Shown here: in pieces, positions 1 through 64,000 of the stretch | Layout: each line of letters begins with the position of its first letter | How positions within the stretch are numbered: position 1 is the first letter of the stretch | Assembly: GCF_001909285.1 (NCBI RefSeq) | Contig: NZ_MRSV01000001.1 | Span: 1 to 64,000 of the forward strand | DNA: 64,000 nt | DNA from: Exiguobacterium profundum | GTDB taxonomy: Bacteria; Bacillota; Bacilli; Exiguobacteriales; Exiguobacteriaceae | Reading direction: 5' to 3' | Made by a program: the position numbers and the translations under genes | The notes under the pieces: generated by a model | Told to the model about the DNA's origin: nothing | What the model saw: the letters and a program-made list of their open reading frames with translations, nothing else | Database searches by the model: none

Positions 1-76
1 ATTCAAAAATTGTAAAACTTTTTTTGCCTCATCGTTCAGTTTTCAAAGTTCGTCTGCCGCTCTTGGCGACTAAATG
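1..76 (-). other. Probable rRNA operon leader, cut by the window edge
   Basis: The minus-strand transcript contains ACTTTGAAAACTGAACGA (about 36-53 on the plus strand), the CTTTGAAAACT element typical of Bacilli rRNA leaders and spacers, where it serves antitermination or processing. It lies downstream of the promoter at 77-106. No mature 16S sequence is inside the window. Between 107 and 324 I see no gene, only AT-rich spacer and the ribosome site of the next gene. Confidence 0.45.
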
Positions 77-106
77 ATAATAACATTTAATTCATTTTGA
101 TGTCAA
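77..106 (-). promoter_or_regulatory. Strong sigma-A promoter of rRNA type, reading left
   Basis: On the minus strand a perfect -35 TTGACA (101-106) is followed after 18 bases by TATTAT (77-82). What follows is not a gene but a leader resembling Bacilli rRNA leaders, so this is probably an rRNA operon promoter whose genes lie beyond the left edge. The promoter elements are seen; the rRNA assignment is inference. Confidence 0.6.
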
Positions 107-324
107 CAACTTTTTCGTTTGTTCAACGTTTGTCGCTGGCAACAGAGATAACTATATCACCTGCTTTTTGATCTTGCAAGCATTATTCTAAAAAAACTTT
201 TAAATCTTTTTCTACATCATCCAAAGTTCGAATCCCAACTCCTTAATGGAAGAAGGAAGAATAAATCACTTTAAAGAATACACTTATATCTAAAAACGAC
301 TATAAACCTATAAGGAGTCAACCA

Positions 325-1167
325 ATGATGCAATCCGATTTACAGCAGCCTAAGAAACGTTCACCGTTCAGAATCTGGTCTGGTACACAAATTTATACGC
401 TTAAGCGACGAATAGAATGGATGACGGACAAACGAAAGTATGTTTCAAAACGAAACACTGACCCGATGTCATATCTGATCCATACACACCGAACTCCTTT
501 GTATCGCCAACTCCGAGATGTCGACATGGAAGTCCAGCATAACAAGGTAACCAACCTAAAAATTGCAATCACCAAACTGAACGGCTCTATCCTGACTCCA
601 AACGATGTCTTCTCCTATTGGAAGATGATCGGCAAGCCAACGAAACGTAAAGGATACGTCGACGGAATGATTCTCCATTACGGAAAAGTCACTTCAGGAA
701 TCGGTGGCGGACTTTGCCAACTGTCGAATCTAATCTATTGGATCACCTTACATAGCCCATTGACCGTGACCGAACGTTATCGTCACAGCTACGATGTGTT
801 CCCAGATTACCGACGGGACCAACCTTTCGGAAGTGGCGCGACATGTTCTTATAATTATCTCGACTTACAAATCACAAACCAGACGGCACAAACGTATCAA
901 CTCCTTCTATATATAGAGGGAGATCATCTCGTCGGGGAATGGCGCTCGAACATCCCGAATAAAGAACAGTATCGTATATATGAAGAAAACCATCATTTCA
1001 CCCGGGAATGGTGGGGTGGAACGATACGACATAACCAGATTTTTAGAGAAGTCACTTCAATGAATGGCACACATCTTCGAAATGAGTTCATCACAGAAAA
1101 TCACGCGATCACGATGTACGATCCATTCCTTCCTGAAAATACTGCATACAAAAAAGCCGACTCGTAA
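325..1167 (+). CDS. VanW family protein
   Basis: A 280-residue protein with the VanW domain signature: the glycine-rich segment GIGGGLCQLSNLIYW (around residues 127-141), preceded by a DVFSYWKMIGKP stretch. VanW proteins occur in some glycopeptide-resistance clusters but are widespread in Firmicutes without them; the molecular role is unknown. There is no signal peptide or membrane segment. The start is chosen because AAGGAG sits six bases upstream of the ATG. The gene stands alone, convergent with pbuG, and its stop codon lies in the loop of the shared terminator. No vanA/B-type ligase or vanX neighbour is present, so a resistance role is unsupported. Confidence 0.85.
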   Translation: MMQSDLQQPKKRSPFRIWSGTQIYTLKRRIEWMTDKRKYVSKRNTDPMSYLIHTHRTPLYRQLRDVDMEVQHNKVTNLKIAITKLNGSILTPNDVFSYWKMIGKPTKRKGYVDGMILHYGKVTSGIGGGLCQLSNLIYWITLHSPLTVTERYRHSYDVFPDYRRDQPFGSGATCSYNYLDLQITNQTAQTYQLLLYIEGDHLVGEWRSNIPNKEQYRIYEENHHFTREWWGGTIRHNQIFREVTSMNGTHLRNEFITENHAITMYDPFLPENTAYKKADS

Positions 1168-1184
1168 TAACAGAGCCGGCTTTT
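1151..1184. terminator. Bidirectional terminator between vanW-like gene and pbuG
   Basis: Arms AAAAGCCG and CGGCTTTT enclose the stop codon of the VanW gene and give a U-tract in both directions, so one hairpin probably ends both convergent genes. Confidence 0.7.
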
Positions 1185-1193
1185 CAAATGAAC

Positions 1194-2555
1194 TTATGCG
1201 TGTGGCAAGAACATAAAGTATGCCAAGAAGATGACCAACATCCCATACATGATCGGATGAATCTCTTTCGTTTTCCCTTTTGCAATCATCATGAGTGGGT
1301 AAAGGATAAACCCAAGCCCAATTCCCGTTGCGATTGATGATGTAAGTGGCATCATGATAATCGTCAAGAATGCAGGAACTGCAATCTCGATCTTTTTCCA
1401 ATCGATATCAAGAAGAGCCGAAGCCATGAGCACACCAACAATAATCAGCGCAGGAGCTGTGACTGGCGCCGTAACAACTGCCAAGAGAGGCGAGAAGAAC
1501 AATGCCAAACCGAAGAACAATCCTGCGAAAACAGCAGTCAATCCTGTTCGTCCACCAGCAGCGACACCTGCTGACGATTCAACGTATGAAGTCGCTGTAG
1601 ATGTTCCGAAGATTGCACCTGCCACCGTCGCTGTCGAGTCAGCTAACAACGCCTTACTCGCACGTGGTACTTTGTTCTCTTTCATGATCCCAGCTTGACG
1701 CGCTACCGCGACGAGCGTTCCTGCTGTATCAAAGAAATCGATGAAGAAGAACGTCAAGATGACAACGAGCATTTGAAGCGTGAACACATCACCGAAGTTG
1801 ATGAAGGCTTGACCGAATGTAGATGACATACTCGGCGGCATCGACACAACGTCTGAGATTGCTGTCGGTGTCGGCACAAGACCGAAAATCATCCCGACAA
1901 TCGCCGTCAACAACATCCCGATGAAAATACCACCTTTGATGTCGCGCGCCATAAGCAAGGCGCTGACCACAAGACCGAACACCGCGAGAAGCGTCGTGCC
2001 CGTACCAAGTGAACCAAGACTAACAAGTGTTGCTTCATTCGCGACAACGATGCCTGCGTTTTTCAAACCGATGAAAGCGATGAAGAAACCAATCCCTGCA
2101 GCAACCGCCATTTTGAGCGGAGCCGGAATCGCATTAACAATCGTTTCGCGAATTCCTGATAACGTCAATACGATAAAGAAGAGACCTGATACAAGTACAC
2201 CTGACAAAGCCGTTTGCCAAGAAATACCCATCCCGATGACGACGCTATATGCGAAGAACGCGTTAAGGCCCATGCCTGGCGCAATCGCAATTGGGTAGTT
2301 CGCGAGAAGTCCCATCGTCAATGAACCGACTACCGCGACAAGACCTGTCGCCACGAAGACCGCTCCAGTATCCATACCCGCTGCCCCAAGAATGTTCGGG
2401 TTAACGAAAAGAATGTACGCCATCGCGAGGAAAGTTGTAAATCCTGCGATCAGTTCCGTGCGGACACTCGTACCGAGTGCTGTGAGTTGGAAGTAACGAT
2501 CGATCCGACTCGTCGTTGATGGTTGTTGCTGTTCTTGCTTGAGCTGTGTGCTCAT
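1194..2555 (-). CDS. pbuG: Hypoxanthine/guanine permease, NCS2/AzgA type
   Basis: A 453-residue multi-spanning membrane protein of the AzgA branch of the NCS2 nucleobase-cation symporters, which import hypoxanthine and guanine. Seen: the N-terminal RTELIAGFTTFLAMAYILFV segment, a later FFFIDFFDTAGTLVAVA stretch and GTSTATSYVESSAGVAAGGR, all diagnostic of PbuG/PbuO/AzgA. The start is the ATG preceded by AGGAGG with seven bases between; a longer reading would run through the riboswitch and terminator. It sits next to guaA as in B. subtilis and is controlled by a guanine riboswitch, which supports guanine/hypoxanthine as substrate. Confidence 0.93.
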   Translation of the reverse strand: MSTQLKQEQQQPSTTSRIDRYFQLTALGTSVRTELIAGFTTFLAMAYILFVNPNILGAAGMDTGAVFVATGLVAVVGSLTMGLLANYPIAIAPGMGLNAFFAYSVVIGMGISWQTALSGVLVSGLFFIVLTLSGIRETIVNAIPAPLKMAVAAGIGFFIAFIGLKNAGIVVANEATLVSLGSLGTGTTLLAVFGLVVSALLMARDIKGGIFIGMLLTAIVGMIFGLVPTPTAISDVVSMPPSMSSTFGQAFINFGDVFTLQMLVVILTFFFIDFFDTAGTLVAVARQAGIMKENKVPRASKALLADSTATVAGAIFGTSTATSYVESSAGVAAGGRTGLTAVFAGLFFGLALFFSPLLAVVTAPVTAPALIIVGVLMASALLDIDWKKIEIAVPAFLTIIMMPLTSSIATGIGLGFILYPLMMIAKGKTKEIHPIMYGMLVIFLAYFMFLPHA

Positions 2556-2580
2556 TTGTTTTCCTCCTTGTGCTCGCCGT

Positions 2581-2619
2581 AAAACGAGAAAAGGCCCCCG
2601 GCAAATGACCGAGGACCCC
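2581..2619 (-). terminator. Terminator of the pbuG guanine riboswitch
   Basis: Nine-base stem GGUCCUCGG/CCGGGGGCC (two G-U pairs near the centre) followed by a U-rich stretch, between the aptamer and the pbuG ribosome site. This is the expression platform expected to form when guanine binds. Confidence 0.85.
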
Positions 2620-2657
2620 ACGCGAAACATACGAGGGCATACACCCTCATCCATGTC

Positions 2658-2728
2658 TCGCCGTAGTGAAATCATTTAAGGTGATTTCGTAGAGACTCTC
2701 GGGCCATATCCCCGATATTATACGGCAA
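2658..2728 (-). ncRNA. Guanine (purine) riboswitch upstream of pbuG
   Basis: Complete purine aptamer. P1 pairs UUGCCGUA with UACGGCGA, then J1/2 UAUAAU-like, P2 with the GAUAUGG loop, J2/3 GAGUCUCUAC, and P3 GAAAUCA/UGAUUUC closing a CCUUAAA loop. The specificity base before the P1 3' strand is C (complement of g2666), which selects guanine/hypoxanthine rather than adenine. A terminator follows, so purine excess should switch pbuG off. Confidence 0.95.
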
Positions 2729-2767
2729 AATATTTTATAATTGTTCGGTTATAATAAGAACGTTCTT

Positions 2768-2796
2768 ATCGTATCAGCGTAAAAATAGAATGTCAA
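2768..2796 (-). promoter_or_regulatory. pbuG promoter
   Basis: Perfect -35 TTGACA (2791-2796), 17-base spacer, -10 TACGAT (2768-2773) on the minus strand, placed about 40 bases ahead of the riboswitch. Confidence 0.75.
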
Positions 2797-2850
2797 CTAA
2801 ATTCACGGATTTTACATCGATAAAAAACGTTAATGTTCGGTTTTAAGACA

Positions 2851-2874
2851 AAACAGAGGGGAATCCCCCTCTGT
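2851..2874 (-). terminator. guaA terminator
   Basis: Stem ACAGAGGGG/CCCCTCTGT with a short loop and T-rich 3' side on the minus strand, directly behind the guaA stop codon. Confidence 0.85.
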
Positions 2875-2879
2875 TCCGC

Positions 2880-4421
2880 TTATTCCCATTCGATTGTTGC
2901 AGGTGGCTTAGACGTGATGTCATACAGCACACGGTTAACGTGGCTGACTTCGTTTACAATCCGGACAGAGATCTTCTCAAGCACATCCCATGGAATACGT
3001 GCCCAATCGGACGTCATGCCATCGATGGAAGTGACCGCACGGACACCGACAGCATAGTCGTACGTACGCTCGTCACCCATGACTCCGACCGAGCGAATCG
3101 GCGTGAGCACCGTGAAGTATTGCCAGATGTCGCGTTCAAGTCCAGCTTTCTTCACTTCTTCACGTAGAATCGCATCGGATTCACGCACGATTTCTAACTT
3201 CTCTTCCGTGATTTCACCGAGGACACGAATTCCGAGACCTGGACCTGGGAACGGTTGGCGCCAAACGATATAGTCAGGAAGACCGAGTTCTGTACCGAGT
3301 GCACGGACCTCGTCTTTAAAGAGCGTGTTGAGTGGTTCGATCAACGTGAAGTTCATATCTTCCGGCAATCCACCGACGTTATGGTGTGATTTGATTGTTT
3401 GCGCTGTGTCTGTCCCACTCTCGATGATGTCTGTGTAGAGCGTCCCCTGTGCGAGGAAGTCCATATCGACGAGTTTCGATGCTTCTTCATCAAATACGTA
3501 GATGAACTCGTTTCCGATAATCTTACGTTTTTGCTCAGGGTCCGAGACACCAGCCAACTTCGTCAAGAAACGTTCTTGTGCATCGATTTTGATGACTTTC
3601 ATGTTGAATCCGTCTGCGAACGTCTTCATGACGCTATCCGCTTCCCCTTTACGAAGGAGACCATGGTCTACAAACATACACGTCAACTGGTCACCGATTG
3701 CGCGATGAACGAGTGCGGCCACGACAGAAGAGTCGACACCGCCCGAAAGCGCACAAAGAACTTGCTTATCGCCAACGATTTCACGGATTTTCTCCACTTC
3801 GAGGTCGATAAAGTTTTCCATCGACCATTCGCCTTTCGCACCACATACTTCATAGATGAAGTTTTTCAAGATGTCGTTTCCGTACTCCGAGTGACGAACC
3901 TCTGGATGGTATTGGACACCGTACATTTTCAACTCATCGTTTTTAATTGAAGCGACCGGGCAAGACGGGTTCGTTCCATCGACGATAAATCCTTCCGGTG
4001 CTTCCATGACGAGGTCACCGTGGCTCATCCATACTGTATGTTCGACTGGAAGACCGGTATAAATCGCTGATGCTTCCGGCGTCGAGAACAATGTCGCTTT
4101 TCCATATTCACGATGAGCGGCGCGTTCCACACGACCACCGAAGTGATGCGTCATAAGTTGCATGCCGTAACAAATTCCGAAAATCGGAATGCCAAGTTCA
4201 AAGATCTCTGGGTCGCAACGATATGCGCCTTCCGCGTATACGCTGTTCGGTCCACCTGAGAAGATGATGCCGACTGGGTTCAATTCGCGAATCTCGTCTG
4301 CCGTCATCTTATGCGAATGCAACTCACTGTATACGCCAAGGTCACGGACACGACGTGTGATCAACTGATTATACTGACCACCAAAATCAAGCACCAAAAT
4401 CATTTCTTGTTCTACTTTCAC
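2880..4421 (-). CDS. guaA: GMP synthase (glutamine-hydrolysing)
   Basis: A 513-residue cytosolic enzyme that aminates XMP to GMP with glutamine and ATP, the last step of guanine nucleotide synthesis. Order: class I glutamine amidotransferase domain ([13 protein letters not shown] at the start, nucleophile Cys84 in FGICYGMQL, catalytic HPE in VQYHPEV), ATP-pyrophosphatase with P-loop [12 protein letters not shown], then the dimerisation domain ending in PPATIEWE. Length is normal for the family. I chose a GTG start because GAAAGGTGGAG is correctly spaced before it; an upstream ATG would begin inside the riboswitch terminator. It is preceded by a guanine riboswitch, giving feedback by the pathway product. 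Confidence 0.97.
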
Positions 4422-4449
4422 GAAATCTCCACCTTTCTGCCTTCTCCTC

Positions 4450-4503
4450 AAAAAAAGGACGCGCCTCTCCCCAGATTATCCAAACCGAAGAAGAAGCACG
4501 CCC
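4450..4503 (-). terminator. Terminator of the guaA guanine riboswitch
   Basis: A 14-base-pair stem (5' arm GGGCGUGCUUCUUC with some G-U pairs) followed by seven U. The 5' arm can alternatively pair over 11 bases with GAAGGAGCACG, which overlaps the 3' strand of aptamer P1. That gives a clear antiterminator/terminator switch, off when guanine is bound. Confidence 0.9.
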
Positions 4504-4526
4504 TTTTCTTTGTATACGAAACGTGC

Positions 4527-4598
4527 TCCTTCATAGTCGGTCCATTTACGGTGGTCCGGTAGAGACTCTCGCGCCAATTCACGAGTATATACGAAGGA
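4527..4598 (-). ncRNA. Guanine (purine) riboswitch upstream of guaA
   Basis: P1 UCCUUCGUA/UAUGAAGGA, P2 CUCGUG/CGCGAG, J2/3 GUCUCUAC, P3 CGGACCA/UGGACCG with the CCGUAAA loop (one A-A mismatch in P3). The ligand-pairing base is C (complement of g4536), so guanine class. It is followed by a terminator with a mutually exclusive antiterminator. Confidence 0.95.
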
Positions 4599-4655
4599 AT
4601 GCCATGTTCAATTATCTAACTAATGCGTCTATCTTACTTGATGCATCCCGTCACT

Positions 4656-6755
4656 TCAACTCATAATTCGATGAATCATGATTTTCCAATATTCTTTATA
4701 TTTTGAATTCGGCTCTTGTTCCGCATAAACAGCTTGCTCAAACAAAGCCGTCAGACGGGTCATATCATTCGTTTCATAGTAGGCGTCGACCTCTTTGGCG
4801 AGTTCCGAAGGCGTACGTCCCTCAATTTTGAATCCGTTCGCACGCAGTCGTTTCATCAAATAGCGGTGCATCGAGACGAGGCGCCCATCCGTGAGCGGAC
4901 GACTCATCCACCAGACATACATGATTTGACGCTCGATGATTTTCCGGTTCCAAACGAGGACCGCCACGAGGAAGAGAATGACAACCCATCCCCACACCGG
5001 CATGTTACGTGCCTCCTCTTGAACATCACCTGTCGTCACGTCATCGATCAACAAATCTTCTTGCGGACGGTTTTGCGTATCGTTGTCCTGATTTGCTTGG
5101 GGATCATTCGCAGCCGGCGTCGTATCTTCCGTATCCGTTTCTCGTTCCATCTGCAATAAGTTGGCGTCCGAGAAACTGATTGTCGCTTCTAACGGAACCC
5201 AGCCCGCGCCTTCAATGAAATACTCGACCCACGAGTGGGCGTGACGATTTCGAATCGTATGTTCTTCCTCACCTTGAATGACCCCTCGTGTGTCACCCAT
5301 CGTAAATCCTTTTACCCAACGCGTCGGTATGCCGTTCGCGCGCAGCAATACGGCAGCTGACGTCGAGAAGTTATCGCAATACCCGATTTGTGTGTCGAAC
5401 AGGAACTGGTCAACATAATCCGTGTCCCCTTCCGGTTGTGCCACATTTTCGGTGTCGTATTGAAATTCTCCGTTTCGGAAATAGGCTTCTACCGCTTCCG
5501 CCTTCTCGTTCGGTGTCTCACTCTCCGCCGTGATGTCAGCGGCTAAATCTCGTACACGCTCTGGCAACGATTCCGGTAGCTGTAAATAGACCTGTTGCTC
5601 TTCTTCCGTGAGCGATGTGATCTCTTCATTTAATGCCAGTTGTTCTTCAGAGAAAGCCGGGACACTATAACGAAGTTGGATCGTCCGCGGAGTCGATTGT
5701 TCCTCATTTTCAAATACAATCTTTCCGGACGGTTGCATCGTAATCGTCTCGTTCGGGAAAGCCCGTTCGATATCACCGACTCGAAATTCGGTACCGGACT
5801 CTGTTTCGATAGCTTGCGGATATTCTCCACCATAAGGAACAAACGGTTGTCGGCGCTCAAAACGTAACAATGCCTGTTCCGGTGTCGTATCCACTTCCGA
5901 GTCCACTAACTGACCACGATTGTAGTTAGAGTCCAGGACTGGTGATTCGACCCAACCTTTCCCCGTATAAATCGCCTTGGATTCGATACGCCAATAGCGT
6001 GCCGGCACGCCGCGAGCGATGAAGACGATGCCGTCATCCTGTTCGAACGGACCACCTAGCGATTCGTCGTTCACTCCATACCCAACTCGACCCGGGCCAC
6101 TCCCATCACCTTCCGTCGTCGCATTCCGAAAACTCGTAGTGATACGGTCAGACCAATCGCCTTCAAGCGTGGGTGAAGCACTTGCGAGAGCCACGACGAC
6201 ACTGAGGAGTAGTCCGATACTGACGAATCGGACGAGCGATTGACTCGGTCGTTTTGCCAAATCGGTGACAAATAGTAAGAGGAGCGATGTGACGATGGCA
6301 TACAGGATATTGCCTTCCCCGTCATACAACGTCCACGTATCAAAATAGGCCATGATGCCGAGAGTCGACACAATCATCCCAAGGGCAAAACTATAACTTG
6401 GATACGTTCGTCCGACGAGCACAGCAAACAGTAAGCCGATCAGCGCCATGGCAGAGAAGAAAATCGCTTCATTCGGCAGTTCACCGCTCATGACACCCAT
6501 CAAATCTTCCATCCATAGACCAAACCAGTCCAAAATACTGCCGTGATAGGCATACAAGACGATGAGGAAATTAAGAAGCGAGATCCCAAGAAAAGCTGCC
6601 CAAGGCAGAATACTGGCAAACATCGGCACGATGAGCAGGAAGTAAAACGGCCACGTCACATCGAACGTCGTACTTCCAACAATCGGCTCAATCCAGAACG
6701 ACAACAAATAGGCGGCAAGCGCCGTATAGACGATTCGGGTTACCCATGTCTTCAT
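4656..6755 (-). CDS. yebA: Membrane-anchored transglutaminase-like protein
   Basis: A 699-residue protein. The first ~200 residues hold about six membrane segments, followed by an extracytoplasmic region with a transglutaminase-core domain, then a single membrane segment (near WGWVVILFLVAVLVW) and a C-terminal DUF4129-like tail. The papain-like triad is visible: Cys460 in GYCDNFSTSAA, His507 in HAHSWVE and an acidic residue Glu523 in WVPLEAT. It is the last gene of a moxR-DUF58-transglutaminase operon, overlapping the DUF58 stop by four bases, in the order known as yeaC-yeaD-yebA before guaA in B. subtilis. The substrate is unknown; a role in envelope protein processing or quality control is inferred. 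Confidence 0.88.
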   Translation of the reverse strand: MKTWVTRIVYTALAAYLLSFWIEPIVGSTTFDVTWPFYFLLIVPMFASILPWAAFLGISLLNFLIVLYAYHGSILDWFGLWMEDLMGVMSGELPNEAIFFSAMALIGLLFAVLVGRTYPSYSFALGMIVSTLGIMAYFDTWTLYDGEGNILYAIVTSLLLLFVTDLAKRPSQSLVRFVSIGLLLSVVVALASASPTLEGDWSDRITTSFRNATTEGDGSGPGRVGYGVNDESLGGPFEQDDGIVFIARGVPARYWRIESKAIYTGKGWVESPVLDSNYNRGQLVDSEVDTTPEQALLRFERRQPFVPYGGEYPQAIETESGTEFRVGDIERAFPNETITMQPSGKIVFENEEQSTPRTIQLRYSVPAFSEEQLALNEEITSLTEEEQQVYLQLPESLPERVRDLAADITAESETPNEKAEAVEAYFRNGEFQYDTENVAQPEGDTDYVDQFLFDTQIGYCDNFSTSAAVLLRANGIPTRWVKGFTMGDTRGVIQGEEEHTIRNRHAHSWVEYFIEGAGWVPLEATISFSDANLLQMERETDTEDTTPAANDPQANQDNDTQNRPQEDLLIDDVTTGDVQEEARNMPVWGWVVILFLVAVLVWNRKIIERQIMYVWWMSRPLTDGRLVSMHRYLMKRLRANGFKIEGRTPSELAKEVDAYYETNDMTRLTALFEQAVYAEQEPNSKYKEYWKIMIHRIMS

Positions 6756-7822
6756 ACCGTCACCTCATTAACTGCCGTGTAGAGATGATAGCTACCCTGT
6801 GTCTCATGCATCAACTCTCGAATGGACGTCGTTTCAAAAGGACTGATCAAAATCAAATCTCCAGTTTGTTGAGGCAGTTTCTGCTTCACTCGTTCGACGA
6901 GACGCCCCTCAGCTTCTGGCGTTGCGGTCAACAAGTAATGACCGACTTCTGCACTCTGGTCAGGAAGATGGAACAGTCGCACCTGCTCTTCAATGACGTA
7001 GAGCTCAAACGGCAGATTTTTTCGTTCTAACTGACGAATCGCTCCAACAAGTAAGGATAGGGAACGTTCAAATGCCTCTTCATACCCGGCAGAGACGGCT
7101 GGTACGAACACGAGTGAAAGCTTCTTCTCTTGTTCTTGGTCAAACGTCTTGGTCATCAAGTTCCCTCGGCGTGCGGATGCCTTCCAATCAATCCGTCCGA
7201 TTCGGTCTCCTGCCGCATACTCCCGAACCCCGCTGGTCGTATTGGCCACTTCGGTATATGTCCGCATTTGACGATATTGCTCCCCACGACCCCCGACATG
7301 TTCGTCTCGAGGTAAATCAAACGGCAACTCAGCGGGTGACACCTCGACGACCGTCTCGAGTCGTAACGTCCGCTTCCGGTCGAACAGACCAAATACGTCA
7401 CGTACATTTAGAACGGTGCGGTCAAAGACATGAATCCCACGCTTGATCGCCTCGACCTCATAATGGACGACTTCTGCTTGTCGGAAAAAACGGTCTACAG
7501 GCACGACAATCGTCTTGTCTTCATCCGTCAAACGTTGTGGCAATCGCTCCTCTAACGTGACCATCCCAATCAAGAAAGGGTACTTCCGTTCAATTCGTAA
7601 CTCGACGTCCATTGTTTGTCCAGAAACAAGTCGCTTCGTTGTCACACGGCGCACCACATTTGCCGCCGTGACCGGATAAATCATAAAGAGTGTCCAGTAG
7701 ACGGTCAACACAGCGAACGACCACCATAAGGTCGAAGCGACGATACTGCCTTCGATGCGGGCAAATGCATACAATCCGAATGCCGCCGCCCATACAACGA
7801 ACAGCTTCATCCAGTTTTTCAT
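6752..7822 (-). CDS. yeaD: DUF58 domain protein
   Basis: A 356-residue protein with two N-terminal membrane segments (about residues 7-50) and a cytosolic DUF58 region carrying the family motif VREYAAGDRIGRIDWKASAR (about residue 196). DUF58 proteins have a von Willebrand A-like fold and work with MoxR AAA+ ATPases. It overlaps both neighbours by four bases, so the three genes are translationally coupled. Biochemical function is unknown; partnership with the upstream MoxR is known for the family and supported here by synteny. Confidence 0.88.
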   Translation of the reverse strand: MKNWMKLFVVWAAAFGLYAFARIEGSIVASTLWWSFAVLTVYWTLFMIYPVTAANVVRRVTTKRLVSGQTMDVELRIERKYPFLIGMVTLEERLPQRLTDEDKTIVVPVDRFFRQAEVVHYEVEAIKRGIHVFDRTVLNVRDVFGLFDRKRTLRLETVVEVSPAELPFDLPRDEHVGGRGEQYRQMRTYTEVANTTSGVREYAAGDRIGRIDWKASARRGNLMTKTFDQEQEKKLSLVFVPAVSAGYEEAFERSLSLLVGAIRQLERKNLPFELYVIEEQVRLFHLPDQSAEVGHYLLTATPEAEGRLVERVKQKLPQQTGDLILISPFETTSIRELMHETQGSYHLYTAVNEVTV

Positions 7823-8769
7823 ACTTCATTGACCTCACGATCCATCGGGACGGGCAACGTATCCAGCCAATCTTGAATCAGCTGATTCGGTGATTTTCCT
7901 TTATACCGTGCTTCTGCTGTCAAGAGTACGCGATGTCCAAGCACACTCGTCGCCATCGCCTTCACGTCATCCGGTAAGACGAAATCGCGATTATGGATAT
8001 ACGCCCACGACTGTGCCGCTTTCATTAACGCCAGTGTGGCTCGCGGACTTCCTCCTAAATACGTATGCGGATCTTTTCGAGACTCATGCACCAATCGCAC
8101 AATGTACTGTTTGACCGCACTCGACACATGCACGTCTCTCACTTCACGTTGCATGAGTTCGACTTCTTGCTTCGTAATCACGCTCTGAAGCGCCTCGAGC
8201 GGCTCTTCTTTTTCAAACCGCGACAATAATGCAATCTCTTCATTGAATGTCGGATAGCCCATCTCGATTTTAAGTAAGAAGCGATCCAACTGTGCTTCCG
8301 GCAATGGATACGTCCCTTCATGCTCAATCGGGTTTTGTGTCGCCATGACGAAGAAAGGTGACGGTAACACTTTCAATTCCCCGTCCACTGTTACACTTCT
8401 CTCAGCCATCGCCTCAAGAAGAGCTGATTGCGTTTTCGGTGAGGTCCGGTTAATTTCATCCGCTAAAATGATGTTACCCATGAGCGGACCTGGTCGATAT
8501 TCAAATTCCCTCGTTTTTTGGTTGTACATCGAAATCCCGGTCAAGTCGGACGGTAGCATGTCCGGTGTGAATTGGATGCGCTTAAAATCTAAGTCAATCG
8601 CTCGGCTGAACGTACGGACGAGCATTGTCTTTCCGACTCCTGGTACGTCTTCAAGCAGCACATGCCCACCTGCTAGCAAGGCAGTGAGACTTTTTGCGAT
8701 GACTTCTTCTTTTCCGACAATCACGGTTTCAATAGCAGTAATAATCGATTGGACAGTTGGACGGTACAT
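7819..8769 (-). CDS. yeaC: MoxR family AAA+ ATPase
   Basis: A 316-residue soluble ATPase. Walker A is GVPGVGKTML near residue 42, Walker B ILADEINR near 106, and sensor/arginine finger region PEAQLDRFLLK near 160; the length is typical of MoxR. These proteins act as chaperone-like ATPases that mature partner proteins, often together with a DUF58/VWA protein. First gene of the three-gene operon. The ATG at 8769 has AAAGGGGAG just upstream. Confidence 0.92.
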   Translation of the reverse strand: MYRPTVQSIITAIETVIVGKEEVIAKSLTALLAGGHVLLEDVPGVGKTMLVRTFSRAIDLDFKRIQFTPDMLPSDLTGISMYNQKTREFEYRPGPLMGNIILADEINRTSPKTQSALLEAMAERSVTVDGELKVLPSPFFVMATQNPIEHEGTYPLPEAQLDRFLLKIEMGYPTFNEEIALLSRFEKEEPLEALQSVITKQEVELMQREVRDVHVSSAVKQYIVRLVHESRKDPHTYLGGSPRATLALMKAAQSWAYIHNRDFVLPDDVKAMATSVLGHRVLLTAEARYKGKSPNQLIQDWLDTLPVPMDREVNEV

Positions 8770-8898
8770 GACGGACTCCCCTTTTTCTCTGATCTAGGAT
8801 GACTGAAAGTTAGAATGTTCTGACTTTATTGTGACACAAGCGAGTGTCGGAAAGAAAGAAATACCGCACCCAAATGCGCTTCCTATTTCTTTACCCAA

Positions 8899-8934
8899 AA
8901 AACGTGTCCGTTCTTTAGAAAAAACGGGCACGTT
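8899..8934. terminator. Terminator after flavin reductase gene
   Basis: Inverted arms AACGTGTCCGTT and AACGGGCACGTT flanked by A/T runs, directly downstream of the flavin reductase stop; usable on the minus strand (TTTTTTGGG). Confidence 0.75.
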
Positions 8935-8940
8935 TATCGA

Positions 8941-9546
8941 TTACTCTGGACGCTGCACGTCAAATAGTTCCCCAAGGGTCGCATAACTATTGCCAGCCAT
9001 CCGACTGACAGGCGCAAGCCGTTTAGCATCGATGCGTCCTTGAGTATATAACTCTCGGTCAATATGGAAACGGACAATTCGCGCAATCAATAAATCAGCA
9101 GTCGTTTTTCCGTCATGTTCGATCGGCAAGTGATGATGGAGCACACATTCAAATCGAACCTTTGCCTCCTTGACTCCTGGCGTCGAAATCACATCACTCG
9201 GTTGAAGCGTAAAGTCTGTACGAGACAGCTCACTCTCATCTGCCGCAAGGTTGGCGGCCGTCTCGTTCACGTTGATGACGTTCGTTTCATCTACGACATG
9301 AATCACTAGTTCATTCGTACGGAGTGCGTTACGCGCCGTGTCTTTCATGACGCCATCTTTTCGTTGAACCGAGACGGAGACGAGCGGAGGGTTGGATGCG
9401 ACTACATTAAAATAGCTAAACGGGGCGGCGTTAATCACGTCCCCATTTTGTGTTGTGATAAACGCAATCGGTCTTGGTACAATGCTGCCAATCAAAAACT
9501 TATATGTGTCTCGTTCAGTCAAGGCAGACGGTTCAATTGATAACAT
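8941..9546 (-). CDS. Flavin reductase-like FMN-binding protein
   Basis: A 201-residue protein of the DIM6/NTAB flavoprotein family. Seen: the N-terminal ..FLIGSIVPRPIAFITT segment and APFSYFNVVASNPPLVSVSV, the FMN-binding core. Members reduce flavin with NAD(P)H or use bound FMN in small redox reactions; the substrate cannot be told from sequence. Start: ATG with GAGGAGTG nine bases upstream. It is a single-gene unit between the yeaC operon and a divergent kinase gene. Confidence 0.87.
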   Translation of the reverse strand: MLSIEPSALTERDTYKFLIGSIVPRPIAFITTQNGDVINAAPFSYFNVVASNPPLVSVSVQRKDGVMKDTARNALRTNELVIHVVDETNVINVNETAANLAADESELSRTDFTLQPSDVISTPGVKEAKVRFECVLHHHLPIEHDGKTTADLLIARIVRFHIDRELYTQGRIDAKRLAPVSRMAGNSYATLGELFDVQRPE

Positions 9547-9787
9547 AGACTACACTCCTCGTTGTTTTATCTTAATATCAAGGTAATCACTTCGTTAAAT
9601 AATGTCAACGCAAAGCAGGTTGACACGTGTACATTTCATGTATTTTGGGTAAATCGCATTATGTAGATGTGATTTTCAGCATTTTTTATAAGCAAATTGC
9701 TTCATTTTCCTTTCCCGGTCTCATAAAATTCAGGGCAAGGAAAAGGTGACCTCTCGTTTTTTATGTTCAAGGAAGGAAGTAGAACGA

Positions 9788-11629
9788 ATGATCAGCAAGT
9801 GGATTGAACAATTGAACAGTCGTCAAATACTCAGTATTTTATATAGTGTCTGTGGATTCAGTCTGGTTTTAACCTTGATTGGAGCCTGGTTCGTGCGTGA
9901 TGGGAATGTCTCTACTCTCGAACTCACTGCTCTCCGATGGATTTGGATGATTGGGCTCGTCATGTTCATCAGTGCCATCTTATTAATCGGACGCCCACTC
10001 ATCAAACGGATGGCCGACCAGAACAGCAGACTGAAAGCGAAGAAAGAAAAGCTCGAAAACGTATTAAATGAATCGAAATTAAATGAAATTAATCTTCAAT
10101 ATCGCAATGAGTTGATTGAAGTATTGGCCTCGAAAGAATCCTTATTTGATTACTCTTCTGTTATTGAAAAGATTGTGTTGCTTACAAAATCTGAGTTCGG
10201 CGCCCTCTTACTCACTAAAGACGGAGAAATCACGTCTGTTGTACCGAAAGAGATGACCGAAGATCAACAAGAAAGTCTAAAGAAAGATTCCCTTTTGCTT
10301 AAACGAGTCATGATTTCAAAGTTACCGGCCGCCACTTCTAAGCGGGTCGTCGATGCGTTACACACGTATCCATATTATATATATGAGACGGTCATCCCGA
10401 TTATGGACCCATCAGATAATAGTCTCATTGGATGTCTCTATTTGGCACGTTACGACGAACAGTACGATGCCAGTGAAAAATCGGAGTTGAACGCGTTCGC
10501 TGGTCAACTCGCCATCTCACTTCTCCGCATGCAGCTTTATCGCCAGATGCAACAGGATCGGAAAGAGACGGCGCAACTAATCAATTCTGTACGTGAGGCC
10601 ATTTTATATGTGAACTATGAAGATGACACTATCGTCGGCAATCGCGCCTTCATCCGTATGTTTGATGATTTACACTTTGACTATAAGGGATACGAAGAAC
10701 TCTCTGCCATTGACATCGATATCGAACAGCTGGCGGAAAGGGTCGATCAACATGAACAGTTTGTCCGATACTTCGAACGCGTCTTCACGCAAGATCCGCC
10801 GGAGGATGGGCTCACGATTTCAATCGACCAAGGCGATTGCTTCATTCAACTTTATGCCGAAAGTGTCTATCGAGACCGCAAACTCCGTGGAACGATGCTC
10901 GTCTTACGTGACGTCACGGCCGAAACAGAAATCGATCGGATGAAATCCGAACTCGTCTCGACCGTCTCACATGAATTACGGACACCATTGTCCTCGATTT
11001 ACGGATTTACTGAACTGATGCTGTCACGAGATTTGAAGGAAAGTCGTCGTGAACTGTATTTGAAGACAATCCACGATGAAGCGAAACGACTCTCGTATCT
11101 CGTCAACGATTTCTTGGATCTTCAAAAAATGGAGTCCGGAAAGCAAACGTTCGAGTGGGAACCGGTCGATTTATACAAGCTCATCACAGACAGTGTCGCG
11201 TTTTATCAGGAAACGACGGACCGGCATGAACTATTCATCGATGCCGATACCGAACAAGACTTTATTATCGATGCAGACTTAGAAGGGATGCGTCAATTAC
11301 TTGGTAACCTATTAAGTAACGCCATCAAATATTCGCCAGATGGCGGGAATATCCTTGTATCGCTCGAACGTATAGACGAAGAGGTCGTGATGAAAGTGAG
11401 AGACCACGGTATGGGTATACCGAGTGCCTCGCTCCCTCACCTCTTCGGGAAATTTTACCGCGTCGATAATTCGGATCGTCGTAAAATCGGAGGTACCGGT
11501 CTCGGTCTCGCAATTTGTAAAGAAATTGCCAAAGCCCATGATGGTCAACTCCATGTCGAATCGGTATACGGGGAAGGAAGTACATTTATCTGTGAACTAC
11601 CAACCTCAAAAGAACCCATCATGCAATAA
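9788..11629 (+). CDS. Orphan sensor histidine kinase (GAF-PAS)
   Basis: A 613-residue membrane kinase. Order: two membrane segments (about 13-35 and 50-70), a short coiled coil (75-100), a GAF-like domain (about 110-260), a PAS-like domain (about 265-375), HisKA with His395 in VSHELRTPLSS, and HATPase_c with N box LLSNAIKYSPDG and G boxes VRDHGMGIP and GGTGLGLAI. There is almost no extracellular loop, so the signal is probably membrane-borne or cytosolic. The ATG at 9788 follows AAGGAAGGAAG; reading from an upstream ATG adds 14 residues of no domain character. No response regulator is adjacent, and a terminator follows at once. Confidence 0.9.
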   Translation: MISKWIEQLNSRQILSILYSVCGFSLVLTLIGAWFVRDGNVSTLELTALRWIWMIGLVMFISAILLIGRPLIKRMADQNSRLKAKKEKLENVLNESKLNEINLQYRNELIEVLASKESLFDYSSVIEKIVLLTKSEFGALLLTKDGEITSVVPKEMTEDQQESLKKDSLLLKRVMISKLPAATSKRVVDALHTYPYYIYETVIPIMDPSDNSLIGCLYLARYDEQYDASEKSELNAFAGQLAISLLRMQLYRQMQQDRKETAQLINSVREAILYVNYEDDTIVGNRAFIRMFDDLHFDYKGYEELSAIDIDIEQLAERVDQHEQFVRYFERVFTQDPPEDGLTISIDQGDCFIQLYAESVYRDRKLRGTMLVLRDVTAETEIDRMKSELVSTVSHELRTPLSSIYGFTELMLSRDLKESRRELYLKTIHDEAKRLSYLVNDFLDLQKMESGKQTFEWEPVDLYKLITDSVAFYQETTDRHELFIDADTEQDFIIDADLEGMRQLLGNLLSNAIKYSPDGGNILVSLERIDEEVVMKVRDHGMGIPSASLPHLFGKFYRVDNSDRRKIGGTGLGLAICKEIAKAHDGQLHVESVYGEGSTFICELPTSKEPIMQ

Positions 11630-11653
11630 CACGGTCCAAACGACCGTGTTATT
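11625..11653 (+). terminator. Kinase gene terminator
   Basis: AATAACACGGTC and GACCGTGTTATT form a 12-base stem followed by TTTTGACTCTTTTTT; the stop codon lies in the 5' arm. Confidence 0.85.
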
Positions 11654-11826
11654 TTTGACTCTTTTTTGCCTAATTTGGAAGGAATCCTTTTACAGAATAT
11701 AGAAAGGAAAGAAACCGATTCATTTTCGTAGATGTAGGTTATCCTATCCATTTATTTTTGCACGTTTTAAGTCGAAAACAAGATATACTGAATATAAAGA
11801 GATTGCTAGGATCGGAGGACTTGCCA

Positions 11827-12144
11827 TTGGATCATCGTGACCCACCTTTTTCAGAAATTGGAGATTTTAATCAATGGGGACGTTTCGAGATTGACGTGCC
11901 TCACATGGGGGAGCAAGCGAAGTTTCAAACTGCCGCTGCTTTGATTCGGAAGCATGTGCCATTGCGGCTTGGTGGTTTTTACATTGTTGCGAGCGAAGAG
12001 GAAATTTTGCATAGTGGCTCTCATGATGCGAATCTTCAAAAACATTTGATTCATCTATTACAGCAGGTCCTTAACGGTCATATTGAAGACGAACGCCTCG
12101 TTCAAGAACAAGTGTGGACTGTGCATTATTTTACAACGCCATAG
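11827..12144 (+). CDS. Hypothetical protein, 105 residues
   Basis: I do not recognise a family. The likely start is the TTG at 11827, eight bases after GGAGG; the open frame extends 23 codons further upstream without a ribosome site. The product is soluble, mildly acidic and histidine-rich, with HYFTTP at its C-terminus and no signal peptide or membrane segment. It is a single-gene unit ended by the terminator at 12147-12187, which it shares with the convergent regulator gene. It lies at the left edge of the AT-richer quorum-sensing-like segment, but nothing ties it functionally to it. Confidence 0.6.
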   Translation: MDHRDPPFSEIGDFNQWGRFEIDVPHMGEQAKFQTAAALIRKHVPLRLGGFYIVASEEEILHSGSHDANLQKHLIHLLQQVLNGHIEDERLVQEQVWTVHYFTTP

Positions 12145-12146
12145 AA

Positions 12147-12187
12147 AAGAACTCGATTTAAGTATCATTACTTATCTCGAGTTCTTT
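12147..12187. terminator. Bidirectional terminator
   Basis: AAGAACTCGA and TCGAGTTCTT with A/T runs on both outer sides. It ends the 105-residue gene on the plus strand and lies immediately behind the distal stop codon of the frameshifted regulator on the minus strand. That supports the idea that the regulator gene originally extended to 12192. Confidence 0.8.
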
Positions 12188-12191
12188 TTGT

Positions 12192-12348
12192 TTACTCCCA
12201 ACGTGACATCATTGAGATTGTTTTTTCATAGTATTCTGTAGCAAGTTTGTACTTTCCTGTGCTTCTTAATTCTCTAGACAACCACAATGCATACTTATGA
12301 GTGTAGTATTCATCATATGCTTCAAAATTAATTAACAGCCCTTTTTAG
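12192..12348 (-). pseudogene. Detached C-terminal TPR segment of the NprR-like regulator
   Basis: Directly behind the regulator stop, another minus-strand frame encodes about 50 residues (..FEAYDEYYTHKYALWLS.., ..TGKYKLATEYYEKTI..) of clear TPR helix character, ending in a stop at 12192-12194 just before the terminator. Deleting one base in the A-run complement of 12342-12346 (or the adjacent G3) joins it to the regulator and gives a protein of about 421 residues, the size of NprR. It is read as the missing C-terminus. Confidence 0.75.
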
Positions 12349-13458
12349 ACTTTGGATTAACTCATTTTGATCAATTTTTTTATACTTACTTACGTAAATA
12401 TCAAAGTGATAGTTAAACTCTACTAAATCATCTTGATCCCCTTTTAACTCATAGCCTATTGCCAACCATTCCATAATGCCTTCAATATTATTTTTAGCGG
12501 CATTGACTTCAAGCAAAGACATTACACTATATAGTTTACTTTTTGCTCCTTCTTTAACCTTAAAACTATCAAGAAAATATTTTTGTGCTTTCTCTTGATC
12601 CCCAATTAAAAAATATATATCCCCCATATTGTTATAAAGCATTCCATAATAATCGTTCAATTTTGCCTTATCTGCCACTTTCGCTGCTTTTTCATAATGT
12701 TCTAAAGCAATTGTGTATCGTTTCCGACGTTTAAATGACAAACCGATGATCATGTGCGACTCGATAATTCGTTCCAAGCAAAAATTCTCTTGAAAATACT
12801 CGAGTGCCAACTTCACGTAATCAATAGCTTGAGAATAATCTGTAAATCGGTGATAAAGTGCGCCCATCACATATCGCATATCTGCTTTTTCCCAATCAGG
12901 AATACTTGAATCCGCAAGCTCTTTACCAACATTCTCTAACAAACTCACAGTAGTTTCTCGATCAGCCGACTGATAGAGAAACATGTAGAGGCACTGCAAT
13001 AAATCGTATCGCAAACGATTGTCTTTGTTTAGTTGATCTTTAATCCAACCTACTTCAATTAAATATTGAACATTACCACCAGGTGTGAGACCAAATCGCG
13101 CTAGCGTGATTAATAAAGTAATGTACAATTCCTTCGATTGTAAGACAACAGGATTTGTTTTAAATTTTTCAATCCTCTTAAAATACTTATCTTCTTGGCG
13201 TGACAATAATGCTTCTTTCAATATATCTCGAATTTCTTTTTTAGTTTGATCTACTTTTTCACTGAAGTCATAATAAAGTGGAACCTCTAATTCTAACCTT
13301 TCAAAAATCAGTTCTAAGACTTCGTCACTAGGAGTAGTTTGATTATTTTCAATTTTACTTAAGTATGAGATTGAGCAGATTCCTCTAGCAAGCACTGACT
13401 GCTTCATATTTTTCCGCATACGTTCTACTTTTATTAAATTCCCAAAGTTATATTCCAT
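12328..13458 (-). CDS. HTH-TPR regulator of the RRNPP/NprR type, C-terminally frameshifted
   Basis: As it stands the frame encodes 376 residues. N-terminal HTH_3 domain (about 8-65, with GICSISYLSKIENNQTTPS), then about seven TPR repeats (for example YNNMGDIYFLIGDQEKAQKY). This is the architecture of the RRNPP family (Rap, Rgg, NprR, PlcR, PrgX), cytosolic receptors that bind a re-imported secreted peptide and change DNA binding. The start is the ATG at 13458, which begins the HTH; the frame is open 32 codons further upstream but without domain content. It is divergent from a two-gene unit ending in a repeat propeptide. The last TPR segment is out of frame. Base composition is more AT-rich than surrounding genes, suggesting separate ancestry. 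Confidence 0.85.
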   Translation of the reverse strand: MEYNFGNLIKVERMRKNMKQSVLARGICSISYLSKIENNQTTPSDEVLELIFERLELEVPLYYDFSEKVDQTKKEIRDILKEALLSRQEDKYFKRIEKFKTNPVVLQSKELYITLLITLARFGLTPGGNVQYLIEVGWIKDQLNKDNRLRYDLLQCLYMFLYQSADRETTVSLLENVGKELADSSIPDWEKADMRYVMGALYHRFTDYSQAIDYVKLALEYFQENFCLERIIESHMIIGLSFKRRKRYTIALEHYEKAAKVADKAKLNDYYGMLYNNMGDIYFLIGDQEKAQKYFLDSFKVKEGAKSKLYSVMSLLEVNAAKNNIEGIMEWLAIGYELKGDQDDLVEFNYHFDIYVSKYKKIDQNELIQSLKRAVN

Positions 13459-13632
13459 ATCAAAAAGTAGCCCCTTCGAACTAAAATGGTTGGTTTTTTC
13501 AAAAAATATTAGTCTTTTTGTCACGCATACAGGAAATTCGCCACAAAAAAGCATCTTAAAAGAGCATTTCTAGGAATGATTTTCCCAACCAAAACATCCC
13601 CCTTTATAAAAGATGACATGATAATATTGAAC

Positions 13633-13675
13633 TAGTAAAAACAGTTTCTACAAATTTCCTAGTTAATTTTTACTA
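13633..13675. promoter_or_regulatory. Inverted repeat in the divergent regulator/propeptide promoter region
   Basis: TAGTAAAAA (13633-13641) and its exact reverse complement TTTTTACTA (13667-13675), 34 bases centre to centre, lie between the regulator and the divergent operon. It is a candidate operator for the HTH-TPR regulator. In such AT-rich DNA a nine-base pair of arms can also arise by chance. Confidence 0.4.
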
Positions 13676-13717
13676 AATAACACATTTCAATTATTTATCC
13701 GGGGGTGAAAATGACAA

Positions 13718-14395
13718 ATGGGAAAACTAAGTTTCTTACTTGCCGAAGACTACATTAAGCCTAAAATTTATTTTAAGTCAAAGCAAGTTCCAACCATGGA
13801 TACAATGTACACTTCTGAAGATCATAATAATTTTTCAGGGTTAGAGCACCTGACCCAATTGTTAAGTTCTCCTAGAGGTTTCATTGTAAACGCTTTTCAA
13901 ATCGATTACTATCAATCATTACCTCGACTGATAGCTCGTTCATTGAATCACATTCACTCTTTCAAAAAACTTTATATTCTAGGACCTGAACTTTCCCTCT
14001 CGATTTTAAAACGAAGTACAAAAACAATTTATGAAAAACAGTTACTTGATTATGAATATATTAACGTTGAGCAGGATTCAGACTTTGTTACTAATCAATG
14101 CATGACCCTACTTGAAGAAGGACATATTTTGTATATTTTGCCCGAAACATCAGTTTGCTGGAGACCAAATTTACTCAATGAAACTGATAAGATATCACAT
14201 TCTCTTTGCAGTACGTTATTGAGTCAACAAGTAAATGTTTCTATTCTAGCAACTGCTGTAAAAAGTGAATCTGAAAAAGTAGTGATCTTTCCTGCCGACA
14301 CTCCAGATGCTTACTCAGGAGATTTGGAGACACGTATATATCAGCAATCTGAGACACTATACCGATTGTTCGATTCTTTGAAAGCTGACGAATGA
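13718..14395 (+). CDS. Protein of unknown function in the quorum-sensing-like locus
   Basis: A 225-residue protein I do not recognise. It has no signal peptide and no convincing membrane segment. Features: FIVNAFQIDYYQSLPRLIAR near residue 55 and a hydrophobic EEGHILYILPETSVCW stretch near 140-155. The overall pattern vaguely recalls the HtrB/PlsC acyltransferase fold (a lost ..HxxNW-like start, a central 'il-e' strand, a late pair of strands), but no HX4D motif is visible, so I assign nothing. RBS GGGGGTG sits 11 bases before the ATG. It is the first gene after the divergent promoter and is separated by 65 bases from the propeptide gene, so it is probably cotranscribed with it and under the regulator. 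AT-rich like its neighbours. Confidence 0.8.
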   Translation: MGKLSFLLAEDYIKPKIYFKSKQVPTMDTMYTSEDHNNFSGLEHLTQLLSSPRGFIVNAFQIDYYQSLPRLIARSLNHIHSFKKLYILGPELSLSILKRSTKTIYEKQLLDYEYINVEQDSDFVTNQCMTLLEEGHILYILPETSVCWRPNLLNETDKISHSLCSTLLSQQVNVSILATAVKSESEKVVIFPADTPDAYSGDLETRIYQQSETLYRLFDSLKADE

Positions 14396-14460
14396 TCTAT
14401 GATAATTTAGGTTTTTCTGCTTTAAAAGCATAAAATAATAATTTGATGGAGGTTTTATTA

Positions 14461-14763
14461 ATGAAAAAAGTAACAGGAATACTATTTATCGCTACAGCAG
14501 TTTTACTTTTAGGAAGTTCTGTTAGACCTCTAGTAGATGATATGCCTCGCATTGTTAAAGTAAATGAGCCCGTCAAATTACACGTTGATGATATGCCTCG
14601 TATCGTTAAAGTGAACGAACCAATCAAACTCTTTGTTGATGATATGCCTCGCATTGTTAAAGTAGACAAGCCTGCTAAACTATTCGTTGACGACATGCCT
14701 CGCATTGTTAAAGTAGATGAACCAGTTAAACTACTTGTTGATGATATGCCTCGCATCGTTTAA
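14461..14763 (+). CDS. Secreted multi-copy signal propeptide (five VDDMPRIV units)
   Basis: A 100-residue precursor. Residues 1-20 form a Sec-type signal (MKK, then a hydrophobic core). From residue 25 a 17-residue unit is repeated: VDDMPRIVKV + x-x-P-x-K-L-x, four full copies (25-41, 42-58, 59-75, 76-92) and a terminal copy cut exactly after VDDMPRIV (93-100). RRNPP propeptides such as NprX, PapR and Phr carry the mature signal at or near the C-terminus; here the C-terminal octapeptide is the repeated one, so VDDMPRIV or a shorter DMPRIV-like piece is the likely signal. Start: ATG eight bases after GGAGG. It is downstream of an unknown gene and divergent from an NprR-like receptor. Function is inferred from structure and context. 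Confidence 0.75.
   Translation: MKKVTGILFIATAVLLLGSSVRPLVDDMPRIVKVNEPVKLHVDDMPRIVKVNEPIKLFVDDMPRIVKVDKPAKLFVDDMPRIVKVDEPVKLLVDDMPRIV
14533..14760 (+). repeat. 51-bp in-frame tandem repeat of the propeptide
   Basis: Units start at 14533, 14584, 14635, 14686 and (partial, 24 bases) 14737. Across copies the eight core codons differ only synonymously (GTA/GTT, GAT/GAC, CGC/CGT, ATT/ATC), while linker positions change amino acids (N/D, E/K, V/I/A, H/F/L). That is the pattern expected if the octapeptide is the selected product. Confidence 0.95.
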
Positions 14764-14776
14764 TCTGATTTACTCC

Positions 14777-14799
14777 AGACGCCTTGTGCGTCTTTTTTC
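14777..14799 (+). terminator. Propeptide operon terminator
   Basis: AGACGC/GCGTCT hairpin followed by TTTTTT, 14 bases behind the propeptide stop. Confidence 0.85.
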
Positions 14800-14937
14800 A
14801 TTTTAAGAAAAAAGGTAAATGAATTATATATTCCCCTCCATTTTTTCCTTTTTACTTATATAATAAACAGGGACAACCTAGATGCACTCTCATACGCCGC
14901 CCTTGTCACTAGTTTAATGAATAAAGGAGTTTGAACA

Positions 14938-16440
14938 TTGAATGAAACAAAATCATCATGGAGTTTAAAGCTGTTACTCAGCTCTTCACTTGCAATATCC
15001 GGGGCAGCAATCGTCCCGTTCCAACTGGATTCATCTGGTATTCAATCGACTGTTGCTGAAGCCGCCTCGACCTATACCACTACCGCCAACTTAAATCTTC
15101 GCTTAAGTGCAGCCACTTGGAGCCCTGTCCTGTTGACCATTCCATCTGGCTCAAGCGTCACGTATATCAGTACATACGGTTCGTGGTACAAAGTCAGTTA
15201 TGGAGGCAAAACAGGATATGTCTCTTCTCAATACGTTACGGTCTCGAACACTTCTGCTTACTATAAGACAACAGACCGATTAAATATGCGTCTTACTGCC
15301 GCTTCATGGAGCGATGTCGTCACCGTGATCCCTGCCGACGCGACCGTCAAGTATGTCAGTCGCTATGGGTCATGGTACAAAGTGACGTTCAATGGAAAGA
15401 CGGGCTACGTCGCTTCTGCTTATTTAACAGCTACGAGTGCTCCCGTCCCACCTTCGGACTATTATAAGACGACTGCCAATTTAAACCTTCGTCTCAGCGC
15501 CGCTTCATGGAGTTCTGTCGTCACGACGATTCCGTCGGGTGCGACGGTCAAATATGTGAGTCGCTACGGATCATGGTATAAGGTTACCTATAATGGAAAA
15601 ACTGGTTACGTTTCTTCTGACTATTTAACGGCGACGACAGCTCCTGTAACCCCGTCTGCTTATTATGAAACGACCGTGAACTTGAACATGCGCCTTAGCG
15701 CGGCCTCTTGGAGCAATGTCTTAACCGTCATTCCGGCCGGGTCGGTCGTCAAGTATGTCAGTCGTTACGACTCGTGGTATAAAGTCACATACAATGGAAA
15801 AACCGGTTATGTAGCATCCGAGTACTTGAAGCCTACGACTGTCACGACACCAACCGATACAGACGGAACTGGTAAAACGGTCGTCATCGACGCAGGGCAT
15901 GGCGGAAACGACCCTGGCGCTGTCTACGGATCGGTTTACGAGAAAGTAATTGCACTTGATATCGCGAAACGCCTTGCTGGCGTCTTATCGAGCACATATG
16001 ACTACAACGTTAAATTGACTCGCTCAAACGATACGTACCTCTCCCTTGACCAACGTGTGTCACTCAACAAGTCTTATAAAGGGGATGTGTTCGTCAGTCT
16101 TCACGCGAACTCTTCTGTTTATAACACGGCTCATGGACATGAGGTACTCGTCCCAACGTCAGATAGCTATACGACAAACCCTTACGTTTCTGCCAGCCGT
16201 AGTCTCGGCTCAAGTATCAATAAAGAGATCGCTTCACGGATTTCCACGATTCAAAACCGTGGGGTCAAGTATCAAAATGTATACGTAGTCGGACGTAACG
16301 TTTCACCTTCTACCCTTGTCGAATACGGATTCATCAGTAATTCAAGCGACCGCTCACATTTAACGAGTACGACATATCGCCAACGAATGGCTGAAGCAAC
16401 GGCATCCGGCATTCATCAATTCATGCGATCTTATTACTAA
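14938..16440 (+). CDS. N-acetylmuramoyl-L-alanine amidase with four SH3b domains
   Basis: A 500-residue secreted cell-wall hydrolase. Signal-like N-terminus (about 1-42), four bacterial SH3 repeats (about 43-100, 108-165, 175-235, 242-300; each with NLxxRLxAxxW and SWYKVxYxGKTGYV), then an Amidase_3 domain. Zinc and catalytic residues are visible: His321 (DAGHGG), Glu335 (VYEK), His389 (SLHANS) and Glu462 (LVEYGFISN). It cleaves the bond between MurNAc and the stem peptide. The TTG start lies eight bases after AAAGGAG, and no ATG gives a signal peptide. It forms a single-gene unit. Confidence 0.92.
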   Translation: MNETKSSWSLKLLLSSSLAISGAAIVPFQLDSSGIQSTVAEAASTYTTTANLNLRLSAATWSPVLLTIPSGSSVTYISTYGSWYKVSYGGKTGYVSSQYVTVSNTSAYYKTTDRLNMRLTAASWSDVVTVIPADATVKYVSRYGSWYKVTFNGKTGYVASAYLTATSAPVPPSDYYKTTANLNLRLSAASWSSVVTTIPSGATVKYVSRYGSWYKVTYNGKTGYVSSDYLTATTAPVTPSAYYETTVNLNMRLSAASWSNVLTVIPAGSVVKYVSRYDSWYKVTYNGKTGYVASEYLKPTTVTTPTDTDGTGKTVVIDAGHGGNDPGAVYGSVYEKVIALDIAKRLAGVLSSTYDYNVKLTRSNDTYLSLDQRVSLNKSYKGDVFVSLHANSSVYNTAHGHEVLVPTSDSYTTNPYVSASRSLGSSINKEIASRISTIQNRGVKYQNVYVVGRNVSPSTLVEYGFISNSSDRSHLTSTTYRQRMAEATASGIHQFMRSYY

Positions 16441-16477
16441 AAACAAGGAACTTAGCACTCAGCTAAGTTCCTTGTTT
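16441..16477. terminator. Bidirectional terminator amidase/GNAT
   Basis: Sixteen-base arms AAACAAGGAACTTAGC / GCTAAGTTCCTTGTTT with a five-base loop; the stop of the convergent GNAT gene is inside the 3' arm. Confidence 0.9.
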
Positions 16478-16993
16478 GATATTGACCCGCCAAATCATAT
16501 GTGATGCCCCGGGACCCCAATAATGTTCGAGGATATGAGATGGCTCACCCAATCGTTTTTGCCAATAGGCTTGGGCGCTCGGGAATCCGGCATCTAAATA
16601 AAAGACGTCTTTCCCTCGATCCGAAATTTCACGCATCATTTCTTCTAACAAGTATTGTCCGACACCTCGCCGCTGCATACGAGGTGACACATAGACACTC
16701 CCTAACTCGATCGCACCACGCTCAATTTGTATGTTTCCTGAGATGATATCATTCGGAGGTAGTAACGCCCCTGCTCCCACAATGATTCCGTCTTCTTCCA
16801 CAATGTACAGTTGAACGGTGTCATCATCGAAATGATCTTGAATCGTCGTGTTCAGACGTGCCACTTCTTCATCGAGCAAATCGGCATCTTCAAAACGCTC
16901 TCGTCGAATCAAGTCACTCAGACTCTCCATAAACAAGCGCTGCAAGGATCTCACGTCTGATTGTTCGAGTGCGCGAAAATTCAAGACGTCCAC
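16463..16993 (-). CDS. GNAT family N-acetyltransferase
   Basis: A 176-residue cytosolic acetyltransferase. The acetyl-CoA loop is visible as VSPRMQRRGVGQYLLEEMM (about residues 101-119), after the VGAGALLPP strand. The substrate is unknown. Start ATG at 16993 opens directly into the GNAT fold (MDVLNFRALEQSD). It lies downstream of the CPBP protease gene with an 18-base gap, so the two are probably cotranscribed. Confidence 0.87.
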   Translation of the reverse strand: MDVLNFRALEQSDVRSLQRLFMESLSDLIRRERFEDADLLDEEVARLNTTIQDHFDDDTVQLYIVEEDGIIVGAGALLPPNDIISGNIQIERGAIELGSVYVSPRMQRRGVGQYLLEEMMREISDRGKDVFYLDAGFPSAQAYWQKRLGEPSHILEHYWGPGASHMIWRVNIKQGT

Positions 16994-17011
16994 TTCCTTT
17001 TCTTTTTTGTC

Positions 17012-17839
17012 CTACTCTTTACCCTCACGCATCCGTTGCGTAACACTCGGGTATGAAGGAATCATTTCCTCGAGTGGCTCATAACTCAATTTACCGTACG
17101 TTTTCCAAATGACTAAAATCGCAGCGGTCCATAACGTGATCGTCAAATGAATAAACCCGATTGGATAACCACTTTCCGCTTCGAACCCGACCATCACGAG
17201 CATGACATTAAACATCGTATGCATGAGAAAGACCGACCATAAATTACGCGACGAACCATTGTATACCCAAGTGATGAGAATCGTATAAGCCATCACGGCT
17301 AATCCATATGCCCAAAACGATAGATTCGCCTGAACTGTTCCAACCATGAGGAAGAGCGGAATATGCCATAGCGTCCAAATCACTCCGAGTGACAAGCTGG
17401 CTAGAAGCGGCTGGAGTCTTGATTGCAAGGCGTCGAGCAAATAGCCGCGCCATCCATACTCTTCCTGCACCGCCCCACCGAGAAATAGCATATAGAGAAA
17501 GTATGGGACGATCCACCACGGTTCGCGAACGAGTAAGGCATCGCTTCGATCCGTCCACCAATACGCCACGAGAAATAAGAACGGCACCAGCAAAAGGGGA
17601 ATCACATACATCTTCCAACTCATCTGGAACTGAACGCTTTTCCGAAAAAGATGTGTCACCCCTTCCCCACCGCGAAGTCGATACATCGTGACGAACCCTG
17701 CAATGCTGGGTCCAAACGCTCCCGAAATAACGATTGCCATAATCGGTAAATCGGTCCACCAGTACAAACTTCCCCATATAAGCCATGAGTAGCCGAATGA
17801 GACCAATAAGAACAAGTGAATGTATTTATTTTTATACAT
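17012..17839 (-). CDS. CPBP family intramembrane metalloprotease
   Basis: A 275-residue membrane protein with about eight hydrophobic segments. CPBP/Abi motifs are present: EEYGWRGYLL (motif 1, EExxxR, about residue 144) and WTLWHIPLFL (motif 2, with the catalytic His), plus a later LMHTMFN. Family members range from prenyl-protein proteases to bacteriocin self-immunity factors; the role here is unknown. The start at 17839 is chosen for AAGGGGTG upstream; the frame is open 36 codons further with an unlikely N-terminus. Confidence 0.87.
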   Translation of the reverse strand: MYKNKYIHLFLLVSFGYSWLIWGSLYWWTDLPIMAIVISGAFGPSIAGFVTMYRLRGGEGVTHLFRKSVQFQMSWKMYVIPLLLVPFLFLVAYWWTDRSDALLVREPWWIVPYFLYMLFLGGAVQEEYGWRGYLLDALQSRLQPLLASLSLGVIWTLWHIPLFLMVGTVQANLSFWAYGLAVMAYTILITWVYNGSSRNLWSVFLMHTMFNVMLVMVGFEAESGYPIGFIHLTITLWTAAILVIWKTYGKLSYEPLEEMIPSYPSVTQRMREGKE

Positions 17840-17977
17840 AGTCAGCACCCCTTCAGCAATGTAGTACCCGTTATTTGATTGGAAGAATAGCATTTGAATC
17901 TTTTTATATGTAATTACAATTGTTCGGCATATAATAAAGTGAATCATAAATTAAAAACCCTATGAGGTATCGACACT

Positions 17978-20326
17978 ATGGAACAGATTAGCACGCACAC
18001 AACGAGTCATAATGAATTTTTGATGATGCTCGCTTTCCTCATTGCTAGCGTTTCAGCCTTGATGGCACTCGAATTAGCGAAGCGGGTCACAGGAGGTGTG
18101 ACAACGTCTCATCGTACTTGGATTTTATTTGGTGGTACCACCCTAGGTCTCGGCATCTGGTCCATGCATTTTGTGGCCATGCTCGGTCATGCTTCTTTAC
18201 ACGAAAGCACGTACTCCATCTGGCTCATTATCGGATCGATGATTCCGGCGATTGCCGGGTGCATCCTGTCGTTCGGTTTGATTTCCCGAAAGACGACATG
18301 GATGACCTTACTGCAATCTTCCGGTTTGATGGGATTCGGAATTGTCAGCATGCATTATATCGGGATGACCGCTATACAAAGTGTTCAATTAGACTTTGAT
18401 CCCTTATGGGTATTGATTTCGATTGGTATCGCTTGGGGCGCTTCCTTTCTCGCCTTATGGGTAGGTTTCTTTTCATCCTACTCTATGCAGCATTCCGCTT
18501 TTTCCGTGAAACTGATGTTCTCCCTTCTGATGGGGACAGCTATTTTCAGTATGCACCTTGCTGGAATGCGGGCAACGACCATTATCCCCGATGCTTCACC
18601 CGTCAGGCAGGTTCCGATTGATCCGACCCTACTCGCATGGTTAGTCACAAGCATCGTATTTCTCTTATTCGGGATGTACTTTATTGCGTATACGTTAGAA
18701 CGACAAATCCAAAAACGTGACCTCTTCCAAACGACGATTTTAGAATCGACAACGGATGCCGTAGTGACGACGACAAGCGATGGTGAAATCCAATATCAAA
18801 ATCAAGCGTTCGCTCACTTATTCGAGGGGCATGTAACAGAACCATTTTTTCAAGATTATCATCCTTTGCTGTCGGCTCAACAGCCGTTCTATCAGCCGGT
18901 ACAAATTGACACGAATCATCGTACGTTAGAAGTGACGTCTTACCCACTTCAAGATGGTTCGAACAATCAAGTACTCTGGTTTATCCGAGATGTGACCGAA
19001 GCAGTCGCCTCTCAGCGTCTGATTGAACATATGGCTTTTCACGATGCATTGACGGATTTACCAAATCGGCATAAACTGGATGCCCTCTTGAAGGAATGTA
19101 TCTCACAAGAACGTTCGGTCGCCTGTTTATATATCGACGTAAACCGCTGGCGTTTCCTAAGTGACATTCTCGGGCATCACGGAGCAGATGAGTTGATCAT
19201 TCAAGTCGCTGACCGCCTCAAACATACGATTCACCCAGACGATGTGTTGACACGAATCGGACCATCCGAGTTTGTCATCTTACTATTTGCGCAACGAAGT
19301 TCGCTCGCTCATCAAAAGGCTGAAAAATGTATTAAGGCGCTTTCATCCAGCTTCGACGTGGATGGCGCGACTCTTGAATTGACGATGAGTGCGGGAATCA
19401 GTCATTTCCCTAAGGATAGTGCTTCTTCTGAAGAACTTATTCAGTTTTCTCGTCTTGCCGCTGATGAATCCAGACAAGATGGAGAGAATAATATCAAATT
19501 ATTCGAAGAATCATCACGACCTCAACTCTTGCGCAATATCGAGATAGAAAAAGCACTCGTCACCGCACTAAGTAAAAACGAACTGACACTTGTCTATCAA
19601 CCGAAAATCGATTTGAAGCGGAATCGATTAGAAGGCGTGGAAGCGTTACTTCGCTGGCAACATCCACAAATCGGAAAGGTTGCGCCATCTGACTTCATCC
19701 CGATTGCAGAAAACACGGGGTTAATTCATTCGATTGGTCATTGGGTCATTCGGGAAGGCTGTCGCACTTGGGTACGTTGGCAACGGACTGGGATACGTCC
19801 CTTTACATTATCCCTTAACGTCTCCCCCCTCCAATTTGCGCGCGAAGACTTTGTTGATACGCTACAATCCATTCTTTTGGAGACGGGGATGGACCCGATG
19901 TATCTCGAATTGGAAGTGACCGAGTCCTCGATGCTTTCATATGAGGCCTCGACTCGTGAAAAACTGACGCAGTTGCATCAGCTCGGGATCCTCATTTCTC
20001 TCGATGATTTTGGGACCGGCTATTCTTCTTTCAGCCAACTTCGGGAACTTCCTGTGCAAGTGCTGAAAATCGATCGGTCGTTTATCGAGAACCTGTTCAC
20101 CGACCGCAATCAAGAGGCCATCGTCCGCTCGATGATTCAACTCGGTCACAACCTGGGCATGAAAGTTCTCATGGAGGGCGTGGAAACATCCGCTCAACTC
20201 GAATGGTTACTCAAGGAATCATGTGACTACGTACAAGGCTACTACTTCAGTCTTCCGTTGTCTGAGACAGACGTTCCGTTTCATGTCAAAGAGACGACCA
20301 CCTATCTCGAGTTCGGAAAACACTAA
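17978..20326 (+). CDS. MHYT-(degenerate GGDEF)-EAL cyclic-di-GMP phosphodiesterase
   Basis: A 782-residue membrane protein. MHYT sensor of seven membrane segments (about 1-240; motifs WSMHFVAM, SMHYIGM, SMHLAGM), a PAS-like region (about 250-340), a GGDEF domain whose signature is IGPSEF (residues 427-432, so no cyclase activity expected), and an EAL domain with Glu555 (EALLRW), LNVSP, ELEVTESS, DDFGTGYSS, KIDRSF, EGVET and Q in VQGYYFS. All catalytic EAL residues seem intact, so hydrolysis of c-di-GMP is predicted. MHYT domains are thought to bind copper and sense gases such as NO, CO or O2. Single-gene unit. Confidence 0.92.
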   Translation: MEQISTHTTSHNEFLMMLAFLIASVSALMALELAKRVTGGVTTSHRTWILFGGTTLGLGIWSMHFVAMLGHASLHESTYSIWLIIGSMIPAIAGCILSFGLISRKTTWMTLLQSSGLMGFGIVSMHYIGMTAIQSVQLDFDPLWVLISIGIAWGASFLALWVGFFSSYSMQHSAFSVKLMFSLLMGTAIFSMHLAGMRATTIIPDASPVRQVPIDPTLLAWLVTSIVFLLFGMYFIAYTLERQIQKRDLFQTTILESTTDAVVTTTSDGEIQYQNQAFAHLFEGHVTEPFFQDYHPLLSAQQPFYQPVQIDTNHRTLEVTSYPLQDGSNNQVLWFIRDVTEAVASQRLIEHMAFHDALTDLPNRHKLDALLKECISQERSVACLYIDVNRWRFLSDILGHHGADELIIQVADRLKHTIHPDDVLTRIGPSEFVILLFAQRSSLAHQKAEKCIKALSSSFDVDGATLELTMSAGISHFPKDSASSEELIQFSRLAADESRQDGENNIKLFEESSRPQLLRNIEIEKALVTALSKNELTLVYQPKIDLKRNRLEGVEALLRWQHPQIGKVAPSDFIPIAENTGLIHSIGHWVIREGCRTWVRWQRTGIRPFTLSLNVSPLQFAREDFVDTLQSILLETGMDPMYLELEVTESSMLSYEASTREKLTQLHQLGILISLDDFGTGYSSFSQLRELPVQVLKIDRSFIENLFTDRNQEAIVRSMIQLGHNLGMKVLMEGVETSAQLEWLLKESCDYVQGYYFSLPLSETDVPFHVKETTTYLEFGKH

Positions 20327-20361
20327 AAATCGCTCCTGTCCATTTGACAGGAGCGATTTTT
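20325..20361. terminator. Bidirectional terminator EAL gene/mtlD
   Basis: AAAAATCGCTCCTGTC / GACAGGAGCGATTTTT, 16-base perfect arms with a five-base loop between the two convergent genes. Confidence 0.92.
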
Positions 20362-20363
20362 AG

Positions 20364-21512
20364 TTACGACACGCGTTCTTTTTCTTCTTCACGAATCAAA
20401 TGATATTGATCGAGAATCAACTGAGTCAACGTATCCCCCTCATGAAGATGAAGGTATTTTTCAATCGTTGACGAGATGCCGTGTTCTTCGATCGACAAGT
20501 TCAGCTCCGATGATTCCGAATCCTCCGGGTTGTAGTAATGAAGGGCTGCTGCAATCCCGTAAGCGAGTTCGTTTGGCTCGATGCCGTTATCCATCAATTC
20601 GCGTGCCGGTTTGACGAGACGGTCGCTCGGTCCAAGTTTACGAATCGGCGAACGCGCCACGCGCGACACTTCATCCTTCAGTTTCGGGTTTTCAAAGCGC
20701 TTGATGATTTTTTGAATGTATTGGCTATGCTCTTTCGCCTCGAATCCGTATTTCTCAAGCAATAACCAACCTGTCTCATACAATGCGCCTTGGACGACTT
20801 GACGCACGCGACGATCCTTCAACGCCTCGTCAATCGTTGCCTTCCCGAACAACGAGCCGATATAAGAGGCGATGGCGTGTCCCGTATTGACCGTGAATAA
20901 TTTCCGTTCGATATACGGTCCGATCTCCTCGACCCACGTCACGCCTTGAATCGGTGGTTGTTCGTTGAGCCCTTGTGTCTCGATGACCCATTCATGGAAC
21001 GTCTCGACTTCCACGTAAAGTGGATCCTCATGTTGTTGTAGCGGGACGATGCGGTCGACAGCCGCGTTCGGGAAGAAGACATTCGCCTCCCCGACACCGC
21101 CACACGCCTCTACTTCTTGACGAAGAATTGCACTCCCACCAATCATGTTCTCACATGCGATGACATAGACCGGTGCATCCTCGACTTCACGAGCACGAAG
21201 TCCTTCGCTGATCAACGGTGCCACTTTTGAGAGAAGTGACGGTCCGACAGCCGTCGTCACGAGATCTGCTTCTGCGATTAAGTCCACGACACGAGCCGGT
21301 TCTTTCAAACTATTGACACCACGAACCCGGTCGACGACGATACGATCGACGCCGTCTTCTGCGAACCCGACCTCATAATGACGTTTTACCTCAAGCGCTT
21401 CGATGACCGTGTCATTGATGTCGACAAACGTCACCTCGTAACCGCTTTGATTGAGCAATAATCCGATAAATCCTCGTCCAATGTTCCCTGCCCCAAAATG
21501 AACAGCTTTCAT
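20364..21512 (-). CDS. mtlD: Mannitol-1-phosphate 5-dehydrogenase
   Basis: A 382-residue cytosolic enzyme oxidising mannitol-1-phosphate to fructose-6-phosphate with NAD. Rossmann motif GAGNIGRGFIG at residues 8-18 and the family segments ACENMIGGSAILR and KLFTVNTGHAIASYIG (catalytic Lys in the ERKLFxxNxxH motif). Length is normal. Its ATG directly abuts the mtlF stop, making it the last gene of mtlA-mtlF-mtlD. Confidence 0.96.
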   Translation of the reverse strand: MKAVHFGAGNIGRGFIGLLLNQSGYEVTFVDINDTVIEALEVKRHYEVGFAEDGVDRIVVDRVRGVNSLKEPARVVDLIAEADLVTTAVGPSLLSKVAPLISEGLRAREVEDAPVYVIACENMIGGSAILRQEVEACGGVGEANVFFPNAAVDRIVPLQQHEDPLYVEVETFHEWVIETQGLNEQPPIQGVTWVEEIGPYIERKLFTVNTGHAIASYIGSLFGKATIDEALKDRRVRQVVQGALYETGWLLLEKYGFEAKEHSQYIQKIIKRFENPKLKDEVSRVARSPIRKLGPSDRLVKPARELMDNGIEPNELAYGIAAALHYYNPEDSESSELNLSIEEHGISSTIEKYLHLHEGDTLTQLILDQYHLIREEEKERVS

Positions 21513-21944
21513 TTACGCCACCTCTTCCATAAAGAGCGCCAAGATTTCTTCTTTCGTTTTCGCCTGAACAAGACGCTCCACATTACTTTCGTCCGAGCAG
21601 AGAATCGCGATTTGCGAAAGGAGCTCTAAATGTTCATCATTCACGCCTGCAATTCCGATGACGAGTTTGGCCGTTTGACCTCCAAAGTCGACACCGTCTG
21701 GTACTTGCAGGAACGAGATCCCCGTCTTCTGAACCGCTGATTTCGCTGCTTCTGTACCGTGTGGAATGGCGACGTGATTTCCGATATAGACGTTGGCGAT
21801 CGCTTGACGTTCATGCATCGCTTCTACATACTCCGGCGTCACACAGCCGGCGTCTTGTAGGACGGCTCCGGCTGCTGTGATCGCTTCCTCTGTCGTTGCG
21901 AATGTTTGGTTAAGTCGAATCATCTCTGTTTGAATGAATGGCAT
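21513..21944 (-). CDS. mtlF: PTS mannitol EIIA component
   Basis: A 143-residue EIIA of the mannitol/fructose type that passes phosphate from HPr to the EIIB of MtlA. The phosphorylation site is His62 in HVAIPHGTEAA. RBS AGGAGG precedes the ATG. It lies between mtlA and mtlD in the mannitol operon. Confidence 0.95.
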   Translation of the reverse strand: MPFIQTEMIRLNQTFATTEEAITAAGAVLQDAGCVTPEYVEAMHERQAIANVYIGNHVAIPHGTEAAKSAVQKTGISFLQVPDGVDFGGQTAKLVIGIAGVNDEHLELLSQIAILCSDESNVERLVQAKTKEEILALFMEEVA

Positions 21945-21991
21945 TTTGATTTCCTCCTAATGGCTAAACCGTATCTCTATCTGTTCTGAGT

Positions 21992-23413
21992 TCAAGAAAT
22001 TTTGCTGCGTTCCGCTTTAATTTCTTCTACCAATTGGTCGTAGTAATCGGCGTTCAAGAAGTTCGTGACCGAACGATGAATCGCATCCGGTGCTTGCGCT
22101 TCCGCACGCTCCGTCAAATCTTCGTGTGTGATGACGAACTGGGCGTCTTTCGGCAAGTTGCTGATGGACGTATTCGTCACTTTGATTGGCAAGTTCGCTT
22201 TGTTGACCTTGTTCCGGAGAACCGATGCTCCCATGGCACTCGATCCCATTCCAGCGTCACAAGCGAAGATGATGTGGTCGACTTTATCAAGACGATCTGT
22301 CACGAGAGTCGATGCGTAAGACTGTTTGCCTTTCATCGCACTCACGTTTTGTGTCGCTTCTTCGAGTGATACTTCCTCTGCTGCGCTCGATTTCAAGATG
22401 ACACTCGCCACAGCGAACGTGACCGCTGCTGACAAGAGAATCCCTGCCACGAGTCCGAGATATGAACCGCGTGACGCCATCGCAAGAATGGCAAAGATAC
22501 TACCTGGTGAAGCAGGTGCGACGAGACCGACATCAAAGAGTACGAACGTGAAGATCCCTGTTGCGCCCCCTGCGATCATCGCAAGGATCAAGACTGGCTT
22601 CATCAATACGTATGGGAAGTAAATCTCGTGAATCCCACCAAGGAAGTGAATGATGGCTGCACCCGGTGCCGTACGTTTCGCTGCACCTTTGGCGAAGAAC
22701 ATATAGGCGAGAAGTAATCCAAGACCTGGTCCTGGGTTTGCTTCAAGTAAGAAGAGAACTGATTTTCCAGCGTCGGCGACTTGATCGACACCAAGCGGAC
22801 TCAAGATGCCGTGGTTGATGGCGTTGTTCAAGAAGAGAACTTTTGCTGGTTCGATGAACAGACTCGCAATCGGAAGCAATTTCGCGCCGACAATCCAGTC
22901 CACACCTGCCGCCATGACTTTATCGAGGGCACTCATGATCGGACCGAAGATTTCAAATCCTCCAAGCATGAGAAGACCACCGATGATTCCAACTGAGAAG
23001 TTGTTGACGAGCATTTCAAATCCTGCTTTAACTTTGCCTTCAAGGGCACGGTCGACTTGGCGGATGACATAACCACCGAGTGGACCCATGATCATCGCAC
23101 CGAGGAACATCGGAATGTCGGTACCGACGATGACCCCCATCGTGGCGAGTGCCCCGACGACACCACCTCGTACGTCATGAAGTAATTTACCACCAGTGAA
23201 ACCGATGAGTAATGGTAAGAGATACGTGATGGTTGGACCAACGAGTTCTGCTAATTTTTCGTTTGGCCACCATCCTGTTGGAATGAAGAGTGCTGTGATA
23301 ATCCCCCAGGCAATGAAGGCGCCGATGTTCGGCATGACCATCCCACTGAGGAAACTACCGAACCGTTGTACTTTGACTCGGACCCCGCCCGAGCTTGCTT
23401 GCGTATTCGCCAT
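21992..23413 (-). CDS. mtlA: PTS mannitol EIICB component
   Basis: A 473-residue mannitol permease: EIIC membrane domain (about 1-340, with GGIHEIYFPYVLMKP, the GIxE-type substrate motif) and EIIB domain with phosphocysteine Cys385 in FACDAGMGSSAMGA. It imports mannitol as mannitol-1-phosphate. The EIIA domain of E. coli MtlA is absent and supplied by mtlF. First gene of the operon, behind a promoter with an overlapping cre box and an upstream inverted repeat likely bound by MtlR. ATG preceded by GGAGG. Confidence 0.96.
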   Translation of the reverse strand: MANTQASSGGVRVKVQRFGSFLSGMVMPNIGAFIAWGIITALFIPTGWWPNEKLAELVGPTITYLLPLLIGFTGGKLLHDVRGGVVGALATMGVIVGTDIPMFLGAMIMGPLGGYVIRQVDRALEGKVKAGFEMLVNNFSVGIIGGLLMLGGFEIFGPIMSALDKVMAAGVDWIVGAKLLPIASLFIEPAKVLFLNNAINHGILSPLGVDQVADAGKSVLFLLEANPGPGLGLLLAYMFFAKGAAKRTAPGAAIIHFLGGIHEIYFPYVLMKPVLILAMIAGGATGIFTFVLFDVGLVAPASPGSIFAILAMASRGSYLGLVAGILLSAAVTFAVASVILKSSAAEEVSLEEATQNVSAMKGKQSYASTLVTDRLDKVDHIIFACDAGMGSSAMGASVLRNKVNKANLPIKVTNTSISNLPKDAQFVITHEDLTERAEAQAPDAIHRSVTNFLNADYYDQLVEEIKAERSKIS

Positions 23414-23489
23414 GTATAAAACCTCCAGTCGTTTAAATGTGAAAGGTTGAATGTGTAGTGTAGCTAACCGGTTTGTGCTCTACACCTGT

Positions 23490-23519
23490 ATTGTATGCCT
23501 GGAGTAAGCGCTTTCTCAA
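23490..23519 (-). promoter_or_regulatory. Predicted mtlA promoter
   Basis: Minus-strand -35 TTGAGA (23514-23519), 18-base spacer, -10 TACAAT (23490-23495), about 77 bases upstream of mtlA. The spacer contains the cre-like box. Confidence 0.5.
23503..23516 (-). promoter_or_regulatory. cre site (CcpA) of mtlA
   Basis: AGAAAGCGCTTACT matches the cre consensus TGWAANCGNTNWCA at 12 of 14 positions and lies between -35 and -10 of the predicted promoter, a repressing position; carbon catabolite repression of mannitol use is expected. Confidence 0.65.
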
Positions 23520-23537
23520 TTCAATCCAGTTCACACT

Positions 23538-23557
23538 TTGGCAACATTTTATGCCAA
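23538..23557. promoter_or_regulatory. Candidate MtlR operator
   Basis: TTGGCA-N8-TGCCAA, a perfect inverted repeat about 20 bases upstream of the predicted mtlA -35, where an activator such as MtlR would bind. Confidence 0.5.
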
Positions 23558-23560
23558 ACA

Positions 23561-23588
23561 AAAAAATGACCATGGTTCGGTCATTTTT
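23561..23588 (-). terminator. mtlR terminator
   Basis: AAAAATGACC/GGTCATTTTT stem with seven-base loop and T-run on the minus strand, overlapping the mtlR stop codon. Confidence 0.7.
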
Positions 23589-25611
23589 CGTACAATGTCT
23601 CATGAATCATTTTCTTCATGCATTCGTGCAGGAGCAAACGGAGGTCCTCTTTTGTCCCCGTGCTGTATAGCCGCATATGCTCCTCACTCTCAATGAGCGA
23701 CCCGCTGATCGCACTTAGGAACTGAAGCTCGATGTCACGTGCTTCTTCCGGTGCAAGCAAGACAAGCAGACGTGTCACGGGTTCGGTCGACTGATCCATC
23801 ATGAGGAGCGGAATCGATGTCGTTAAATCAAACGCAAACACACTCGCCTTCTCAATCGAGGCATGTCGTCCGTGGAATAACGCCAGTTTCGTACCAGGCA
23901 CACCAAGGCCCGCGACCTCGTGACGACGAAGCAGTTGGGCAGAGAGCTGAATCCCGCTTTGTACGAGGTCACGTTCTTCTAAATGTGTACCGATATCAAG
24001 CAAGATATCTTCTAAACGGTCCGTATTATTGAGCGTGACCAAATCGAACTGGTCATCCATCCGCTCGAACGTCTCGACCAATTCCCCGAGTTCTGCGAAA
24101 TCAAGCATCGTTGACCGCGGCTTCGTTGCGAGTGTCTGAAAGGATTGCGGTAATGACAGTAAGAGATGGCGGACGCGTTGCACTTCTTCACTCGTCAAAA
24201 GCGGGTTGACGATTAACGTTGGTACCGATAGCGGTGGTAACGGTACCGTCGACAAGATGACATCATATTCTTCCAATCGGTGCTGTTCGAGTCCGAAAAG
24301 TGATGAGTTGACGACGTCTTGCATCTCTGGGAACTCTTGGCGTACCCGATTGACGAGCATCTTCGACGAACCGAGTCCGGCCGAACAGATGACGAGCGCC
24401 CGATATTCGCGGCGGCGCACCGGTTTGACGAGTGCTGCCGCAAAGTGCATCGCCCAAAAGACCGTCTCTTCTTCGGAGAACGTATTCGTCCCAAAGACGA
24501 TGTCGGCGGCCTGTTGAATCGCCGAACGAAGTCCAGGATAGTCGCGGTCGATGTGGGGCTTGACTGTACTCGTCTCTGGTAGCGCCTGCGTATTCATACT
24601 CGAGAGGATGTGCGCGAGCAGTCCCCGTTCGAGTGCCGTGTCATCCGTAAAGGTGAATCCATAGATGAGCGAGACGTGATGAATCAGTTTATGCACCCGA
24701 ATCTGCATAATCCAGCGTTCTTCCTCGTCTTCTTTCATTTGATCTTTAATTGAGCGCAGACGGTTCGCCTCTTCCGCGAACCAGACGCGTTCCGCCATCG
24801 AGTAGGTGATCCCGAGTGCCTCTTCCATATCGGTGGCGACTTTCAGATAGTCCTCGGACCGTCCTTTCGTATACATCTCTAAAAAGAATCCAGAAGCTAA
24901 CCGCTCTTGTTGTACCCCGTAAGCGAACGTGACTCGCATGATGGTACGGTCGTCCATCCGCTCAAACGCGCGAGACTTTAAATAATCATAGCCGTCCCGA
25001 AGACCTTCAAGCATCTCCTCGCATGGCACCGTCTTCAAAAAAGCAGGAATGTAGTCATCTTCTCCACGGACGAAGCGATAAAATGCGAGCGTGTCCCAGT
25101 GGGCAAGCAGAGCGTTGATGAGTAGCTTACGCTTCTCGGACTCATAACCGAGCACTCTAGCCCCAACACCTTTTTTCCGTTCAACTTCTAAATGATACTC
25201 TTCGAACCATCTGTCCAATTTCTCTAAGTCTTGCGTCAACGTGCTCGGCGAAACGTGCATCTGTTTAGCGACCGCCTGCAATTTGAGTGTATCGTTCTCA
25301 AACAAGAGACGCCACGCCAGTTCAAATAAGCGGTCCTCGCTCGTGGGGATCGCTTCTGCAGATAAGATGAGATCTTCTCGTAACTGTTGTTTCGCAGCTG
25401 GTTTGCCAACCAAGCTCAGTCCATGACCGCGTTGCCAAGCGAGTTCAAGTTCGAACTCTTTTAAGATGCCTTCAAGTAATTGTCGTTCTCGTTGAATCGT
25501 GCGCTCAGACAAATTCACCGCCTGCGCGATTTCGGCGAGCGGTGTCGATGTCTCAGTTGCCAATAAGTGTAGTAAAATCGACCGCTCTCGCGCGGTCCAC
25601 TCATGTCTCAT
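23581..25611 (-). CDS. mtlR: Mannitol operon activator MtlR (PRD, EIIB, EIIA domains)
   Basis: About 676 residues. Order: DeoR/Mga-type HTHs (about 1-130, with NLSERTIQRERQLL and HVSPSTLTQDLEKLD), two PTS regulation domains (about 190-400), an EIIB(Gat)-like domain (ICSAGLGSSKML) and an EIIA-like C-terminal domain (LALFHGRHASIEKA). MtlR proteins activate mtlAFD and are switched by phosphorylation on PRD histidines and the EIIB cysteine. The start is taken as the ATG at 25611 (or 25617), inside the end of the preceding IIB-like gene, which implies translational coupling. Upstream in-frame codons overlap that gene completely. Confidence 0.93.
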   Translation of the reverse strand: MRHEWTARERSILLHLLATETSTPLAEIAQAVNLSERTIQRERQLLEGILKEFELELAWQRGHGLSLVGKPAAKQQLREDLILSAEAIPTSEDRLFELAWRLLFENDTLKLQAVAKQMHVSPSTLTQDLEKLDRWFEEYHLEVERKKGVGARVLGYESEKRKLLINALLAHWDTLAFYRFVRGEDDYIPAFLKTVPCEEMLEGLRDGYDYLKSRAFERMDDRTIMRVTFAYGVQQERLASGFFLEMYTKGRSEDYLKVATDMEEALGITYSMAERVWFAEEANRLRSIKDQMKEDEEERWIMQIRVHKLIHHVSLIYGFTFTDDTALERGLLAHILSSMNTQALPETSTVKPHIDRDYPGLRSAIQQAADIVFGTNTFSEEETVFWAMHFAAALVKPVRRREYRALVICSAGLGSSKMLVNRVRQEFPEMQDVVNSSLFGLEQHRLEEYDVILSTVPLPPLSVPTLIVNPLLTSEEVQRVRHLLLSLPQSFQTLATKPRSTMLDFAELGELVETFERMDDQFDLVTLNNTDRLEDILLDIGTHLEERDLVQSGIQLSAQLLRRHEVAGLGVPGTKLALFHGRHASIEKASVFAFDLTTSIPLLMMDQSTEPVTRLLVLLAPEEARDIELQFLSAISGSLIESEEHMRLYSTGTKEDLRLLLHECMKKMIHETLYEK

Positions 25612-25870
25612 GCTCATCCATCCATTCTTCGACAAGTAGTCGGTATTCCTCGAGCGACAGGAGTTGTCGGACTGACCGGACACGTGCGGTTGGATGGGTG
25701 ACCGGGGTCGCCCCTTCCTGATAGAGAATCAAATCCACCTCATTCGGGATGTTTTGAATCGTTCCGTGCGTGATCGTACAAGACAAGCGCCCCTCGCTTG
25801 CCTGCGCGAATAACTTCGCCGCCATCGCACTTGTCACAAACCCGCTATGGCAAGCAATGTATACGTTCAT
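25601..25870 (-). CDS. Stand-alone PTS EIIB-like protein coupled to mtlR
   Basis: An 89-residue protein. Its start MNVYIACHSGFVTSAMAAK mimics the phosphocysteine loop of mannitol-type EIIB (compare FACDAGMGSSAMGA in MtlA), with Cys7 in the active position; an IIB-like alternation of strands and helices follows. It ends 11 bases inside mtlR, so the two are expressed as a pair. It cannot be the transport EIIB, since MtlA has one; I infer a regulatory partner or phosphate relay to MtlR. Assignment to the EIIB fold rests on the loop and on context only. Confidence 0.65.
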   Translation of the reverse strand: MNVYIACHSGFVTSAMAAKLFAQASEGRLSCTITHGTIQNIPNEVDLILYQEGATPVTHPTARVRSVRQLLSLEEYRLLVEEWMDEHET

Positions 25871-26155
25871 GTCAGCCCTTCTTTCGTCGCTTATCTTTAT
25901 CTAATCATAAGTTGGAACCGCTTACTTCTCCTACTATTTTGCTTGTTGGCAAAGATATCGGCAAGGAGTAAAAAGGTTATGTCTACGTCACTAGACTCAC
26001 TCCTTAATAAGGAGCTAAAGTCTTCATGAAAGTATTCATCTACGGTTTAATCGACAGTTCATTAAAGATATACTTTTAGATTAAAATATCTATTCTTGTA
26101 ATGAATTGTATTATAATTTATTACATCTTGTATTTACAGAGAGGAATGGACAGAA

Positions 26156-26641
26156 TTGCCTAACTTTAATTGGGAGCATTTAAACCACTTACAGCTCGGA
26201 AGATATGCAGAGTACTATGCAAAAATGGAATTCGCGTCCTACGGATGTGACGTCTATACATCAGAAGTAGATGATCACGGAGTCGATTTTGTCATTAAAG
26301 ATTCCAATAACCGCTTTTGTGAGATTCAAGTAAAAGCAATTCGTAATTCAGGATATGTTTTTATGCAAAAAAGTAAATTCGACCTTACGACTCCAAACCT
26401 TTATTTGACACTTCTTTTATTCACCCAAGACGCACACCCTGAACTTTATCTAATCCCTAACGTCGCTTGGTTAGCCCCCAATGAATTATTCGTTGATCGA
26501 GATTACGATAAACCCGGACAAAAGAGTAAACCTGAGTACGGATTAAACATTTCAAGAAAGAACAAATCCTTACTTGAACACTATCGATTCGATACAATGA
26601 TTCAATCATTTATTCTAAGGCAATCCGAAGGAACTAATTAA
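26156..26641 (+). CDS. Orphan PD-(D/E)XK nuclease-fold protein
   Basis: A 161-residue protein with GVDFVIKD followed by CEIQVKAI (residues about 42-63), the D-Xn-ExQxK pattern of the restriction-endonuclease fold, similar to DUF4365-type proteins. N-terminal LGRYAEYYAKMEFASYGCDV corresponds to the helix-strand before the active site. Start: TTG 11 bases after AGAGG; no in-frame ATG precedes the conserved helix. It has its own terminator and is AT-richer than the glmS side. There is no methyltransferase or other defence gene next to it, so whether it is a defence or repair nuclease is open. Confidence 0.72.
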   Translation: MPNFNWEHLNHLQLGRYAEYYAKMEFASYGCDVYTSEVDDHGVDFVIKDSNNRFCEIQVKAIRNSGYVFMQKSKFDLTTPNLYLTLLLFTQDAHPELYLIPNVAWLAPNELFVDRDYDKPGQKSKPEYGLNISRKNKSLLEHYRFDTMIQSFILRQSEGTN

Positions 26642-26691
26642 AAACTGCACTTTGTATGTTGAAAGTATCCAACAAACAAAGTGCAGTTTTT
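26640..26691. terminator. Bidirectional terminator nuclease gene/glmS
   Basis: AAAAACTGCACTTTGT / ACAAAGTGCAGTTTTT, 16-base perfect arms, between convergent genes. Confidence 0.88.
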
Positions 26692-26713
26692 ATTAACTCA
26701 GCCTCTTCATTAT

Positions 26714-28510
26714 TTATTCCACTGTCACCGATTTCGCCAAGTTACGTGGCTTGTCCACGTCACAGCCACGGGCGAGCGCCGCATAATATGCCATCAACTG
26801 AACCGGTAAGACGTTGATGAGCGGTGCCAAGAGTGGCTCGACGTGCGGCAAGATGAAGTCATCATTCTCATGTTCGACTCCTTGCATCGAAATGATACAG
26901 GCGTTCGCACCACGGGCGACGACTTCTTTGACGTTCCCACGAATATTCAAGTTCGTCTTCGGTTGTGAGATGAGCGCGATGACCGGTGTCCCGTCTTCAA
27001 TCAAGGCGATCGATCCGTGCTTCAGTTCCCCACCTGGGTACCCTTCCGCTTGGATATACGAAATCTCTTTTACTTTGAGCGCTCCTTCGAGACAGACAGA
27101 AGCGTCAAGCCCACGACCGATGAAGAACGTGTTCGGTGTCGTTTTCAAATAACGTTCCGCAAGGTCTTCGAACAACTCTTTTTGCGCCATGATCGAGTCC
27201 ATGATGGTCGCAACTCGGGCAAGCTCCGGCATGAGATCAAACGGCAATTCTTTCCCTGTCGCACGAGCGATGTCATACGCGAGAATCGCGAGGACGGCGA
27301 TCTGTGCCGTGTATGCTTTCGTCGAGGCGACCGCGATCTCTGGTCCTGCATGGAGGAGCATCGTCTCATTCGCTTCGCGTGAGAGCGTCGATCCCGGTAC
27401 ATTCGTCATGGTGAGCGCTTTGTATCCGCGTTTCTTCACTTCGACGAGTACGGCACGGCTGTCCGCTGTCTCACCGGATTGTGATAAGAAGACGAACAAC
27501 GGACGTTCACTTAAGAGCGGCATGTTGTAGCCGAATTCAGAAGAAACGTGCACTTCTGTCGGAATGCCAGCGATGCGCTCCAAAATGTCTTTTCCGACGA
27601 GTCCCGCGTTATAGCTCGTCCCACATGCGACGATATAGATCCGGTCCGCTTCTGACACGAGCTCACGCACGCCTTCCGTGAGTTCGATGTCGCCGTTCTC
27701 GTTCTGGTAATGCTGGATGATGTTGCGGATGACGGCCGGTTGCTCGTCCATCTCTTTCAACATGTAGTGCGCGTACGTGCCCTTCTCGATGTCTGACGCA
27801 TCGATCTCGGCCGTGTATGGTGCACGCTCGAGTACTTCGCCGTCGAGCGTCTTAATCGTCGCCGACTCACGTGTGAGGATGACGATCTCGCCATCGTGGA
27901 GCTCGAGGTACTGGTCTGTCACCTGGAGCATCGCCATCGCGTCTGATGCGACGACGTTGAACGTGCCGTCGCCAAGTCCGACGAGGAGCGGTGACTTGTT
28001 CTTGCCGATATAGAGGCGCTCTTTGTCCTCTGAGTCGATCATCGCGATCGCGTACGAACCGTGGAGGTCCGAAAGCGTCTTACGGAACGCCGCCTCGACA
28101 TCGCCGAGCTCGACGAAGTGCTTCTCCATGAGCTGGACGATGACTTCTGTGTCCGTCTCTGAAAGGAACGGGACGTCGAGCGTGGCTTTCAATTGTTCAT
28201 CGTTCTCGATTACACCGTTATGCACGAGCGTGAAGCGTCCAGTCGTGCTTTGGTGCGGGTGGGCGTTCGGCACGCTCGGTACCCCGTGTGTCGCCCAACG
28301 CGTATGACCGATTCCAATCGTCCCTTCAGCATCAGCCGGTACGATGTCACGGAGTGCTTGAATCCGTCCCACTTCTTTGAACGTACGAACGTTTTCACCC
28401 ACCAAGGCAATTCCTGCTGAATCATAGCCACGATACTCGAGCTTTTCAAGCCCTTTCAATAAAATCTCTTTCGTTCCAACTTGTCCGATCATCCCTACGA
28501 TTCCACACAT
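26714..28510 (-). CDS. glmS: Glutamine-fructose-6-phosphate aminotransferase
   Basis: A 598-residue cytosolic enzyme making glucosamine-6-phosphate, the entry to peptidoglycan and teichoic acid precursors. Class II glutamine amidotransferase domain begins with CGIVG (the Cys becomes the N-terminal nucleophile), then two SIS domains ([46 protein letters not shown]-like) and the typical C-terminus [13 protein letters not shown]. Normal length. It is controlled by a glmS ribozyme in its 5' leader. Confidence 0.98.
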
Positions 28511-28559
28511 ACAAAACTCTCCTCTTCGCTTCGATTTCTCGAAAAAGGAAACGGGCTTT

Positions 28560-28710
28560 TTTGAGTGATGTCATCAAGTCTCGTTTTGTCCGCCCGGTCA
28601 CCCGAACGTTTTATCAAGACTCTCTCAGTCGTGACACGCGACTGGAAGGCATCCGCCGAAATCTCGATCACCTTCGTCCTCGTCAACTCCGCAGAGTTCT
28701 GGCGCTTCCA
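28560..28710 (-). ncRNA. glmS ribozyme-riboswitch
   Basis: The glmS leader contains the core elements in order: AAGCGCCAGAACU at the cleavage site, UUGACGAGGA, AUCGAGAUUUCGGCGGAUGCC, then P3 (CAGUCG/CGACUG) and P4 pairings down to about 28560. By homology self-cleavage occurs between the A at 28706 and the G at 28705, triggered by glucosamine-6-phosphate, which leads to decay of the glmS mRNA. The 3' limit is approximate. Confidence 0.95.
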
Positions 28711-28922
28711 CTTCATATCTAGCCGTTTCTCCAGATACGCTTTCATGCTATCGAGTACAAGGCGTGTTGGATAGAGAAATTGTTAAAGTAGTCGCTAAAT
28801 ACTTTTTTACCGTTCATGTAAAAGTCACCACTTTCACTAAAATGCCATCAATGTATCAGGTTTTCGAGTAGGGAGAGAACGGGCATGATACAAGTAACGA
28901 GTAAAGAAACGAGGGGAAACAC

Positions 28923-29258
28923 ATGGGTGGAATCTTCCTATTGATCGGCATTCTGTTATCCGTCTTATCCAGGTGGCTCGAGTTTGAAGGGAATAGCACG
29001 TTAGGGGATGTCATGTTGTTTCCTGCGATTTTCTTTATGGCGATGGCTTTTCTCTGCAGTTTCCCTTATTTCAAGGAATGGTGGGAAGACCGCTCCACCC
29101 GTAAGAAAGCATTCTTATTCGTGATTTTTGCTGCAGTCGGTATCCTATGTCTGCAAGCCGCTTTCTGGTTTGTCGTTTGGCGCAATCAATGGCTCGGACT
29201 TCTTCTCCTTCTTCCCTTTGCGGCATGTGTGGGGTTCATCGCTCGATTATTCAAATAA
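28923..29258 (+). CDS. Small membrane protein, 111 residues
   Basis: Four hydrophobic segments (about 3-18, 28-46, 61-82, 88-108) with a charged loop EWWEDRSTRKK between the second and third. No known family recognised. RBS GAGGGGA lies eight bases before the ATG. It stands alone between the glmS leader (divergent) and a terminator shared with the EEP gene. Confidence 0.7.
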   Translation: MGGIFLLIGILLSVLSRWLEFEGNSTLGDVMLFPAIFFMAMAFLCSFPYFKEWWEDRSTRKKAFLFVIFAAVGILCLQAAFWFVVWRNQWLGLLLLLPFAACVGFIARLFK

Positions 29259-29289
29259 AAGGAGGATGCGAAATCGCACATCCTCCTTG
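29258..29289. terminator. Bidirectional terminator
   Basis: AAGGAGGATGCG pairs with CGCACATCCTCCTT (one bulged base), A-run before and TTGTT after, between convergent genes. Confidence 0.75.
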
Positions 29290-30033
29290 TTAATTTACGG
29301 TGAAGTCAACCATCACACCGTAATGATCACTCGGTATAACGTTCTTACTCGTTCGCACATCTCCAAATACATCGACATGCTGAACCTCGAGTTCACTACA
29401 TTCCGAACGAAACAGAATCCAATCATATCGTTCAGGCTGCTCGAGATGAGAAGATTGCAAGTATGGATTGTGCTTTACGTCTAACGTCGGTTGTGATTCT
29501 CCCGCAACAAACGTCGTCACGTCCAGCCACCCTGCATCTGATACATCATCATAGATATTCGATCGAGAATGATCATTGAAATCTCCACACAACACCTCAA
29601 TCGCCTTTTGGCGCCCCTTGCTTAACCAGTCTCGTACCACTTCCATCTGGCATTCTCGAATCGAAGAAGAGCGCCAGTTCAGATGCACATTCGTGAGTCC
29701 CCATTCCTGACCGCCGAAGATAAGCGTCACTCGGGTCGCACAAAAGTTTGACTCTTCTACATCCTCTTCCCAAATCGCTTCAACTGAAGACAAGGGAATT
29801 TTACTCAAAAAAGCGAGTCCTTCGTCCGGTGAGTCGGGGTAAGCATGAAAGACACAGTATGGATAACCCGTCGCTTCCGCAATGTCATGAGCCACACTAC
29901 CCTCTTCGTAAGAACGGACTTCTTGAAGTGCAATTACGTCCGCGTCGATTCGCTTTACTTCTTGGCAAATCGCATCGACTCGTTTTTGCCATAGCGTGTC
30001 ATGGTTCCAAATGTTATACGTCGCAATCCTCAC
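29290..30033 (-). CDS. Endonuclease/exonuclease/phosphatase (EEP) family hydrolase
   Basis: A 247-residue metal-dependent phosphodiesterase fold. Motifs in order: TYNIWN (N), ALQEVRS (Glu metal ligand), VHLNWRSS (His), GDFNDHSRS (D-x-N) and PSDHYGV (catalytic His pair), complete for the family. No signal peptide, so cytosolic. The substrate (DNA, inositol phosphate or lipid headgroup) cannot be set. Located at the downstream end of a run of small membrane proteins with a 26-base gap, possibly their last cotranscribed gene. Confidence 0.88.
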   Translation of the reverse strand: MRIATYNIWNHDTLWQKRVDAICQEVKRIDADVIALQEVRSYEEGSVAHDIAEATGYPYCVFHAYPDSPDEGLAFLSKIPLSSVEAIWEEDVEESNFCATRVTLIFGGQEWGLTNVHLNWRSSSIRECQMEVVRDWLSKGRQKAIEVLCGDFNDHSRSNIYDDVSDAGWLDVTTFVAGESQPTLDVKHNPYLQSSHLEQPERYDWILFRSECSELEVQHVDVFGDVRTSKNVIPSDHYGVMVDFTVN

Positions 30034-30059
30034 TTCATATTCCTACTTTCTAGAGTGAG

Positions 30060-30530
30060 TCACGCGCTCCCCCATTTTTGTTCTTCTCTTAATTCACGTT
30101 CCGTGACATAGTTCTCATCAAGACGAACCATATATCGCTCGTACCATTTATGTCCGATGACGGATATGATACCTCCAGTCACCATCAATCCGATAAAGTA
30201 AGGTGTCTCAATTTGTTTCGTTACCCATCCGAACATGAGGATGAGCAAAATCGGGAACGTCAAAAAATTAAAAATCGACATCAAGTGTATGTGACGTTTG
30301 GCGTCTCGATTCGTTAAATACTTCAATTGAATCGTTTCTTTCTTCCAAGATTTTTTAATCGCAAATAGACCCGCAAATTGACCAATCAAAAGAACAGTTT
30401 CTGCTGACACCCATCCTTTTTCAGTCGCAACAAACAGCACAATACAGATCATCCACGACAGAAAAGTGAAGACTCCATTCTTTTCAGTTTCCACTCTGAC
30501 AAGCTCTCTCATCTGATCACGCTTGTTCAC
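30060..30530 (-). CDS. Small membrane protein, tandem paralogue family (A)
   Basis: A 156-residue protein with about four hydrophobic segments (two hairpins) and a cytosolic tail ending in DENYVTERELREE. The GTG start is placed seven bases after AAGGAG, overlapping gene B by 14 bases. Similar proteins follow upstream (five more at 30.5-32.8 kb) and at 61.9-63.4 kb; the shared plan is charged N-terminus, hydrophobic pair, a basic loop, second hydrophobic pair, and a tail with Asp then xVTxxEL. Function unknown. Confidence 0.75.
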   Translation of the reverse strand: MNKRDQMRELVRVETEKNGVFTFLSWMICIVLFVATEKGWVSAETVLLIGQFAGLFAIKKSWKKETIQLKYLTNRDAKRHIHLMSIFNFLTFPILLILMFGWVTKQIETPYFIGLMVTGGIISVIGHKWYERYMVRLDENYVTERELREEQKWGSA

Positions 30531-31035
30531 GACGTTGCTCCTTCTCGTATTCACGGACCTCACGAATTTCTTTTAAATCTTGATCCGTCAAATAGTTTTC
30601 ATCGTAAGACTGAATGACGCGGTCGAACCGCTTCGCCAAGTATTCAATCCCGAAAAACGTCAGTTGCGAAAGGAGGAACATACGGAACGATTGTGTGCCC
30701 GTCGTTTCACTCTTGAAGTAAAAGAGTCCATAAATCCCGACACCCGTCAAAGCGAGCGTGTGCGCGATCATCTTGAACGATAAGAGGTTACGCGCGGTTT
30801 GATTCTTCACGAAACGCAACCACATCCGATATTGGATAAAAATACCCGTCAAGACCGCGGCGAGCACCGCATATAATGTTCCCGTGACGACACCGTCCGA
30901 GAGTGTCCAATATGAGGCGTAAATCAAAAAACTGACGACGAGTCCGATTCCGATGATGCCGACACCCCATTTCGTCAAACGGTCTACTTTTAAAATGGTG
31001 TCGATTTGCGATTTCACTTTTGGTGATGGTTCCAT
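30517..31035 (-). CDS. Small membrane protein, tandem paralogue family (B)
   Basis: A 172-residue protein with four hydrophobic segments and a tail DENYLTDQDLKEIREVREY, matching the tail of A (DENYVTERELREE). Its ATG lies four bases after GAGGGAG and overlaps the end of gene C by 22 bases. Function unknown; part of an overlapping six-gene run. Confidence 0.75.
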   Translation of the reverse strand: MEPSPKVKSQIDTILKVDRLTKWGVGIIGIGLVVSFLIYASYWTLSDGVVTGTLYAVLAAVLTGIFIQYRMWLRFVKNQTARNLLSFKMIAHTLALTGVGIYGLFYFKSETTGTQSFRMFLLSQLTFFGIEYLAKRFDRVIQSYDENYLTDQDLKEIREVREYEKEQRREQA

Positions 31036-31484
31036 ATGGCTCCCTCGCTTTCTAGTATTGCTTCATACGTTGGTAATCCTGACTGATGTGCATGGATTCG
31101 CTCTTCCCACTTCTTCTCTCGGTACGATTTCGTCAACCCCCAAAGGGCGACGATCCCACCGGTCAGGATGAAGGCATCTTCGTTCACATACATCGGGATG
31201 AAGAGCACAAATAACGAAACAGCACTAATCCAACAGTCAACGAGTCGATATCGCAACACCCGAACGACGTTTTGATGTTCGGCAAAAGGGCGGATGACTC
31301 GATATTCCATATATCCTTTATAAGCCATGCCCATGGATACGACCAACATGACGGGGATGATCCATGTCGCCTGTATCCGTAACATGGTGATGAACGAAAT
31401 GAGGAATATGACGAGTACCGGCCAGCCAAAAAACCGTTCGAATTGTTTGGCATGCGTTATCGTGAGTTCAAATTGACGGTCCAT
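31014..31484 (-). CDS. Small membrane protein, tandem paralogue family (C)
   Basis: A 156-residue protein with four hydrophobic segments; the tail EERIHAHQSGLPTYEAILE resembles that of gene D (DPELPTYEEVIEG) rather than A/B. RBS AAGGGAG eight bases before the ATG, which lies inside the end of gene D (17-base overlap). Function unknown. Confidence 0.75.
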   Translation of the reverse strand: MDRQFELTITHAKQFERFFGWPVLVIFLISFITMLRIQATWIIPVMLVVSMGMAYKGYMEYRVIRPFAEHQNVVRVLRYRLVDCWISAVSLFVLFIPMYVNEDAFILTGGIVALWGLTKSYREKKWEERIHAHQSGLPTYEAILESEGAIWNHHQK

Positions 31485-31917
31485 TTAGTACACTCCCTTC
31501 AATCACTTCCTCATACGTCGGTAATTCCGGATCGATTTGTTTAAGTTGCTTCGTGAACCACTTCTGCCGAATCGGACTGAGTACTCCCCATATCCCAAAA
31601 AAGAGACCGATCACGAGACCAAAATCTTCCGCTGTCAGAAGTGTCACCATGAGCGCCGTCAACAAAATCGCATCCACCCATTCGAATACGTATTGGAATA
31701 TAAGCATTCGATGAGCTTTCGGATGTTTTGTCATTCGCCACATGATACGCATCTCTTGATAGCCCATCACGACGATGATCACGGAGACCGACGCCATGAT
31801 AGGGATAAGCCACATTTTCTCTAATAAGAGAGCGACAATCATGGCCGTGACATAAAGAATCAAGATGGGTACGGCATAACGTCGCATTCGTCGCATCCAC
31901 TTTACGTCTTGTGACAC
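31468..31917 (-). CDS. Small membrane protein, tandem paralogue family (D)
   Basis: A 149-residue protein with four hydrophobic segments, basic N-terminus (WMRRMRRY) and tail KQLKQIDPELPTYEEVIEG. GTG start eight bases after AAGGAGG; it directly abuts the stop of gene E. Function unknown. Confidence 0.75.
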   Translation of the reverse strand: MSQDVKWMRRMRRYAVPILILYVTAMIVALLLEKMWLIPIMASVSVIIVVMGYQEMRIMWRMTKHPKAHRMLIFQYVFEWVDAILLTALMVTLLTAEDFGLVIGLFFGIWGVLSPIRQKWFTKQLKQIDPELPTYEEVIEGSVLNGPSI

Positions 31918-32346
31918 CTATATCGCCTCCTTGTCGAAATGTATATACTCCATATCTTGTTGTTTCGTTTGTTTGTTCACGTTCAACGTCCATAGCATTG
32001 CACCACCAATGAATACCGTGACACACACATACGCCACGTTTGATGTGAACAATAGTTGATGATTCAACGCGAGGAAAAAGGCAGCACTGTTGATCCCGTC
32101 CCGAACGAGTTGACGACGATACAATCCTTTCAGTTCTGGTTGAAACCTCAGACGCATTCGATAGCGCTTCACATATAAGATGTTCAGCGGAATGAGCGCA
32201 CAGGCGATATATAGCACGCCCCACGTAAGGTCATCTGTTAATAAACTGATCGGTAACATCAGTACTACAAATGTTCCAAACAGGCCGAATATCCATTGGT
32301 CGAATAAACGCTTCCATGCTTTTTCTTGTGTCATGCGTCTAATCAT
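31918..32346 (-). CDS. Small membrane protein, tandem paralogue family (E)
   Basis: A 142-residue protein with four hydrophobic segments and a central basic loop VKRYRMRLRFQPELKGLYRR that resembles gene F (KKYRMRRTHMKDRDVVKLL). The tail is short and lacks the PTYE or VTxxEL box. It overlaps gene F by four bases. Function unknown. Confidence 0.72.
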   Translation of the reverse strand: MIRRMTQEKAWKRLFDQWIFGLFGTFVVLMLPISLLTDDLTWGVLYIACALIPLNILYVKRYRMRLRFQPELKGLYRRQLVRDGINSAAFFLALNHQLLFTSNVAYVCVTVFIGGAMLWTLNVNKQTKQQDMEYIHFDKEAI

Positions 32347-32789
32347 TGATTTCGTCGCTCCAAATCTAACTGATGTAACAGCGGAACACGTTCATTTAAC
32401 TTCTTTTGAAACATCCGTGACATCTGATCGCTGACTGCTCCCCATACGAGCAATCCGATTGCTAACATCAAACTGTCATATTGAAAGATTAGCAGAGCCG
32501 AAATCAATGAGACGAGAACACCCGAACTGATCAAATCATACAGTAGGTTGCATTTTAGTAACTTCACGACATCTCGATCTTTCATATGCGTACGACGCAT
32601 CCGATACTTCTTCACGTCTAATCCAATCATGGCCATTCCAATCAAGACGAACGGAATCGTCAACCAGACATAACGTCCGAAAAAAGATAAAATAATGGCC
32701 GTCACAACAAACACCAATAATGTATAGCCGACCCGAAGGTGTGACTTGCGCCATGTTGTTTCTTCCATATGCCAATGTGCCTCAGTCAA
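32343..32789 (-). CDS. Small membrane protein, tandem paralogue family (F)
   Basis: A 148-residue protein, first gene of the run. The TTG start at 32789 has AAAGGAAG at good spacing; an ATG seven codons later (32768) is the alternative. Four hydrophobic segments, loop KKYRMRRTHMKD shared in style with E, tail KKLNERVPLLHQLDLERR. Function unknown. Confidence 0.7.
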   Translation of the reverse strand: MTEAHWHMEETTWRKSHLRVGYTLLVFVVTAIILSFFGRYVWLTIPFVLIGMAMIGLDVKKYRMRRTHMKDRDVVKLLKCNLLYDLISSGVLVSLISALLIFQYDSLMLAIGLLVWGAVSDQMSRMFQKKLNERVPLLHQLDLERRNQ

Positions 32790-32994
32790 CTAGAGCACTT
32801 CCTTTCCTTCCTATGCATTACTCCTATATACGTACTCTATGCCCTCATTGTTTCACATTTTCCGAATATTCTAGCATTGAATCGTTCGACTTTTTTCAAC
32901 AATTGACGAACGAAACGTATCCGCTTACAAAGGTTATCTGCTATACTGTTACCAAATTCATTCCCACAAATTTTTTTGAAAGGTGTAGAACTGT

Positions 32995-33705
32995 ATGTCT
33001 CCGAAGTACAAGCAAGTTGCGAGTCAGATTGAAGCGGACATCGTCAATCACGTCTACCAACATACGAATAAATTATTGACCGAGGATGAGTATGCCAACA
33101 AGTATGGCGTCAGCCGCAACACGGTCCGAAAAGCGATCGAGATCCTCGTCAACAAAGGATACGTCTATCAAGTTCAAGGGAGCGGCGTCTTCGTCCGTGA
33201 CCATTACAATAGTGATTACATCAATTTAGAAAAACTCCAAGGTCTCACAAGTGACTTCAGCGGTCGAAAAGTCGAGACACGCGTCTTACACTTCGAACAG
33301 ACGGTGGCGAACGATGAGGTCGCCGAACGTATGAAGTGCCCGATCGGGACACCTGTCTACTTCGTGAAGCGGCTACGTCTCGTCGATGACCACCCGTTCT
33401 CGGTAGAGGATTCATACTTCCGAAAAGAGCTCGTCATCTACTTGGATGAGAACATCGTTCAAAAGTCGATCTACACGTATTTACGAAACGACCAAAAACT
33501 TGCCATCGGATTCGCCGACCGAGTCATTTACGCAGACTTTTTAGATTCAGAGTCCGCCGACCTGCTCGACCTGAACGAGAATGATCCAGCCTTGATTGTC
33601 GACAACACCGTCTATTTGACGAACGGACAAATCTTCGACGTCTCTCGTTCCATCCATCACTTTAAACATGTCAAAATGCTCAAAGTCTCGAACATCAAGT
33701 CCTAA
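32995..33705 (+). CDS. GntR family regulator (UTRA), likely repressor of the beta-glucoside PTS
   Basis: A 236-residue regulator. N-terminal winged helix (about 1-66: YKQVASQIEADIV, LTEDEYANKYGVSRNTVRKA) and a UTRA effector domain (about 85-230). This is the HutC/TreR-like subfamily, which binds phosphorylated sugars and releases DNA. It precedes the PTS operon by 150 bases in the same direction with its own terminator between; control of that operon is inferred from position. GAAAGGTG lies 11 bases before the ATG. Confidence 0.9.
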   Translation: MSPKYKQVASQIEADIVNHVYQHTNKLLTEDEYANKYGVSRNTVRKAIEILVNKGYVYQVQGSGVFVRDHYNSDYINLEKLQGLTSDFSGRKVETRVLHFEQTVANDEVAERMKCPIGTPVYFVKRLRLVDDHPFSVEDSYFRKELVIYLDENIVQKSIYTYLRNDQKLAIGFADRVIYADFLDSESADLLDLNENDPALIVDNTVYLTNGQIFDVSRSIHHFKHVKMLKVSNIKS

Positions 33706-33707
33706 AC

Positions 33708-33742
33708 GCGCCCGAGAGATGCTTTTCTCGTGCGCATTTTTT
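33708..33742 (+). terminator. GntR gene terminator
   Basis: GCGCCCGAGA / TCTCGTGCGC (one mismatch) followed by ATTTTTTATG, immediately behind the stop codon. Confidence 0.75.
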
Positions 33743-33767
33743 ATGCATTTTTTTCGAAAAGAAAGGG

Positions 33768-33796
33768 TTTACACGAAAACGCTTTCGTGCTACTAT
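33768..33796 (+). promoter_or_regulatory. Beta-glucoside PTS promoter with embedded cre/operator
   Basis: -35 TTTACA (33768-33773), 17-base spacer, -10 TACTAT (33791-33796). The spacer is CGAAAACGCTTTCG (33774-33787), a cre-type near-palindrome, so CcpA or a LacI-type protein bound there would block transcription. Confidence 0.8.
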
Positions 33797-33858
33797 CAAC
33801 GTGTAGAAAATATTTGTACCTATGAATTTTAGTTATCCATACAAAAAGGAGAGATATT

Positions 33859-34206
33859 ATGGTTTCTGAAACAATCGAAATCTCACCGGAAGATATTTTC
33901 GGTCTCATCGCCCTCTCGGGTGACGCCAAAGCGAGCTACCATCAAGCGATGCTCCTCATGCAAGAAGGAAAGAAAGACGAAGCCGAAGCAGCAGTCGTTG
34001 CTGGTGACGCGACATTAAAAGAAGCACATGCGATTCAAACGAAATTCGTGACGCTCGAAGCACAAGGTAAATCAGCAACGGTCGGTGTCCTCATGGTGCA
34101 TGCGCAAGATCACTTGATGAACACGATTCTCGTCAAAGAAATGCTTGGATATATGATGAACATGCAAAACGAAATCAACGAATTGAAAGGAATGGATCAA
34201 CAATGA
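33859..34206 (+). CDS. PTS lactose/cellobiose EIIA component
   Basis: A 115-residue EIIA of the Lac family, all-helical. Phosphorylated His lies in VLMVHAQDHLMN (about residues 79-83). It passes phosphate from HPr to the EIIB encoded next. First gene of IIA-IIB-GH1-IIC; overlaps the IIB gene by four bases. RBS AAAGGAGAG. Confidence 0.93.
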   Translation: MVSETIEISPEDIFGLIALSGDAKASYHQAMLLMQEGKKDEAEAAVVAGDATLKEAHAIQTKFVTLEAQGKSATVGVLMVHAQDHLMNTILVKEMLGYMMNMQNEINELKGMDQQ

Positions 34207-34511
34207 TTAAAATCGGACTCTTCTGTGCGGCAGGTATGTCAACAAGTATGTTAGTAGAAAAAATGAAAGCGGTTGCCTCTGAACGTGGCATCGAAGCTGA
34301 AATCGCAGCTTACCCAGAATCGGAGATGGAAACTTACGTTGACAACATCGACGTTGCACTTCTCGGACCACAAGTGAAGTACCTCCTTTCAAAAGGGAAG
34401 CAAATCTGCGAACCAAAAGGTGTTCCAATCGACGTCATCAACACAGTCGACTACGGCATGATGAACGGTGCGAAAGTATTAGACCACTCATTGAAACTTG
34501 TAAATAAATAA
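34203..34511 (+). CDS. PTS lactose/cellobiose EIIB component
   Basis: A 102-residue EIIB. Phosphocysteine Cys8 in GLFCAAGMSTSMLV. It transfers phosphate to the sugar carried by the EIIC at 35946. Translationally coupled to the IIA gene. Confidence 0.94.
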   Translation: MIKIGLFCAAGMSTSMLVEKMKAVASERGIEAEIAAYPESEMETYVDNIDVALLGPQVKYLLSKGKQICEPKGVPIDVINTVDYGMMNGAKVLDHSLKLVNK

Positions 34512-34526
34512 ACTGAGGTGATGACT

Positions 34527-35933
34527 TTGAAAATGCCTAAAGATTTCTTGTTCGGCGCTGCTTCGGCCTCTTACCAGGTCGAAGGCGCATGGAACGAGGA
34601 CGGGAAAGGCCTCTCGAACTGGGACGTCTTCTCGAAAATTCCTGGTAAGACATTTGAAAACACAAACGGCGACGTCGCAGTCGACCATTATCATCGTTAT
34701 AAAGAAGATATCGCGCTCATGGCGGAGATGGGACTCGAATCGTATCGCTTCTCCATCTCATGGCCGCGTATCTTCCCGAACGGTACGGGTGAAGTGAACG
34801 AAAAAGGACTCGAGTTTTACAACAACTTGATCGATGAATGTTTGAAATATGACATCGTCCCATTCGTCACGCTCTACCATTGGGACCTCCCACAAGCACT
34901 TGAAGAAAAAGGCGGTTGGAAGAATAAAGAGACAGTTGACGCATTCGTCCGTTTCGCAGATACTTGCTTCCAATCGTTCGGTGACCGTGTCAACCACTGG
35001 ATCACGTTCAACGAAGCGGTCATCTTCTGCTCACTTGGATACTTAACAGGCGCACACCCGCCAGGTATCGAAGGCGATGTCAAAGGATATTTCCAAACGA
35101 CACATAACGTCTTCGTTGCTCACGCCCGTGCCGTTGAGCTCTTCAAACAAAACGGTCACACTGGCGAAATCGGGATCACACACGTGTTCAACCCGGCGTT
35201 CAGTATCGATGATGCAGAGGAGAACAAGTTTGCCGAAATGCATGCGAACGCTTATGCGACACATTGGTTCTATGACCCGATCTTGAAAGGTGAATATCCA
35301 GAGTACGTCGTGAACGGTTTACATGAACAAGGTCTCCTTCCTGAAATGACAGAGGAAGAACTCGACGTCTTGAAACGTACCGCTCCGATGAACGACTTTA
35401 TCGGTCTCAACTACTACAGCCCGCAGCGCGTCATGAAGAATGACTCGGCGCTCGTCATGGCCGGTGGACGTGAGAACTCGACAGGTCGTCCGGGTAACCC
35501 ATCATTCGATGGCGTCTACAAGACGGTCAAGATGGATGACAAAGTGTACACGAAGTGGGATTGGGAAATCTCACCGGAAGCGTTCCTCGCTGGGATGCAT
35601 ATGCTGAAAGATCGTTACGGCGACGTCAAAATCTATATCACAGAGAACGGTCTCGGTGATGTCGACCCAATCGTCGACGGTGAGATCATAGACACGCCAC
35701 GGATCGAGTACATCGAAGGACACCTTCGTGCAGTCAAACATGCTGTTCAACAAGGCATCAACGTTGCAGGTTACTATGCTTGGTCTGCAATCGACCTACT
35801 CAGCTGGTTGAACGGTTATAAGAAACAATACGGCTTCATCTATGTCGACCACAACAACGGTCTCGCACGGAAGAAGAAACAGTCGTTCCATTGGTATAAA
35901 GAGATCATCGCTACGCGCGCTGAAGACCTATAA
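34527..35933 (+). CDS. 6-phospho-beta-glucosidase (GH1)
   Basis: About 468 residues, a cytosolic glycoside hydrolase of family 1. N-terminal signature FLFGAASASYQVEGAW, acid/base Glu163 in TFNEAV (Ala where most GH1 have Pro), nucleophile Glu373 in YITENGLG. It lies inside a PTS operon, so its substrate should be the phosphorylated beta-glucoside such as cellobiose-6-phosphate. Start: TTG at 34527 six bases after GAGGTG, with the ATG at 34533 as alternative. Confidence 0.92.
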   Translation: MKMPKDFLFGAASASYQVEGAWNEDGKGLSNWDVFSKIPGKTFENTNGDVAVDHYHRYKEDIALMAEMGLESYRFSISWPRIFPNGTGEVNEKGLEFYNNLIDECLKYDIVPFVTLYHWDLPQALEEKGGWKNKETVDAFVRFADTCFQSFGDRVNHWITFNEAVIFCSLGYLTGAHPPGIEGDVKGYFQTTHNVFVAHARAVELFKQNGHTGEIGITHVFNPAFSIDDAEENKFAEMHANAYATHWFYDPILKGEYPEYVVNGLHEQGLLPEMTEEELDVLKRTAPMNDFIGLNYYSPQRVMKNDSALVMAGGRENSTGRPGNPSFDGVYKTVKMDDKVYTKWDWEISPEAFLAGMHMLKDRYGDVKIYITENGLGDVDPIVDGEIIDTPRIEYIEGHLRAVKHAVQQGINVAGYYAWSAIDLLSWLNGYKKQYGFIYVDHNNGLARKKKQSFHWYKEIIATRAEDL

Positions 35934-35945
35934 GGAGGTTCCCCT

Positions 35946-37274
35946 ATGAGCCGCTTAGAAAGAGTATTTGAAAAGTTCACCCCTGCTTTTGTTCGCTTCG
36001 CGAACGCCAAGCCCGTCCTTGCGATTAAGGACGGGTTCATCCTCACGATGCCGATGACAATCATCGGATCGTTGTTCCTCCTCATCCTGGCGTTACCGAT
36101 TCCAGGTTGGGCTGACTTCATGTCAGGTCTATTTGGAGCAGACTGGTCACTCCCGCTCACGCAAGTCGTCGGTGCGACGTTTGACATCCTTGCTTTAATC
36201 GGTGTTTTTGGAATCGCTTACTCATACGTCAAGAACGAAAAGATTGAAGGCGTGCCAGCTGGTATCCTCGGAATCATCTCGTTCCTCATCATCACACAAG
36301 CTTCTGTCTTGTCTGAATCTGGGGAATTCGTCGGTGGCGTCATTCCAAAAGTATGGACAGGTGGACAAGGTGTCCTCGCTGCCATCATCGTCGGATTGAC
36401 AGTCGGATTCATCTACTCGCAGTTCATCAAGCGCGGGATCAGCATTAAAATGCCAGACGGTGTTCCACCAGGCGTATCGAACTCATTCTCTGCACTTGTT
36501 CCTGGTTTAGCGATCATCTCGCTCGCCGTTGCGACGTTTGCGATTTTCCAAGCGGTTGCAGAGCGTACGTTCACCGAAGTCATCTATGATGTGCTTCAAG
36601 CACCACTTCAAAACTTGACTGACACACTCGCTGGAGCCGTCATCATCATGGTGCTCATGTCCGTCATGTGGTGGTGTGGGATTCACGGTGCCGCAATCCT
36701 CATGGGAATCATGGGACCACTTCTCACAGCGAACGCACTTCAAAACCAAGCCATCATCGATGCAGGTGGTACGCTTGTCGCTGGCGAGAACGCAAAAATC
36801 GTTACAATCCAGTTCCTCGATGTGTTCACGAAACTCGGTGGATCAGGAATTACAATCGGCTTCATCATTGCCGTCTTAATCGTTGCACGCTCGGCACACT
36901 TGAAGCAGCTCGGGAAGTTGTCACTTGCACCAAGTATCTTCAACATCAATGAGCCGGTCATCTTCGGGATGCCAATCGTCTTCAACCCGATCATGTTCGT
37001 CCCATTCGTCGTCGTGCCAGCCATCGCTTCATTCATGGTCTACTTTGCCATCCTTTGGGGTTGGGTCGAGCCGTTCAACGCGCTTCAAGTACCATGGACG
37101 ACACCTCCAGTCATCTCTGGATTCTTGATTGGCGGATGGCGCGCTGCCCTCTTACAGATTGCAACAATCGCCATGGCCGTTGCCGTCTACCTTCCGTTCG
37201 TTCGCATTCAAGACCGCGTTTCGTACGGTGAAGAATTGAAAGCACAAGATGGCTCTGATCAAGCATCAGCCTGA
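35946..37274 (+). CDS. PTS lactose/cellobiose EIIC component
   Basis: A 442-residue membrane permease of the Lac family, about ten membrane segments, with family segments GVPAGILGIISFL, MPDGVPPGVSNSFSALVPG and FNINEPVIFGMPIVFNP (the NEPxxFG substrate motif). It imports and phosphorylates a beta-glucoside together with the IIA and IIB above. RBS AAGGAGG seven bases before the ATG. Last gene of the operon. Confidence 0.94.
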   Translation: MSRLERVFEKFTPAFVRFANAKPVLAIKDGFILTMPMTIIGSLFLLILALPIPGWADFMSGLFGADWSLPLTQVVGATFDILALIGVFGIAYSYVKNEKIEGVPAGILGIISFLIITQASVLSESGEFVGGVIPKVWTGGQGVLAAIIVGLTVGFIYSQFIKRGISIKMPDGVPPGVSNSFSALVPGLAIISLAVATFAIFQAVAERTFTEVIYDVLQAPLQNLTDTLAGAVIIMVLMSVMWWCGIHGAAILMGIMGPLLTANALQNQAIIDAGGTLVAGENAKIVTIQFLDVFTKLGGSGITIGFIIAVLIVARSAHLKQLGKLSLAPSIFNINEPVIFGMPIVFNPIMFVPFVVVPAIASFMVYFAILWGWVEPFNALQVPWTTPPVISGFLIGGWRAALLQIATIAMAVAVYLPFVRIQDRVSYGEELKAQDGSDQASA

Positions 37275-37284
37275 AACAAAAACG

Positions 37285-37314
37285 ACAGCCCTTCTCAATA
37301 ATGAGGAGGGCTGT
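37285..37314 (+). terminator. Beta-glucoside PTS operon terminator
   Basis: ACAGCCCTTCTC / GAGGAGGGCTGT stem (one bulge) followed by TATATTTA. Confidence 0.75.
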
Positions 37315-37348
37315 TATATTTAGGGAAAAGAGTAAAGGAGTTGGAAAT

Positions 37349-37675
37349 TTGAAAGCATACTATCCTTCTATATTCGCCGTTATCGCTGGTCTGTCCGGAT
37401 TACTCGGACTGTTGCTTCAATCGGTCTACCCCATCATGTTGTTTCCTGTCTTTTTACTCATTGTAGGATACTTTGTGGTACATGCGAAGAAGCAGAAAAC
37501 AACCGTACGAAATTATACGCCGAGCTTTCTGATCCTATCGAGCGCCGCCCTCGCATTCGGTCTTGGCTTCCAATCGATTTTGCCGTATGCCATGCTCATC
37601 GGGGTCGTAATCCATACGGTCTGTCTCTTCTGTGCCATCATCGCACTTGGACGATATCGGGCACATGTCTCATGA
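37349..37675 (+). CDS. Small membrane protein, 108 residues
   Basis: Four hydrophobic segments with a basic loop VVHAKKQKTTVRN in the middle; no recognised family. TTG start eight bases after AAAGGAG, coming after the preceding terminator; an upstream ATG would begin inside that terminator. It overlaps the next gene by four bases and is cotranscribed with it. Confidence 0.7.
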   Translation: MKAYYPSIFAVIAGLSGLLGLLLQSVYPIMLFPVFLLIVGYFVVHAKKQKTTVRNYTPSFLILSSAALAFGLGFQSILPYAMLIGVVIHTVCLFCAIIALGRYRAHVS

Positions 37676-38250
37676 AGGCTGTGACTGGACTCGGTTGGGG
37701 CGCATTGATTCTAACACTCGCCCTCGCCCCGCTACTTGCCGTCGATTTGATTCTCATCTATCTGCTTGAAGACACACCGTTCCGAATCTTATCGACTCTC
37801 GCGATGCTCGGTTGTTTCTATCTATTGTCGACAATCCTCAGTTTGTTCGTTGATGGGTTAACGGGAGCGTTACGCTCGTTTGGTCATGCGAACGTACCGC
37901 GTCTAATCGACACCATTCTGCACGGAGCAGTGAGCGGAATCAGTCTATACGTCGTACTGACACTCTTTCCGTCTATCGATTTATCGACGCTCACCGTCAT
38001 GGGGATTGTATTCGTACACTTATTCGGTGCATCATTTTGGCTAAATCGTGAGAATTCGAAAGAAGACGTACCTCTTGAACTTGATTCAATTGATCAGCAG
38101 ATCATCCACCTGTTACGAACCGAAACAATCGTGTCCTGCGTCGAACGCATCCAGCATGATTACCCGAATTTACCGAAACGGGACGTATTGAAAAGAGTCA
38201 AACGCATCAGTCAATCCAACGAAGTCAACGAACCGTTTCATGGTCGGTAA
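37672..38250 (+). CDS. Membrane protein with C-terminal cytosolic helix pair, 192 residues
   Basis: Four hydrophobic segments (about 8-30, 38-60, 82-102, 106-125) followed by a hydrophilic tail of about 60 residues (LDSIDQQIIHLLRTET.., ..KRDVLKRVKRIS) resembling a small helical, possibly HTH-like, domain. It is somewhat reminiscent of YrvL-type membrane regulators, but I do not claim membership. ATGA overlap with the upstream gene indicates coupling. Confidence 0.7.
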   Translation: MKAVTGLGWGALILTLALAPLLAVDLILIYLLEDTPFRILSTLAMLGCFYLLSTILSLFVDGLTGALRSFGHANVPRLIDTILHGAVSGISLYVVLTLFPSIDLSTLTVMGIVFVHLFGASFWLNRENSKEDVPLELDSIDQQIIHLLRTETIVSCVERIQHDYPNLPKRDVLKRVKRISQSNEVNEPFHGR

Positions 38251-38318
38251 CTTTTGTGCGTCATCACGAGTGAATCGTGGGATTTATCCTGGTGTTTCGT
38301 TGCCCAATCTATGTAAAC

Positions 38319-38349
38319 AAACGCTAGTCCTTTTTCAGTGCTAGCGTTT
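38319..38349. terminator. Bidirectional terminator
   Basis: AAACGCTAG / CTAGCGTTT between convergent genes, with T-rich 3' side in both directions. Confidence 0.7.
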
Positions 38350-38594
38350 TACGTATCCTCTTTCCGGAGCGAATAGCCCTCCACTTCAAGCAACCGCATC
38401 CGCCTCTGGTCAATCGCCGCATGAATAATCACGGTCACACCTGGATTGAGCTCCATCATTTTCTTGATTTTTCGTAAGTCATCTCCCTTGATCTCAACGG
38501 GCAACACAAACTCGCCTTCTCTCAAATGAACGAATTTGATTTTCCCAAGGTCGTCATATCCCGTCACTTCGTATGTCGCAAACTCACGTTTCAT
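38349..38594 (-). CDS. Hypothetical protein, 81 residues
   Basis: A small soluble, mixed-charge protein (MKREFATYEVTGYDDLGKI at the start). No known family recognised. The ATG at 38594 has GGGGAGGG seven bases upstream; the frame is open further but without a ribosome site. It stands alone, downstream of the GH1 gene terminator. Confidence 0.68.
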   Translation of the reverse strand: MKREFATYEVTGYDDLGKIKFVHLREGEFVLPVEIKGDDLRKIKKMMELNPGVTVIIHAAIDQRRMRLLEVEGYSLRKEDT

Positions 38595-38642
38595 AGAATA
38601 TCCCTCCCCTATCTTCGTTCCCAAAAAAATAGCATTCCACAC

Positions 38643-38676
38643 AAAAAATCCATCCCCGTAGCGGTGGGGATGGATG
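38643..38676 (-). terminator. ABC/GH1 operon terminator
   Basis: ATCCATCCCC / GGGGATGGAT with TTTTTT on the minus strand, just behind the beta-glucosidase gene. Confidence 0.88.
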
Positions 38677-38680
38677 CAAA

Positions 38681-40033
38681 TTACGCCTCGACGCTATCCG
38701 CGTGTTTGGCTTTATGGTCGGCGATGACACCGGCATACCACTTCGCGCTGTCTTTCCAAATGCGCTCCTGTGTCTCAAAGTCGATATAAAGAATGCCGAA
38801 GCGCTTCTCATAACCGAAGCTCCATTCGAAGTTATCCATGAGCGACCAAAGGTAGTAGCCTTGAATGTTCATGCCTTCATCGTTCAAATCGGAGACGGCT
38901 TCGAGGTGCTGGCGGACGTAGTCGATCCTGTTATCGTCATGGACTTCGCCATTTTCCAGCACGTCGTCAAATGCGGCGCCGTTCTCTGTGATGTAGATCG
39001 GAAGGTCAGTATACTCGGCGCGTAAACGACGGATCAGGTCTTTGAATTCGTTCGGGGCGATATCCCAGCCCATGCCCGTCTTCTCGTAGTCCGAGTAAGC
39101 GTCTGCCTTCAAGAAATCATTTGCTGCGTTGAACTCGACAATGCCACGGCTATAGAAGTTGATGCCGAAGAAATCACAAGATGTCGAGATCGTCTCCATA
39201 TCACCCGGTTGGATGAAATCGAAGTTATGCACATATTTGGAGAACAAGTTCATCATGTCGACCGGATACTCACTTTTGAAGACCGGATCGAGGAACCAGC
39301 GATTCGAATACCCGTCGGCATTGTTCATCGCAAGGCGGTCATTCGCCGAATCCGTCTTCGCGTACATCGGTGATAAGTTGAGCGTGATGCCGATCGGGGT
39401 CGTGGACGTCATCTCTCGCTTCAACAACTCGACCGCTTTTCCGTGCGATAACAACATGTGGTGCACGGCGCGCACCGCTTCGTTCATGTCACGATGACCC
39501 GGTGCATGAACACCGACGTGGTAGCCGAGGAAGCCGGCACACCAAGGCTCATTGTGGGTGATCCAAGAGTCGACGATGTCATCGAGCTCTTCAAAACAGA
39601 CTTTCGCATAATCGAGGAACCAGACGACCGATTCACGGTTGACCCAGCCACCTTCTTCGTGAGCCCACATCGGAAGGTCCCAGTGATAAATCGTGACGGC
39701 TGGTTTGATTCCTTCTTCACGTAGACGCAGCGCCAAGTTTTTGTAGAACGCCATTCCTTCTGGGTTGTACTCTCCCTTGGCAGGGAAGATGCGTGGCCAC
39801 GCGATGGAGAATCGATACGTGTCGACACCTAGCTTTTTGATGTGCTGGATGTCTTCCTCGTAACGATGGTAGTGGTCACATGCGAAATCGCCGTTATGCT
39901 TTTCAAACACGCGCCCGTCGATGTCACAGAACATATCCCAGATGGAAGGAGTACGGCCTCCTTCGTTATGTGCGCCTTCAATTTGGTACGAGGACGTGGC
40001 TGTCCCGAATACGAAGTCTTTCTTAAAATGCAT
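38681..40033 (-). CDS. Beta-glucosidase (GH1)
   Basis: A 450-residue cytosolic family 1 glycosidase with FVFGTATSSYQIEGA at the N-terminus, acid/base Glu in ITHNEPW, nucleophile Glu in YITENGAAF and the C-terminal DNFEWSFGY motif of unphosphorylated-substrate enzymes. It is the last gene of an ABC sugar importer operon, so it should cleave imported free cello-oligosaccharides or other beta-glucosides to glucose. It is distinct from the phospho-enzyme at 34.5 kb. Confidence 0.93.
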   Translation of the reverse strand: MHFKKDFVFGTATSSYQIEGAHNEGGRTPSIWDMFCDIDGRVFEKHNGDFACDHYHRYEEDIQHIKKLGVDTYRFSIAWPRIFPAKGEYNPEGMAFYKNLALRLREEGIKPAVTIYHWDLPMWAHEEGGWVNRESVVWFLDYAKVCFEELDDIVDSWITHNEPWCAGFLGYHVGVHAPGHRDMNEAVRAVHHMLLSHGKAVELLKREMTSTTPIGITLNLSPMYAKTDSANDRLAMNNADGYSNRWFLDPVFKSEYPVDMMNLFSKYVHNFDFIQPGDMETISTSCDFFGINFYSRGIVEFNAANDFLKADAYSDYEKTGMGWDIAPNEFKDLIRRLRAEYTDLPIYITENGAAFDDVLENGEVHDDNRIDYVRQHLEAVSDLNDEGMNIQGYYLWSLMDNFEWSFGYEKRFGILYIDFETQERIWKDSAKWYAGVIADHKAKHADSVEA

Positions 40034-40057
40034 AGTGTTTTCCTCTTTTCTCTATAT

Positions 40058-40987
40058 TTATTCTTTGACAGCACCTGCCGAAATACTGCTGACGATGTAC
40101 TTCGAGAGGAACAAGAAGGCAATCATGATCGGTACGACCGAGATCGCGATGCCCAGGTAAAGCGAGCCAAGGTTCTCTGCGACTTGTGATCCTTTCAAGA
40201 AGCCCATCAAAACAGGCAACGTGTATTTCTCAGGCGAGAACAAGAGGACAAGTGGCATTAAGTAGTTGTTCCATGAGCCGATGAACGTGAAAATCGACAT
40301 CGTTGCAATCGCTGGCATCATCATTGGAAGTGCGATTGTGTGGAAAATACGTAGCTCGCTCGCACCGTCAATCCGTGCCGCTTCAATCAAACTGATGTGA
40401 AGTGTCGCTTGCGTATATTGACGGATGAAGAAGACGGTGAACGGTGTTGCAATCGCTGGGACAATCAATGGAATGAACGTGTCCAAAATACCGAGCGTTT
40501 TTGAGATCTCATAGAATCCAATGAGTCCGAGTTGCGCTGGCACCATCATCATGACAAGCATGAAGATGAACATCGCATTTTTCCCTCTAAAGTTATAGAA
40601 CGTAAAGCCGTAAGCCGTTAGGGCTGAGAAGTAACCAGACAAGACCGTCACCGATACAGAGATGATCAAGCTGTTCTTGAAGCCGTTCCAAATGTTGATG
40701 TATTCGCTAAGCGTCGCATAGTTGTCTGCGAGCGCCGTCCCCGGAAGAAGTGAGAACCCAGCCATGATTTCTCCATTCGTCCGGGTCGCGTTGACAATCA
40801 TCATCAAGAACGGAATGAAACAGATAATCGCGAGAAGGATGAGCCCTGTATAAATCAAACCTCGTGCGAATCGCTTATTCGTTTTCTTCTTAGAAGGCGG
40901 CGCCACTTTAAGCGGACGCTCCTCTTTCCGTTTCGGCTGCGCTTCGCTATCTGGAAGCATTCGCCGTGATTCCGCATTTTGTTCCAT
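40058..40987 (-). CDS. ABC sugar importer permease (MalG type)
   Basis: A 309-residue permease with a long hydrophilic, basic N-terminus (about 40 residues) and six membrane segments; the ATPase-contact loop is EAARIDGASELRIFHTIALP (EAA motif, about residue 200). It pairs with the permease at 40991 to form the channel. No ATPase gene is in the operon, so a shared MsmX-type ATPase elsewhere is expected. Confidence 0.92.
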   Translation of the reverse strand: MEQNAESRRMLPDSEAQPKRKEERPLKVAPPSKKKTNKRFARGLIYTGLILLAIICFIPFLMMIVNATRTNGEIMAGFSLLPGTALADNYATLSEYINIWNGFKNSLIISVSVTVLSGYFSALTAYGFTFYNFRGKNAMFIFMLVMMMVPAQLGLIGFYEISKTLGILDTFIPLIVPAIATPFTVFFIRQYTQATLHISLIEAARIDGASELRIFHTIALPMMMPAIATMSIFTFIGSWNNYLMPLVLLFSPEKYTLPVLMGFLKGSQVAENLGSLYLGIAISVVPIMIAFLFLSKYIVSSISAGAVKE

Positions 40988-40990
40988 TGC

Positions 40991-41890
40991 TTACGCCCCC
41001 TTCTGTGTCGCGCGCTCTTTGCGGAACATACCCTTGAAGACGACCGCCGAGAAGATCAGCGTGATCAAGAATAGGCCGTAAGCGACCGCTGACGCATAGC
41101 CATAGTTGTTATACTTGAAGGCTTGGTTGTACAAGTAAAGCACCATCGTGTTCAACGAACCGTCTGGTGAACCGATCCCGTCTGTAATCAACATCGGAAG
41201 GTCGAACAACTGGAGTCCACCGATGAGTGAAGTGATCATGATGTAGAGAAGAATTGGTTTCAAGAGCGGCAACGTCACTTTCGTAAACATCTGCCAACGG
41301 TTCGCACCGTCAATGTGAGCGGCTTCGAAGTAATCTGTCGAGATGCCTGATACCCCTGCCATGACGATGATGAAGGAATGTCCGAACCACATCCATGTCA
41401 AGATGAGTGAAACGGATAACTGTGCCGTCACCGGTTCTGCCAACCAGTTGATTGGATCCGAAATCAAGCCGATTTTCATCAACACCATGTTGAGTGAACC
41501 GTGCTGCCAGTCGAGTAAAATACCGAACAAGAGCGCGACCGAACTGATCGTGATCAAGTTTGGAAGATAGAAGAACGAGCGGAAGAACGATAGTCCTTTT
41601 AACTTCAAACGGAGATCAGAGAAGATGAGCGCCAAGAGAAGCGCCAATCCAATCTGCAAGACGAAGTTAATTCCCCAAATTTTGATGGTGTTGAAAAACG
41701 CCTCGATAAAGTACGTATCCGTCAACAACCGTGTGTAGTTCGCAAACCCGACGACCTCTTCACCCGGGCTCCCCGTATAGTTCGTGAAGCTATAATAAAG
41801 CGTTAAGAGGACCGGATAGATGCTGAATGTCAAGAAGACGACCCAGAACGGGGCGATGAACAGATAGCCGTAACGATCTAGTTTTTTCAC
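40991..41890 (-). CDS. ABC sugar importer permease (MalF type)
   Basis: A 299-residue permease, six membrane segments, EAA loop EAAHIDGANRWQMFTKVTLP. The GTG start at 41890 is eight bases after AAGGAGA; an ATG six codons upstream lies within the ribosome site. It lies three bases upstream of the MalG-type gene and about 58 bases behind the binding-protein gene. Confidence 0.91.
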   Translation of the reverse strand: MKKLDRYGYLFIAPFWVVFLTFSIYPVLLTLYYSFTNYTGSPGEEVVGFANYTRLLTDTYFIEAFFNTIKIWGINFVLQIGLALLLALIFSDLRLKLKGLSFFRSFFYLPNLITISSVALLFGILLDWQHGSLNMVLMKIGLISDPINWLAEPVTAQLSVSLILTWMWFGHSFIIVMAGVSGISTDYFEAAHIDGANRWQMFTKVTLPLLKPILLYIMITSLIGGLQLFDLPMLITDGIGSPDGSLNTMVLYLYNQAFKYNNYGYASAVAYGLFLITLIFSAVVFKGMFRKERATQKGA

Positions 41891-41914
41891 GTGTATTTCT
41901 CCTTCCATAAGAAC

Positions 41915-41936
41915 CGAGGGGGGAGCTCCCCCCTCG
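41915..41936. repeat. Perfect 22-bp palindrome between binding protein and permease genes
   Basis: CGAGGGGGGAGCTCCCCCCTCG is a perfect, GC-rich palindrome with no U-tract. In ABC importer operons such hairpins stabilise the upstream binding-protein mRNA or dampen read-through, giving excess binding protein over permease. That role is inferred. Confidence 0.7.
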
Positions 41937-41948
41937 TGTTGGTCATCG

Positions 41949-43250
41949 TCAGTCTACAACGATGTCTGGGTAAGCGTTCTTCGCTTGTTTTTTGAACTCT
42001 TCAATCGCTTCTTCTTTTGACTTTTTCCCTTCTACATACTGAAGGACAGATGCACCATAAAGTGTATCGAGCTGTTGGTCGTATTTCGTGACGATACCTG
42101 GTGTGATTTCATCTGCTTCATCGAGGAAGAACTCATAGTTGTTTTGTCCGCCGAGGAACTCATCGCTGAAGTCGTCTTTGATCTTGTCTGTGACCGGGTT
42201 GAACGCAAGTACGTCGCCTGTCTCTTGTGCCCACTCTGTCAAGAATTCCTCATCCTGTGTCATGAGTTTCACGAAGTCGTAAGCGGCTTCTTTGTTTTTC
42301 GATCCTTCATAGACTCCGAGCCATGTACCGCCCCAGAAGTATGGGCTTGGTCCGCTTGTGACAGCCCAGTCACCTGCAGACTTTTTCGCGTTCTCTTTTA
42401 ATACAGAGTGGAGACCCCATGTTGGGAGGACGTATGAGAAGACTTGTGTCTCTGTCTCTTTTCCGTTCTCTTTCACTTTGATTGGCTTATCCATTCCTTC
42501 GAACCATGATGGTGACCATTCTGGTGCGAGCGCAGTGTATTGCTTCTCACGAAGTTCTTTCGCATAGTCCATGTAGTTGATCTTATCTTCTGTCAAGACG
42601 AGTTCGTTTTTATCGTTGACCCACGCTTCTGGGTTTGCTCCTTGTGAGAACCAACGGATCGCACCTTCGTCTGGGAACATCTTGTATCCTTTTTGTTTCA
42701 TCTTCTCAGCAACTTCGAAGACACCGTCCATCGAGCTCATCATTTCACCGATTTCAGTCGGGTCGTCTGTACCAAGTACTTCTTTTGCTAAGCTACGTTT
42801 GTAGTAAACGCCACCTGGTGTCGTTTGCCATGAAAGAGCGCGAACGTTTCCATCTTTATCTTTCCCGAGGTCAAACACGTACGGGACGTAGTTGTCTGCG
42901 ATTTCATCGACACTGTATGGCTCGTCCGAAAGGTTTTCCCAATAACCTGCATCAACCCATTGTTTAAGGAATGCGATTTCTCCCGTGAAGACGTCCGGTG
43001 CGCCGACGCCACTCTCAAGTGCTGGCTTCAATTTCGTTGGATAGTCCGCGATCGGGACGATAGTCAATTCAACTTTGACACCGTTCTTCTCTTCATATGT
43101 TTTAATTGGTTCTTTTAATTCGTCCGTAAATGACCAAACTTTTAAGACGTCATCTTTTGATTCAGAAGCTCCGCCTTCGCTGTCTGAGCAACCGCTCAAG
43201 ACGCCAACTGAAAGTGCTCCGAGTGTAAGTAAGCTGACTAATTTACGCAT
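41949..43250 (-). CDS. ABC sugar importer substrate-binding lipoprotein
   Basis: A 433-residue extracellular solute-binding protein family 1 member. Lipoprotein signal with lipobox LSGC (Cys at about 21) followed by a Ser/Gly/Glu-rich linker. The body has the typical VWSFTDEL.., ..YPTKLKPALESGVGAPDVF and PFW/YFWGGTWLGV elements. It binds sugar and delivers it to the two permeases downstream. First gene of the operon, behind three cre/LacI-like boxes. Confidence 0.93.
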   Translation of the reverse strand: MRKLVSLLTLGALSVGVLSGCSDSEGGASESKDDVLKVWSFTDELKEPIKTYEEKNGVKVELTIVPIADYPTKLKPALESGVGAPDVFTGEIAFLKQWVDAGYWENLSDEPYSVDEIADNYVPYVFDLGKDKDGNVRALSWQTTPGGVYYKRSLAKEVLGTDDPTEIGEMMSSMDGVFEVAEKMKQKGYKMFPDEGAIRWFSQGANPEAWVNDKNELVLTEDKINYMDYAKELREKQYTALAPEWSPSWFEGMDKPIKVKENGKETETQVFSYVLPTWGLHSVLKENAKKSAGDWAVTSGPSPYFWGGTWLGVYEGSKNKEAAYDFVKLMTQDEEFLTEWAQETGDVLAFNPVTDKIKDDFSDEFLGGQNNYEFFLDEADEITPGIVTKYDQQLDTLYGASVLQYVEGKKSKEEAIEEFKKQAKNAYPDIVVD

Positions 43251-43282
43251 GTGTTGTTCCCATCCTTTTTATAAGTAATAGT

Positions 43283-43296
43283 AGAAAGCGCTTGCA
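43283..43296. promoter_or_regulatory. cre-like box proximal to the binding protein gene
   Basis: AGAAAGCGCTTGCA, 12 of 14 matches to the cre consensus, about 33 bases from the ATG of the binding protein gene. Confidence 0.5.
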
Positions 43297-43315
43297 AAAA
43301 GAGGTTTAAAATCAT

Positions 43316-43329
43316 CGAAAGCGCTTTCG
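43316..43329. promoter_or_regulatory. LacI/CcpA operator 1 of the ABC beta-glucoside operon
   Basis: Perfect palindrome CGAAAGCGCTTTCG. The same 14-mer occurs ahead of the lacI-type gene at 44483, pointing to the local LacI regulator. Confidence 0.75.
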
Positions 43330-43349
43330 TTGTAATCGAAATAAAATAT

Positions 43350-43363
43350 CGAAAGCGGTTTCG
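43350..43363. promoter_or_regulatory. LacI/CcpA operator 2 of the ABC beta-glucoside operon
   Basis: CGAAAGCGGTTTCG, 34 bases from operator 1 centre to centre; one base off the perfect palindrome. Confidence 0.65.
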
Positions 43364-43452
43364 ATTTCTTTCAAAAATGACTTTCGAAATCGCGCTCCCC
43401 TCTCCATCCACTGAAGAAAAGAGAGCGACTTCGAAACATCATTGGCTATAAA

Positions 43453-44466
43453 TCACTGTTTGACCGGTGCACAGGATGCCCGTTCGACTAAGCGTACCGG
43501 AATGACGCGACGTTCAGTGAGTCGCTCTTTCGCGGTCATTTGTTCAAGTAAAAGTTCTGCTGCCGCTTCTCCGATTTCGTCCGTATCTTGGCGAATCGTG
43601 GTCAGTTTCGGCGTGATGTATTGAATCATTTCAATGTCATCATATCCGATGACAGAGATGTCATTTGGGACATGAAGACCGTGCTCGTGAATGGCTTCTA
43701 TGACACCGATTGCCATTTGATCCCCGGCCACAAAGACTGCAGTCGGTTGATCGTCTAGTTCAAGCAATCGTTCCATCGCTTGCTTGCCTTCCTCAACCGA
43801 GAAGAAACCGGCGTTGACGAGGTAGTCCGGTCGAATCGGAAGGTCCAGCTCTTGCATCGCAAGTTCATATCCCTTGATCCGTGCCGCTCCAGCGTCAATC
43901 GTCTCATCCCCAGCGATGTGGGCAATTTTCCGGTGACCGAGTTCATAGAGATAATTCACGGCGAGACGAGCTCCTTCGATGTTGTCGGAATAGACGACGC
44001 TACAGTTAGCGCTGTCCATATCCACGACGACGATCGGGATGTCGCTTCGCATGAGCTCTTGAACTTGCTCATCCATTCGGTCCGAACAGATGACGACGAT
44101 GCCGTCGACCGCACGGTGTTTAAAATGTTCGAGGTAACTCATGTCACGATTGCGCAGATTCCGCGAGGCGAAAATCAAATCGTAGCCCTGCTCCTCTGTC
44201 GCGTGACGAAAACTTTCGATGATTCCGTTAAAGAACGGGTGCTTCATCCCGACTTCATTCGCCTCTGAGAACATGACCCCAATCGCCCATGATTTTTTCG
44301 TCGATAACGACTGGGCATGTGCGTTCGGCAAGTAGTCCATCTCAGCAGCGGCTTGAAGAATCTTCGCTCTCGTCTTGTCACTCACGTCTTTATAATTGTT
44401 CAACGCTTTAGACACTGTCGTGATTGAGAATCCTGTTTTTTTGGCTAAATCATAAATCGTACCCAT
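43453..44466 (-). CDS. LacI family regulator of the ABC beta-glucoside operon
   Basis: A 337-residue repressor: LacI HTH at residues 1-50 (TIYDLAKKTGFSITTVSKALNN) with hinge, and a periplasmic-binding-protein-like effector domain. It is located directly upstream of and in the same direction as the ABC importer genes, and has in its own leader a copy of the palindrome found in front of that operon, so autoregulation and control of the operon are both likely. RBS AGAGGAG. Confidence 0.92.
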   Translation of the reverse strand: MGTIYDLAKKTGFSITTVSKALNNYKDVSDKTRAKILQAAAEMDYLPNAHAQSLSTKKSWAIGVMFSEANEVGMKHPFFNGIIESFRHATEEQGYDLIFASRNLRNRDMSYLEHFKHRAVDGIVVICSDRMDEQVQELMRSDIPIVVVDMDSANCSVVYSDNIEGARLAVNYLYELGHRKIAHIAGDETIDAGAARIKGYELAMQELDLPIRPDYLVNAGFFSVEEGKQAMERLLELDDQPTAVFVAGDQMAIGVIEAIHEHGLHVPNDISVIGYDDIEMIQYITPKLTTIRQDTDEIGEAAAELLLEQMTAKERLTERRVIPVRLVERASCAPVKQ

Positions 44467-44481
44467 GTCATTCTCCTCTTC

Positions 44482-44497
44482 CCGAAAGCGCTTTCGG
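44482..44497. promoter_or_regulatory. Operator in front of the lacI-type gene
   Basis: CCGAAAGCGCTTTCGG, perfect 16-bp palindrome 16 bases from the ATG, identical in its core to the box at 43316. Confidence 0.75.
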
Positions 44498-44612
44498 TAA
44501 TTTGATTGTAGCGTATGGATTTGTAGGAATCAATTCTTTTTCGAGGAAACTTTTTGATTCTTTTTTCCATTCCTTGTTTCTTCTATATTACTGTATCGGG
44601 AAATTTTTGTCC

Positions 44613-45485
44613 TTAATGTGTCCGCGTATACAACCACACGAGATTCGTGAACTTTTGTACTTCTGTCTCGCCTGTCACGCCTTTAAATAGCCGTTGGAAT
44701 GGCTTTAACAATTGCTCTAACACGATTTTCCGGAGACGCTCTTGTTTAAGTTCGAACGAAATCGCATCGAACAAATCTCGCTGTTCTTCCGTCATGTCGA
44801 CATGCTCTTCGATGCGAGCAGCCATCTCGATCAATTCTTCGATTGTTATGAGATGTTTATCTGTCGTCCCACGCATTTGATCGACCGTGACCGGGTTCAA
44901 GACGTGCTCTCCTGTCTCCATCATCCGAGCGGCAATCAATTCGACATACGTGTATAAGCTTCGGACGACTTTTTGAGGAGAGTAGGCAGCATTCGTGATG
45001 CGGTTCGTAAACAAGATATGTTGCAACATTCCGTTGAAGAGCACCGTCAATTCCATCGAATACGGTCTGACGGACTCTCCGATGATTTCCGTCAAACGCA
45101 TCGCAATCCACTCGATTTCATAAATGCGATGTTGGAGTACAAGCTTCTTCAATTCATTCTCGTTCGACGACATGATCGATTCAAATAACGCGTGCAAGTT
45201 CCGCTCTTCGTTCAATTGAATCAATATCGAAATCTGTTCGATGAAGACGTCACGATCTCGCTTATCCCGCCCCATCTGCATTTCGATTCGGCGTTGCCCT
45301 GCATCATATCGTAAGTTCTCGAGGATACTAGCGACACAATCCGTCTTCGATGAGAAGTAATTATAAAACGTCCCTTTGGAGATATTAGCGCGGTCGATGA
45401 TCTCTTGCACCGATGTGTGCTGTACCCCATTTTCGATGAAGAGAGACATGGCAATATCGGCAACTTTTCTCTTTTTCTCTTTCAT
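44613..45485 (-). CDS. TetR family regulator, divergent from MFS exporter
   Basis: A 290-residue regulator, longer than the usual 190-220. HTH at residues about 5-50 (DIAMSLFIENGVQHTSVQEI, ANISKGTFYNYFSSK); a long helical ligand domain follows with an extra C-terminal segment. Divergent from the drug-exporter gene with 164 bases between, so probably its repressor. RBS GGAG eight bases before the ATG. Confidence 0.88.
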   Translation of the reverse strand: MKEKKRKVADIAMSLFIENGVQHTSVQEIIDRANISKGTFYNYFSSKTDCVASILENLRYDAGQRRIEMQMGRDKRDRDVFIEQISILIQLNEERNLHALFESIMSSNENELKKLVLQHRIYEIEWIAMRLTEIIGESVRPYSMELTVLFNGMLQHILFTNRITNAAYSPQKVVRSLYTYVELIAARMMETGEHVLNPVTVDQMRGTTDKHLITIEELIEMAARIEEHVDMTEEQRDLFDAISFELKQERLRKIVLEQLLKPFQRLFKGVTGETEVQKFTNLVWLYTRTH

Positions 45486-45510
45486 ATTTTCGTAACTCCG
45501 TTCTGTCTAG

Positions 45511-45560
45511 TTTGTACCTTTACTATAGCACCGAAAACCTTTTTAGACTAATAGTACAAA
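45511..45560. promoter_or_regulatory. Inverted repeat in the TetR/MFS intergenic region
   Basis: TTTGTAC (45511-45517) and GTACAAA (45554-45560) bracket the region holding both divergent promoters; TTAGACTA and GTCTAG half-motifs lie beside them. Candidate TetR operator. Confidence 0.45.
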
Positions 45561-45649
45561 ATGGTTGCTTTATTTATACAACGGGTATAAAATCATTTCA
45601 TCGACACTTACCAACACATAACTATTTAGAAAATAAAGGAGCCATCCAT

Positions 45650-47146
45650 ATGAAACCAGAATTCCAAAAGAAACCGCCTTACGTCATGTTGGCGGTGCTC
45701 TTTGCGGGTGCATTCATCGCATTTTTAAACAACTCATTACTCAACGTCGCGCTCCCATCGATCATGGTCGACCTCGAGATTGCAGACTACTCGACCGTTC
45801 AATGGCTCGCGACAGGCTTTATGCTCGTGACGGGTGTGCTCGTCCCGGCATCCGCCTATTTGATCACTCGCTTTTCAAACCGCAGCTTGTTCATTACGTC
45901 GATGAGCATCTTCGCCATCGGTACGGCTATCGCGGCCTTCTCGCCGAGCTTCGGCTGGTTGTTGACTGGTCGAATGATTCAAGCCATCGGTGCCTCAACA
46001 ATGGGACCACTCTTAATGAACGTCATGCTCGTCAGCTTCCCGCGTGAAAAACGGGGGATGGCGATGGGGATTTTCGGACTTGTCATGATCTCGGCACCTG
46101 CGATTGGACCGACACTTTCCGGTTATATCGTCGAGTACTATGACTGGCGCGTCTTATTCGAAATGATTTTACCGCTCGCGATCATCGGTCTCGCGCTCGC
46201 TGTTTGGAAAGCAGAGAACGTCATGGTCCAAAATAAAGACCAGTCACTGGATTACTTGTCGCTCGTCTTATCGACACTCGGATTTGGTGGGATTTTATAC
46301 GGTGTCAGTTCAGCAAGTTCGGACGGCTGGGATAATCCAATCGTCTTGGCGACGATGATTGTCGGTGCCATTTCGTTGATCGCCTTCATCTACCGCCAGC
46401 TTCATATGGAAAAACCATTGCTCGACTTGCGTGCTTACAAACATCCGATGTTCGCACTCGCGTCAGTCATTGCGATGGTCAACGCGGTCGCCATGTTCTC
46501 CGGTATGATTTTGACACCGGCTTACGTCCAAAGCGTACGTGGCATCTCACCACTCGATTCAGGGCTCATGCTTCTCCCTGGTGCGATCATCATGGGAATC
46601 ATGTCGCCGATCACTGGTAAACTGTTTGACCGATTCGGGCCAAAATTATTGGCACTTACCGGATTGACAATTACCGCCGTATCGACGTATATGCTCGCAA
46701 ACGTCCAACTCGATTCGACCTACACGTACATCGTTTTAACGTACACGTTGCGTATGTTTGGGATGTCGATGGTTATGATGCCGATTATGACTAATGGACT
46801 CAACCAGTTGCCGACTCGCCTCAATCCACACGGAACGGCCATCAACAACACGGCCCAACAAGTATCTGGTGCGATTGGTACGGCAGTCCTCGTCACCATC
46901 ATGAACTCGGTGACACGTACGGAAGCTGAATCATTGATGACAGGAGTCGATCCTGCGACACTCACAGAGAGTTCGATGGGTGCCATCACTCAGCAAGCCC
47001 TCTTGTCTGGGATTCAATATTCATTTTATGTCGCACTTGGGATGAACCTCTTGGCGCTCGTCCTTGCGTTCTTCGTAAAACGAGTGGATGTGCGGAAGTT
47101 CGATGATCAAGTAGAGACTGTTGAAGAATTGAAACAAGCAAATTAA
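45650..47146 (+). CDS. DHA2 (EmrB/QacA) family MFS multidrug exporter
   Basis: A 498-residue proton-coupled exporter with 14 predicted membrane segments. Motifs: NVALPSIMVDLEIADYSTVQW near residue 35 and the motif C-like stretch GLVMISAPAIGPTLSGYIVE (about 145-165). It expels drugs or other toxic amphiphiles; the substrate is not predictable. The ATG at 45650 has AAAGGAG nine bases upstream; the frame is open 46 codons further, across the regulatory region. Controlled by the divergent TetR gene by inference. Confidence 0.92.
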   Translation: MKPEFQKKPPYVMLAVLFAGAFIAFLNNSLLNVALPSIMVDLEIADYSTVQWLATGFMLVTGVLVPASAYLITRFSNRSLFITSMSIFAIGTAIAAFSPSFGWLLTGRMIQAIGASTMGPLLMNVMLVSFPREKRGMAMGIFGLVMISAPAIGPTLSGYIVEYYDWRVLFEMILPLAIIGLALAVWKAENVMVQNKDQSLDYLSLVLSTLGFGGILYGVSSASSDGWDNPIVLATMIVGAISLIAFIYRQLHMEKPLLDLRAYKHPMFALASVIAMVNAVAMFSGMILTPAYVQSVRGISPLDSGLMLLPGAIIMGIMSPITGKLFDRFGPKLLALTGLTITAVSTYMLANVQLDSTYTYIVLTYTLRMFGMSMVMMPIMTNGLNQLPTRLNPHGTAINNTAQQVSGAIGTAVLVTIMNSVTRTEAESLMTGVDPATLTESSMGAITQQALLSGIQYSFYVALGMNLLALVLAFFVKRVDVRKFDDQVETVEELKQAN

Positions 47147-47154
47147 ATGTTGAG

Positions 47155-47190
47155 AAGCCGCTTTGAATGTTGAATTCAGAGCGGCTTTTT
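47155..47190 (+). terminator. MFS gene terminator
   Basis: AAGCCGCT / AGCGGCTT arms followed by TTTTTAATTT. Confidence 0.8.
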
Positions 47191-47288
47191 TTAATTTCTC
47201 ATTTCCTTCATAAATAAATCTGAAATTAAAATTTAATCCTAATATGGTATTATTTCTCAATGGATAGGATTCGTTTAGGAGGGTACAT

Positions 47289-47915
47289 ATGATGAAAAAA
47301 GTGTTTAGCTTGATGATTGTATTTCTTCTGATCACATCTTCTTTTCTCTCGACAGGATCAATCGTTGAGGCGGCCCCGAAGAAGCAGAATCGTGCTATTA
47401 TGGGAGTATCGGCTTTGACTCCGCAACAAATGGCGGATTACGTAAAAAAGAAGAATCCTCGTGATGTCCGGCTAGTACAAACGTCGGTCGAAGACTTGGC
47501 GAACCTCTTCGTCATCATCGGCGCTAAGGAAGGTGTTCGTGGGGATGTCGCGTTCGCTCAAGCACTGAAAGAGACAGGCTACTTTCGATATGGTGGCGAT
47601 GTACTCCCTGAACAACATAACTATTCCGGAATCGGGACGACTGGGAATGGCGTAAAAGGTCACTATTTCCGTTCACCGCATCAAGGCGTGACTGCTCAAG
47701 TTCAGCATCTAAAGGCATACGCCTCACACGATGCACTGAATACGAAACAAGTCGACCCACGCTTCCATCTCGTCAAGCGAGGCTCTGCAACGACGTGGCC
47801 ATCTCTTCACCAAAAGTGGGCCATGCAGCCGAAAGGAAATTACGGGACCGAGATTCTTTCGATTTATCAAGAAATGTCGAAAATACCAAAACGTGTCGCT
47901 AAAGCAAACAGATAA
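47289..47915 (+). CDS. Secreted glucosaminidase-domain protein
   Basis: A 208-residue protein with a Sec signal (about 1-30, cleavage near VEAAP) and a glucosaminidase (GH73-like) domain: DVAFAQALKETGYFRYGGDV with the catalytic Glu, then NYSGIGTTGNG. It would cleave the glycan strand of peptidoglycan. No wall-binding repeats. The RBS TAGGAGGG before the double ATG supports 47289 or 47292. A 25-residue frame follows before the terminator. Confidence 0.88.
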   Translation: MMKKVFSLMIVFLLITSSFLSTGSIVEAAPKKQNRAIMGVSALTPQQMADYVKKKNPRDVRLVQTSVEDLANLFVIIGAKEGVRGDVAFAQALKETGYFRYGGDVLPEQHNYSGIGTTGNGVKGHYFRSPHQGVTAQVQHLKAYASHDALNTKQVDPRFHLVKRGSATTWPSLHQKWAMQPKGNYGTEILSIYQEMSKIPKRVAKANR

Positions 47916-47936
47916 GAAATGTAGGGGTGAAAGAAC

Positions 47937-48014
47937 GTGACGTGCAAACAAGTTAGACTCGCGAGCGGAATCGCATTATTCGTGACCGGCGTGATGTTGT
48001 TACTCAAACGCTAA
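47937..48014 (+). CDS. Putative 25-residue membrane peptide
   Basis: GTG-started frame with AGGGGTGA seven bases upstream. The product has a short basic N-terminus (CKQVR), a hydrophobic stretch (about 9-23) and ends LLLKR. It lies 21 bases behind the glucosaminidase gene and two bases before the terminator, so it would be the second gene of that transcript. Coding status is not proven. Confidence 0.4.
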   Translation: MTCKQVRLASGIALFVTGVMLLLKR

Positions 48015-48016
48015 TG

Positions 48017-48049
48017 AGCATTTCGGACAATGGTCCGAGTGCTTTTTTT
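48017..48049 (+). terminator. Terminator behind glucosaminidase/small peptide
   Basis: AGCATTTCGGAC / GTCCGAGTGCT (one mismatch) followed by seven T. Confidence 0.85.
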
Positions 48050-48076
48050 ATGACCGATATTACAAAGGAGGATATC

Positions 48077-48637
48077 ATGAACCCTATTTCATACATACGA
48101 AACGAACAACACTGTACCATTCGTCAAGCCTCACAAGACGACGCGAAATCCCTCGCTTTCATTCGTCTGCAAATCGATCAAGAGACGGACTATTTAGACC
48201 GCGAACCTGGAGAAGGTGTATTGAGTGAGGAGGCCATTCAATTTCTAATCGATTCTGATTTGAATACCATGAATCGACTATTTCTTATAGCAGAAGCCGA
48301 TGGGGAAATTGTCGGGTTTGCCCGCTGCGAAGGTAGTGTGCTCGCTCGAAAATCCCACACTGTCGAATTTGGAGTTGGAATTCTGCAAGCGCATTGGGGA
48401 CTCGGTTTAGGTTCAGCTATTTTACGATATGTTCTCGATTGGGCGCGAACGGAAGGCCTTCATAAAGTCACTTTAAGTGTCGTTGAAACAAATAAAAAAG
48501 CCATAGCAATCTATGAGCGCTACGGCTTCGAAGTCGAGGGCCGATTACGGGACGATAAGCTTATTTATGGACAGCACTTCGATACAATCTTAATGGGATA
48601 TCTCATTCCATCGGTAACGATACCCGAAAACAAATAA
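48077..48637 (+). CDS. GNAT family N-acetyltransferase
   Basis: A 186-residue acetyltransferase of the RimJ/RimL-like group. Acetyl-CoA loop LQAHWGLGLGSAILRYVL (about residue 112) and KVTLSVVETNKKAIAIYERYGF (about 137), which is the classic C-terminal GNAT motif. ATG six bases after AAAGGAGG. Its last 35 bases overlap the convergent kinase gene, so no terminator separates them. Confidence 0.88.
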   Translation: MNPISYIRNEQHCTIRQASQDDAKSLAFIRLQIDQETDYLDREPGEGVLSEEAIQFLIDSDLNTMNRLFLIAEADGEIVGFARCEGSVLARKSHTVEFGVGILQAHWGLGLGSAILRYVLDWARTEGLHKVTLSVVETNKKAIAIYERYGFEVEGRLRDDKLIYGQHFDTILMGYLIPSVTIPENK

Positions 48638-49673
48638 CCTGACCCTCTAGCGGTGCGGCCGTCAACCGTCCACCATGCAATAAAATGATTTGGCGGGCAA
48701 TCGATAGACCCAACCCATCACCTGGCGTGACCCCTCTCGAGGAATCGACACGATATGTGCGATCAAACAGATGAGGAATGGACTCAATCGTTTCAGTCGT
48801 TGTCGCATTCGAGATGGACCACTCAAGCATATCCTCCCTGGTCTGGAGATCAATGTGAATCGGACTCGGTTGCTCCGCATATTTCCATGCGTTCGATAAA
48901 AGGTTCTCAAAAGCGCGAATGAGCTGTTCTTGATCCGCTTCCATCCATATATCTGGTCTGATTGAAGTCTGTAAATGAAGACCTCGCTCATTAAACAACG
49001 GCTCCATCTCGTGGATAAGTTGCGTCGTCAATAGACTCAGGTTGAGTCTCTGTTTCTTTAGTTGCATATGTGGGGCATAGAGTCGGTTTACGTTCATCAG
49101 CTGATCTAGCAAATGTTCAAGCTGATCCGTTTTTTCATTTAGAATACGAAAATGATCTTTTTCTGCAAGCGTCAGTTCCCGATTCATTTGCAGGAGTTGC
49201 GTATAGCCTTTGATGCTCGTGAGCGGTGTCCGCAAATCGTGCGACAGGTTGGAGAATAGTTGGTTCCGTTCTTCTTCATGCGCCCGTTCCTTCTCAAATA
49301 ATTCACTTAATTGAGCTGACATCCGATTCACACTCTCTCCAAGCGACGCGATTTCGTCTCGACCCTCCACTTTGACAGTTCGACCGAGGTCACCGTTTGC
49401 AATCTGTTCAATCTCACTCGATAAATACGTGATTTTTCGAAGTGTTTTCCGCATCATCAGTGAAAATCCAATAATAAAGATCAAAATAACAATGAACGTC
49501 ACCCCTAAAAACATAAGATTGGACGTCAGCGGATCTGGTGTTGTTTCGTTCTCAATGTAGTATAAACTGATTGAATAGCCCATGATTAAAAAAGCAATCG
49601 TCGCAATCAATGCATTGACTAAAATGATACCAATCAACTTCACTAGCAAGCGATCCCATTGTCTCCGTCTCAT
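48603..49673 (-). CDS. Sensor histidine kinase paired with the regulator at 49670
   Basis: A 356-residue kinase: two membrane segments (about 10-35 and 52-75) with a short extracellular loop, HAMP (about 78-130), HisKA with NLSHDLRTPLTS, and HATPase_c (N box ENLLSNAWKYAEQ, G box GDGLGLSIAR). The start overlaps the response regulator stop by four bases. Small loop suggests membrane-stress sensing as in intramembrane-sensing kinases, though HAMP is present; the target is unknown, possibly the divergent DedA gene. Confidence 0.91.
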   Translation of the reverse strand: MRRRQWDRLLVKLIGIILVNALIATIAFLIMGYSISLYYIENETTPDPLTSNLMFLGVTFIVILIFIIGFSLMMRKTLRKITYLSSEIEQIANGDLGRTVKVEGRDEIASLGESVNRMSAQLSELFEKERAHEEERNQLFSNLSHDLRTPLTSIKGYTQLLQMNRELTLAEKDHFRILNEKTDQLEHLLDQLMNVNRLYAPHMQLKKQRLNLSLLTTQLIHEMEPLFNERGLHLQTSIRPDIWMEADQEQLIRAFENLLSNAWKYAEQPSPIHIDLQTREDMLEWSISNATTTETIESIPHLFDRTYRVDSSRGVTPGDGLGLSIARQIILLHGGRLTAAPLEGQVICFRVSLPME

Positions 49674-50362
49674 AATCGATACCCCACACCCCACACCGTC
49701 TTGATAATGGTCGGTTTTCGTGGTGTGTCTTCTAACTTTTCTCGGATTTTTGTGATGTGGACCATCACTGTGTTGTCGACCTCAAATGCTGCCTCACCCC
49801 ACACCGCCTCGTAAATCTGTTCGACTGTTAGGACTTGATTTGGATGACGCATAAAATAGGCGAGAATATCAAACTCTTTCGGTGTAAGTCGAATCAACAT
49901 CTCATCCTTTCGACATTGTCGTGTCTGTAAATCAAGTGTCACATTTTCAAAGACGAGTGTACTCGTGAGGTCTGCTCGATCTGACCCATAATCACGATAC
50001 CGTCTGAGTAACGATTTGACACGTAGCGTCACTTCAAGTGGGTTAAACGGTTTTTTGATGTAATCGTCCGCTCCAACGGAAATGCCTTGCATCAAATCCA
50101 AGTCGCTCGTTTTGGCTGTGAGCATCAAAATCGGCATAAACTGCGTCTTTCGAATCTCAATACAAGCTTCAATCCCACCCATGACAGGCATCATCAAATC
50201 TAGAATGAGCAAATCGATCGTTTCGGTCGACGCGAGGTCGAGCACTTCTTGTCCATTTTTCGCAAATCGGAGTGCATATCCTTCATTTTTTAAATAGATA
50301 GCAAGTAATTCTCGAATCGCTTCATCGTCGTCAGCGATACAGATGACGGGTTGTGAACGCAT
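49670..50362 (-). CDS. OmpR family response regulator
   Basis: A 230-residue regulator: receiver (about 1-120; acidic pocket DDDE, phospho-Asp in LLILDLMMPVMGG, Lys in YIKKPFNP) and winged helix (about 135-228; RLTPKEFDILAYFMRHPNQVL). First gene of the pair with the kinase. Divergent from the DedA gene, with two TTCTTAAGA direct repeats between. Confidence 0.93.
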   Translation of the reverse strand: MRSQPVICIADDDEAIRELLAIYLKNEGYALRFAKNGQEVLDLASTETIDLLILDLMMPVMGGIEACIEIRKTQFMPILMLTAKTSDLDLMQGISVGADDYIKKPFNPLEVTLRVKSLLRRYRDYGSDRADLTSTLVFENVTLDLQTRQCRKDEMLIRLTPKEFDILAYFMRHPNQVLTVEQIYEAVWGEAAFEVDNTVMVHITKIREKLEDTPRKPTIIKTVWGVGYRL

Positions 50363-50452
50363 CTCTTTCCTCCTCGTTTTTCACTAGTAAACTACATTCA
50401 TTTCCTCTATTAATGAGTGTAACAAACTCAGTAACGGCACTTCCTTTCCACC

Positions 50453-50471
50453 TTCTTAAGATTTCTTAAGA
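50453..50471. promoter_or_regulatory. TTCTTAAGA direct repeats, candidate response-regulator site
   Basis: TTCTTAAGA (50453-50461) and TTCTTAAGA (50463-50471), period 10, between the response regulator gene and dedA. OmpR-type regulators bind such tandem half-sites. Confidence 0.5.
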
Positions 50472-50533
50472 GAATACTAAAAACTCCTTACGCTTGCGAG
50501 TGAATACTAGACAAGGTAAGGAGTGAATTTATT

Positions 50534-51007
50534 ATGGAAATGATCATACATTATGCCATGCTCGCCATCGGCATCATGTTTACCCCATTATCTGACGACG
50601 TCTTAATGATCACCCATCTGACGGTCGCGGATGATTTTGTCCCAAGTTGGCTTTTATTTGTCTCCACCTGGATTCTCTTCACGCTCACGTTCGGCTGGTT
50701 CTATTTAATCGGGAAAGGGCTTCATCGTATCCTACCCGTGCGACAACGCGAATCTCGTTATCTTAAAAAAGCCGAGGCGCTCTATCAAACATACGGGGCA
50801 CGCACCATTATGATTTCTTATTTTATTCCCGGCCTTCGGCACCCGCTCCATTACATCGCCGGGTTCACATCGCTCAAACTTCGTACGTATGCGTTCTATA
50901 CGACCATCTCTGCTTTCTTCTATACCGGTGCTTGGTTTCTCGTCATCGGACTGGCCAATAAAATCCCGGCGTTTCAACAGTTTCAAGACTGGGTGTTGTC
51001 CTTTTAA
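50534..51007 (+). CDS. DedA/VTT-domain membrane protein
   Basis: A 157-residue protein, shorter than usual DedA (about 200). Contains the VTT core SYFIPGLRHPLHYIAGFTSL (the FxPxxR-G motif, about residue 95), a re-entrant helix and flanking membrane segments. DedA proteins flip phospholipid headgroups or undecaprenyl phosphate and affect envelope homeostasis. RBS AAGGAGTG precedes the ATG by about ten bases. Convergent with the ABC permease gene, only one base apart. Confidence 0.87.
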   Translation: MEMIIHYAMLAIGIMFTPLSDDVLMITHLTVADDFVPSWLLFVSTWILFTLTFGWFYLIGKGLHRILPVRQRESRYLKKAEALYQTYGARTIMISYFIPGLRHPLHYIAGFTSLKLRTYAFYTTISAFFYTGAWFLVIGLANKIPAFQQFQDWVLSF

Positions 51008-51008
51008 C

Positions 51009-52022
51009 TTAGTGTCCTCTGTATTTCCCGAGCGCTCGCATGTTTAAGAGATATAAGACACCTGCATAAAGAATCAAACCGAGTAAATACATCCAGATGC
51101 CTGAGAAGCCACTTCCGTAAATCATGACTTCCTTGATTGCTGTCGCTCCGTAGAAGATTGGCATGACGTAACTCAAGTTCCCGAGTCCGTATGGAATCAA
51201 GTCGAGCGGGATGAGTCCTGAGAAGAATACTTGCGGGATGATGGTGAACGGAATCATCTGTACGACTTGTAGTTCCGATCGGGCAAACACCGAGATGGTC
51301 GCCCCGAAGAGTACTGCGGTCCCTGCCATGAGTAGCATCGTCAACATGACCCACGCCATATTCCCGAGCGAAGACAAGCCGAGCACATAAATCGAATAGA
51401 GCACGATGAAAATCGACTGCACGACCGCAAACGTCCCGTATCCGAGTGTATATCCTAAAATGACCTGTCCTCGTTTGATTGGGGTCATCAACAGTCGCTC
51501 GAGCGTACCCCCACTCCGTTCTTTGACGAGTGCCATCGCAGATAGGATGAACACGAAGAAGAACGAGAAGAGGGATAGGAAGACAAACCCGAACGAATCG
51601 AACGTCGACTGTCCTTCTTTCCCGTAGACGAATGACGTATCGATCTCGGCTGCGGGATTGAGCGTCGTCAACGCATGTTGAATCTCACCAACCGCCTTCG
51701 ACGACTTCGTCGAAGGTTCGCGTAACGTGATGGTCGTTCCTTCTTGATTCATTTCAAACACGGCATCGACATGTTCATTGTCTTCGATATATACTTTTGG
51801 ATCATCGAACGATGCCTGTTCCACTTCGAGCGTCTCGTCTTCGAACGCATCGACGAGCTGTTCGGGTGCACTGTCGTCCAGGACGACAGTCGGCACATAA
51901 TCCGAGTCCCCGAGTAAGAAGTAGACGAGTGTCAAAATGAGAAGTGGCGCAATCAAAATCAAGGCGACGCTTCGTTTATCATTCAACGTCTGAAAGATGA
52001 CACGCTTTGCTAAGTTACGCAT
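51009..52022 (-). CDS. ABC-2 type exporter permease
   Basis: About 337 residues: one N-terminal membrane segment, a large extracytoplasmic loop (about 30-160) and five C-terminal membrane segments including MALVKERSGGTLERLLMTPI, typical of ABC-2 permeases of the YhgE/DrrB-like group. Start ATG at 52022 overlaps the end of the ATPase gene by eight bases. With that ATPase it forms an exporter, probably of a drug or lipid-like molecule. Confidence 0.9.
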   Translation of the reverse strand: MRNLAKRVIFQTLNDKRSVALILIAPLLILTLVYFLLGDSDYVPTVVLDDSAPEQLVDAFEDETLEVEQASFDDPKVYIEDNEHVDAVFEMNQEGTTITLREPSTKSSKAVGEIQHALTTLNPAAEIDTSFVYGKEGQSTFDSFGFVFLSLFSFFFVFILSAMALVKERSGGTLERLLMTPIKRGQVILGYTLGYGTFAVVQSIFIVLYSIYVLGLSSLGNMAWVMLTMLLMAGTAVLFGATISVFARSELQVVQMIPFTIIPQVFFSGLIPLDLIPYGLGNLSYVMPIFYGATAIKEVMIYGSGFSGIWMYLLGLILYAGVLYLLNMRALGKYRGH

Positions 52023-52743
52023 GGTCACCCACCTCCTCTTTCCCAGCAATCAAGAACAGTTCTTCGACGCGACCGTTCTCGGTCTGGTCGAGCAAATCTT
52101 GCACATGGTCATAGGCGATCAACCGTCCATTATAGACGAGCGCGGCTCGATCACATTCGAGCACTTCATCCATGACGTGCGTCGAGACGATGATGGTCGT
52201 ACCTTCTCTCCGAATCACCTGAAACTGATCCCAGATTTGACGACGTAAGATCGGATCAATTCCGACCGTCGGTTCATCAAGAAACAACACGTCTGGCTTA
52301 TGCAAAATGGCGATAGCCAAGGACAGGCGTTTCTTCATCCCGCCTGAAAAATTGCGGACGAGCTTATTCCGGTCGTTCGTTAAATCGACAAGGTTGAGCA
52401 CTTCGGTGATGCGTTCTTGGAGCGCCTTTTTCCCTAACTTATAAATCGACCCGAAGAAGGCGAGGTTCGCTTCGGCCGACAAGTCTTCGTACAAGCCATC
52501 GTTCTGCGGCATAAATCCGATTTGTTGGAGCATGTCCATGTTTGGCATCTTCGTTTCGCCGATGTGGACACTTCCTTTGTCCGGTGCGAGGGCGCCGATC
52601 ATGAGTCGGATGAGGGTTGTCTTCCCCGATCCAGAGGGTCCGAGCAAACAGCAAATCTCTCCGGATGGGATGGTGAAGTCGATGTTGTCGATGGCGAGCT
52701 GGTCACCGAACGACTTGTCGACGTGTTGCAGTTGAATGTTCAT
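52015..52743 (-). CDS. ABC exporter ATP-binding protein
   Basis: About 242 residues with Walker A GPSGSGKTT, Q-loop FMPQND, signature NFSGGMKKRLSLA, Walker B VLFLDEPTVGID and H-loop STH. ABC-2 exporter type (CcmA/DrrA-like). ATG at 52743 is eight bases after AAAGGAG. The gene is divergent from a TetR regulator that probably controls it. Confidence 0.93.
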   Translation of the reverse strand: MNIQLQHVDKSFGDQLAIDNIDFTIPSGEICCLLGPSGSGKTTLIRLMIGALAPDKGSVHIGETKMPNMDMLQQIGFMPQNDGLYEDLSAEANLAFFGSIYKLGKKALQERITEVLNLVDLTNDRNKLVRNFSGGMKKRLSLAIAILHKPDVLFLDEPTVGIDPILRRQIWDQFQVIRREGTTIIVSTHVMDEVLECDRAALVYNGRLIAYDHVQDLLDQTENGRVEELFLIAGKEEVGDHA

Positions 52744-52914
52744 TTCTGTCACTCCTTTTCGGCGCCTCCTCGTGTATACTCAAGATAATCGACACCGTGT
52801 TGGTTTATATGTTCAGTATAGTCCCCGTTCACGGTGGCAACAATCGTCAATATCGGTCATCGTGTCGGTTTTCCGACAGATGCAATGAATGTGTTGAGGA
52901 AAAGGAGAAATAAT

Positions 52915-53523
52915 ATGGAACAAACTGACTTACGCGTCATCCGAACGAAGAAACTGATCAAAGATGCCTTCTTTAGTCTCATTGAAGAACAGGGATTTGA
53001 AGCCGTCACCGTCAAGCAATTGACTGAACGGGCCGGTATTAATCGGGGAACCTTTTATAGTCACTATGTGGATAAGTTCGAGTTGATGGAGAAATGCGTC
53101 GACGAGATCTTTGAAGAGGCTGAACGGAAGTTGATTCATCATCTCCCGCACATCTTTGGAGACGAGCGAACTGATAACTCGTATCATTATCTCGTCCCGT
53201 TCATCCGCTTCATCGAAGACAATCAAATCATCATGAAGCCGCTCCTCGGACCAAATGGAGATCCGACGTTCCAGGCAAAACTTCGAAAATTTATGCAGGC
53301 TGCCTTGTTTCAGCGCTCCCCGGTAACCTTGTTTGATCCGGACAAGATGATGGTCCCGCCTCCATATCTCGTCGCCTATCTTTCTTCGGCTCACATGGGC
53401 GTCATCTATGAGTGGTTAAACAATCCGTCTTCGGAAGAGACAGCGGAAGACATCGCCCGGATTATCTATACGATCACCTATGAAGGACCGCTCGTTGCCG
53501 GCGGTGTGAATCTACGAAAATAA
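52915..53523 (+). CDS. TetR family regulator, divergent from ABC exporter
   Basis: A 202-residue regulator: HTH (about 10-55: IRTKKLIKDAFFSLIEEQGF, VKQLTERAGINRGTFYSHYVDK) and a helical effector domain with a C-terminal TetR_C segment seen in YsiA-like proteins. ATG at 52915 follows AAAGGAGAAAT. Probably represses the divergent ABC exporter. Confidence 0.9.
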   Translation: MEQTDLRVIRTKKLIKDAFFSLIEEQGFEAVTVKQLTERAGINRGTFYSHYVDKFELMEKCVDEIFEEAERKLIHHLPHIFGDERTDNSYHYLVPFIRFIEDNQIIMKPLLGPNGDPTFQAKLRKFMQAALFQRSPVTLFDPDKMMVPPPYLVAYLSSAHMGVIYEWLNNPSSEETAEDIARIIYTITYEGPLVAGGVNLRK

Positions 53524-53546
53524 GGACAGGTGCTTTACCTGTCCTC
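53523..53546. terminator. Hairpin between TetR and kinase genes
   Basis: AGGACAGGT / ACCTGTCCT with a five-base loop; T-rich on the minus-strand side, and the kinase stop is inside. Confidence 0.6.
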
Positions 53547-54833
53547 CTTTGGAAAGACGACCTTCGCCGTTGTCCCAATCTGTTTCTCACTCGATAATGT
53601 AATCTCTCCACCATGTAACTGTACGATTTGACGAGCGATGGCTAGCCCTAGTCCTGAACCGTTGCGATGACGAGATGTGTCGGCCTGATAAAAGCGTTCG
53701 AACGCCCGGTCCACTTGTTCAGGTGTCATGCCTTCTCCCTCGTCTCGAATCTCACACGTGATGTGCGTCGCATCCTCTTCCACCAGAAGATGCAGTGTAC
53801 TTTCTTCATATGCATATTCGACAGCATTTTGAAGTAGATTGATCCAAACTTGCTGAAGAAGTGTAGCATCACCCTTCATCACGACTTCGTCCATAGTCAA
53901 ATCTAGGTTCATTCGTTTGCGTGTCATCTCTGAATCTAAGGATAAGATTGCCTCCCGGATCTGCTCACTGAGAGACAGTTCCGTCGCATGTAGACCGACA
54001 ATCGTGTGGTCTAATTTCGCCAGCCGGAGCACGTCTTGTGACAAGCGCGATAGTCGTTTCCCTTCACGCTCAATCTTCGTGACATATTCACTTTGTTTTT
54101 CAAAAGGTCCTCCCCGTTTCAACAACGTGGCATACCCTAAAATCGAAGCGACCGGCGTCTTAAATTCATGTGCCATAACGGATGCCAATTCCTCATTCTT
54201 CGTTTCATTCGTTTCAAGCGTCTCGGTCATCTGATTGAACTGCTTCGCGAGCATTCCAATCTCATCTGTTGCTACGTCATGAATCCGCACCGATAGGTCT
54301 CCAGCGGTCACACGGTTGACGGCATCCGTGACACGGTCGATGCGTCGTGTCATCAGTCGAACTGCGAATAGAATGAGAACACTTGAAATGAGTGCTGTCA
54401 GGAACAAGGTCTGTAACGACACGTCACGGAAGATTGAAATCGGATTCTCGTCTGCGTTCGGAGACAACGTGACCACGGTCTCGTCGAGTAAAAAAGCGAC
54501 TTGTGGAAGACGGTCGGTCTGTGACAGCACTTCACCCCGTTCTAATGTCGCTCGTTCCGAAACGCTCCATTCCGCACGGTCATAACGCATCGTCTGGGCA
54601 TTCAGTGTCGCGTCATCAAAGAGGTCCAAGACCGCATCAGACGCTAGACCGTAATCTTGTGAGGCCATCTGCATGCTGTCGGCCCGGTCTACCAACATTT
54701 CTTCGACTTGTGTCTTCAGTGCATTGAACTGAAAGGTCAAAAAAATCGTGAACGTCAAGAGGATTGGAATCAACAAGAGTCCGAAGAAAATCATTAAAAA
54801 TCGTCCGTAGATGGTACTAATAAATCGTTTCAT
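53535..54833 (-). CDS. Sensor histidine kinase of the MacB-type exporter operon
   Basis: A 432-residue kinase: membrane segments at about 8-30 and 155-178 bracketing an extracellular sensor loop of some 120 residues, HAMP (about 178-230), HisKA with SVMAHEFKTPVAS, and HATPase_c (N box INLLQNAVEYAYEES, G box GSGLGLAIAR). It starts in the stop codon of the response regulator. Last gene of an operon that begins with the adaptor/ATPase/permease genes, so it likely senses a compound that they export. Confidence 0.91.
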   Translation of the reverse strand: MKRFISTIYGRFLMIFFGLLLIPILLTFTIFLTFQFNALKTQVEEMLVDRADSMQMASQDYGLASDAVLDLFDDATLNAQTMRYDRAEWSVSERATLERGEVLSQTDRLPQVAFLLDETVVTLSPNADENPISIFRDVSLQTLFLTALISSVLILFAVRLMTRRIDRVTDAVNRVTAGDLSVRIHDVATDEIGMLAKQFNQMTETLETNETKNEELASVMAHEFKTPVASILGYATLLKRGGPFEKQSEYVTKIEREGKRLSRLSQDVLRLAKLDHTIVGLHATELSLSEQIREAILSLDSEMTRKRMNLDLTMDEVVMKGDATLLQQVWINLLQNAVEYAYEESTLHLLVEEDATHITCEIRDEGEGMTPEQVDRAFERFYQADTSRHRNGSGLGLAIARQIVQLHGGEITLSSEKQIGTTAKVVFPKEDR

Positions 54834-55504
54834 CTTTTCAGCTCCAATCGATAACCGAGTCCCCACACCGTACTGATCTGAAATGCATCAATCGGCTTAA
54901 GACGCGCACGCAGTCGATTAATATGGACGTCGACCGTTCGGGTCTCACTCTCCGTCTCATATCCCCAAATCCGGTCTAACAGTTGTTGCCGGGTGAAGAC
55001 TTGATTCAAATGCGTCGCCAAAAAATAGAGGAGTTCAAACTCTTTGCGAGGGAGTTCGATCGTCTCAGAAGTCGTTTCTAACGTCATCGTCGTCTCATCG
55101 AGTACGCAGTCGTTCAACTGAATCTGATGACTGTGATGAATGCGCGCTCGTCGTAACAATGCCTCAATTCGTAATTCGAGTTCTTCGAGATCGATCGGTT
55201 TCACGACATAGTCATCCGCTCCGGCATGAAACCCTCTCTTTTTGTCATTCATCGCATCGAGGACCGTCAGCATAAGCACCGGGAGCGTATACCCGGCGTC
55301 ACGTAATTGTCCCGTCAGTTCACGTCCATCCAACCGTGGCATCATCACGTCGGTAATGAGCAAATCGATTGGCTCACGGTCGAGCCAATCGAGTGCTTCT
55401 TCTCCATCTTTTGCATGAAGGACACGATAACCGGCCACCGTCAAATAATCGACTAATAAACCGCCGAGCGCCTCATCATCTTCTGCGAGTAAAATGGTGA
55501 CCAT
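54830..55504 (-). CDS. OmpR family response regulator of the exporter operon
   Basis: A 224-residue regulator: receiver with DLLITDVMMPRLDG phospho-Asp and VVKPIDLEELELR Lys, winged helix with LPRKEFELLYFLATHLNQVF. Lies 24 bases behind the permease gene and couples to the kinase. It may autoregulate the operon through the 11-base repeats at 58039-58070. Confidence 0.93.
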   Translation of the reverse strand: MVTILLAEDDEALGGLLVDYLTVAGYRVLHAKDGEEALDWLDREPIDLLITDVMMPRLDGRELTGQLRDAGYTLPVLMLTVLDAMNDKKRGFHAGADDYVVKPIDLEELELRIEALLRRARIHHSHQIQLNDCVLDETTMTLETTSETIELPRKEFELLYFLATHLNQVFTRQQLLDRIWGYETESETRTVDVHINRLRARLKPIDAFQISTVWGLGYRLELKR

Positions 55505-55528
55505 CTGTTTCCCCTTCTTTCTAATGGC

Positions 55529-56683
55529 TTATACGTTTCGCAACGCTTCAATCGGTTGCAAGTTCGAGGCTTTCCGGGCTGGGATGTAGCCGAATATGAC
55601 TCCGATGATGACAGAGAAACCGAGTGCCAATCCGACGGTTGAACTTGCCAATGTAAACGGTACGCCCATGACGAGCGTCAGTCCAAAGGCGAGCAGTCCG
55701 CCAACTAAGACACCTACGAGCCCACCGAGCATCGAAAGCAGGACGGACTCAAACAAGAACTGTTGTCGAATCTTACCAGGTGTCGCACCGAGTGCTTTAC
55801 GCAGTCCGATCTCGCTTGTTCGTTCGGTCACCGAAACGAGCATCATGTTCATGATCCCGATGCCTCCGACGAGTAAAGAAATCGAAGCGATGCCAACGAG
55901 GAGCATACTGAGAAGCGCATTGATTTGATCGATGGAAGCGAGCGCATCCTCAAAACTCGTTACTGTGAAGGCGTCACGTCCATTGAATGCGGTCGTCAGC
56001 TGTTGTGTCACTTCATCCTGTACGACAGCTGATGCACCCGATTCGGTATATAAGTCGAACGTGGCAATCGTCCCTTGATGAAACTGCGTCAGTGCAGTCG
56101 TCACAGGGATGACGATCGCCTCGTCTGTTGACATGGAAAATTCCGATGATGGCGCAAGCGTTCCAACGACGATGTAACGAATCCCACCAACAGAGATCTC
56201 TTCCCCGAGAGGAGAGGATGTCGGAAACGCCTCTTTCGCAATCGTTTCTCCGAGCAAGGCGACATGCGTCTGTTGATTAACGTCGAGTGGTGTCAATCCG
56301 CGCCCGGTTGCGACAACCGAATCGTCTTTGAAGAACGCTTCACTTTTCCCAAGAATGGTTTGCTGTTCCGTCTGCCCCGATACATATACATCGGTCATTT
56401 GACTCAATGTCGGGGAGATTGAGGCGACCCCCTCAATGGCTTCGAGCCGATCCATGTCCGCCATACTGACACCGGATTTCCCATCCTCTCCGATTTGAAC
56501 GGTCATACGATCAGCTCCAAACGTCGCGACTTCATCGTTAATGGAATCGGTCACACCGGAAATGATCGTCATCAAGGCAATAATCGAAGCCGTCCCGATG
56601 ACAATCCCTAAAATCGTCAAGAAGGAGCGCATCTTGTGACTGATGACCGTCAACCAAGCCATGCGTATATTTTCTCGAATCAT
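55529..56683 (-). CDS. MacB-like ABC transporter permease
   Basis: A 384-residue FtsX-type permease: membrane segment near 20-42, MacB periplasmic core domain (about 45-250), then three C-terminal membrane segments with TSEIGLRKALGATPG between the first two. Its ATG overlaps the ATPase stop by four bases. MacB-type transporters work by mechanotransmission, exporting peptides or driving envelope proteins. Confidence 0.92.
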   Translation of the reverse strand: MIRENIRMAWLTVISHKMRSFLTILGIVIGTASIIALMTIISGVTDSINDEVATFGADRMTVQIGEDGKSGVSMADMDRLEAIEGVASISPTLSQMTDVYVSGQTEQQTILGKSEAFFKDDSVVATGRGLTPLDVNQQTHVALLGETIAKEAFPTSSPLGEEISVGGIRYIVVGTLAPSSEFSMSTDEAIVIPVTTALTQFHQGTIATFDLYTESGASAVVQDEVTQQLTTAFNGRDAFTVTSFEDALASIDQINALLSMLLVGIASISLLVGGIGIMNMMLVSVTERTSEIGLRKALGATPGKIRQQFLFESVLLSMLGGLVGVLVGGLLAFGLTLVMGVPFTLASSTVGLALGFSVIIGVIFGYIPARKASNLQPIEALRNV

Positions 56684-57369
56684 CGCACCCGTTCCTCCTT
56701 TTCAATCTTCCCGTCACGCACATGTACGATACGAGTCGCTTCTTTGGCGATATCGATATCATGGGTAATCATGATGATCGTCTTTCCCTCCGCATGTAGC
56801 TCGTGAAAGAGCGCCATAATTTGACGACCGTTCGTTTGATCTAACGCACCCGTCGGCTCATCCGCGAGAAGAAGCGATGGATTCGTCACGAGCGCCCGAG
56901 CGATAGCGACACGTTGCTGCTGACCACCTGATAACTGATTTGGAAAGTGGTCCATCTTATCGCCTAATCCGACACGCGCTAACATCTGTCGAGTTCGTTC
57001 CTGTCTTTCCGCTTTTGAAGATCGTTGATAAATGAGCGGAAGTTCCACGTTCTCTCGAGCGCTCAACCGAGGAAGTAGATTGAATTGCTGAAAGATAAAT
57101 CCGATGCGTTCGTTTCGAAACAGAGAAAGCTCCGTTTCGGACAATCCGGTCACATCCTTGTTCCCAAACCGGTAACGACCGCTCGAATAACCATCGAGAC
57201 AACCAAGGATGTTCATGAGTGTCGACTTTCCAGAGCCGGATGGTCCCAAAATGGCGACGAACTCTCCTTCTTTCACCTCTAAATCGATTCCTCGTAATAC
57301 GGTCTGCTGATTGTCACCTTCACCGTACGATTTGGTCAATTGTTCGACCGAGATGAGTGTCGTCATCAT
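56680..57369 (-). CDS. MacB/LolD-like ABC transporter ATPase
   Basis: A 229-residue ATPase: Walker A GPSGSGKST, Q-loop FIFQQFNLLPRLSA, signature QLSGGQQQRVAIARAL, Walker B LLLADEPTGALD and H-loop TH. Highest resemblance to the MacB/LolD/BceA group, which pairs with FtsX-type permeases. Coupled to the adaptor gene upstream and permease gene downstream by four-base overlaps. Confidence 0.94.
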   Translation of the reverse strand: MMTTLISVEQLTKSYGEGDNQQTVLRGIDLEVKEGEFVAILGPSGSGKSTLMNILGCLDGYSSGRYRFGNKDVTGLSETELSLFRNERIGFIFQQFNLLPRLSARENVELPLIYQRSSKAERQERTRQMLARVGLGDKMDHFPNQLSGGQQQRVAIARALVTNPSLLLADEPTGALDQTNGRQIMALFHELHAEGKTIIMITHDIDIAKEATRIVHVRDGKIEKEERVR

Positions 57370-58007
57370 TGCCCACCTCCGATTCGTGGAGGCATCAACC
57401 CGCCACTCGTCGTCTCATCGAGTAAGAGTACTTCGGTCTCGTCTAATCCATCTTTGATCTCGACTCGACTTCCGTCTGTCAACCCAAGCTCGACCTGTTG
57501 TTTCACCGGACCCTCGTCTCCTTGCACATACACGTATGCATCCTCATCCTCAAACATGATGCTGTCGAGCGACAAGGTCTCTGCATCTTCAGCGCGATCG
57601 ACGACTAGACTGCCTTCTAACGTCATCCCATTCCGTAAATTGTCTGTCTCAGGGAAAGTCACGGTCATCGCATAGCGAGCGGATGCGCCTGGTGTCGTCA
57701 TCGGTTCAGCTTCCTCTGCGATGACGTCGATTGTTCCATCTACCTCGGTGTCGAGCGCCGTCACATTGATCGTCAACGCATCCCCTTCATTCACTTTGCC
57801 GATATCTCGCTCATCGACCATGAATCGACCTGTCGTCTCATCCCCGACTGCCGTGACCTGCCCCGCAAACGTGTAACGATTTTCAATCGTCTCAACCGCG
57901 ACGGCTTCCGTTTTATAGTCGGTCGCATCCGGCATCAAGAAGACTCCAGCTCCTAATGTAAGGGCGAGCACACCAATCCCCATGCCCCATTTCACTTTTT
58001 TGTTCAT
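57366..58007 (-). CDS. Compact membrane-fusion-protein-like adaptor
   Basis: A 213-residue protein with one N-terminal membrane anchor (about 6-24) and an extracellular part rich in beta structure and acidic residues, ending GGLMPPRIGGGQ. TFAGQVTAVGDETTGRFMV and VNEGDALTINV resemble the barrel parts of HlyD/MacA adaptors, but it is barely half their usual length and the coiled-coil hairpin and paired lipoyl halves are not apparent. First gene of the adaptor-ATPase-permease-regulator-kinase operon. RBS AAGGAGGA. Confidence 0.82.
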   Translation of the reverse strand: MNKKVKWGMGIGVLALTLGAGVFLMPDATDYKTEAVAVETIENRYTFAGQVTAVGDETTGRFMVDERDIGKVNEGDALTINVTALDTEVDGTIDVIAEEAEPMTTPGASARYAMTVTFPETDNLRNGMTLEGSLVVDRAEDAETLSLDSIMFEDEDAYVYVQGDEGPVKQQVELGLTDGSRVEIKDGLDETEVLLLDETTSGGLMPPRIGGGQ

Positions 58008-58038
58008 CTTGTGTTCCTCCTTATTGTTGATATGTTAA

Positions 58039-58070
58039 GGATAAACACAAGTTGTAAACAAATTATAAAC
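58039..58070 (-). promoter_or_regulatory. Three 11-base direct repeats, candidate response-regulator box
   Basis: On the minus strand GTTTATAATTT, GTTTACAACTT, GTGTTTATCC follow each other at 11-base period just upstream of the adaptor gene. Tandem half-sites at this spacing are the usual target of OmpR-family regulators, and the operon encodes one. Confidence 0.55.
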
Positions 58071-58096
58071 GCCTCTCGCGATAAACGAGAGGCGTT
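58069..58096 (-). terminator. Terminator of the 127-residue gene
   Basis: AACGCCTCTCG / CGAGAGGCGTT with TTATAATTTG on the minus strand; it overlaps the upstream edge of the direct repeats. Confidence 0.75.
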
Positions 58097-58099
58097 CAC

Positions 58100-58483
58100 T
58101 TACGAAACGCGAACGTGCACGTGTAAGTTCCCATTTGCTTCAGTTGTCGTCTGGTATGCGTTCTGTACTGCCTCCAGATCATGCCAGGCGATGCGGTATG
58201 ACTTTCCTCGCATTCCTTCAAACTCGAAGGAGAGATGTTGTAAATCCGACATACTTAGGATACGGTCAAACGGTCTACCTGGACCATCCCATTCCAGTTG
58301 GTTCGCCGAATCCTTTAATACGAGGTCGAGTCCATGCATCACTTTTTCTTTGATCAATTGTCCATCCGCGGCAACACGCATCCCGTCTTGAATATCATGC
58401 ATCCGACACGATTCGATATCATCAAACGGGATGGTGATTTCATCCCCGTTCGCAAAGTGAAGTGTGATTGTTTTTACGATCAT
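58100..58483 (-). CDS. Hypothetical protein, 127 residues
   Basis: Soluble, acidic, beta-rich-looking protein beginning MIVKTITLHFANGDEITIPF and ending with HVHVRV. Not recognised; no signal or membrane segment. It has its own terminator and is upstream of the exporter operon on the same strand. Confidence 0.72.
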   Translation of the reverse strand: MIVKTITLHFANGDEITIPFDDIESCRMHDIQDGMRVAADGQLIKEKVMHGLDLVLKDSANQLEWDGPGRPFDRILSMSDLQHLSFEFEGMRGKSYRIAWHDLEAVQNAYQTTTEANGNLHVHVRVS

Positions 58484-58680
58484 CTTAAATTCCTACCTTC
58501 ATCTAGACTCCGTCCTATGCTTCTAGCCTAACTATACAAAACTTTTTCCGATTCAGGGATGACATCTTTGTGGATGTGGCAAATCCGTAAATGCATGTTC
58601 GTTTCATTTAGAAACGGGAATAGAAGAGGTAGCACTCATTCTGTTTTTTGAAAATAACACTTCGGAAAGGCGGCGAATAT

Positions 58681-60177
58681 ATGCCATCAGTGGATAAGTC
58701 GGTCATCGTCATAGGCGGAGGGCTCGGCGGATTGTCAGCAGCCATCTCACTCGCTCAAAAAGGTTACGACGTCTCACTCTACGAAAAGAATGATCACATT
58801 GGCGGGAAAGTGAATCGGCTCGAACAAGACGGATTCGGTTTCGACCTCGGACCCTCAATATTAACGATGCCCCACATCTTCGACAAATTGTTCCGCGGAA
58901 GCGGGAAACGGATGGAAGACTATGTGTCCATCAAACGACTTGAGCTCGAATGGCGCTCTTTCTTCCCGGACGATACCGTCCTCGACCTCTACCATGACCT
59001 CGAACAAATGCAACGGGCGAATCCTTCCCTCTCTCGAAAAGACATGCAAGAATATCGTGAACTGTTGAATTATGCAGCGCGCATCTATAAGACGACCGAG
59101 AAGGGCTATTTGGCCGAAGGGTTTGAGTCGCCTTTAGAAGCAGTCATGAAAACAGGCATCTTCCCGACCCTATTCGGATTCGACTTGACGTCGACGATGT
59201 ATAGCGCCATCAAGAAACGGATCAGTAACCCTCATCTTCGGGACATGCTCTCGTATTACGTCAAATATGTCGGGTCGTCTCCGTATAACGCACCCGCTGT
59301 CTTAAATATGATGATTTACATGCAATATGCCCAAGGCTGTTGGTACGTCGAAGGCGGGACCCATAAGCTCGCAGAAGGTTTGACGAAGCTCGCTGAAGAG
59401 ATCGGTGTGAAGCTACATACCGGAGAAGGCGTGGTTCGTGCCCATACGGTGAACCAGAAGGTGACCGCCATCGAGCTTGAAGACGGACGTCTCCGTTCTG
59501 CTGATTATTTCGTCTCGAACATGGAAGTCATTCCGTTCTATCAGAAGATGGTCGACGCGGACGAACAGTACGTCGACAAACTCGTCGATAAATACGAACC
59601 GGCAAGTTCCGGATTCGTCCTCCATCTCGGGGTGAAGAAAGCCTATCCACAACTGGCACATCATAACTTCTTCTTCTCTGAGAACCTACATGAACAAATG
59701 GATAAAATTTTTGAGAAACACGAACTTCCGGACGACCCGACAATCTATCTCGTCAACGTCAACAAGACCGACCCGACCCAAGCGCCACCAGGACATGAGA
59801 ACATCAAAATCTTGCCACACATTCCGTATATCCAGGATGTGCCGTTCACGGAAGAAGAGTACGCCGCTTTTGAAGAACGTGTACTCGACAAATTGGAACG
59901 AATGGGTCTCGATGGTTTGCGTGAACATACGGTGACACGTGATGTATGGACGCCCCATGATATCGAGCGGACGTATGGATCGGACCGAGGTGCCATTTAT
60001 GGAACGGTCGCCGACAAGAATCGGAATGGCGGCTTCAAACATAAGAAACAGAGTGAACTTTACCACAACCTCTACTTCGTCGGCGGAACCGTCAATCCGG
60101 GCGGTGGCATGCCGATGGTGACATTGAGCGGTCAGCAAGTGAGCGACAAGATTGCGAAACGTGACAAAGTGAAATGA
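58681..60177 (+). CDS. Carotenoid (phytoene/diapophytoene) desaturase family oxidoreductase
   Basis: A 498-residue FAD enzyme of the CrtI/CrtN family. N-terminal dinucleotide motif [21 protein letters not shown] (residues about 7-27) then [11 protein letters not shown], and C-terminal [20 protein letters not shown]. Such enzymes desaturate or oxidise C30/C40 carotenoid precursors, fitting the orange pigment of Exiguobacterium. It could be the desaturase (CrtN) or the terminal oxidase (CrtP/CrtNb); sequence reading alone does not decide. No synthase is adjacent. ATG seven bases after AAAGGCGG. Confidence 0.87.
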
Positions 60178-60290
60178 TTTTCTTTCATCCCTCATTCGAT
60201 ATGAGGGATTATTTTTTGAAACTTTTTCCAATAACCTTCCGTATATTGTGCTACGATACAAACAATCAAATAGACAAGCGGAGGAACAGG

Positions 60291-61016
60291 ATGCATCAAA
60301 TCACAAGTTATTTCTTTATGTATGCCAAAGTTGTCGTCACGGATAAAGTTCCATTCATTTGGACATTCGTAATCCCACTCGTTATCGCCTTGACGCAGTC
60401 ATTTTCAGATATTCGCCAAGCAACGACAGCGGAATACTACCCAGGGCTCTCTTATTTCTGGGTGTATATTATTCTTGCTACATATGTGAACGGTGTCGGC
60501 ATGGAGCTCGCTCGCATGCGCGAATACGGACTGATGAAGACGTACGTGATGATTTCCGGCAACAAACTGACATATGTCATCGCCGTCATCTTGGCGCAAC
60601 TTCTATTCGCCTCCATCAGCTTAACTTTATTCACAACGGTCGTTACGCTCGTACACGGGTTCTTCTCGTTCAAGTTGATTGCAACGTCTCTACTCGTATT
60701 GATTGGCAGTATCCCGTTCGCGGTTGCCAGTGTCGCCATCACGACACTTCCAGTGAAAGTATCGAGTCTCGGGACGTTCGCGAACATACTGATGTTCCCA
60801 CTCTTTTTACTGGCAATCAAGTCACCTGATCAATGGTTCAGCTTCCTCAACCCGTTCTACGCGCTTCACGAATTCGCGCTCGGGTTGCTGCATCTGACGA
60901 CTCAAGTCGAGCTCTCGTTCGGAGTATGGGCGACATTCCTTTCCATACTTGGTTACTTCATCATTGGTGCGATTGCGTTGAAACGCTTCAGTCTCGTCTC
61001 ACTCATCACACGCTAG
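60291..61016 (+). CDS. ABC-2 type exporter permease
   Basis: A 241-residue membrane protein with six hydrophobic segments (first near 20-37), consistent with an ABC-2 half transporter without a large extracellular loop. ATG at 60291 is preceded by GGAGGA; the frame is open 39 codons further but overlaps the desaturase stop and lacks a ribosome site. Nine bases before the ATPase gene; the two form an exporter of unknown substrate. Confidence 0.85.
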   Translation: MHQITSYFFMYAKVVVTDKVPFIWTFVIPLVIALTQSFSDIRQATTAEYYPGLSYFWVYIILATYVNGVGMELARMREYGLMKTYVMISGNKLTYVIAVILAQLLFASISLTLFTTVVTLVHGFFSFKLIATSLLVLIGSIPFAVASVAITTLPVKVSSLGTFANILMFPLFLLAIKSPDQWFSFLNPFYALHEFALGLLHLTTQVELSFGVWATFLSILGYFIIGAIALKRFSLVSLITR

Positions 61017-61025
61017 GAGGTTCTT

Positions 61026-61754
61026 ATGCACGTAAACCAACTCACTTATCGCTATCCGAAAGCGGCACGTCCTGTTCTCGATGATGTCTCGTTCACACTG
61101 CAATCGAATAAACTGAACGTTTTGATTGGACAAAATGGTGCTGGGAAGACGACCCTGTTTGATTGTATGACCGGGGCACTTCCGGTCGACAAGACATCAC
61201 TCGAACTCGTTCCAACGACGGACATGCTCTATTTGACGCAACTCATGTACAACCATCATGAGTTGACGGGGAAAGACTTCGCCTATTTCATCGGACGTTT
61301 GTCGCAACGTCCCGACTTCAAGAAACTCGAATCGTATATGAATAACCTTTCAACTTCTCGCGAACAAGAACTGTTCGAACATCTATGGACGATGAAGCTC
61401 GGGAAGATGTCGGTCGGGGAGAAGAAATGGCTCTTCGTGACGCTCTTATCTTCAATCAAACGTTCTCTCTATTTATTTGATGAGCCGACGAGCGGGGTCG
61501 ACCCGGCATCCCGCATTCAAATCATGCGCCGTCTGCAACGCCTCGTCGACGAAGGCAAGACATGTCTCATCTCGACACACCAATTGCACGACTTGGCTCA
61601 GCTCGATGCTCACGTCATCTTCCTACACGATGGACGTATTTTATATGAAGGGGACTTTCAGGATTGGCTCAAAGAATCCGGAACGACCGATCCGGACGAA
61701 GCGTTCGTGCGAATGGTCGACACACCGCTCGATGATGTCGCGGTGACACGATGA
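61026..61754 (+). CDS. ABC transporter ATP-binding protein
   Basis: A 242-residue ATPase: Walker A GQNGAGKTT, a signature motif that is divergent (MSVGEKKWLFV instead of LSGGQ), Walker B SLYLFDEPTSGVD and H-loop STH. Partner of the ABC-2 permease upstream. Ribosome site AGGAGG. Its stop overlaps the ATG of a broken small frame. Confidence 0.9.
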   Translation: MHVNQLTYRYPKAARPVLDDVSFTLQSNKLNVLIGQNGAGKTTLFDCMTGALPVDKTSLELVPTTDMLYLTQLMYNHHELTGKDFAYFIGRLSQRPDFKKLESYMNNLSTSREQELFEHLWTMKLGKMSVGEKKWLFVTLLSSIKRSLYLFDEPTSGVDPASRIQIMRRLQRLVDEGKTCLISTHQLHDLAQLDAHVIFLHDGRILYEGDFQDWLKESGTTDPDEAFVRMVDTPLDDVAVTR

Positions 61755-61858
61755 ATGACTCCTTTTGAGAACGACACCGGTTCACATTCTATACACTCGG
61801 GATGGTCGTCTGCGGTCTTCTCGTTGCCGATGTTCTCATGAAAAAACTCAGCCTCTGA
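61751..61858 (+). pseudogene. Small membrane ORF with in-frame TGA, behind the ABC exporter
   Basis: From an ATG that overlaps the ATPase stop (ATGA), one frame reads MNDSF, TGA, then ERHRFTFYTLGMVVCGLLVA and on to KKLSL before a stop inside the terminator. Replacing TGA by TGG gives a 35-residue single-pass membrane protein. A nonsense mutation in a third gene of the operon is the simplest reading; it may also be chance. Confidence 0.4.
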
Positions 61859-61879
61859 CGCGTGTCAGGGGCTGAGTTT
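61841..61879. terminator. Bidirectional terminator
   Basis: AAACTCAGCCTCTGAC / GTCAGGGGCTGAGTTT (one mismatch), with a strong T-run on the minus strand, between the ABC operon and the second small-membrane-protein cluster. Confidence 0.85.
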
Positions 61880-62341
61880 CTGTTCTCGATGTGCGCGTCG
61901 TAATTCCCGATTCGTCACATGCTCCGGGTCCGCTTCACGCAGTTTACGGTCCATCGACACGTACAAGATGAGAAGCGGAATGATGCCAATCAATGCGACA
62001 CCGAGTAGTTCTTGCATCGAATCGAATACGAACCACGTGAGGAAGGTGAATACACCAAGTGACACAAACATGGCGACGATGATTTGAAATTCTCGACGAA
62101 CGAGACGTTGGTATTCCTCGTCTTCGTTAAATGTACGTAACGACTTCATCCGTCGCCACGCTTGATAAAGCATCGGCAATTGGGTCACGAGGAAAGAGAA
62201 GGCAACCGTCGTCACCGTGACACCGTTTATGACCGAAACAACGAGAAAGAGAAACAGGCCGATGATGCCAAATAGTGTGCTGATCCCTCGTGCATCGAGA
62301 TCCTGTTCGACCATTTTGGGGAGACGCTCTTGTTTATTCAT
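61865..62341 (-). CDS. Small membrane protein, paralogue family (G)
   Basis: About 158 residues with four hydrophobic segments, central motif MKSLRTFNEDEEYQRLVRRE and tail MDRKLREADPEHVTNRELRR. Its ATG overlaps the stop of gene H by one base (a GTG one codon earlier is possible). Central and tail motifs match gene H nearly residue for residue, showing common descent. Function unknown. Confidence 0.77.
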   Translation of the reverse strand: MNKQERLPKMVEQDLDARGISTLFGIIGLFLFLVVSVINGVTVTTVAFSFLVTQLPMLYQAWRRMKSLRTFNEDEEYQRLVRREFQIIVAMFVSLGVFTFLTWFVFDSMQELLGVALIGIIPLLILYVSMDRKLREADPEHVTNRELRRAHREQKLSP

Positions 62342-62823
62342 CACGCTTCACTTTTTCGTTTTTTCCGTTGCAGCTGGACATGACCGAGTTCAACACCCGT
62401 CACGTGTAACGGATCGATTTCTTTTAATTTACGGTCGAAGCGAACACTTAAAATCAACAAGCTCAGGATTCCGATAAAAGCTGCGATGATAAATGTAAGT
62501 AATGTAATCCATTCAAGCTCTACACTGGCAATCAGCATGAGAAGAAGGAGCGGCTGAGCAAATTTAGATGCAAACTCGGAACGCACGAGTTGTTGGTAAC
62601 GTGTGTTCTCATTAAATGAAAGAAGTAACTTTTTGCGATGCCAAGCGTGATACAGGAGCGGAACTTGTCCAACGATAATCATTGGTAACAATAAGAGGAT
62701 GTCTGTCTTCCAAAAATATAAAAAGAAGAGCAACATGACGCCAATTAAAGGAATCACCATTTGTCTCTTTCGTTTTTCATCATCTTTCAACATCTGTTCT
62801 AATCTAACTTCATGGTCTACCAT
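62341..62823 (-). CDS. Small membrane protein, paralogue family (H)
   Basis: A 160-residue protein: four hydrophobic segments, central KKLLLSFNENTRYQQLVRSE and tail FDRKLKEIDPLHVTGVELG, both shared with genes G and I. RBS GAGGGGG five bases before the ATG. Function unknown. Confidence 0.77.
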   Translation of the reverse strand: MVDHEVRLEQMLKDDEKRKRQMVIPLIGVMLLFFLYFWKTDILLLLPMIIVGQVPLLYHAWHRKKLLLSFNENTRYQQLVRSEFASKFAQPLLLLMLIASVELEWITLLTFIIAAFIGILSLLILSVRFDRKLKEIDPLHVTGVELGHVQLQRKKRKSEA

Positions 62824-62881
62824 CGAATCCCCCTCGTGTGTGTTCTTTATTTTTCTATACGGAAACTATGCTCGATTAGTT

Positions 62882-63352
62882 TCATCCTCTACGCTTCTCC
62901 CGGTTCATCAATCCCAACAAACTCTCGACCACATGCTCGTCATCAATCTTTAGAATTTTCCAGTCAATCCATGACTCGAGAATGAGACAACTCGCAATCA
63001 GCGTCGCACAGCCAAGGCTTAACGTATCAAGCGATATGTACTTCAGTGCATAGAGCGCCATCATCGATATGACACCAATCAAGAGAATAAACTGAATCAT
63101 GCCTTTTAGATAAATAAAGCGCTGGTACGTGGATGAGTCATTGAACTGTAAAAACAACTTGATTTTATGCCAGGTCGCTACCAGAAGCGGCATCAGCATC
63201 GCCGCACAAAAGATGAACAGGGACAGGCTCATTCTTGAATCATTTAACATTAACCAAAGCGCTGTCACTACTCCAATGATGATCACTAGTAGCGGACCTC
63301 TTTTAGTCCATGCTTTGTCGTACAAGTATTCCATTCGTTCTTCACGTAACAT
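62882..63352 (-). CDS. Small membrane protein, paralogue family (I)
   Basis: About 156 residues: four hydrophobic segments, central KIKLFLQFNDSSTYQRFIYL and tail IDWKILKIDDEHVVESLLG, the most divergent of the G/H/I trio. ATG at 63352 follows GGAGGGG; a codon five earlier lies inside the ribosome site. First gene of the second cluster. Confidence 0.75.
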   Translation of the reverse strand: MLREERMEYLYDKAWTKRGPLLVIIIGVVTALWLMLNDSRMSLSLFIFCAAMLMPLLVATWHKIKLFLQFNDSSTYQRFIYLKGMIQFILLIGVISMMALYALKYISLDTLSLGCATLIASCLILESWIDWKILKIDDEHVVESLLGLMNREKRRG

Positions 63353-63451
63353 CCAACACCCCTCCAAAAGTAAAAAACATCCAATTTATCGATATCTATA
63401 TCTTAACAATCTATAAGCAAACTTTCGAGGTTTTCCCATTAAAAAGGAAAA

Positions 63452-63475
63452 AGCATCTGACGATTGTCAGATGCT
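63452..63475 (-). terminator. Terminator of the 33-residue peptide gene
   Basis: AGCATCTGAC / GTCAGATGCT with TTTTTCC on the minus strand, two bases after the peptide gene stop. Confidence 0.85.
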
Positions 63476-63477
63476 GA

Positions 63478-63579
63478 TTAATTTGAATGCCGGCGAAGGA
63501 GTCGGAATAAAAAGATTCCAATCATCGTCAACAACCCTAAGTTTAGAATTGTCCATCCCATGTCCATCACTTGTTGCAT
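63478..63579 (-). CDS. 33-residue membrane peptide
   Basis: Begins MQQVMDMGWT, one hydrophobic segment, ends in a basic tail (FRLLRRHSN). AAGGGG lies seven bases before the ATG and a strong terminator sits directly behind the stop, so this short frame has a complete gene's signals. The amphipathic-start/basic-tail plan is common in small membrane regulators and type I toxins; I assign no function. Confidence 0.6.
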   Translation of the reverse strand: MQQVMDMGWTILNLGLLTMIGIFLFRLLRRHSN

Positions 63580-63807
63580 ATCATTACCCCTTCTATCCTG
63601 TTCTTCTAAATTATACATGTCTTTTCAAAAAAAGATTCGGTCAAATTGTTCTTTTTATCTTTTTTTCCTAATGAGTCAAAAGTTTTGGTTACATCTGGTC
63701 AATCAACGGAATAGAAGTCAACGGTGATGGACCCGATCTGTCATACTCAACTGAATCGACAGCAGCATGGACAAACTTGTTCAAAACGTGGAACTTCTTT
63801 TTAACAT

Positions 63808-64000
63808 TTAACTCGCTCGATTCATCGACGCGCGAGTTGGTTTTACCTTTCCACTCAACTGAAATACGAGCACCCCACCAACGATTAACACAATCCCGAC
63901 GAACGTTTTCCATGTGAACGGGACGGCCGTCAATCCGAACCACCCTAACGTATCCCAGAGGAGCGCGAATAAGATTTGAGACACCATAACGATTGAGATC
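63808..64000 (-). CDS. DMT superfamily transporter, C-terminal part (window edge)
   Basis: Sixty-three codons of a minus-strand gene whose 5' part lies beyond the right edge. The visible part has two hydrophobic segments (VMVSQILFALLWDTLGWFG and FVGIVLIVGGVLVF) with the G-Q-L/Q-I-L pattern of the YdcZ (DUF606) branch of the drug/metabolite transporters, then a basic tail. Substrate unknown. Between 63580 and 63807 I see no supported gene. Confidence 0.65.
   Translation of the reverse strand, partial: ISIVMVSQILFALLWDTLGWFGLTAVPFTWKTFVGIVLIVGGVLVFQLSGKVKPTRASMNRAS

Follow-up and report, generated by a model that had tools for sequence, protein, structure and literature searches.

The window analysed here, the whole stretch of 64,000 nucleotides of Exiguobacterium profundum DNA, contains a gene cassette that is very probably a chromosomal, self-inducing NprR-like peptide quorum-sensing system working like NprR-NprX. 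Comparison of the sequences establishes the anatomy of the cassette, the linkage of its genes, the conservation of a repeated unit within each precursor, the co-divergence of that unit with the receptor and a fixed promoter geometry.

The original prediction described a two-gene unit divergent from an HTH-TPR regulator and ending in a secreted-type precursor of 100 residues with five copies of one octapeptide, and this arrangement is confirmed in the window. The receptor gene is divergent from the middle gene, which is followed after a gap of 65 nt by the precursor gene, with a GGAGG ribosome-binding site ahead of it. The features are the following:

12328..13458, minus strand: HTH and TPR receptor, NprR-like, 376 residues (Pfam HTH_3 and TPR; aligned with 17 relatives)
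12195..12330, minus strand: out-of-frame remnant of the receptor C-terminal TPR (second profile piece, 12195-12611, same strand)
13532..13536, strand not given: GGAAA, possible distal half-site (48-50 nt upstream of TTTCCCAA in 16/18 regions)
13581..13623, plus strand: TTTCCCAAC box and TGATA (extended -10-like), candidate activator-dependent promoter (38-nt spacing, 18/18)
13718..14395, plus strand: middle gene, pseudo-acyltransferase-fold protein, 225 aa
14461..14763, plus strand: putative pheromone precursor, secreted-type, 100 aa (17 homologues including the window's; hydrophobic core)
14461-14523 approximately, plus strand: hydrophobic signal of the precursor, judged by hydrophobicity
14533..14556, plus strand: unit 1, VDDMPRIV
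14584..14607, plus strand: unit 2, VDDMPRIV
14635..14658, plus strand: unit 3, VDDMPRIV
14686..14709, plus strand: unit 4, VDDMPRIV
14737..14760, plus strand: unit 5, VDDMPRIV, C-terminus of the precursor
14777..14793, plus strand: intrinsic terminator-like stem 3' of the precursor

The terminator-like stem is a single occurrence against a mean of 1.3 in shuffled sequence; we give it weight because a similar stem recurs behind the precursors of relatives: when the 60-nt tails were read, a GACGC/GCGTC-type stem with a T run was visible for 15 of 17 precursors (not in G006; G001 is cut off). Two further genes lie beside the cassette. One encodes a 128-residue protein (window 11758-12144) that adjoins the receptor, matches no Pfam or NCBIfam family and is distributed like the cassette (18 of the 38 genomes of the order, absent from G012). 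The other, downstream, encodes an amidase with four SH3 domains (window 14938-16440), which is found beside the cassette in 16 of the 18 loci read, the contigs of the remaining two ending early.

The identification of an NprR-like HTH receptor is supported by the Pfam domains and by structural comparison. The AlphaFold2 model of the G016 receptor has nine TPR pairs (pLDDT 84.3, with the HTH part low), and in Foldseek its first match is apo NprR (5dbk, E 3.3e-9, equal to RapI), followed by NprR-NprX and Rap. VIA-align gave 29.8 for Rap, 29.1 for NprR and about 21 for AimR, and NprR residues 64-418 aligned to residues 64-418 of the model. When the sequence profile was compared with solved structures, designed consensus TPR proteins led, followed by two NprR chains and then Rap3T. 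We consider the receptor NprR-like because NprR and Rap tie structurally and Rap lacks the HTH. It also has the features by which RRNPPA receptors are recognised, namely TPRs, a length of 250-500 residues and, except in Rap, an HTH. Asn277 (G016 numbering) is invariant in 18/18 receptors and in three plasmid receptors, and it aligns with an NprR Asn that we take to be in contact with the peptide.

In the window, the ATG conserved among relatives lies at 13458 and the stop at 12328-12330. The resulting protein ends before TPR9, and the sequence corresponding to TPR9 is in a different frame, giving two profile pieces. In the 17 relatives read the receptor has 419-421 residues, in agreement with the predicted length of about 421 for a restored receptor. 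The frame change is either a recent signal-deaf mutation or an assembly error; unless it is the latter, the strain would be deaf to the signal without TPR9.

A close receptor relative is present in 18 of the 19 genomes of the Exiguobacterium clade, the window's own counted and one genome being taken per species; the relatives in 17 of the 18 other genomes of the genus group g1 are 54-89% identical to it. The middle gene occurs in the same 18 genomes, both genes being absent from G012; it is found in 0/19 genomes of the family's other genus and in none beyond those 18 among 398 genomes of the class, and all 13 named contigs that bear it are Exiguobacterium. The precursor was read in 17 of the 18 loci, and the middle gene lies between receptor and precursor in 17/17; G002, whose contig ends before the precursor, was omitted from every unit analysis. 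The predicted linkage of receptor and propeptide is conserved at every locus with both ends readable. The precursors were all found together with receptor and middle gene, which is a weak test of whether precursors occur without a regulator. When an empty site was sought in G012, the best kinase match there was 44% identical, so the cassette neighbourhood seems to be absent or diverged there. We considered and rejected the idea of a mobile element: searches of the plasmid, phage and IMG/VR collections gave no match to the middle gene, those of the plasmid and phage collections none to the precursor searched alone, and that of the phage collection none to the receptor. The receptor matched 12 records of the plasmid collection at low identity and six of IMG/VR, the latter limited to residues 1-58.

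The middle protein has the PatA/LpxL/PlsC acyltransferase (LPLAT) fold. It differs from these acyltransferases in that the catalytic H-x4-D/E after the first core strand is absent and in that it matches no Pfam or NCBIfam family. The sequence AFQ(I/V)DYYQ stands instead at that position in 18/18 middle proteins, where 13/13 aligned LPLAT family members have H-x4-E; scattered, unaligned H-x4-D/E occurs in 5/18. It is also observed that residues 1-19 (window 13718-13774), disordered in the model, are nearly invariant at 17 of 19 columns in 18 sequences; this N-terminus is possibly a binding motif.

In the divergent regions, TTTCCCAA(C/T) lies exactly 38 nt before TG(A/T)TA, counted from first base to first base, in 18/18 cases and over a poorly conserved spacer. 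Constant spacing across variable sequence suggests that a bound protein makes contact with RNA polymerase. The exact composite pattern has one site at the cassette locus in 17 of 19 genomes (G002 has two further sites) and none in G011, which has TGTTA at the locus, or in G012; the reversed-pattern control gave 0 sites. With a single exact match to the composite in the genome of the window strain, the cassette may act mainly on its own expression.

The window precursor carries its five VDDMPRIV copies with a period of 17 residues and linkers of nine residues (TRF: period 51, score 268). Summed over the ten copy pairs, the five cores have 22 synonymous and 0 non-synonymous differences, and the linkers vary in amino acid too. 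Each of the 17 precursors read has at least two unit copies (five in 3 precursors, four in 12, three in 1 and two in 1), and this recurrence makes a chance origin of the array untenable. Units were found with a pattern in which P and R at positions 5-6 are obligatory and the choice of residue is limited at positions 1-3 and 7; the constancy at positions 1-3 and 5-7 is therefore partly by construction. We counted 68 copies of 15 types, with a degenerate first copy in G009 excluded. The 17 precursors have 11 majority units: VDDMPRIV, VDEMPRIG, ADEMPRIG, VDEMPRLT, AEEAPRIT, GEDFPRLA, GEDLPRLT, GEELPRLG, ADDFPRLT, AEERPRIV and ADERPRLF. Eleven of the 17 precursors carry identical copies throughout, while the two counted copies of G009 differ. 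The G009 precursor (L051:7183-7401), with one degenerate and two divergent copies beside a whole receptor, is decaying. In five of 17 precursors (G005, G004, G018, G006 and G010) the last, C-terminal copy is unlike the inner ones, as in VDELPRLV after VDEMPRLT, and one precursor may possibly yield two dialects.

The majority unit diverges together with the receptor. Across the 16 genomes with four readable neighbour genes (G004, on a short contig, was dropped), unit distance correlates with receptor distance at r 0.84, compared with r 0.44-0.50 for the neighbour genes (histidine kinase, 128-aa orphan, middle gene and amidase). Given all four neighbours, the partial r of unit and receptor is 0.80, with 0/2000 permutations as high, which favours signal-receptor co-evolution over mere joint inheritance. 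G007 and G015, for instance, have receptors that are 87% alike and units with two differing positions. The linkers and the signal sequence also follow the receptor, but weakly, with partial r of 0.37 (2/1000) and 0.27 (22/1000), respectively, in the 15 genomes left after dropping G004 and G009. Among the receptor columns that vary with the unit, TPR A helices are not over-represented (16 of the 40 highest-ranked columns vs 90 of all 255 variable columns), so some of the co-divergence may reflect phylogeny.

Units are 95% identical within a genome (106 pairs) and 52% between genomes (2172 pairs), whereas nine-residue linkers are 51% identical within a genome (52 pairs) and 36% between genomes (1076 pairs). 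Between species, the whole set of copies has changed. One could suppose that the copies are alike merely through recent expansion or homogenisation by DNA repair, with the octapeptide under no selection, and expansion did occur in G013, where the linkers are also nearly identical. As the sole cause of unit likeness, this is contradicted by the divergence within genomes and is extremely improbable: pS is 0.62 in units and 0.63 in linkers, while pN is 0.046 in units and 0.273 in linkers of nine residues, the other lengths having been left out, and is therefore about six times lower in units. Equal silent divergence with far lower amino-acid divergence indicates old copies kept alike by selection, as the original prediction had argued for the octapeptide. 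It had named conserved linkers around a non-conserved octapeptide as evidence against the quorum-sensing reading; within precursors we find the reverse, and between species the octapeptide changes too. A silent-site rank test for a copy-specific signature across pherotype changes (62 pairs, 12 four-copy genomes) gave 681/5000, which is not significant, and conversion is indistinguishable from parallel substitution because silent sites look saturated.

Two other explanations assign the parts different roles. The repeat protein might be an effector for export, for instance an array of antimicrobial or surface peptides, with the HTH-TPR protein as no more than its local regulator, sensing something else; sequence repeats are indeed found in secreted structural and antimicrobial proteins too. 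We judge this improbable, since the joint divergence of unit and receptor exceeds what four neighbour genes account for and is much weaker for the linkers of the same protein, the receptor fold is that of peptide receptors, and short secreted-type ORFs follow the nearest receptors outside the genus. Alternatively, the middle protein might be the point of the cassette, modifying or carrying the signal (for example, as an acyl or lipid binder), so that the signal would be of lipopeptide type rather than a plain peptide. Its gene always lies between receptor and precursor and is restricted to the same genomes as the cassette, and its fold is that of an acyltransferase. This reading is nevertheless unlikely, as the catalytic motif is absent from 18/18 middle proteins and, in those parts of the RRNPPA literature that were compared, no known signal is acylated.

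For the preferred reading, an NprR-like quorum-sensing system, we infer cleavage, import, binding and activation as follows. The precursor would be exported by Sec; its N-terminus has Lys-Lys and a hydrophobic stretch (KD12 2.8, a measure of hydrophobicity alone). Extracellular proteases would free several identical acidic-x-Pro-Arg peptides by cleaving at both ends of each unit, the cut at its front falling behind a hydrophobic residue. A hydrophobic residue directly precedes 62 of 68 units and Lys follows the unit in 43 of 48 nine-residue linkers, which would suit such cutting. An oligopeptide permease would re-import the peptides (the genome has five SBP_bac_5 places), and these would bind the TPR superhelix of the receptor. 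The peptide-bound receptor would then activate the divergent operon of middle gene and precursor via the TTTCCCAA box, in a positive loop, and the middle pseudo-acyltransferase might serve as output or signal helper. Points against this explanation are that the signal gene stands apart from the receptor gene, where the layout published for Bacillales has the two side by side (PMC9765709), and that by sequence designed consensus TPR proteins rank ahead of NprR among solved structures. A wider view, conceivable but rather doubtful, is that of a module in which the induced operon carries a multi-copy signal and a dedicated, catalytically dead acyltransferase-fold protein as output or signal partner, and in which a species switches pherotype by changing all 3-5 copies along with the receptor.

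NprR-NprX (RRNPPA, Bacillus) is similar to the cassette in its HTH and nine TPRs, its length and its secreted precursor, which in the cassette is of secreted type as judged by hydrophobicity. The cassette differs in being divergent with a gene in between, the signal not being immediately downstream of the receptor, and in the signal itself; 3-5 copies are the rule in the Exiguobacterium clade, with two clear copies in G009. Given the divergent layout, one gene apart, we call the system NprR-like and do not file it as NprR. The host Exiguobacterium is non-spore-forming, unlike that of NprR-NprX (PMC5521131). The resemblance to NprX that had been pointed out holds for the x-P-x-I-V style and for nothing beyond it, since NprX is SKPDIVG (PMC5641580). 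The supposition that multi-copy precursors are unusual is not supported: long NprR-associated precursors with up to six identical copies, repeats being present in 17/17, have been published (PMC9765709), as have up to eight signal copies per precursor (PMC11343458). Rap-Phr systems with duplicated pheromones (phi3T, phi105) share the nine-TPR fold and identical copies per precursor (PMC11343458) and differ in that Rap lacks the HTH (PMC4970707). RRNPP_detector requires a precursor gene directly adjacent to the receptor gene (PMC10075063), whereas here the middle gene intervenes in 17/17 loci with a precursor.

The nearest receptors outside the genus in the plasmid collection, at 22-28% identity, belong to NprR-like plasmid systems (e.g., Mesobacillus foraminis NZ_CP033045), which differ in having the precursor directly behind the receptor and no middle gene. 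Among the nine records examined of the 12 that matched, a short secreted-type ORF lies behind the receptor in seven and none was found in two; six of the seven passed a filter on ribosome site and hydrophobicity, and the Priestia one, which is annotated, failed it. Their motifs are EEEFPEP, DDEILPP (twice, near-identical), EEDPGP, EEEFPPF and EQDYPNP, and the strict form acidic-acidic-hydrophobic(s)-Pro is present in 5/7. The motifs suggest an acidic-Pro signal type common to plasmid and Exiguobacterium receptors (cf. GEELPRLG, GEDFPRLA), a likeness that was noticed afterwards and is therefore a lead, not a test. In Mesobacillus foraminis NZ_CP033045.1 (L107:4254-4667), a precursor of 137 residues with six PPPLAP-type copies, such as DEEFPPPLAP and GEELPPPLAP, lies 12 nt behind the NprR-like receptor. 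Thioesterase, phosphopantetheinyl transferase and NRPS genes stand beside it, so that the multi-copy signal there adjoins a peptide-antibiotic-type cluster.

An NprR gene has been named by KEGG annotation in one Exiguobacterium strain, without a signal (PMC5521131), and Exiguobacterium is not named in the portion of the main text of PMC12700828 considered. Searches of the open-access literature turned up no account of the pherotype series, the middle gene or the signal; supplements were outside this scope, and an entry there is possible. The novelty argued for in the original prediction does not extend to multi-copy precursors, which are already published; the pherotype series, the pseudo-acyltransferase and the layout are new here. 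Detectors that require adjacency of receptor and precursor would miss this layout, and a catalytically dead acyltransferase fold gains a candidate role in peptide signalling. With 11 majority units spread over 17 precursors, and a receptor to go with each precursor, the cassettes form a natural series in which to follow how a multi-copy signal changes and yet keeps its receptor.
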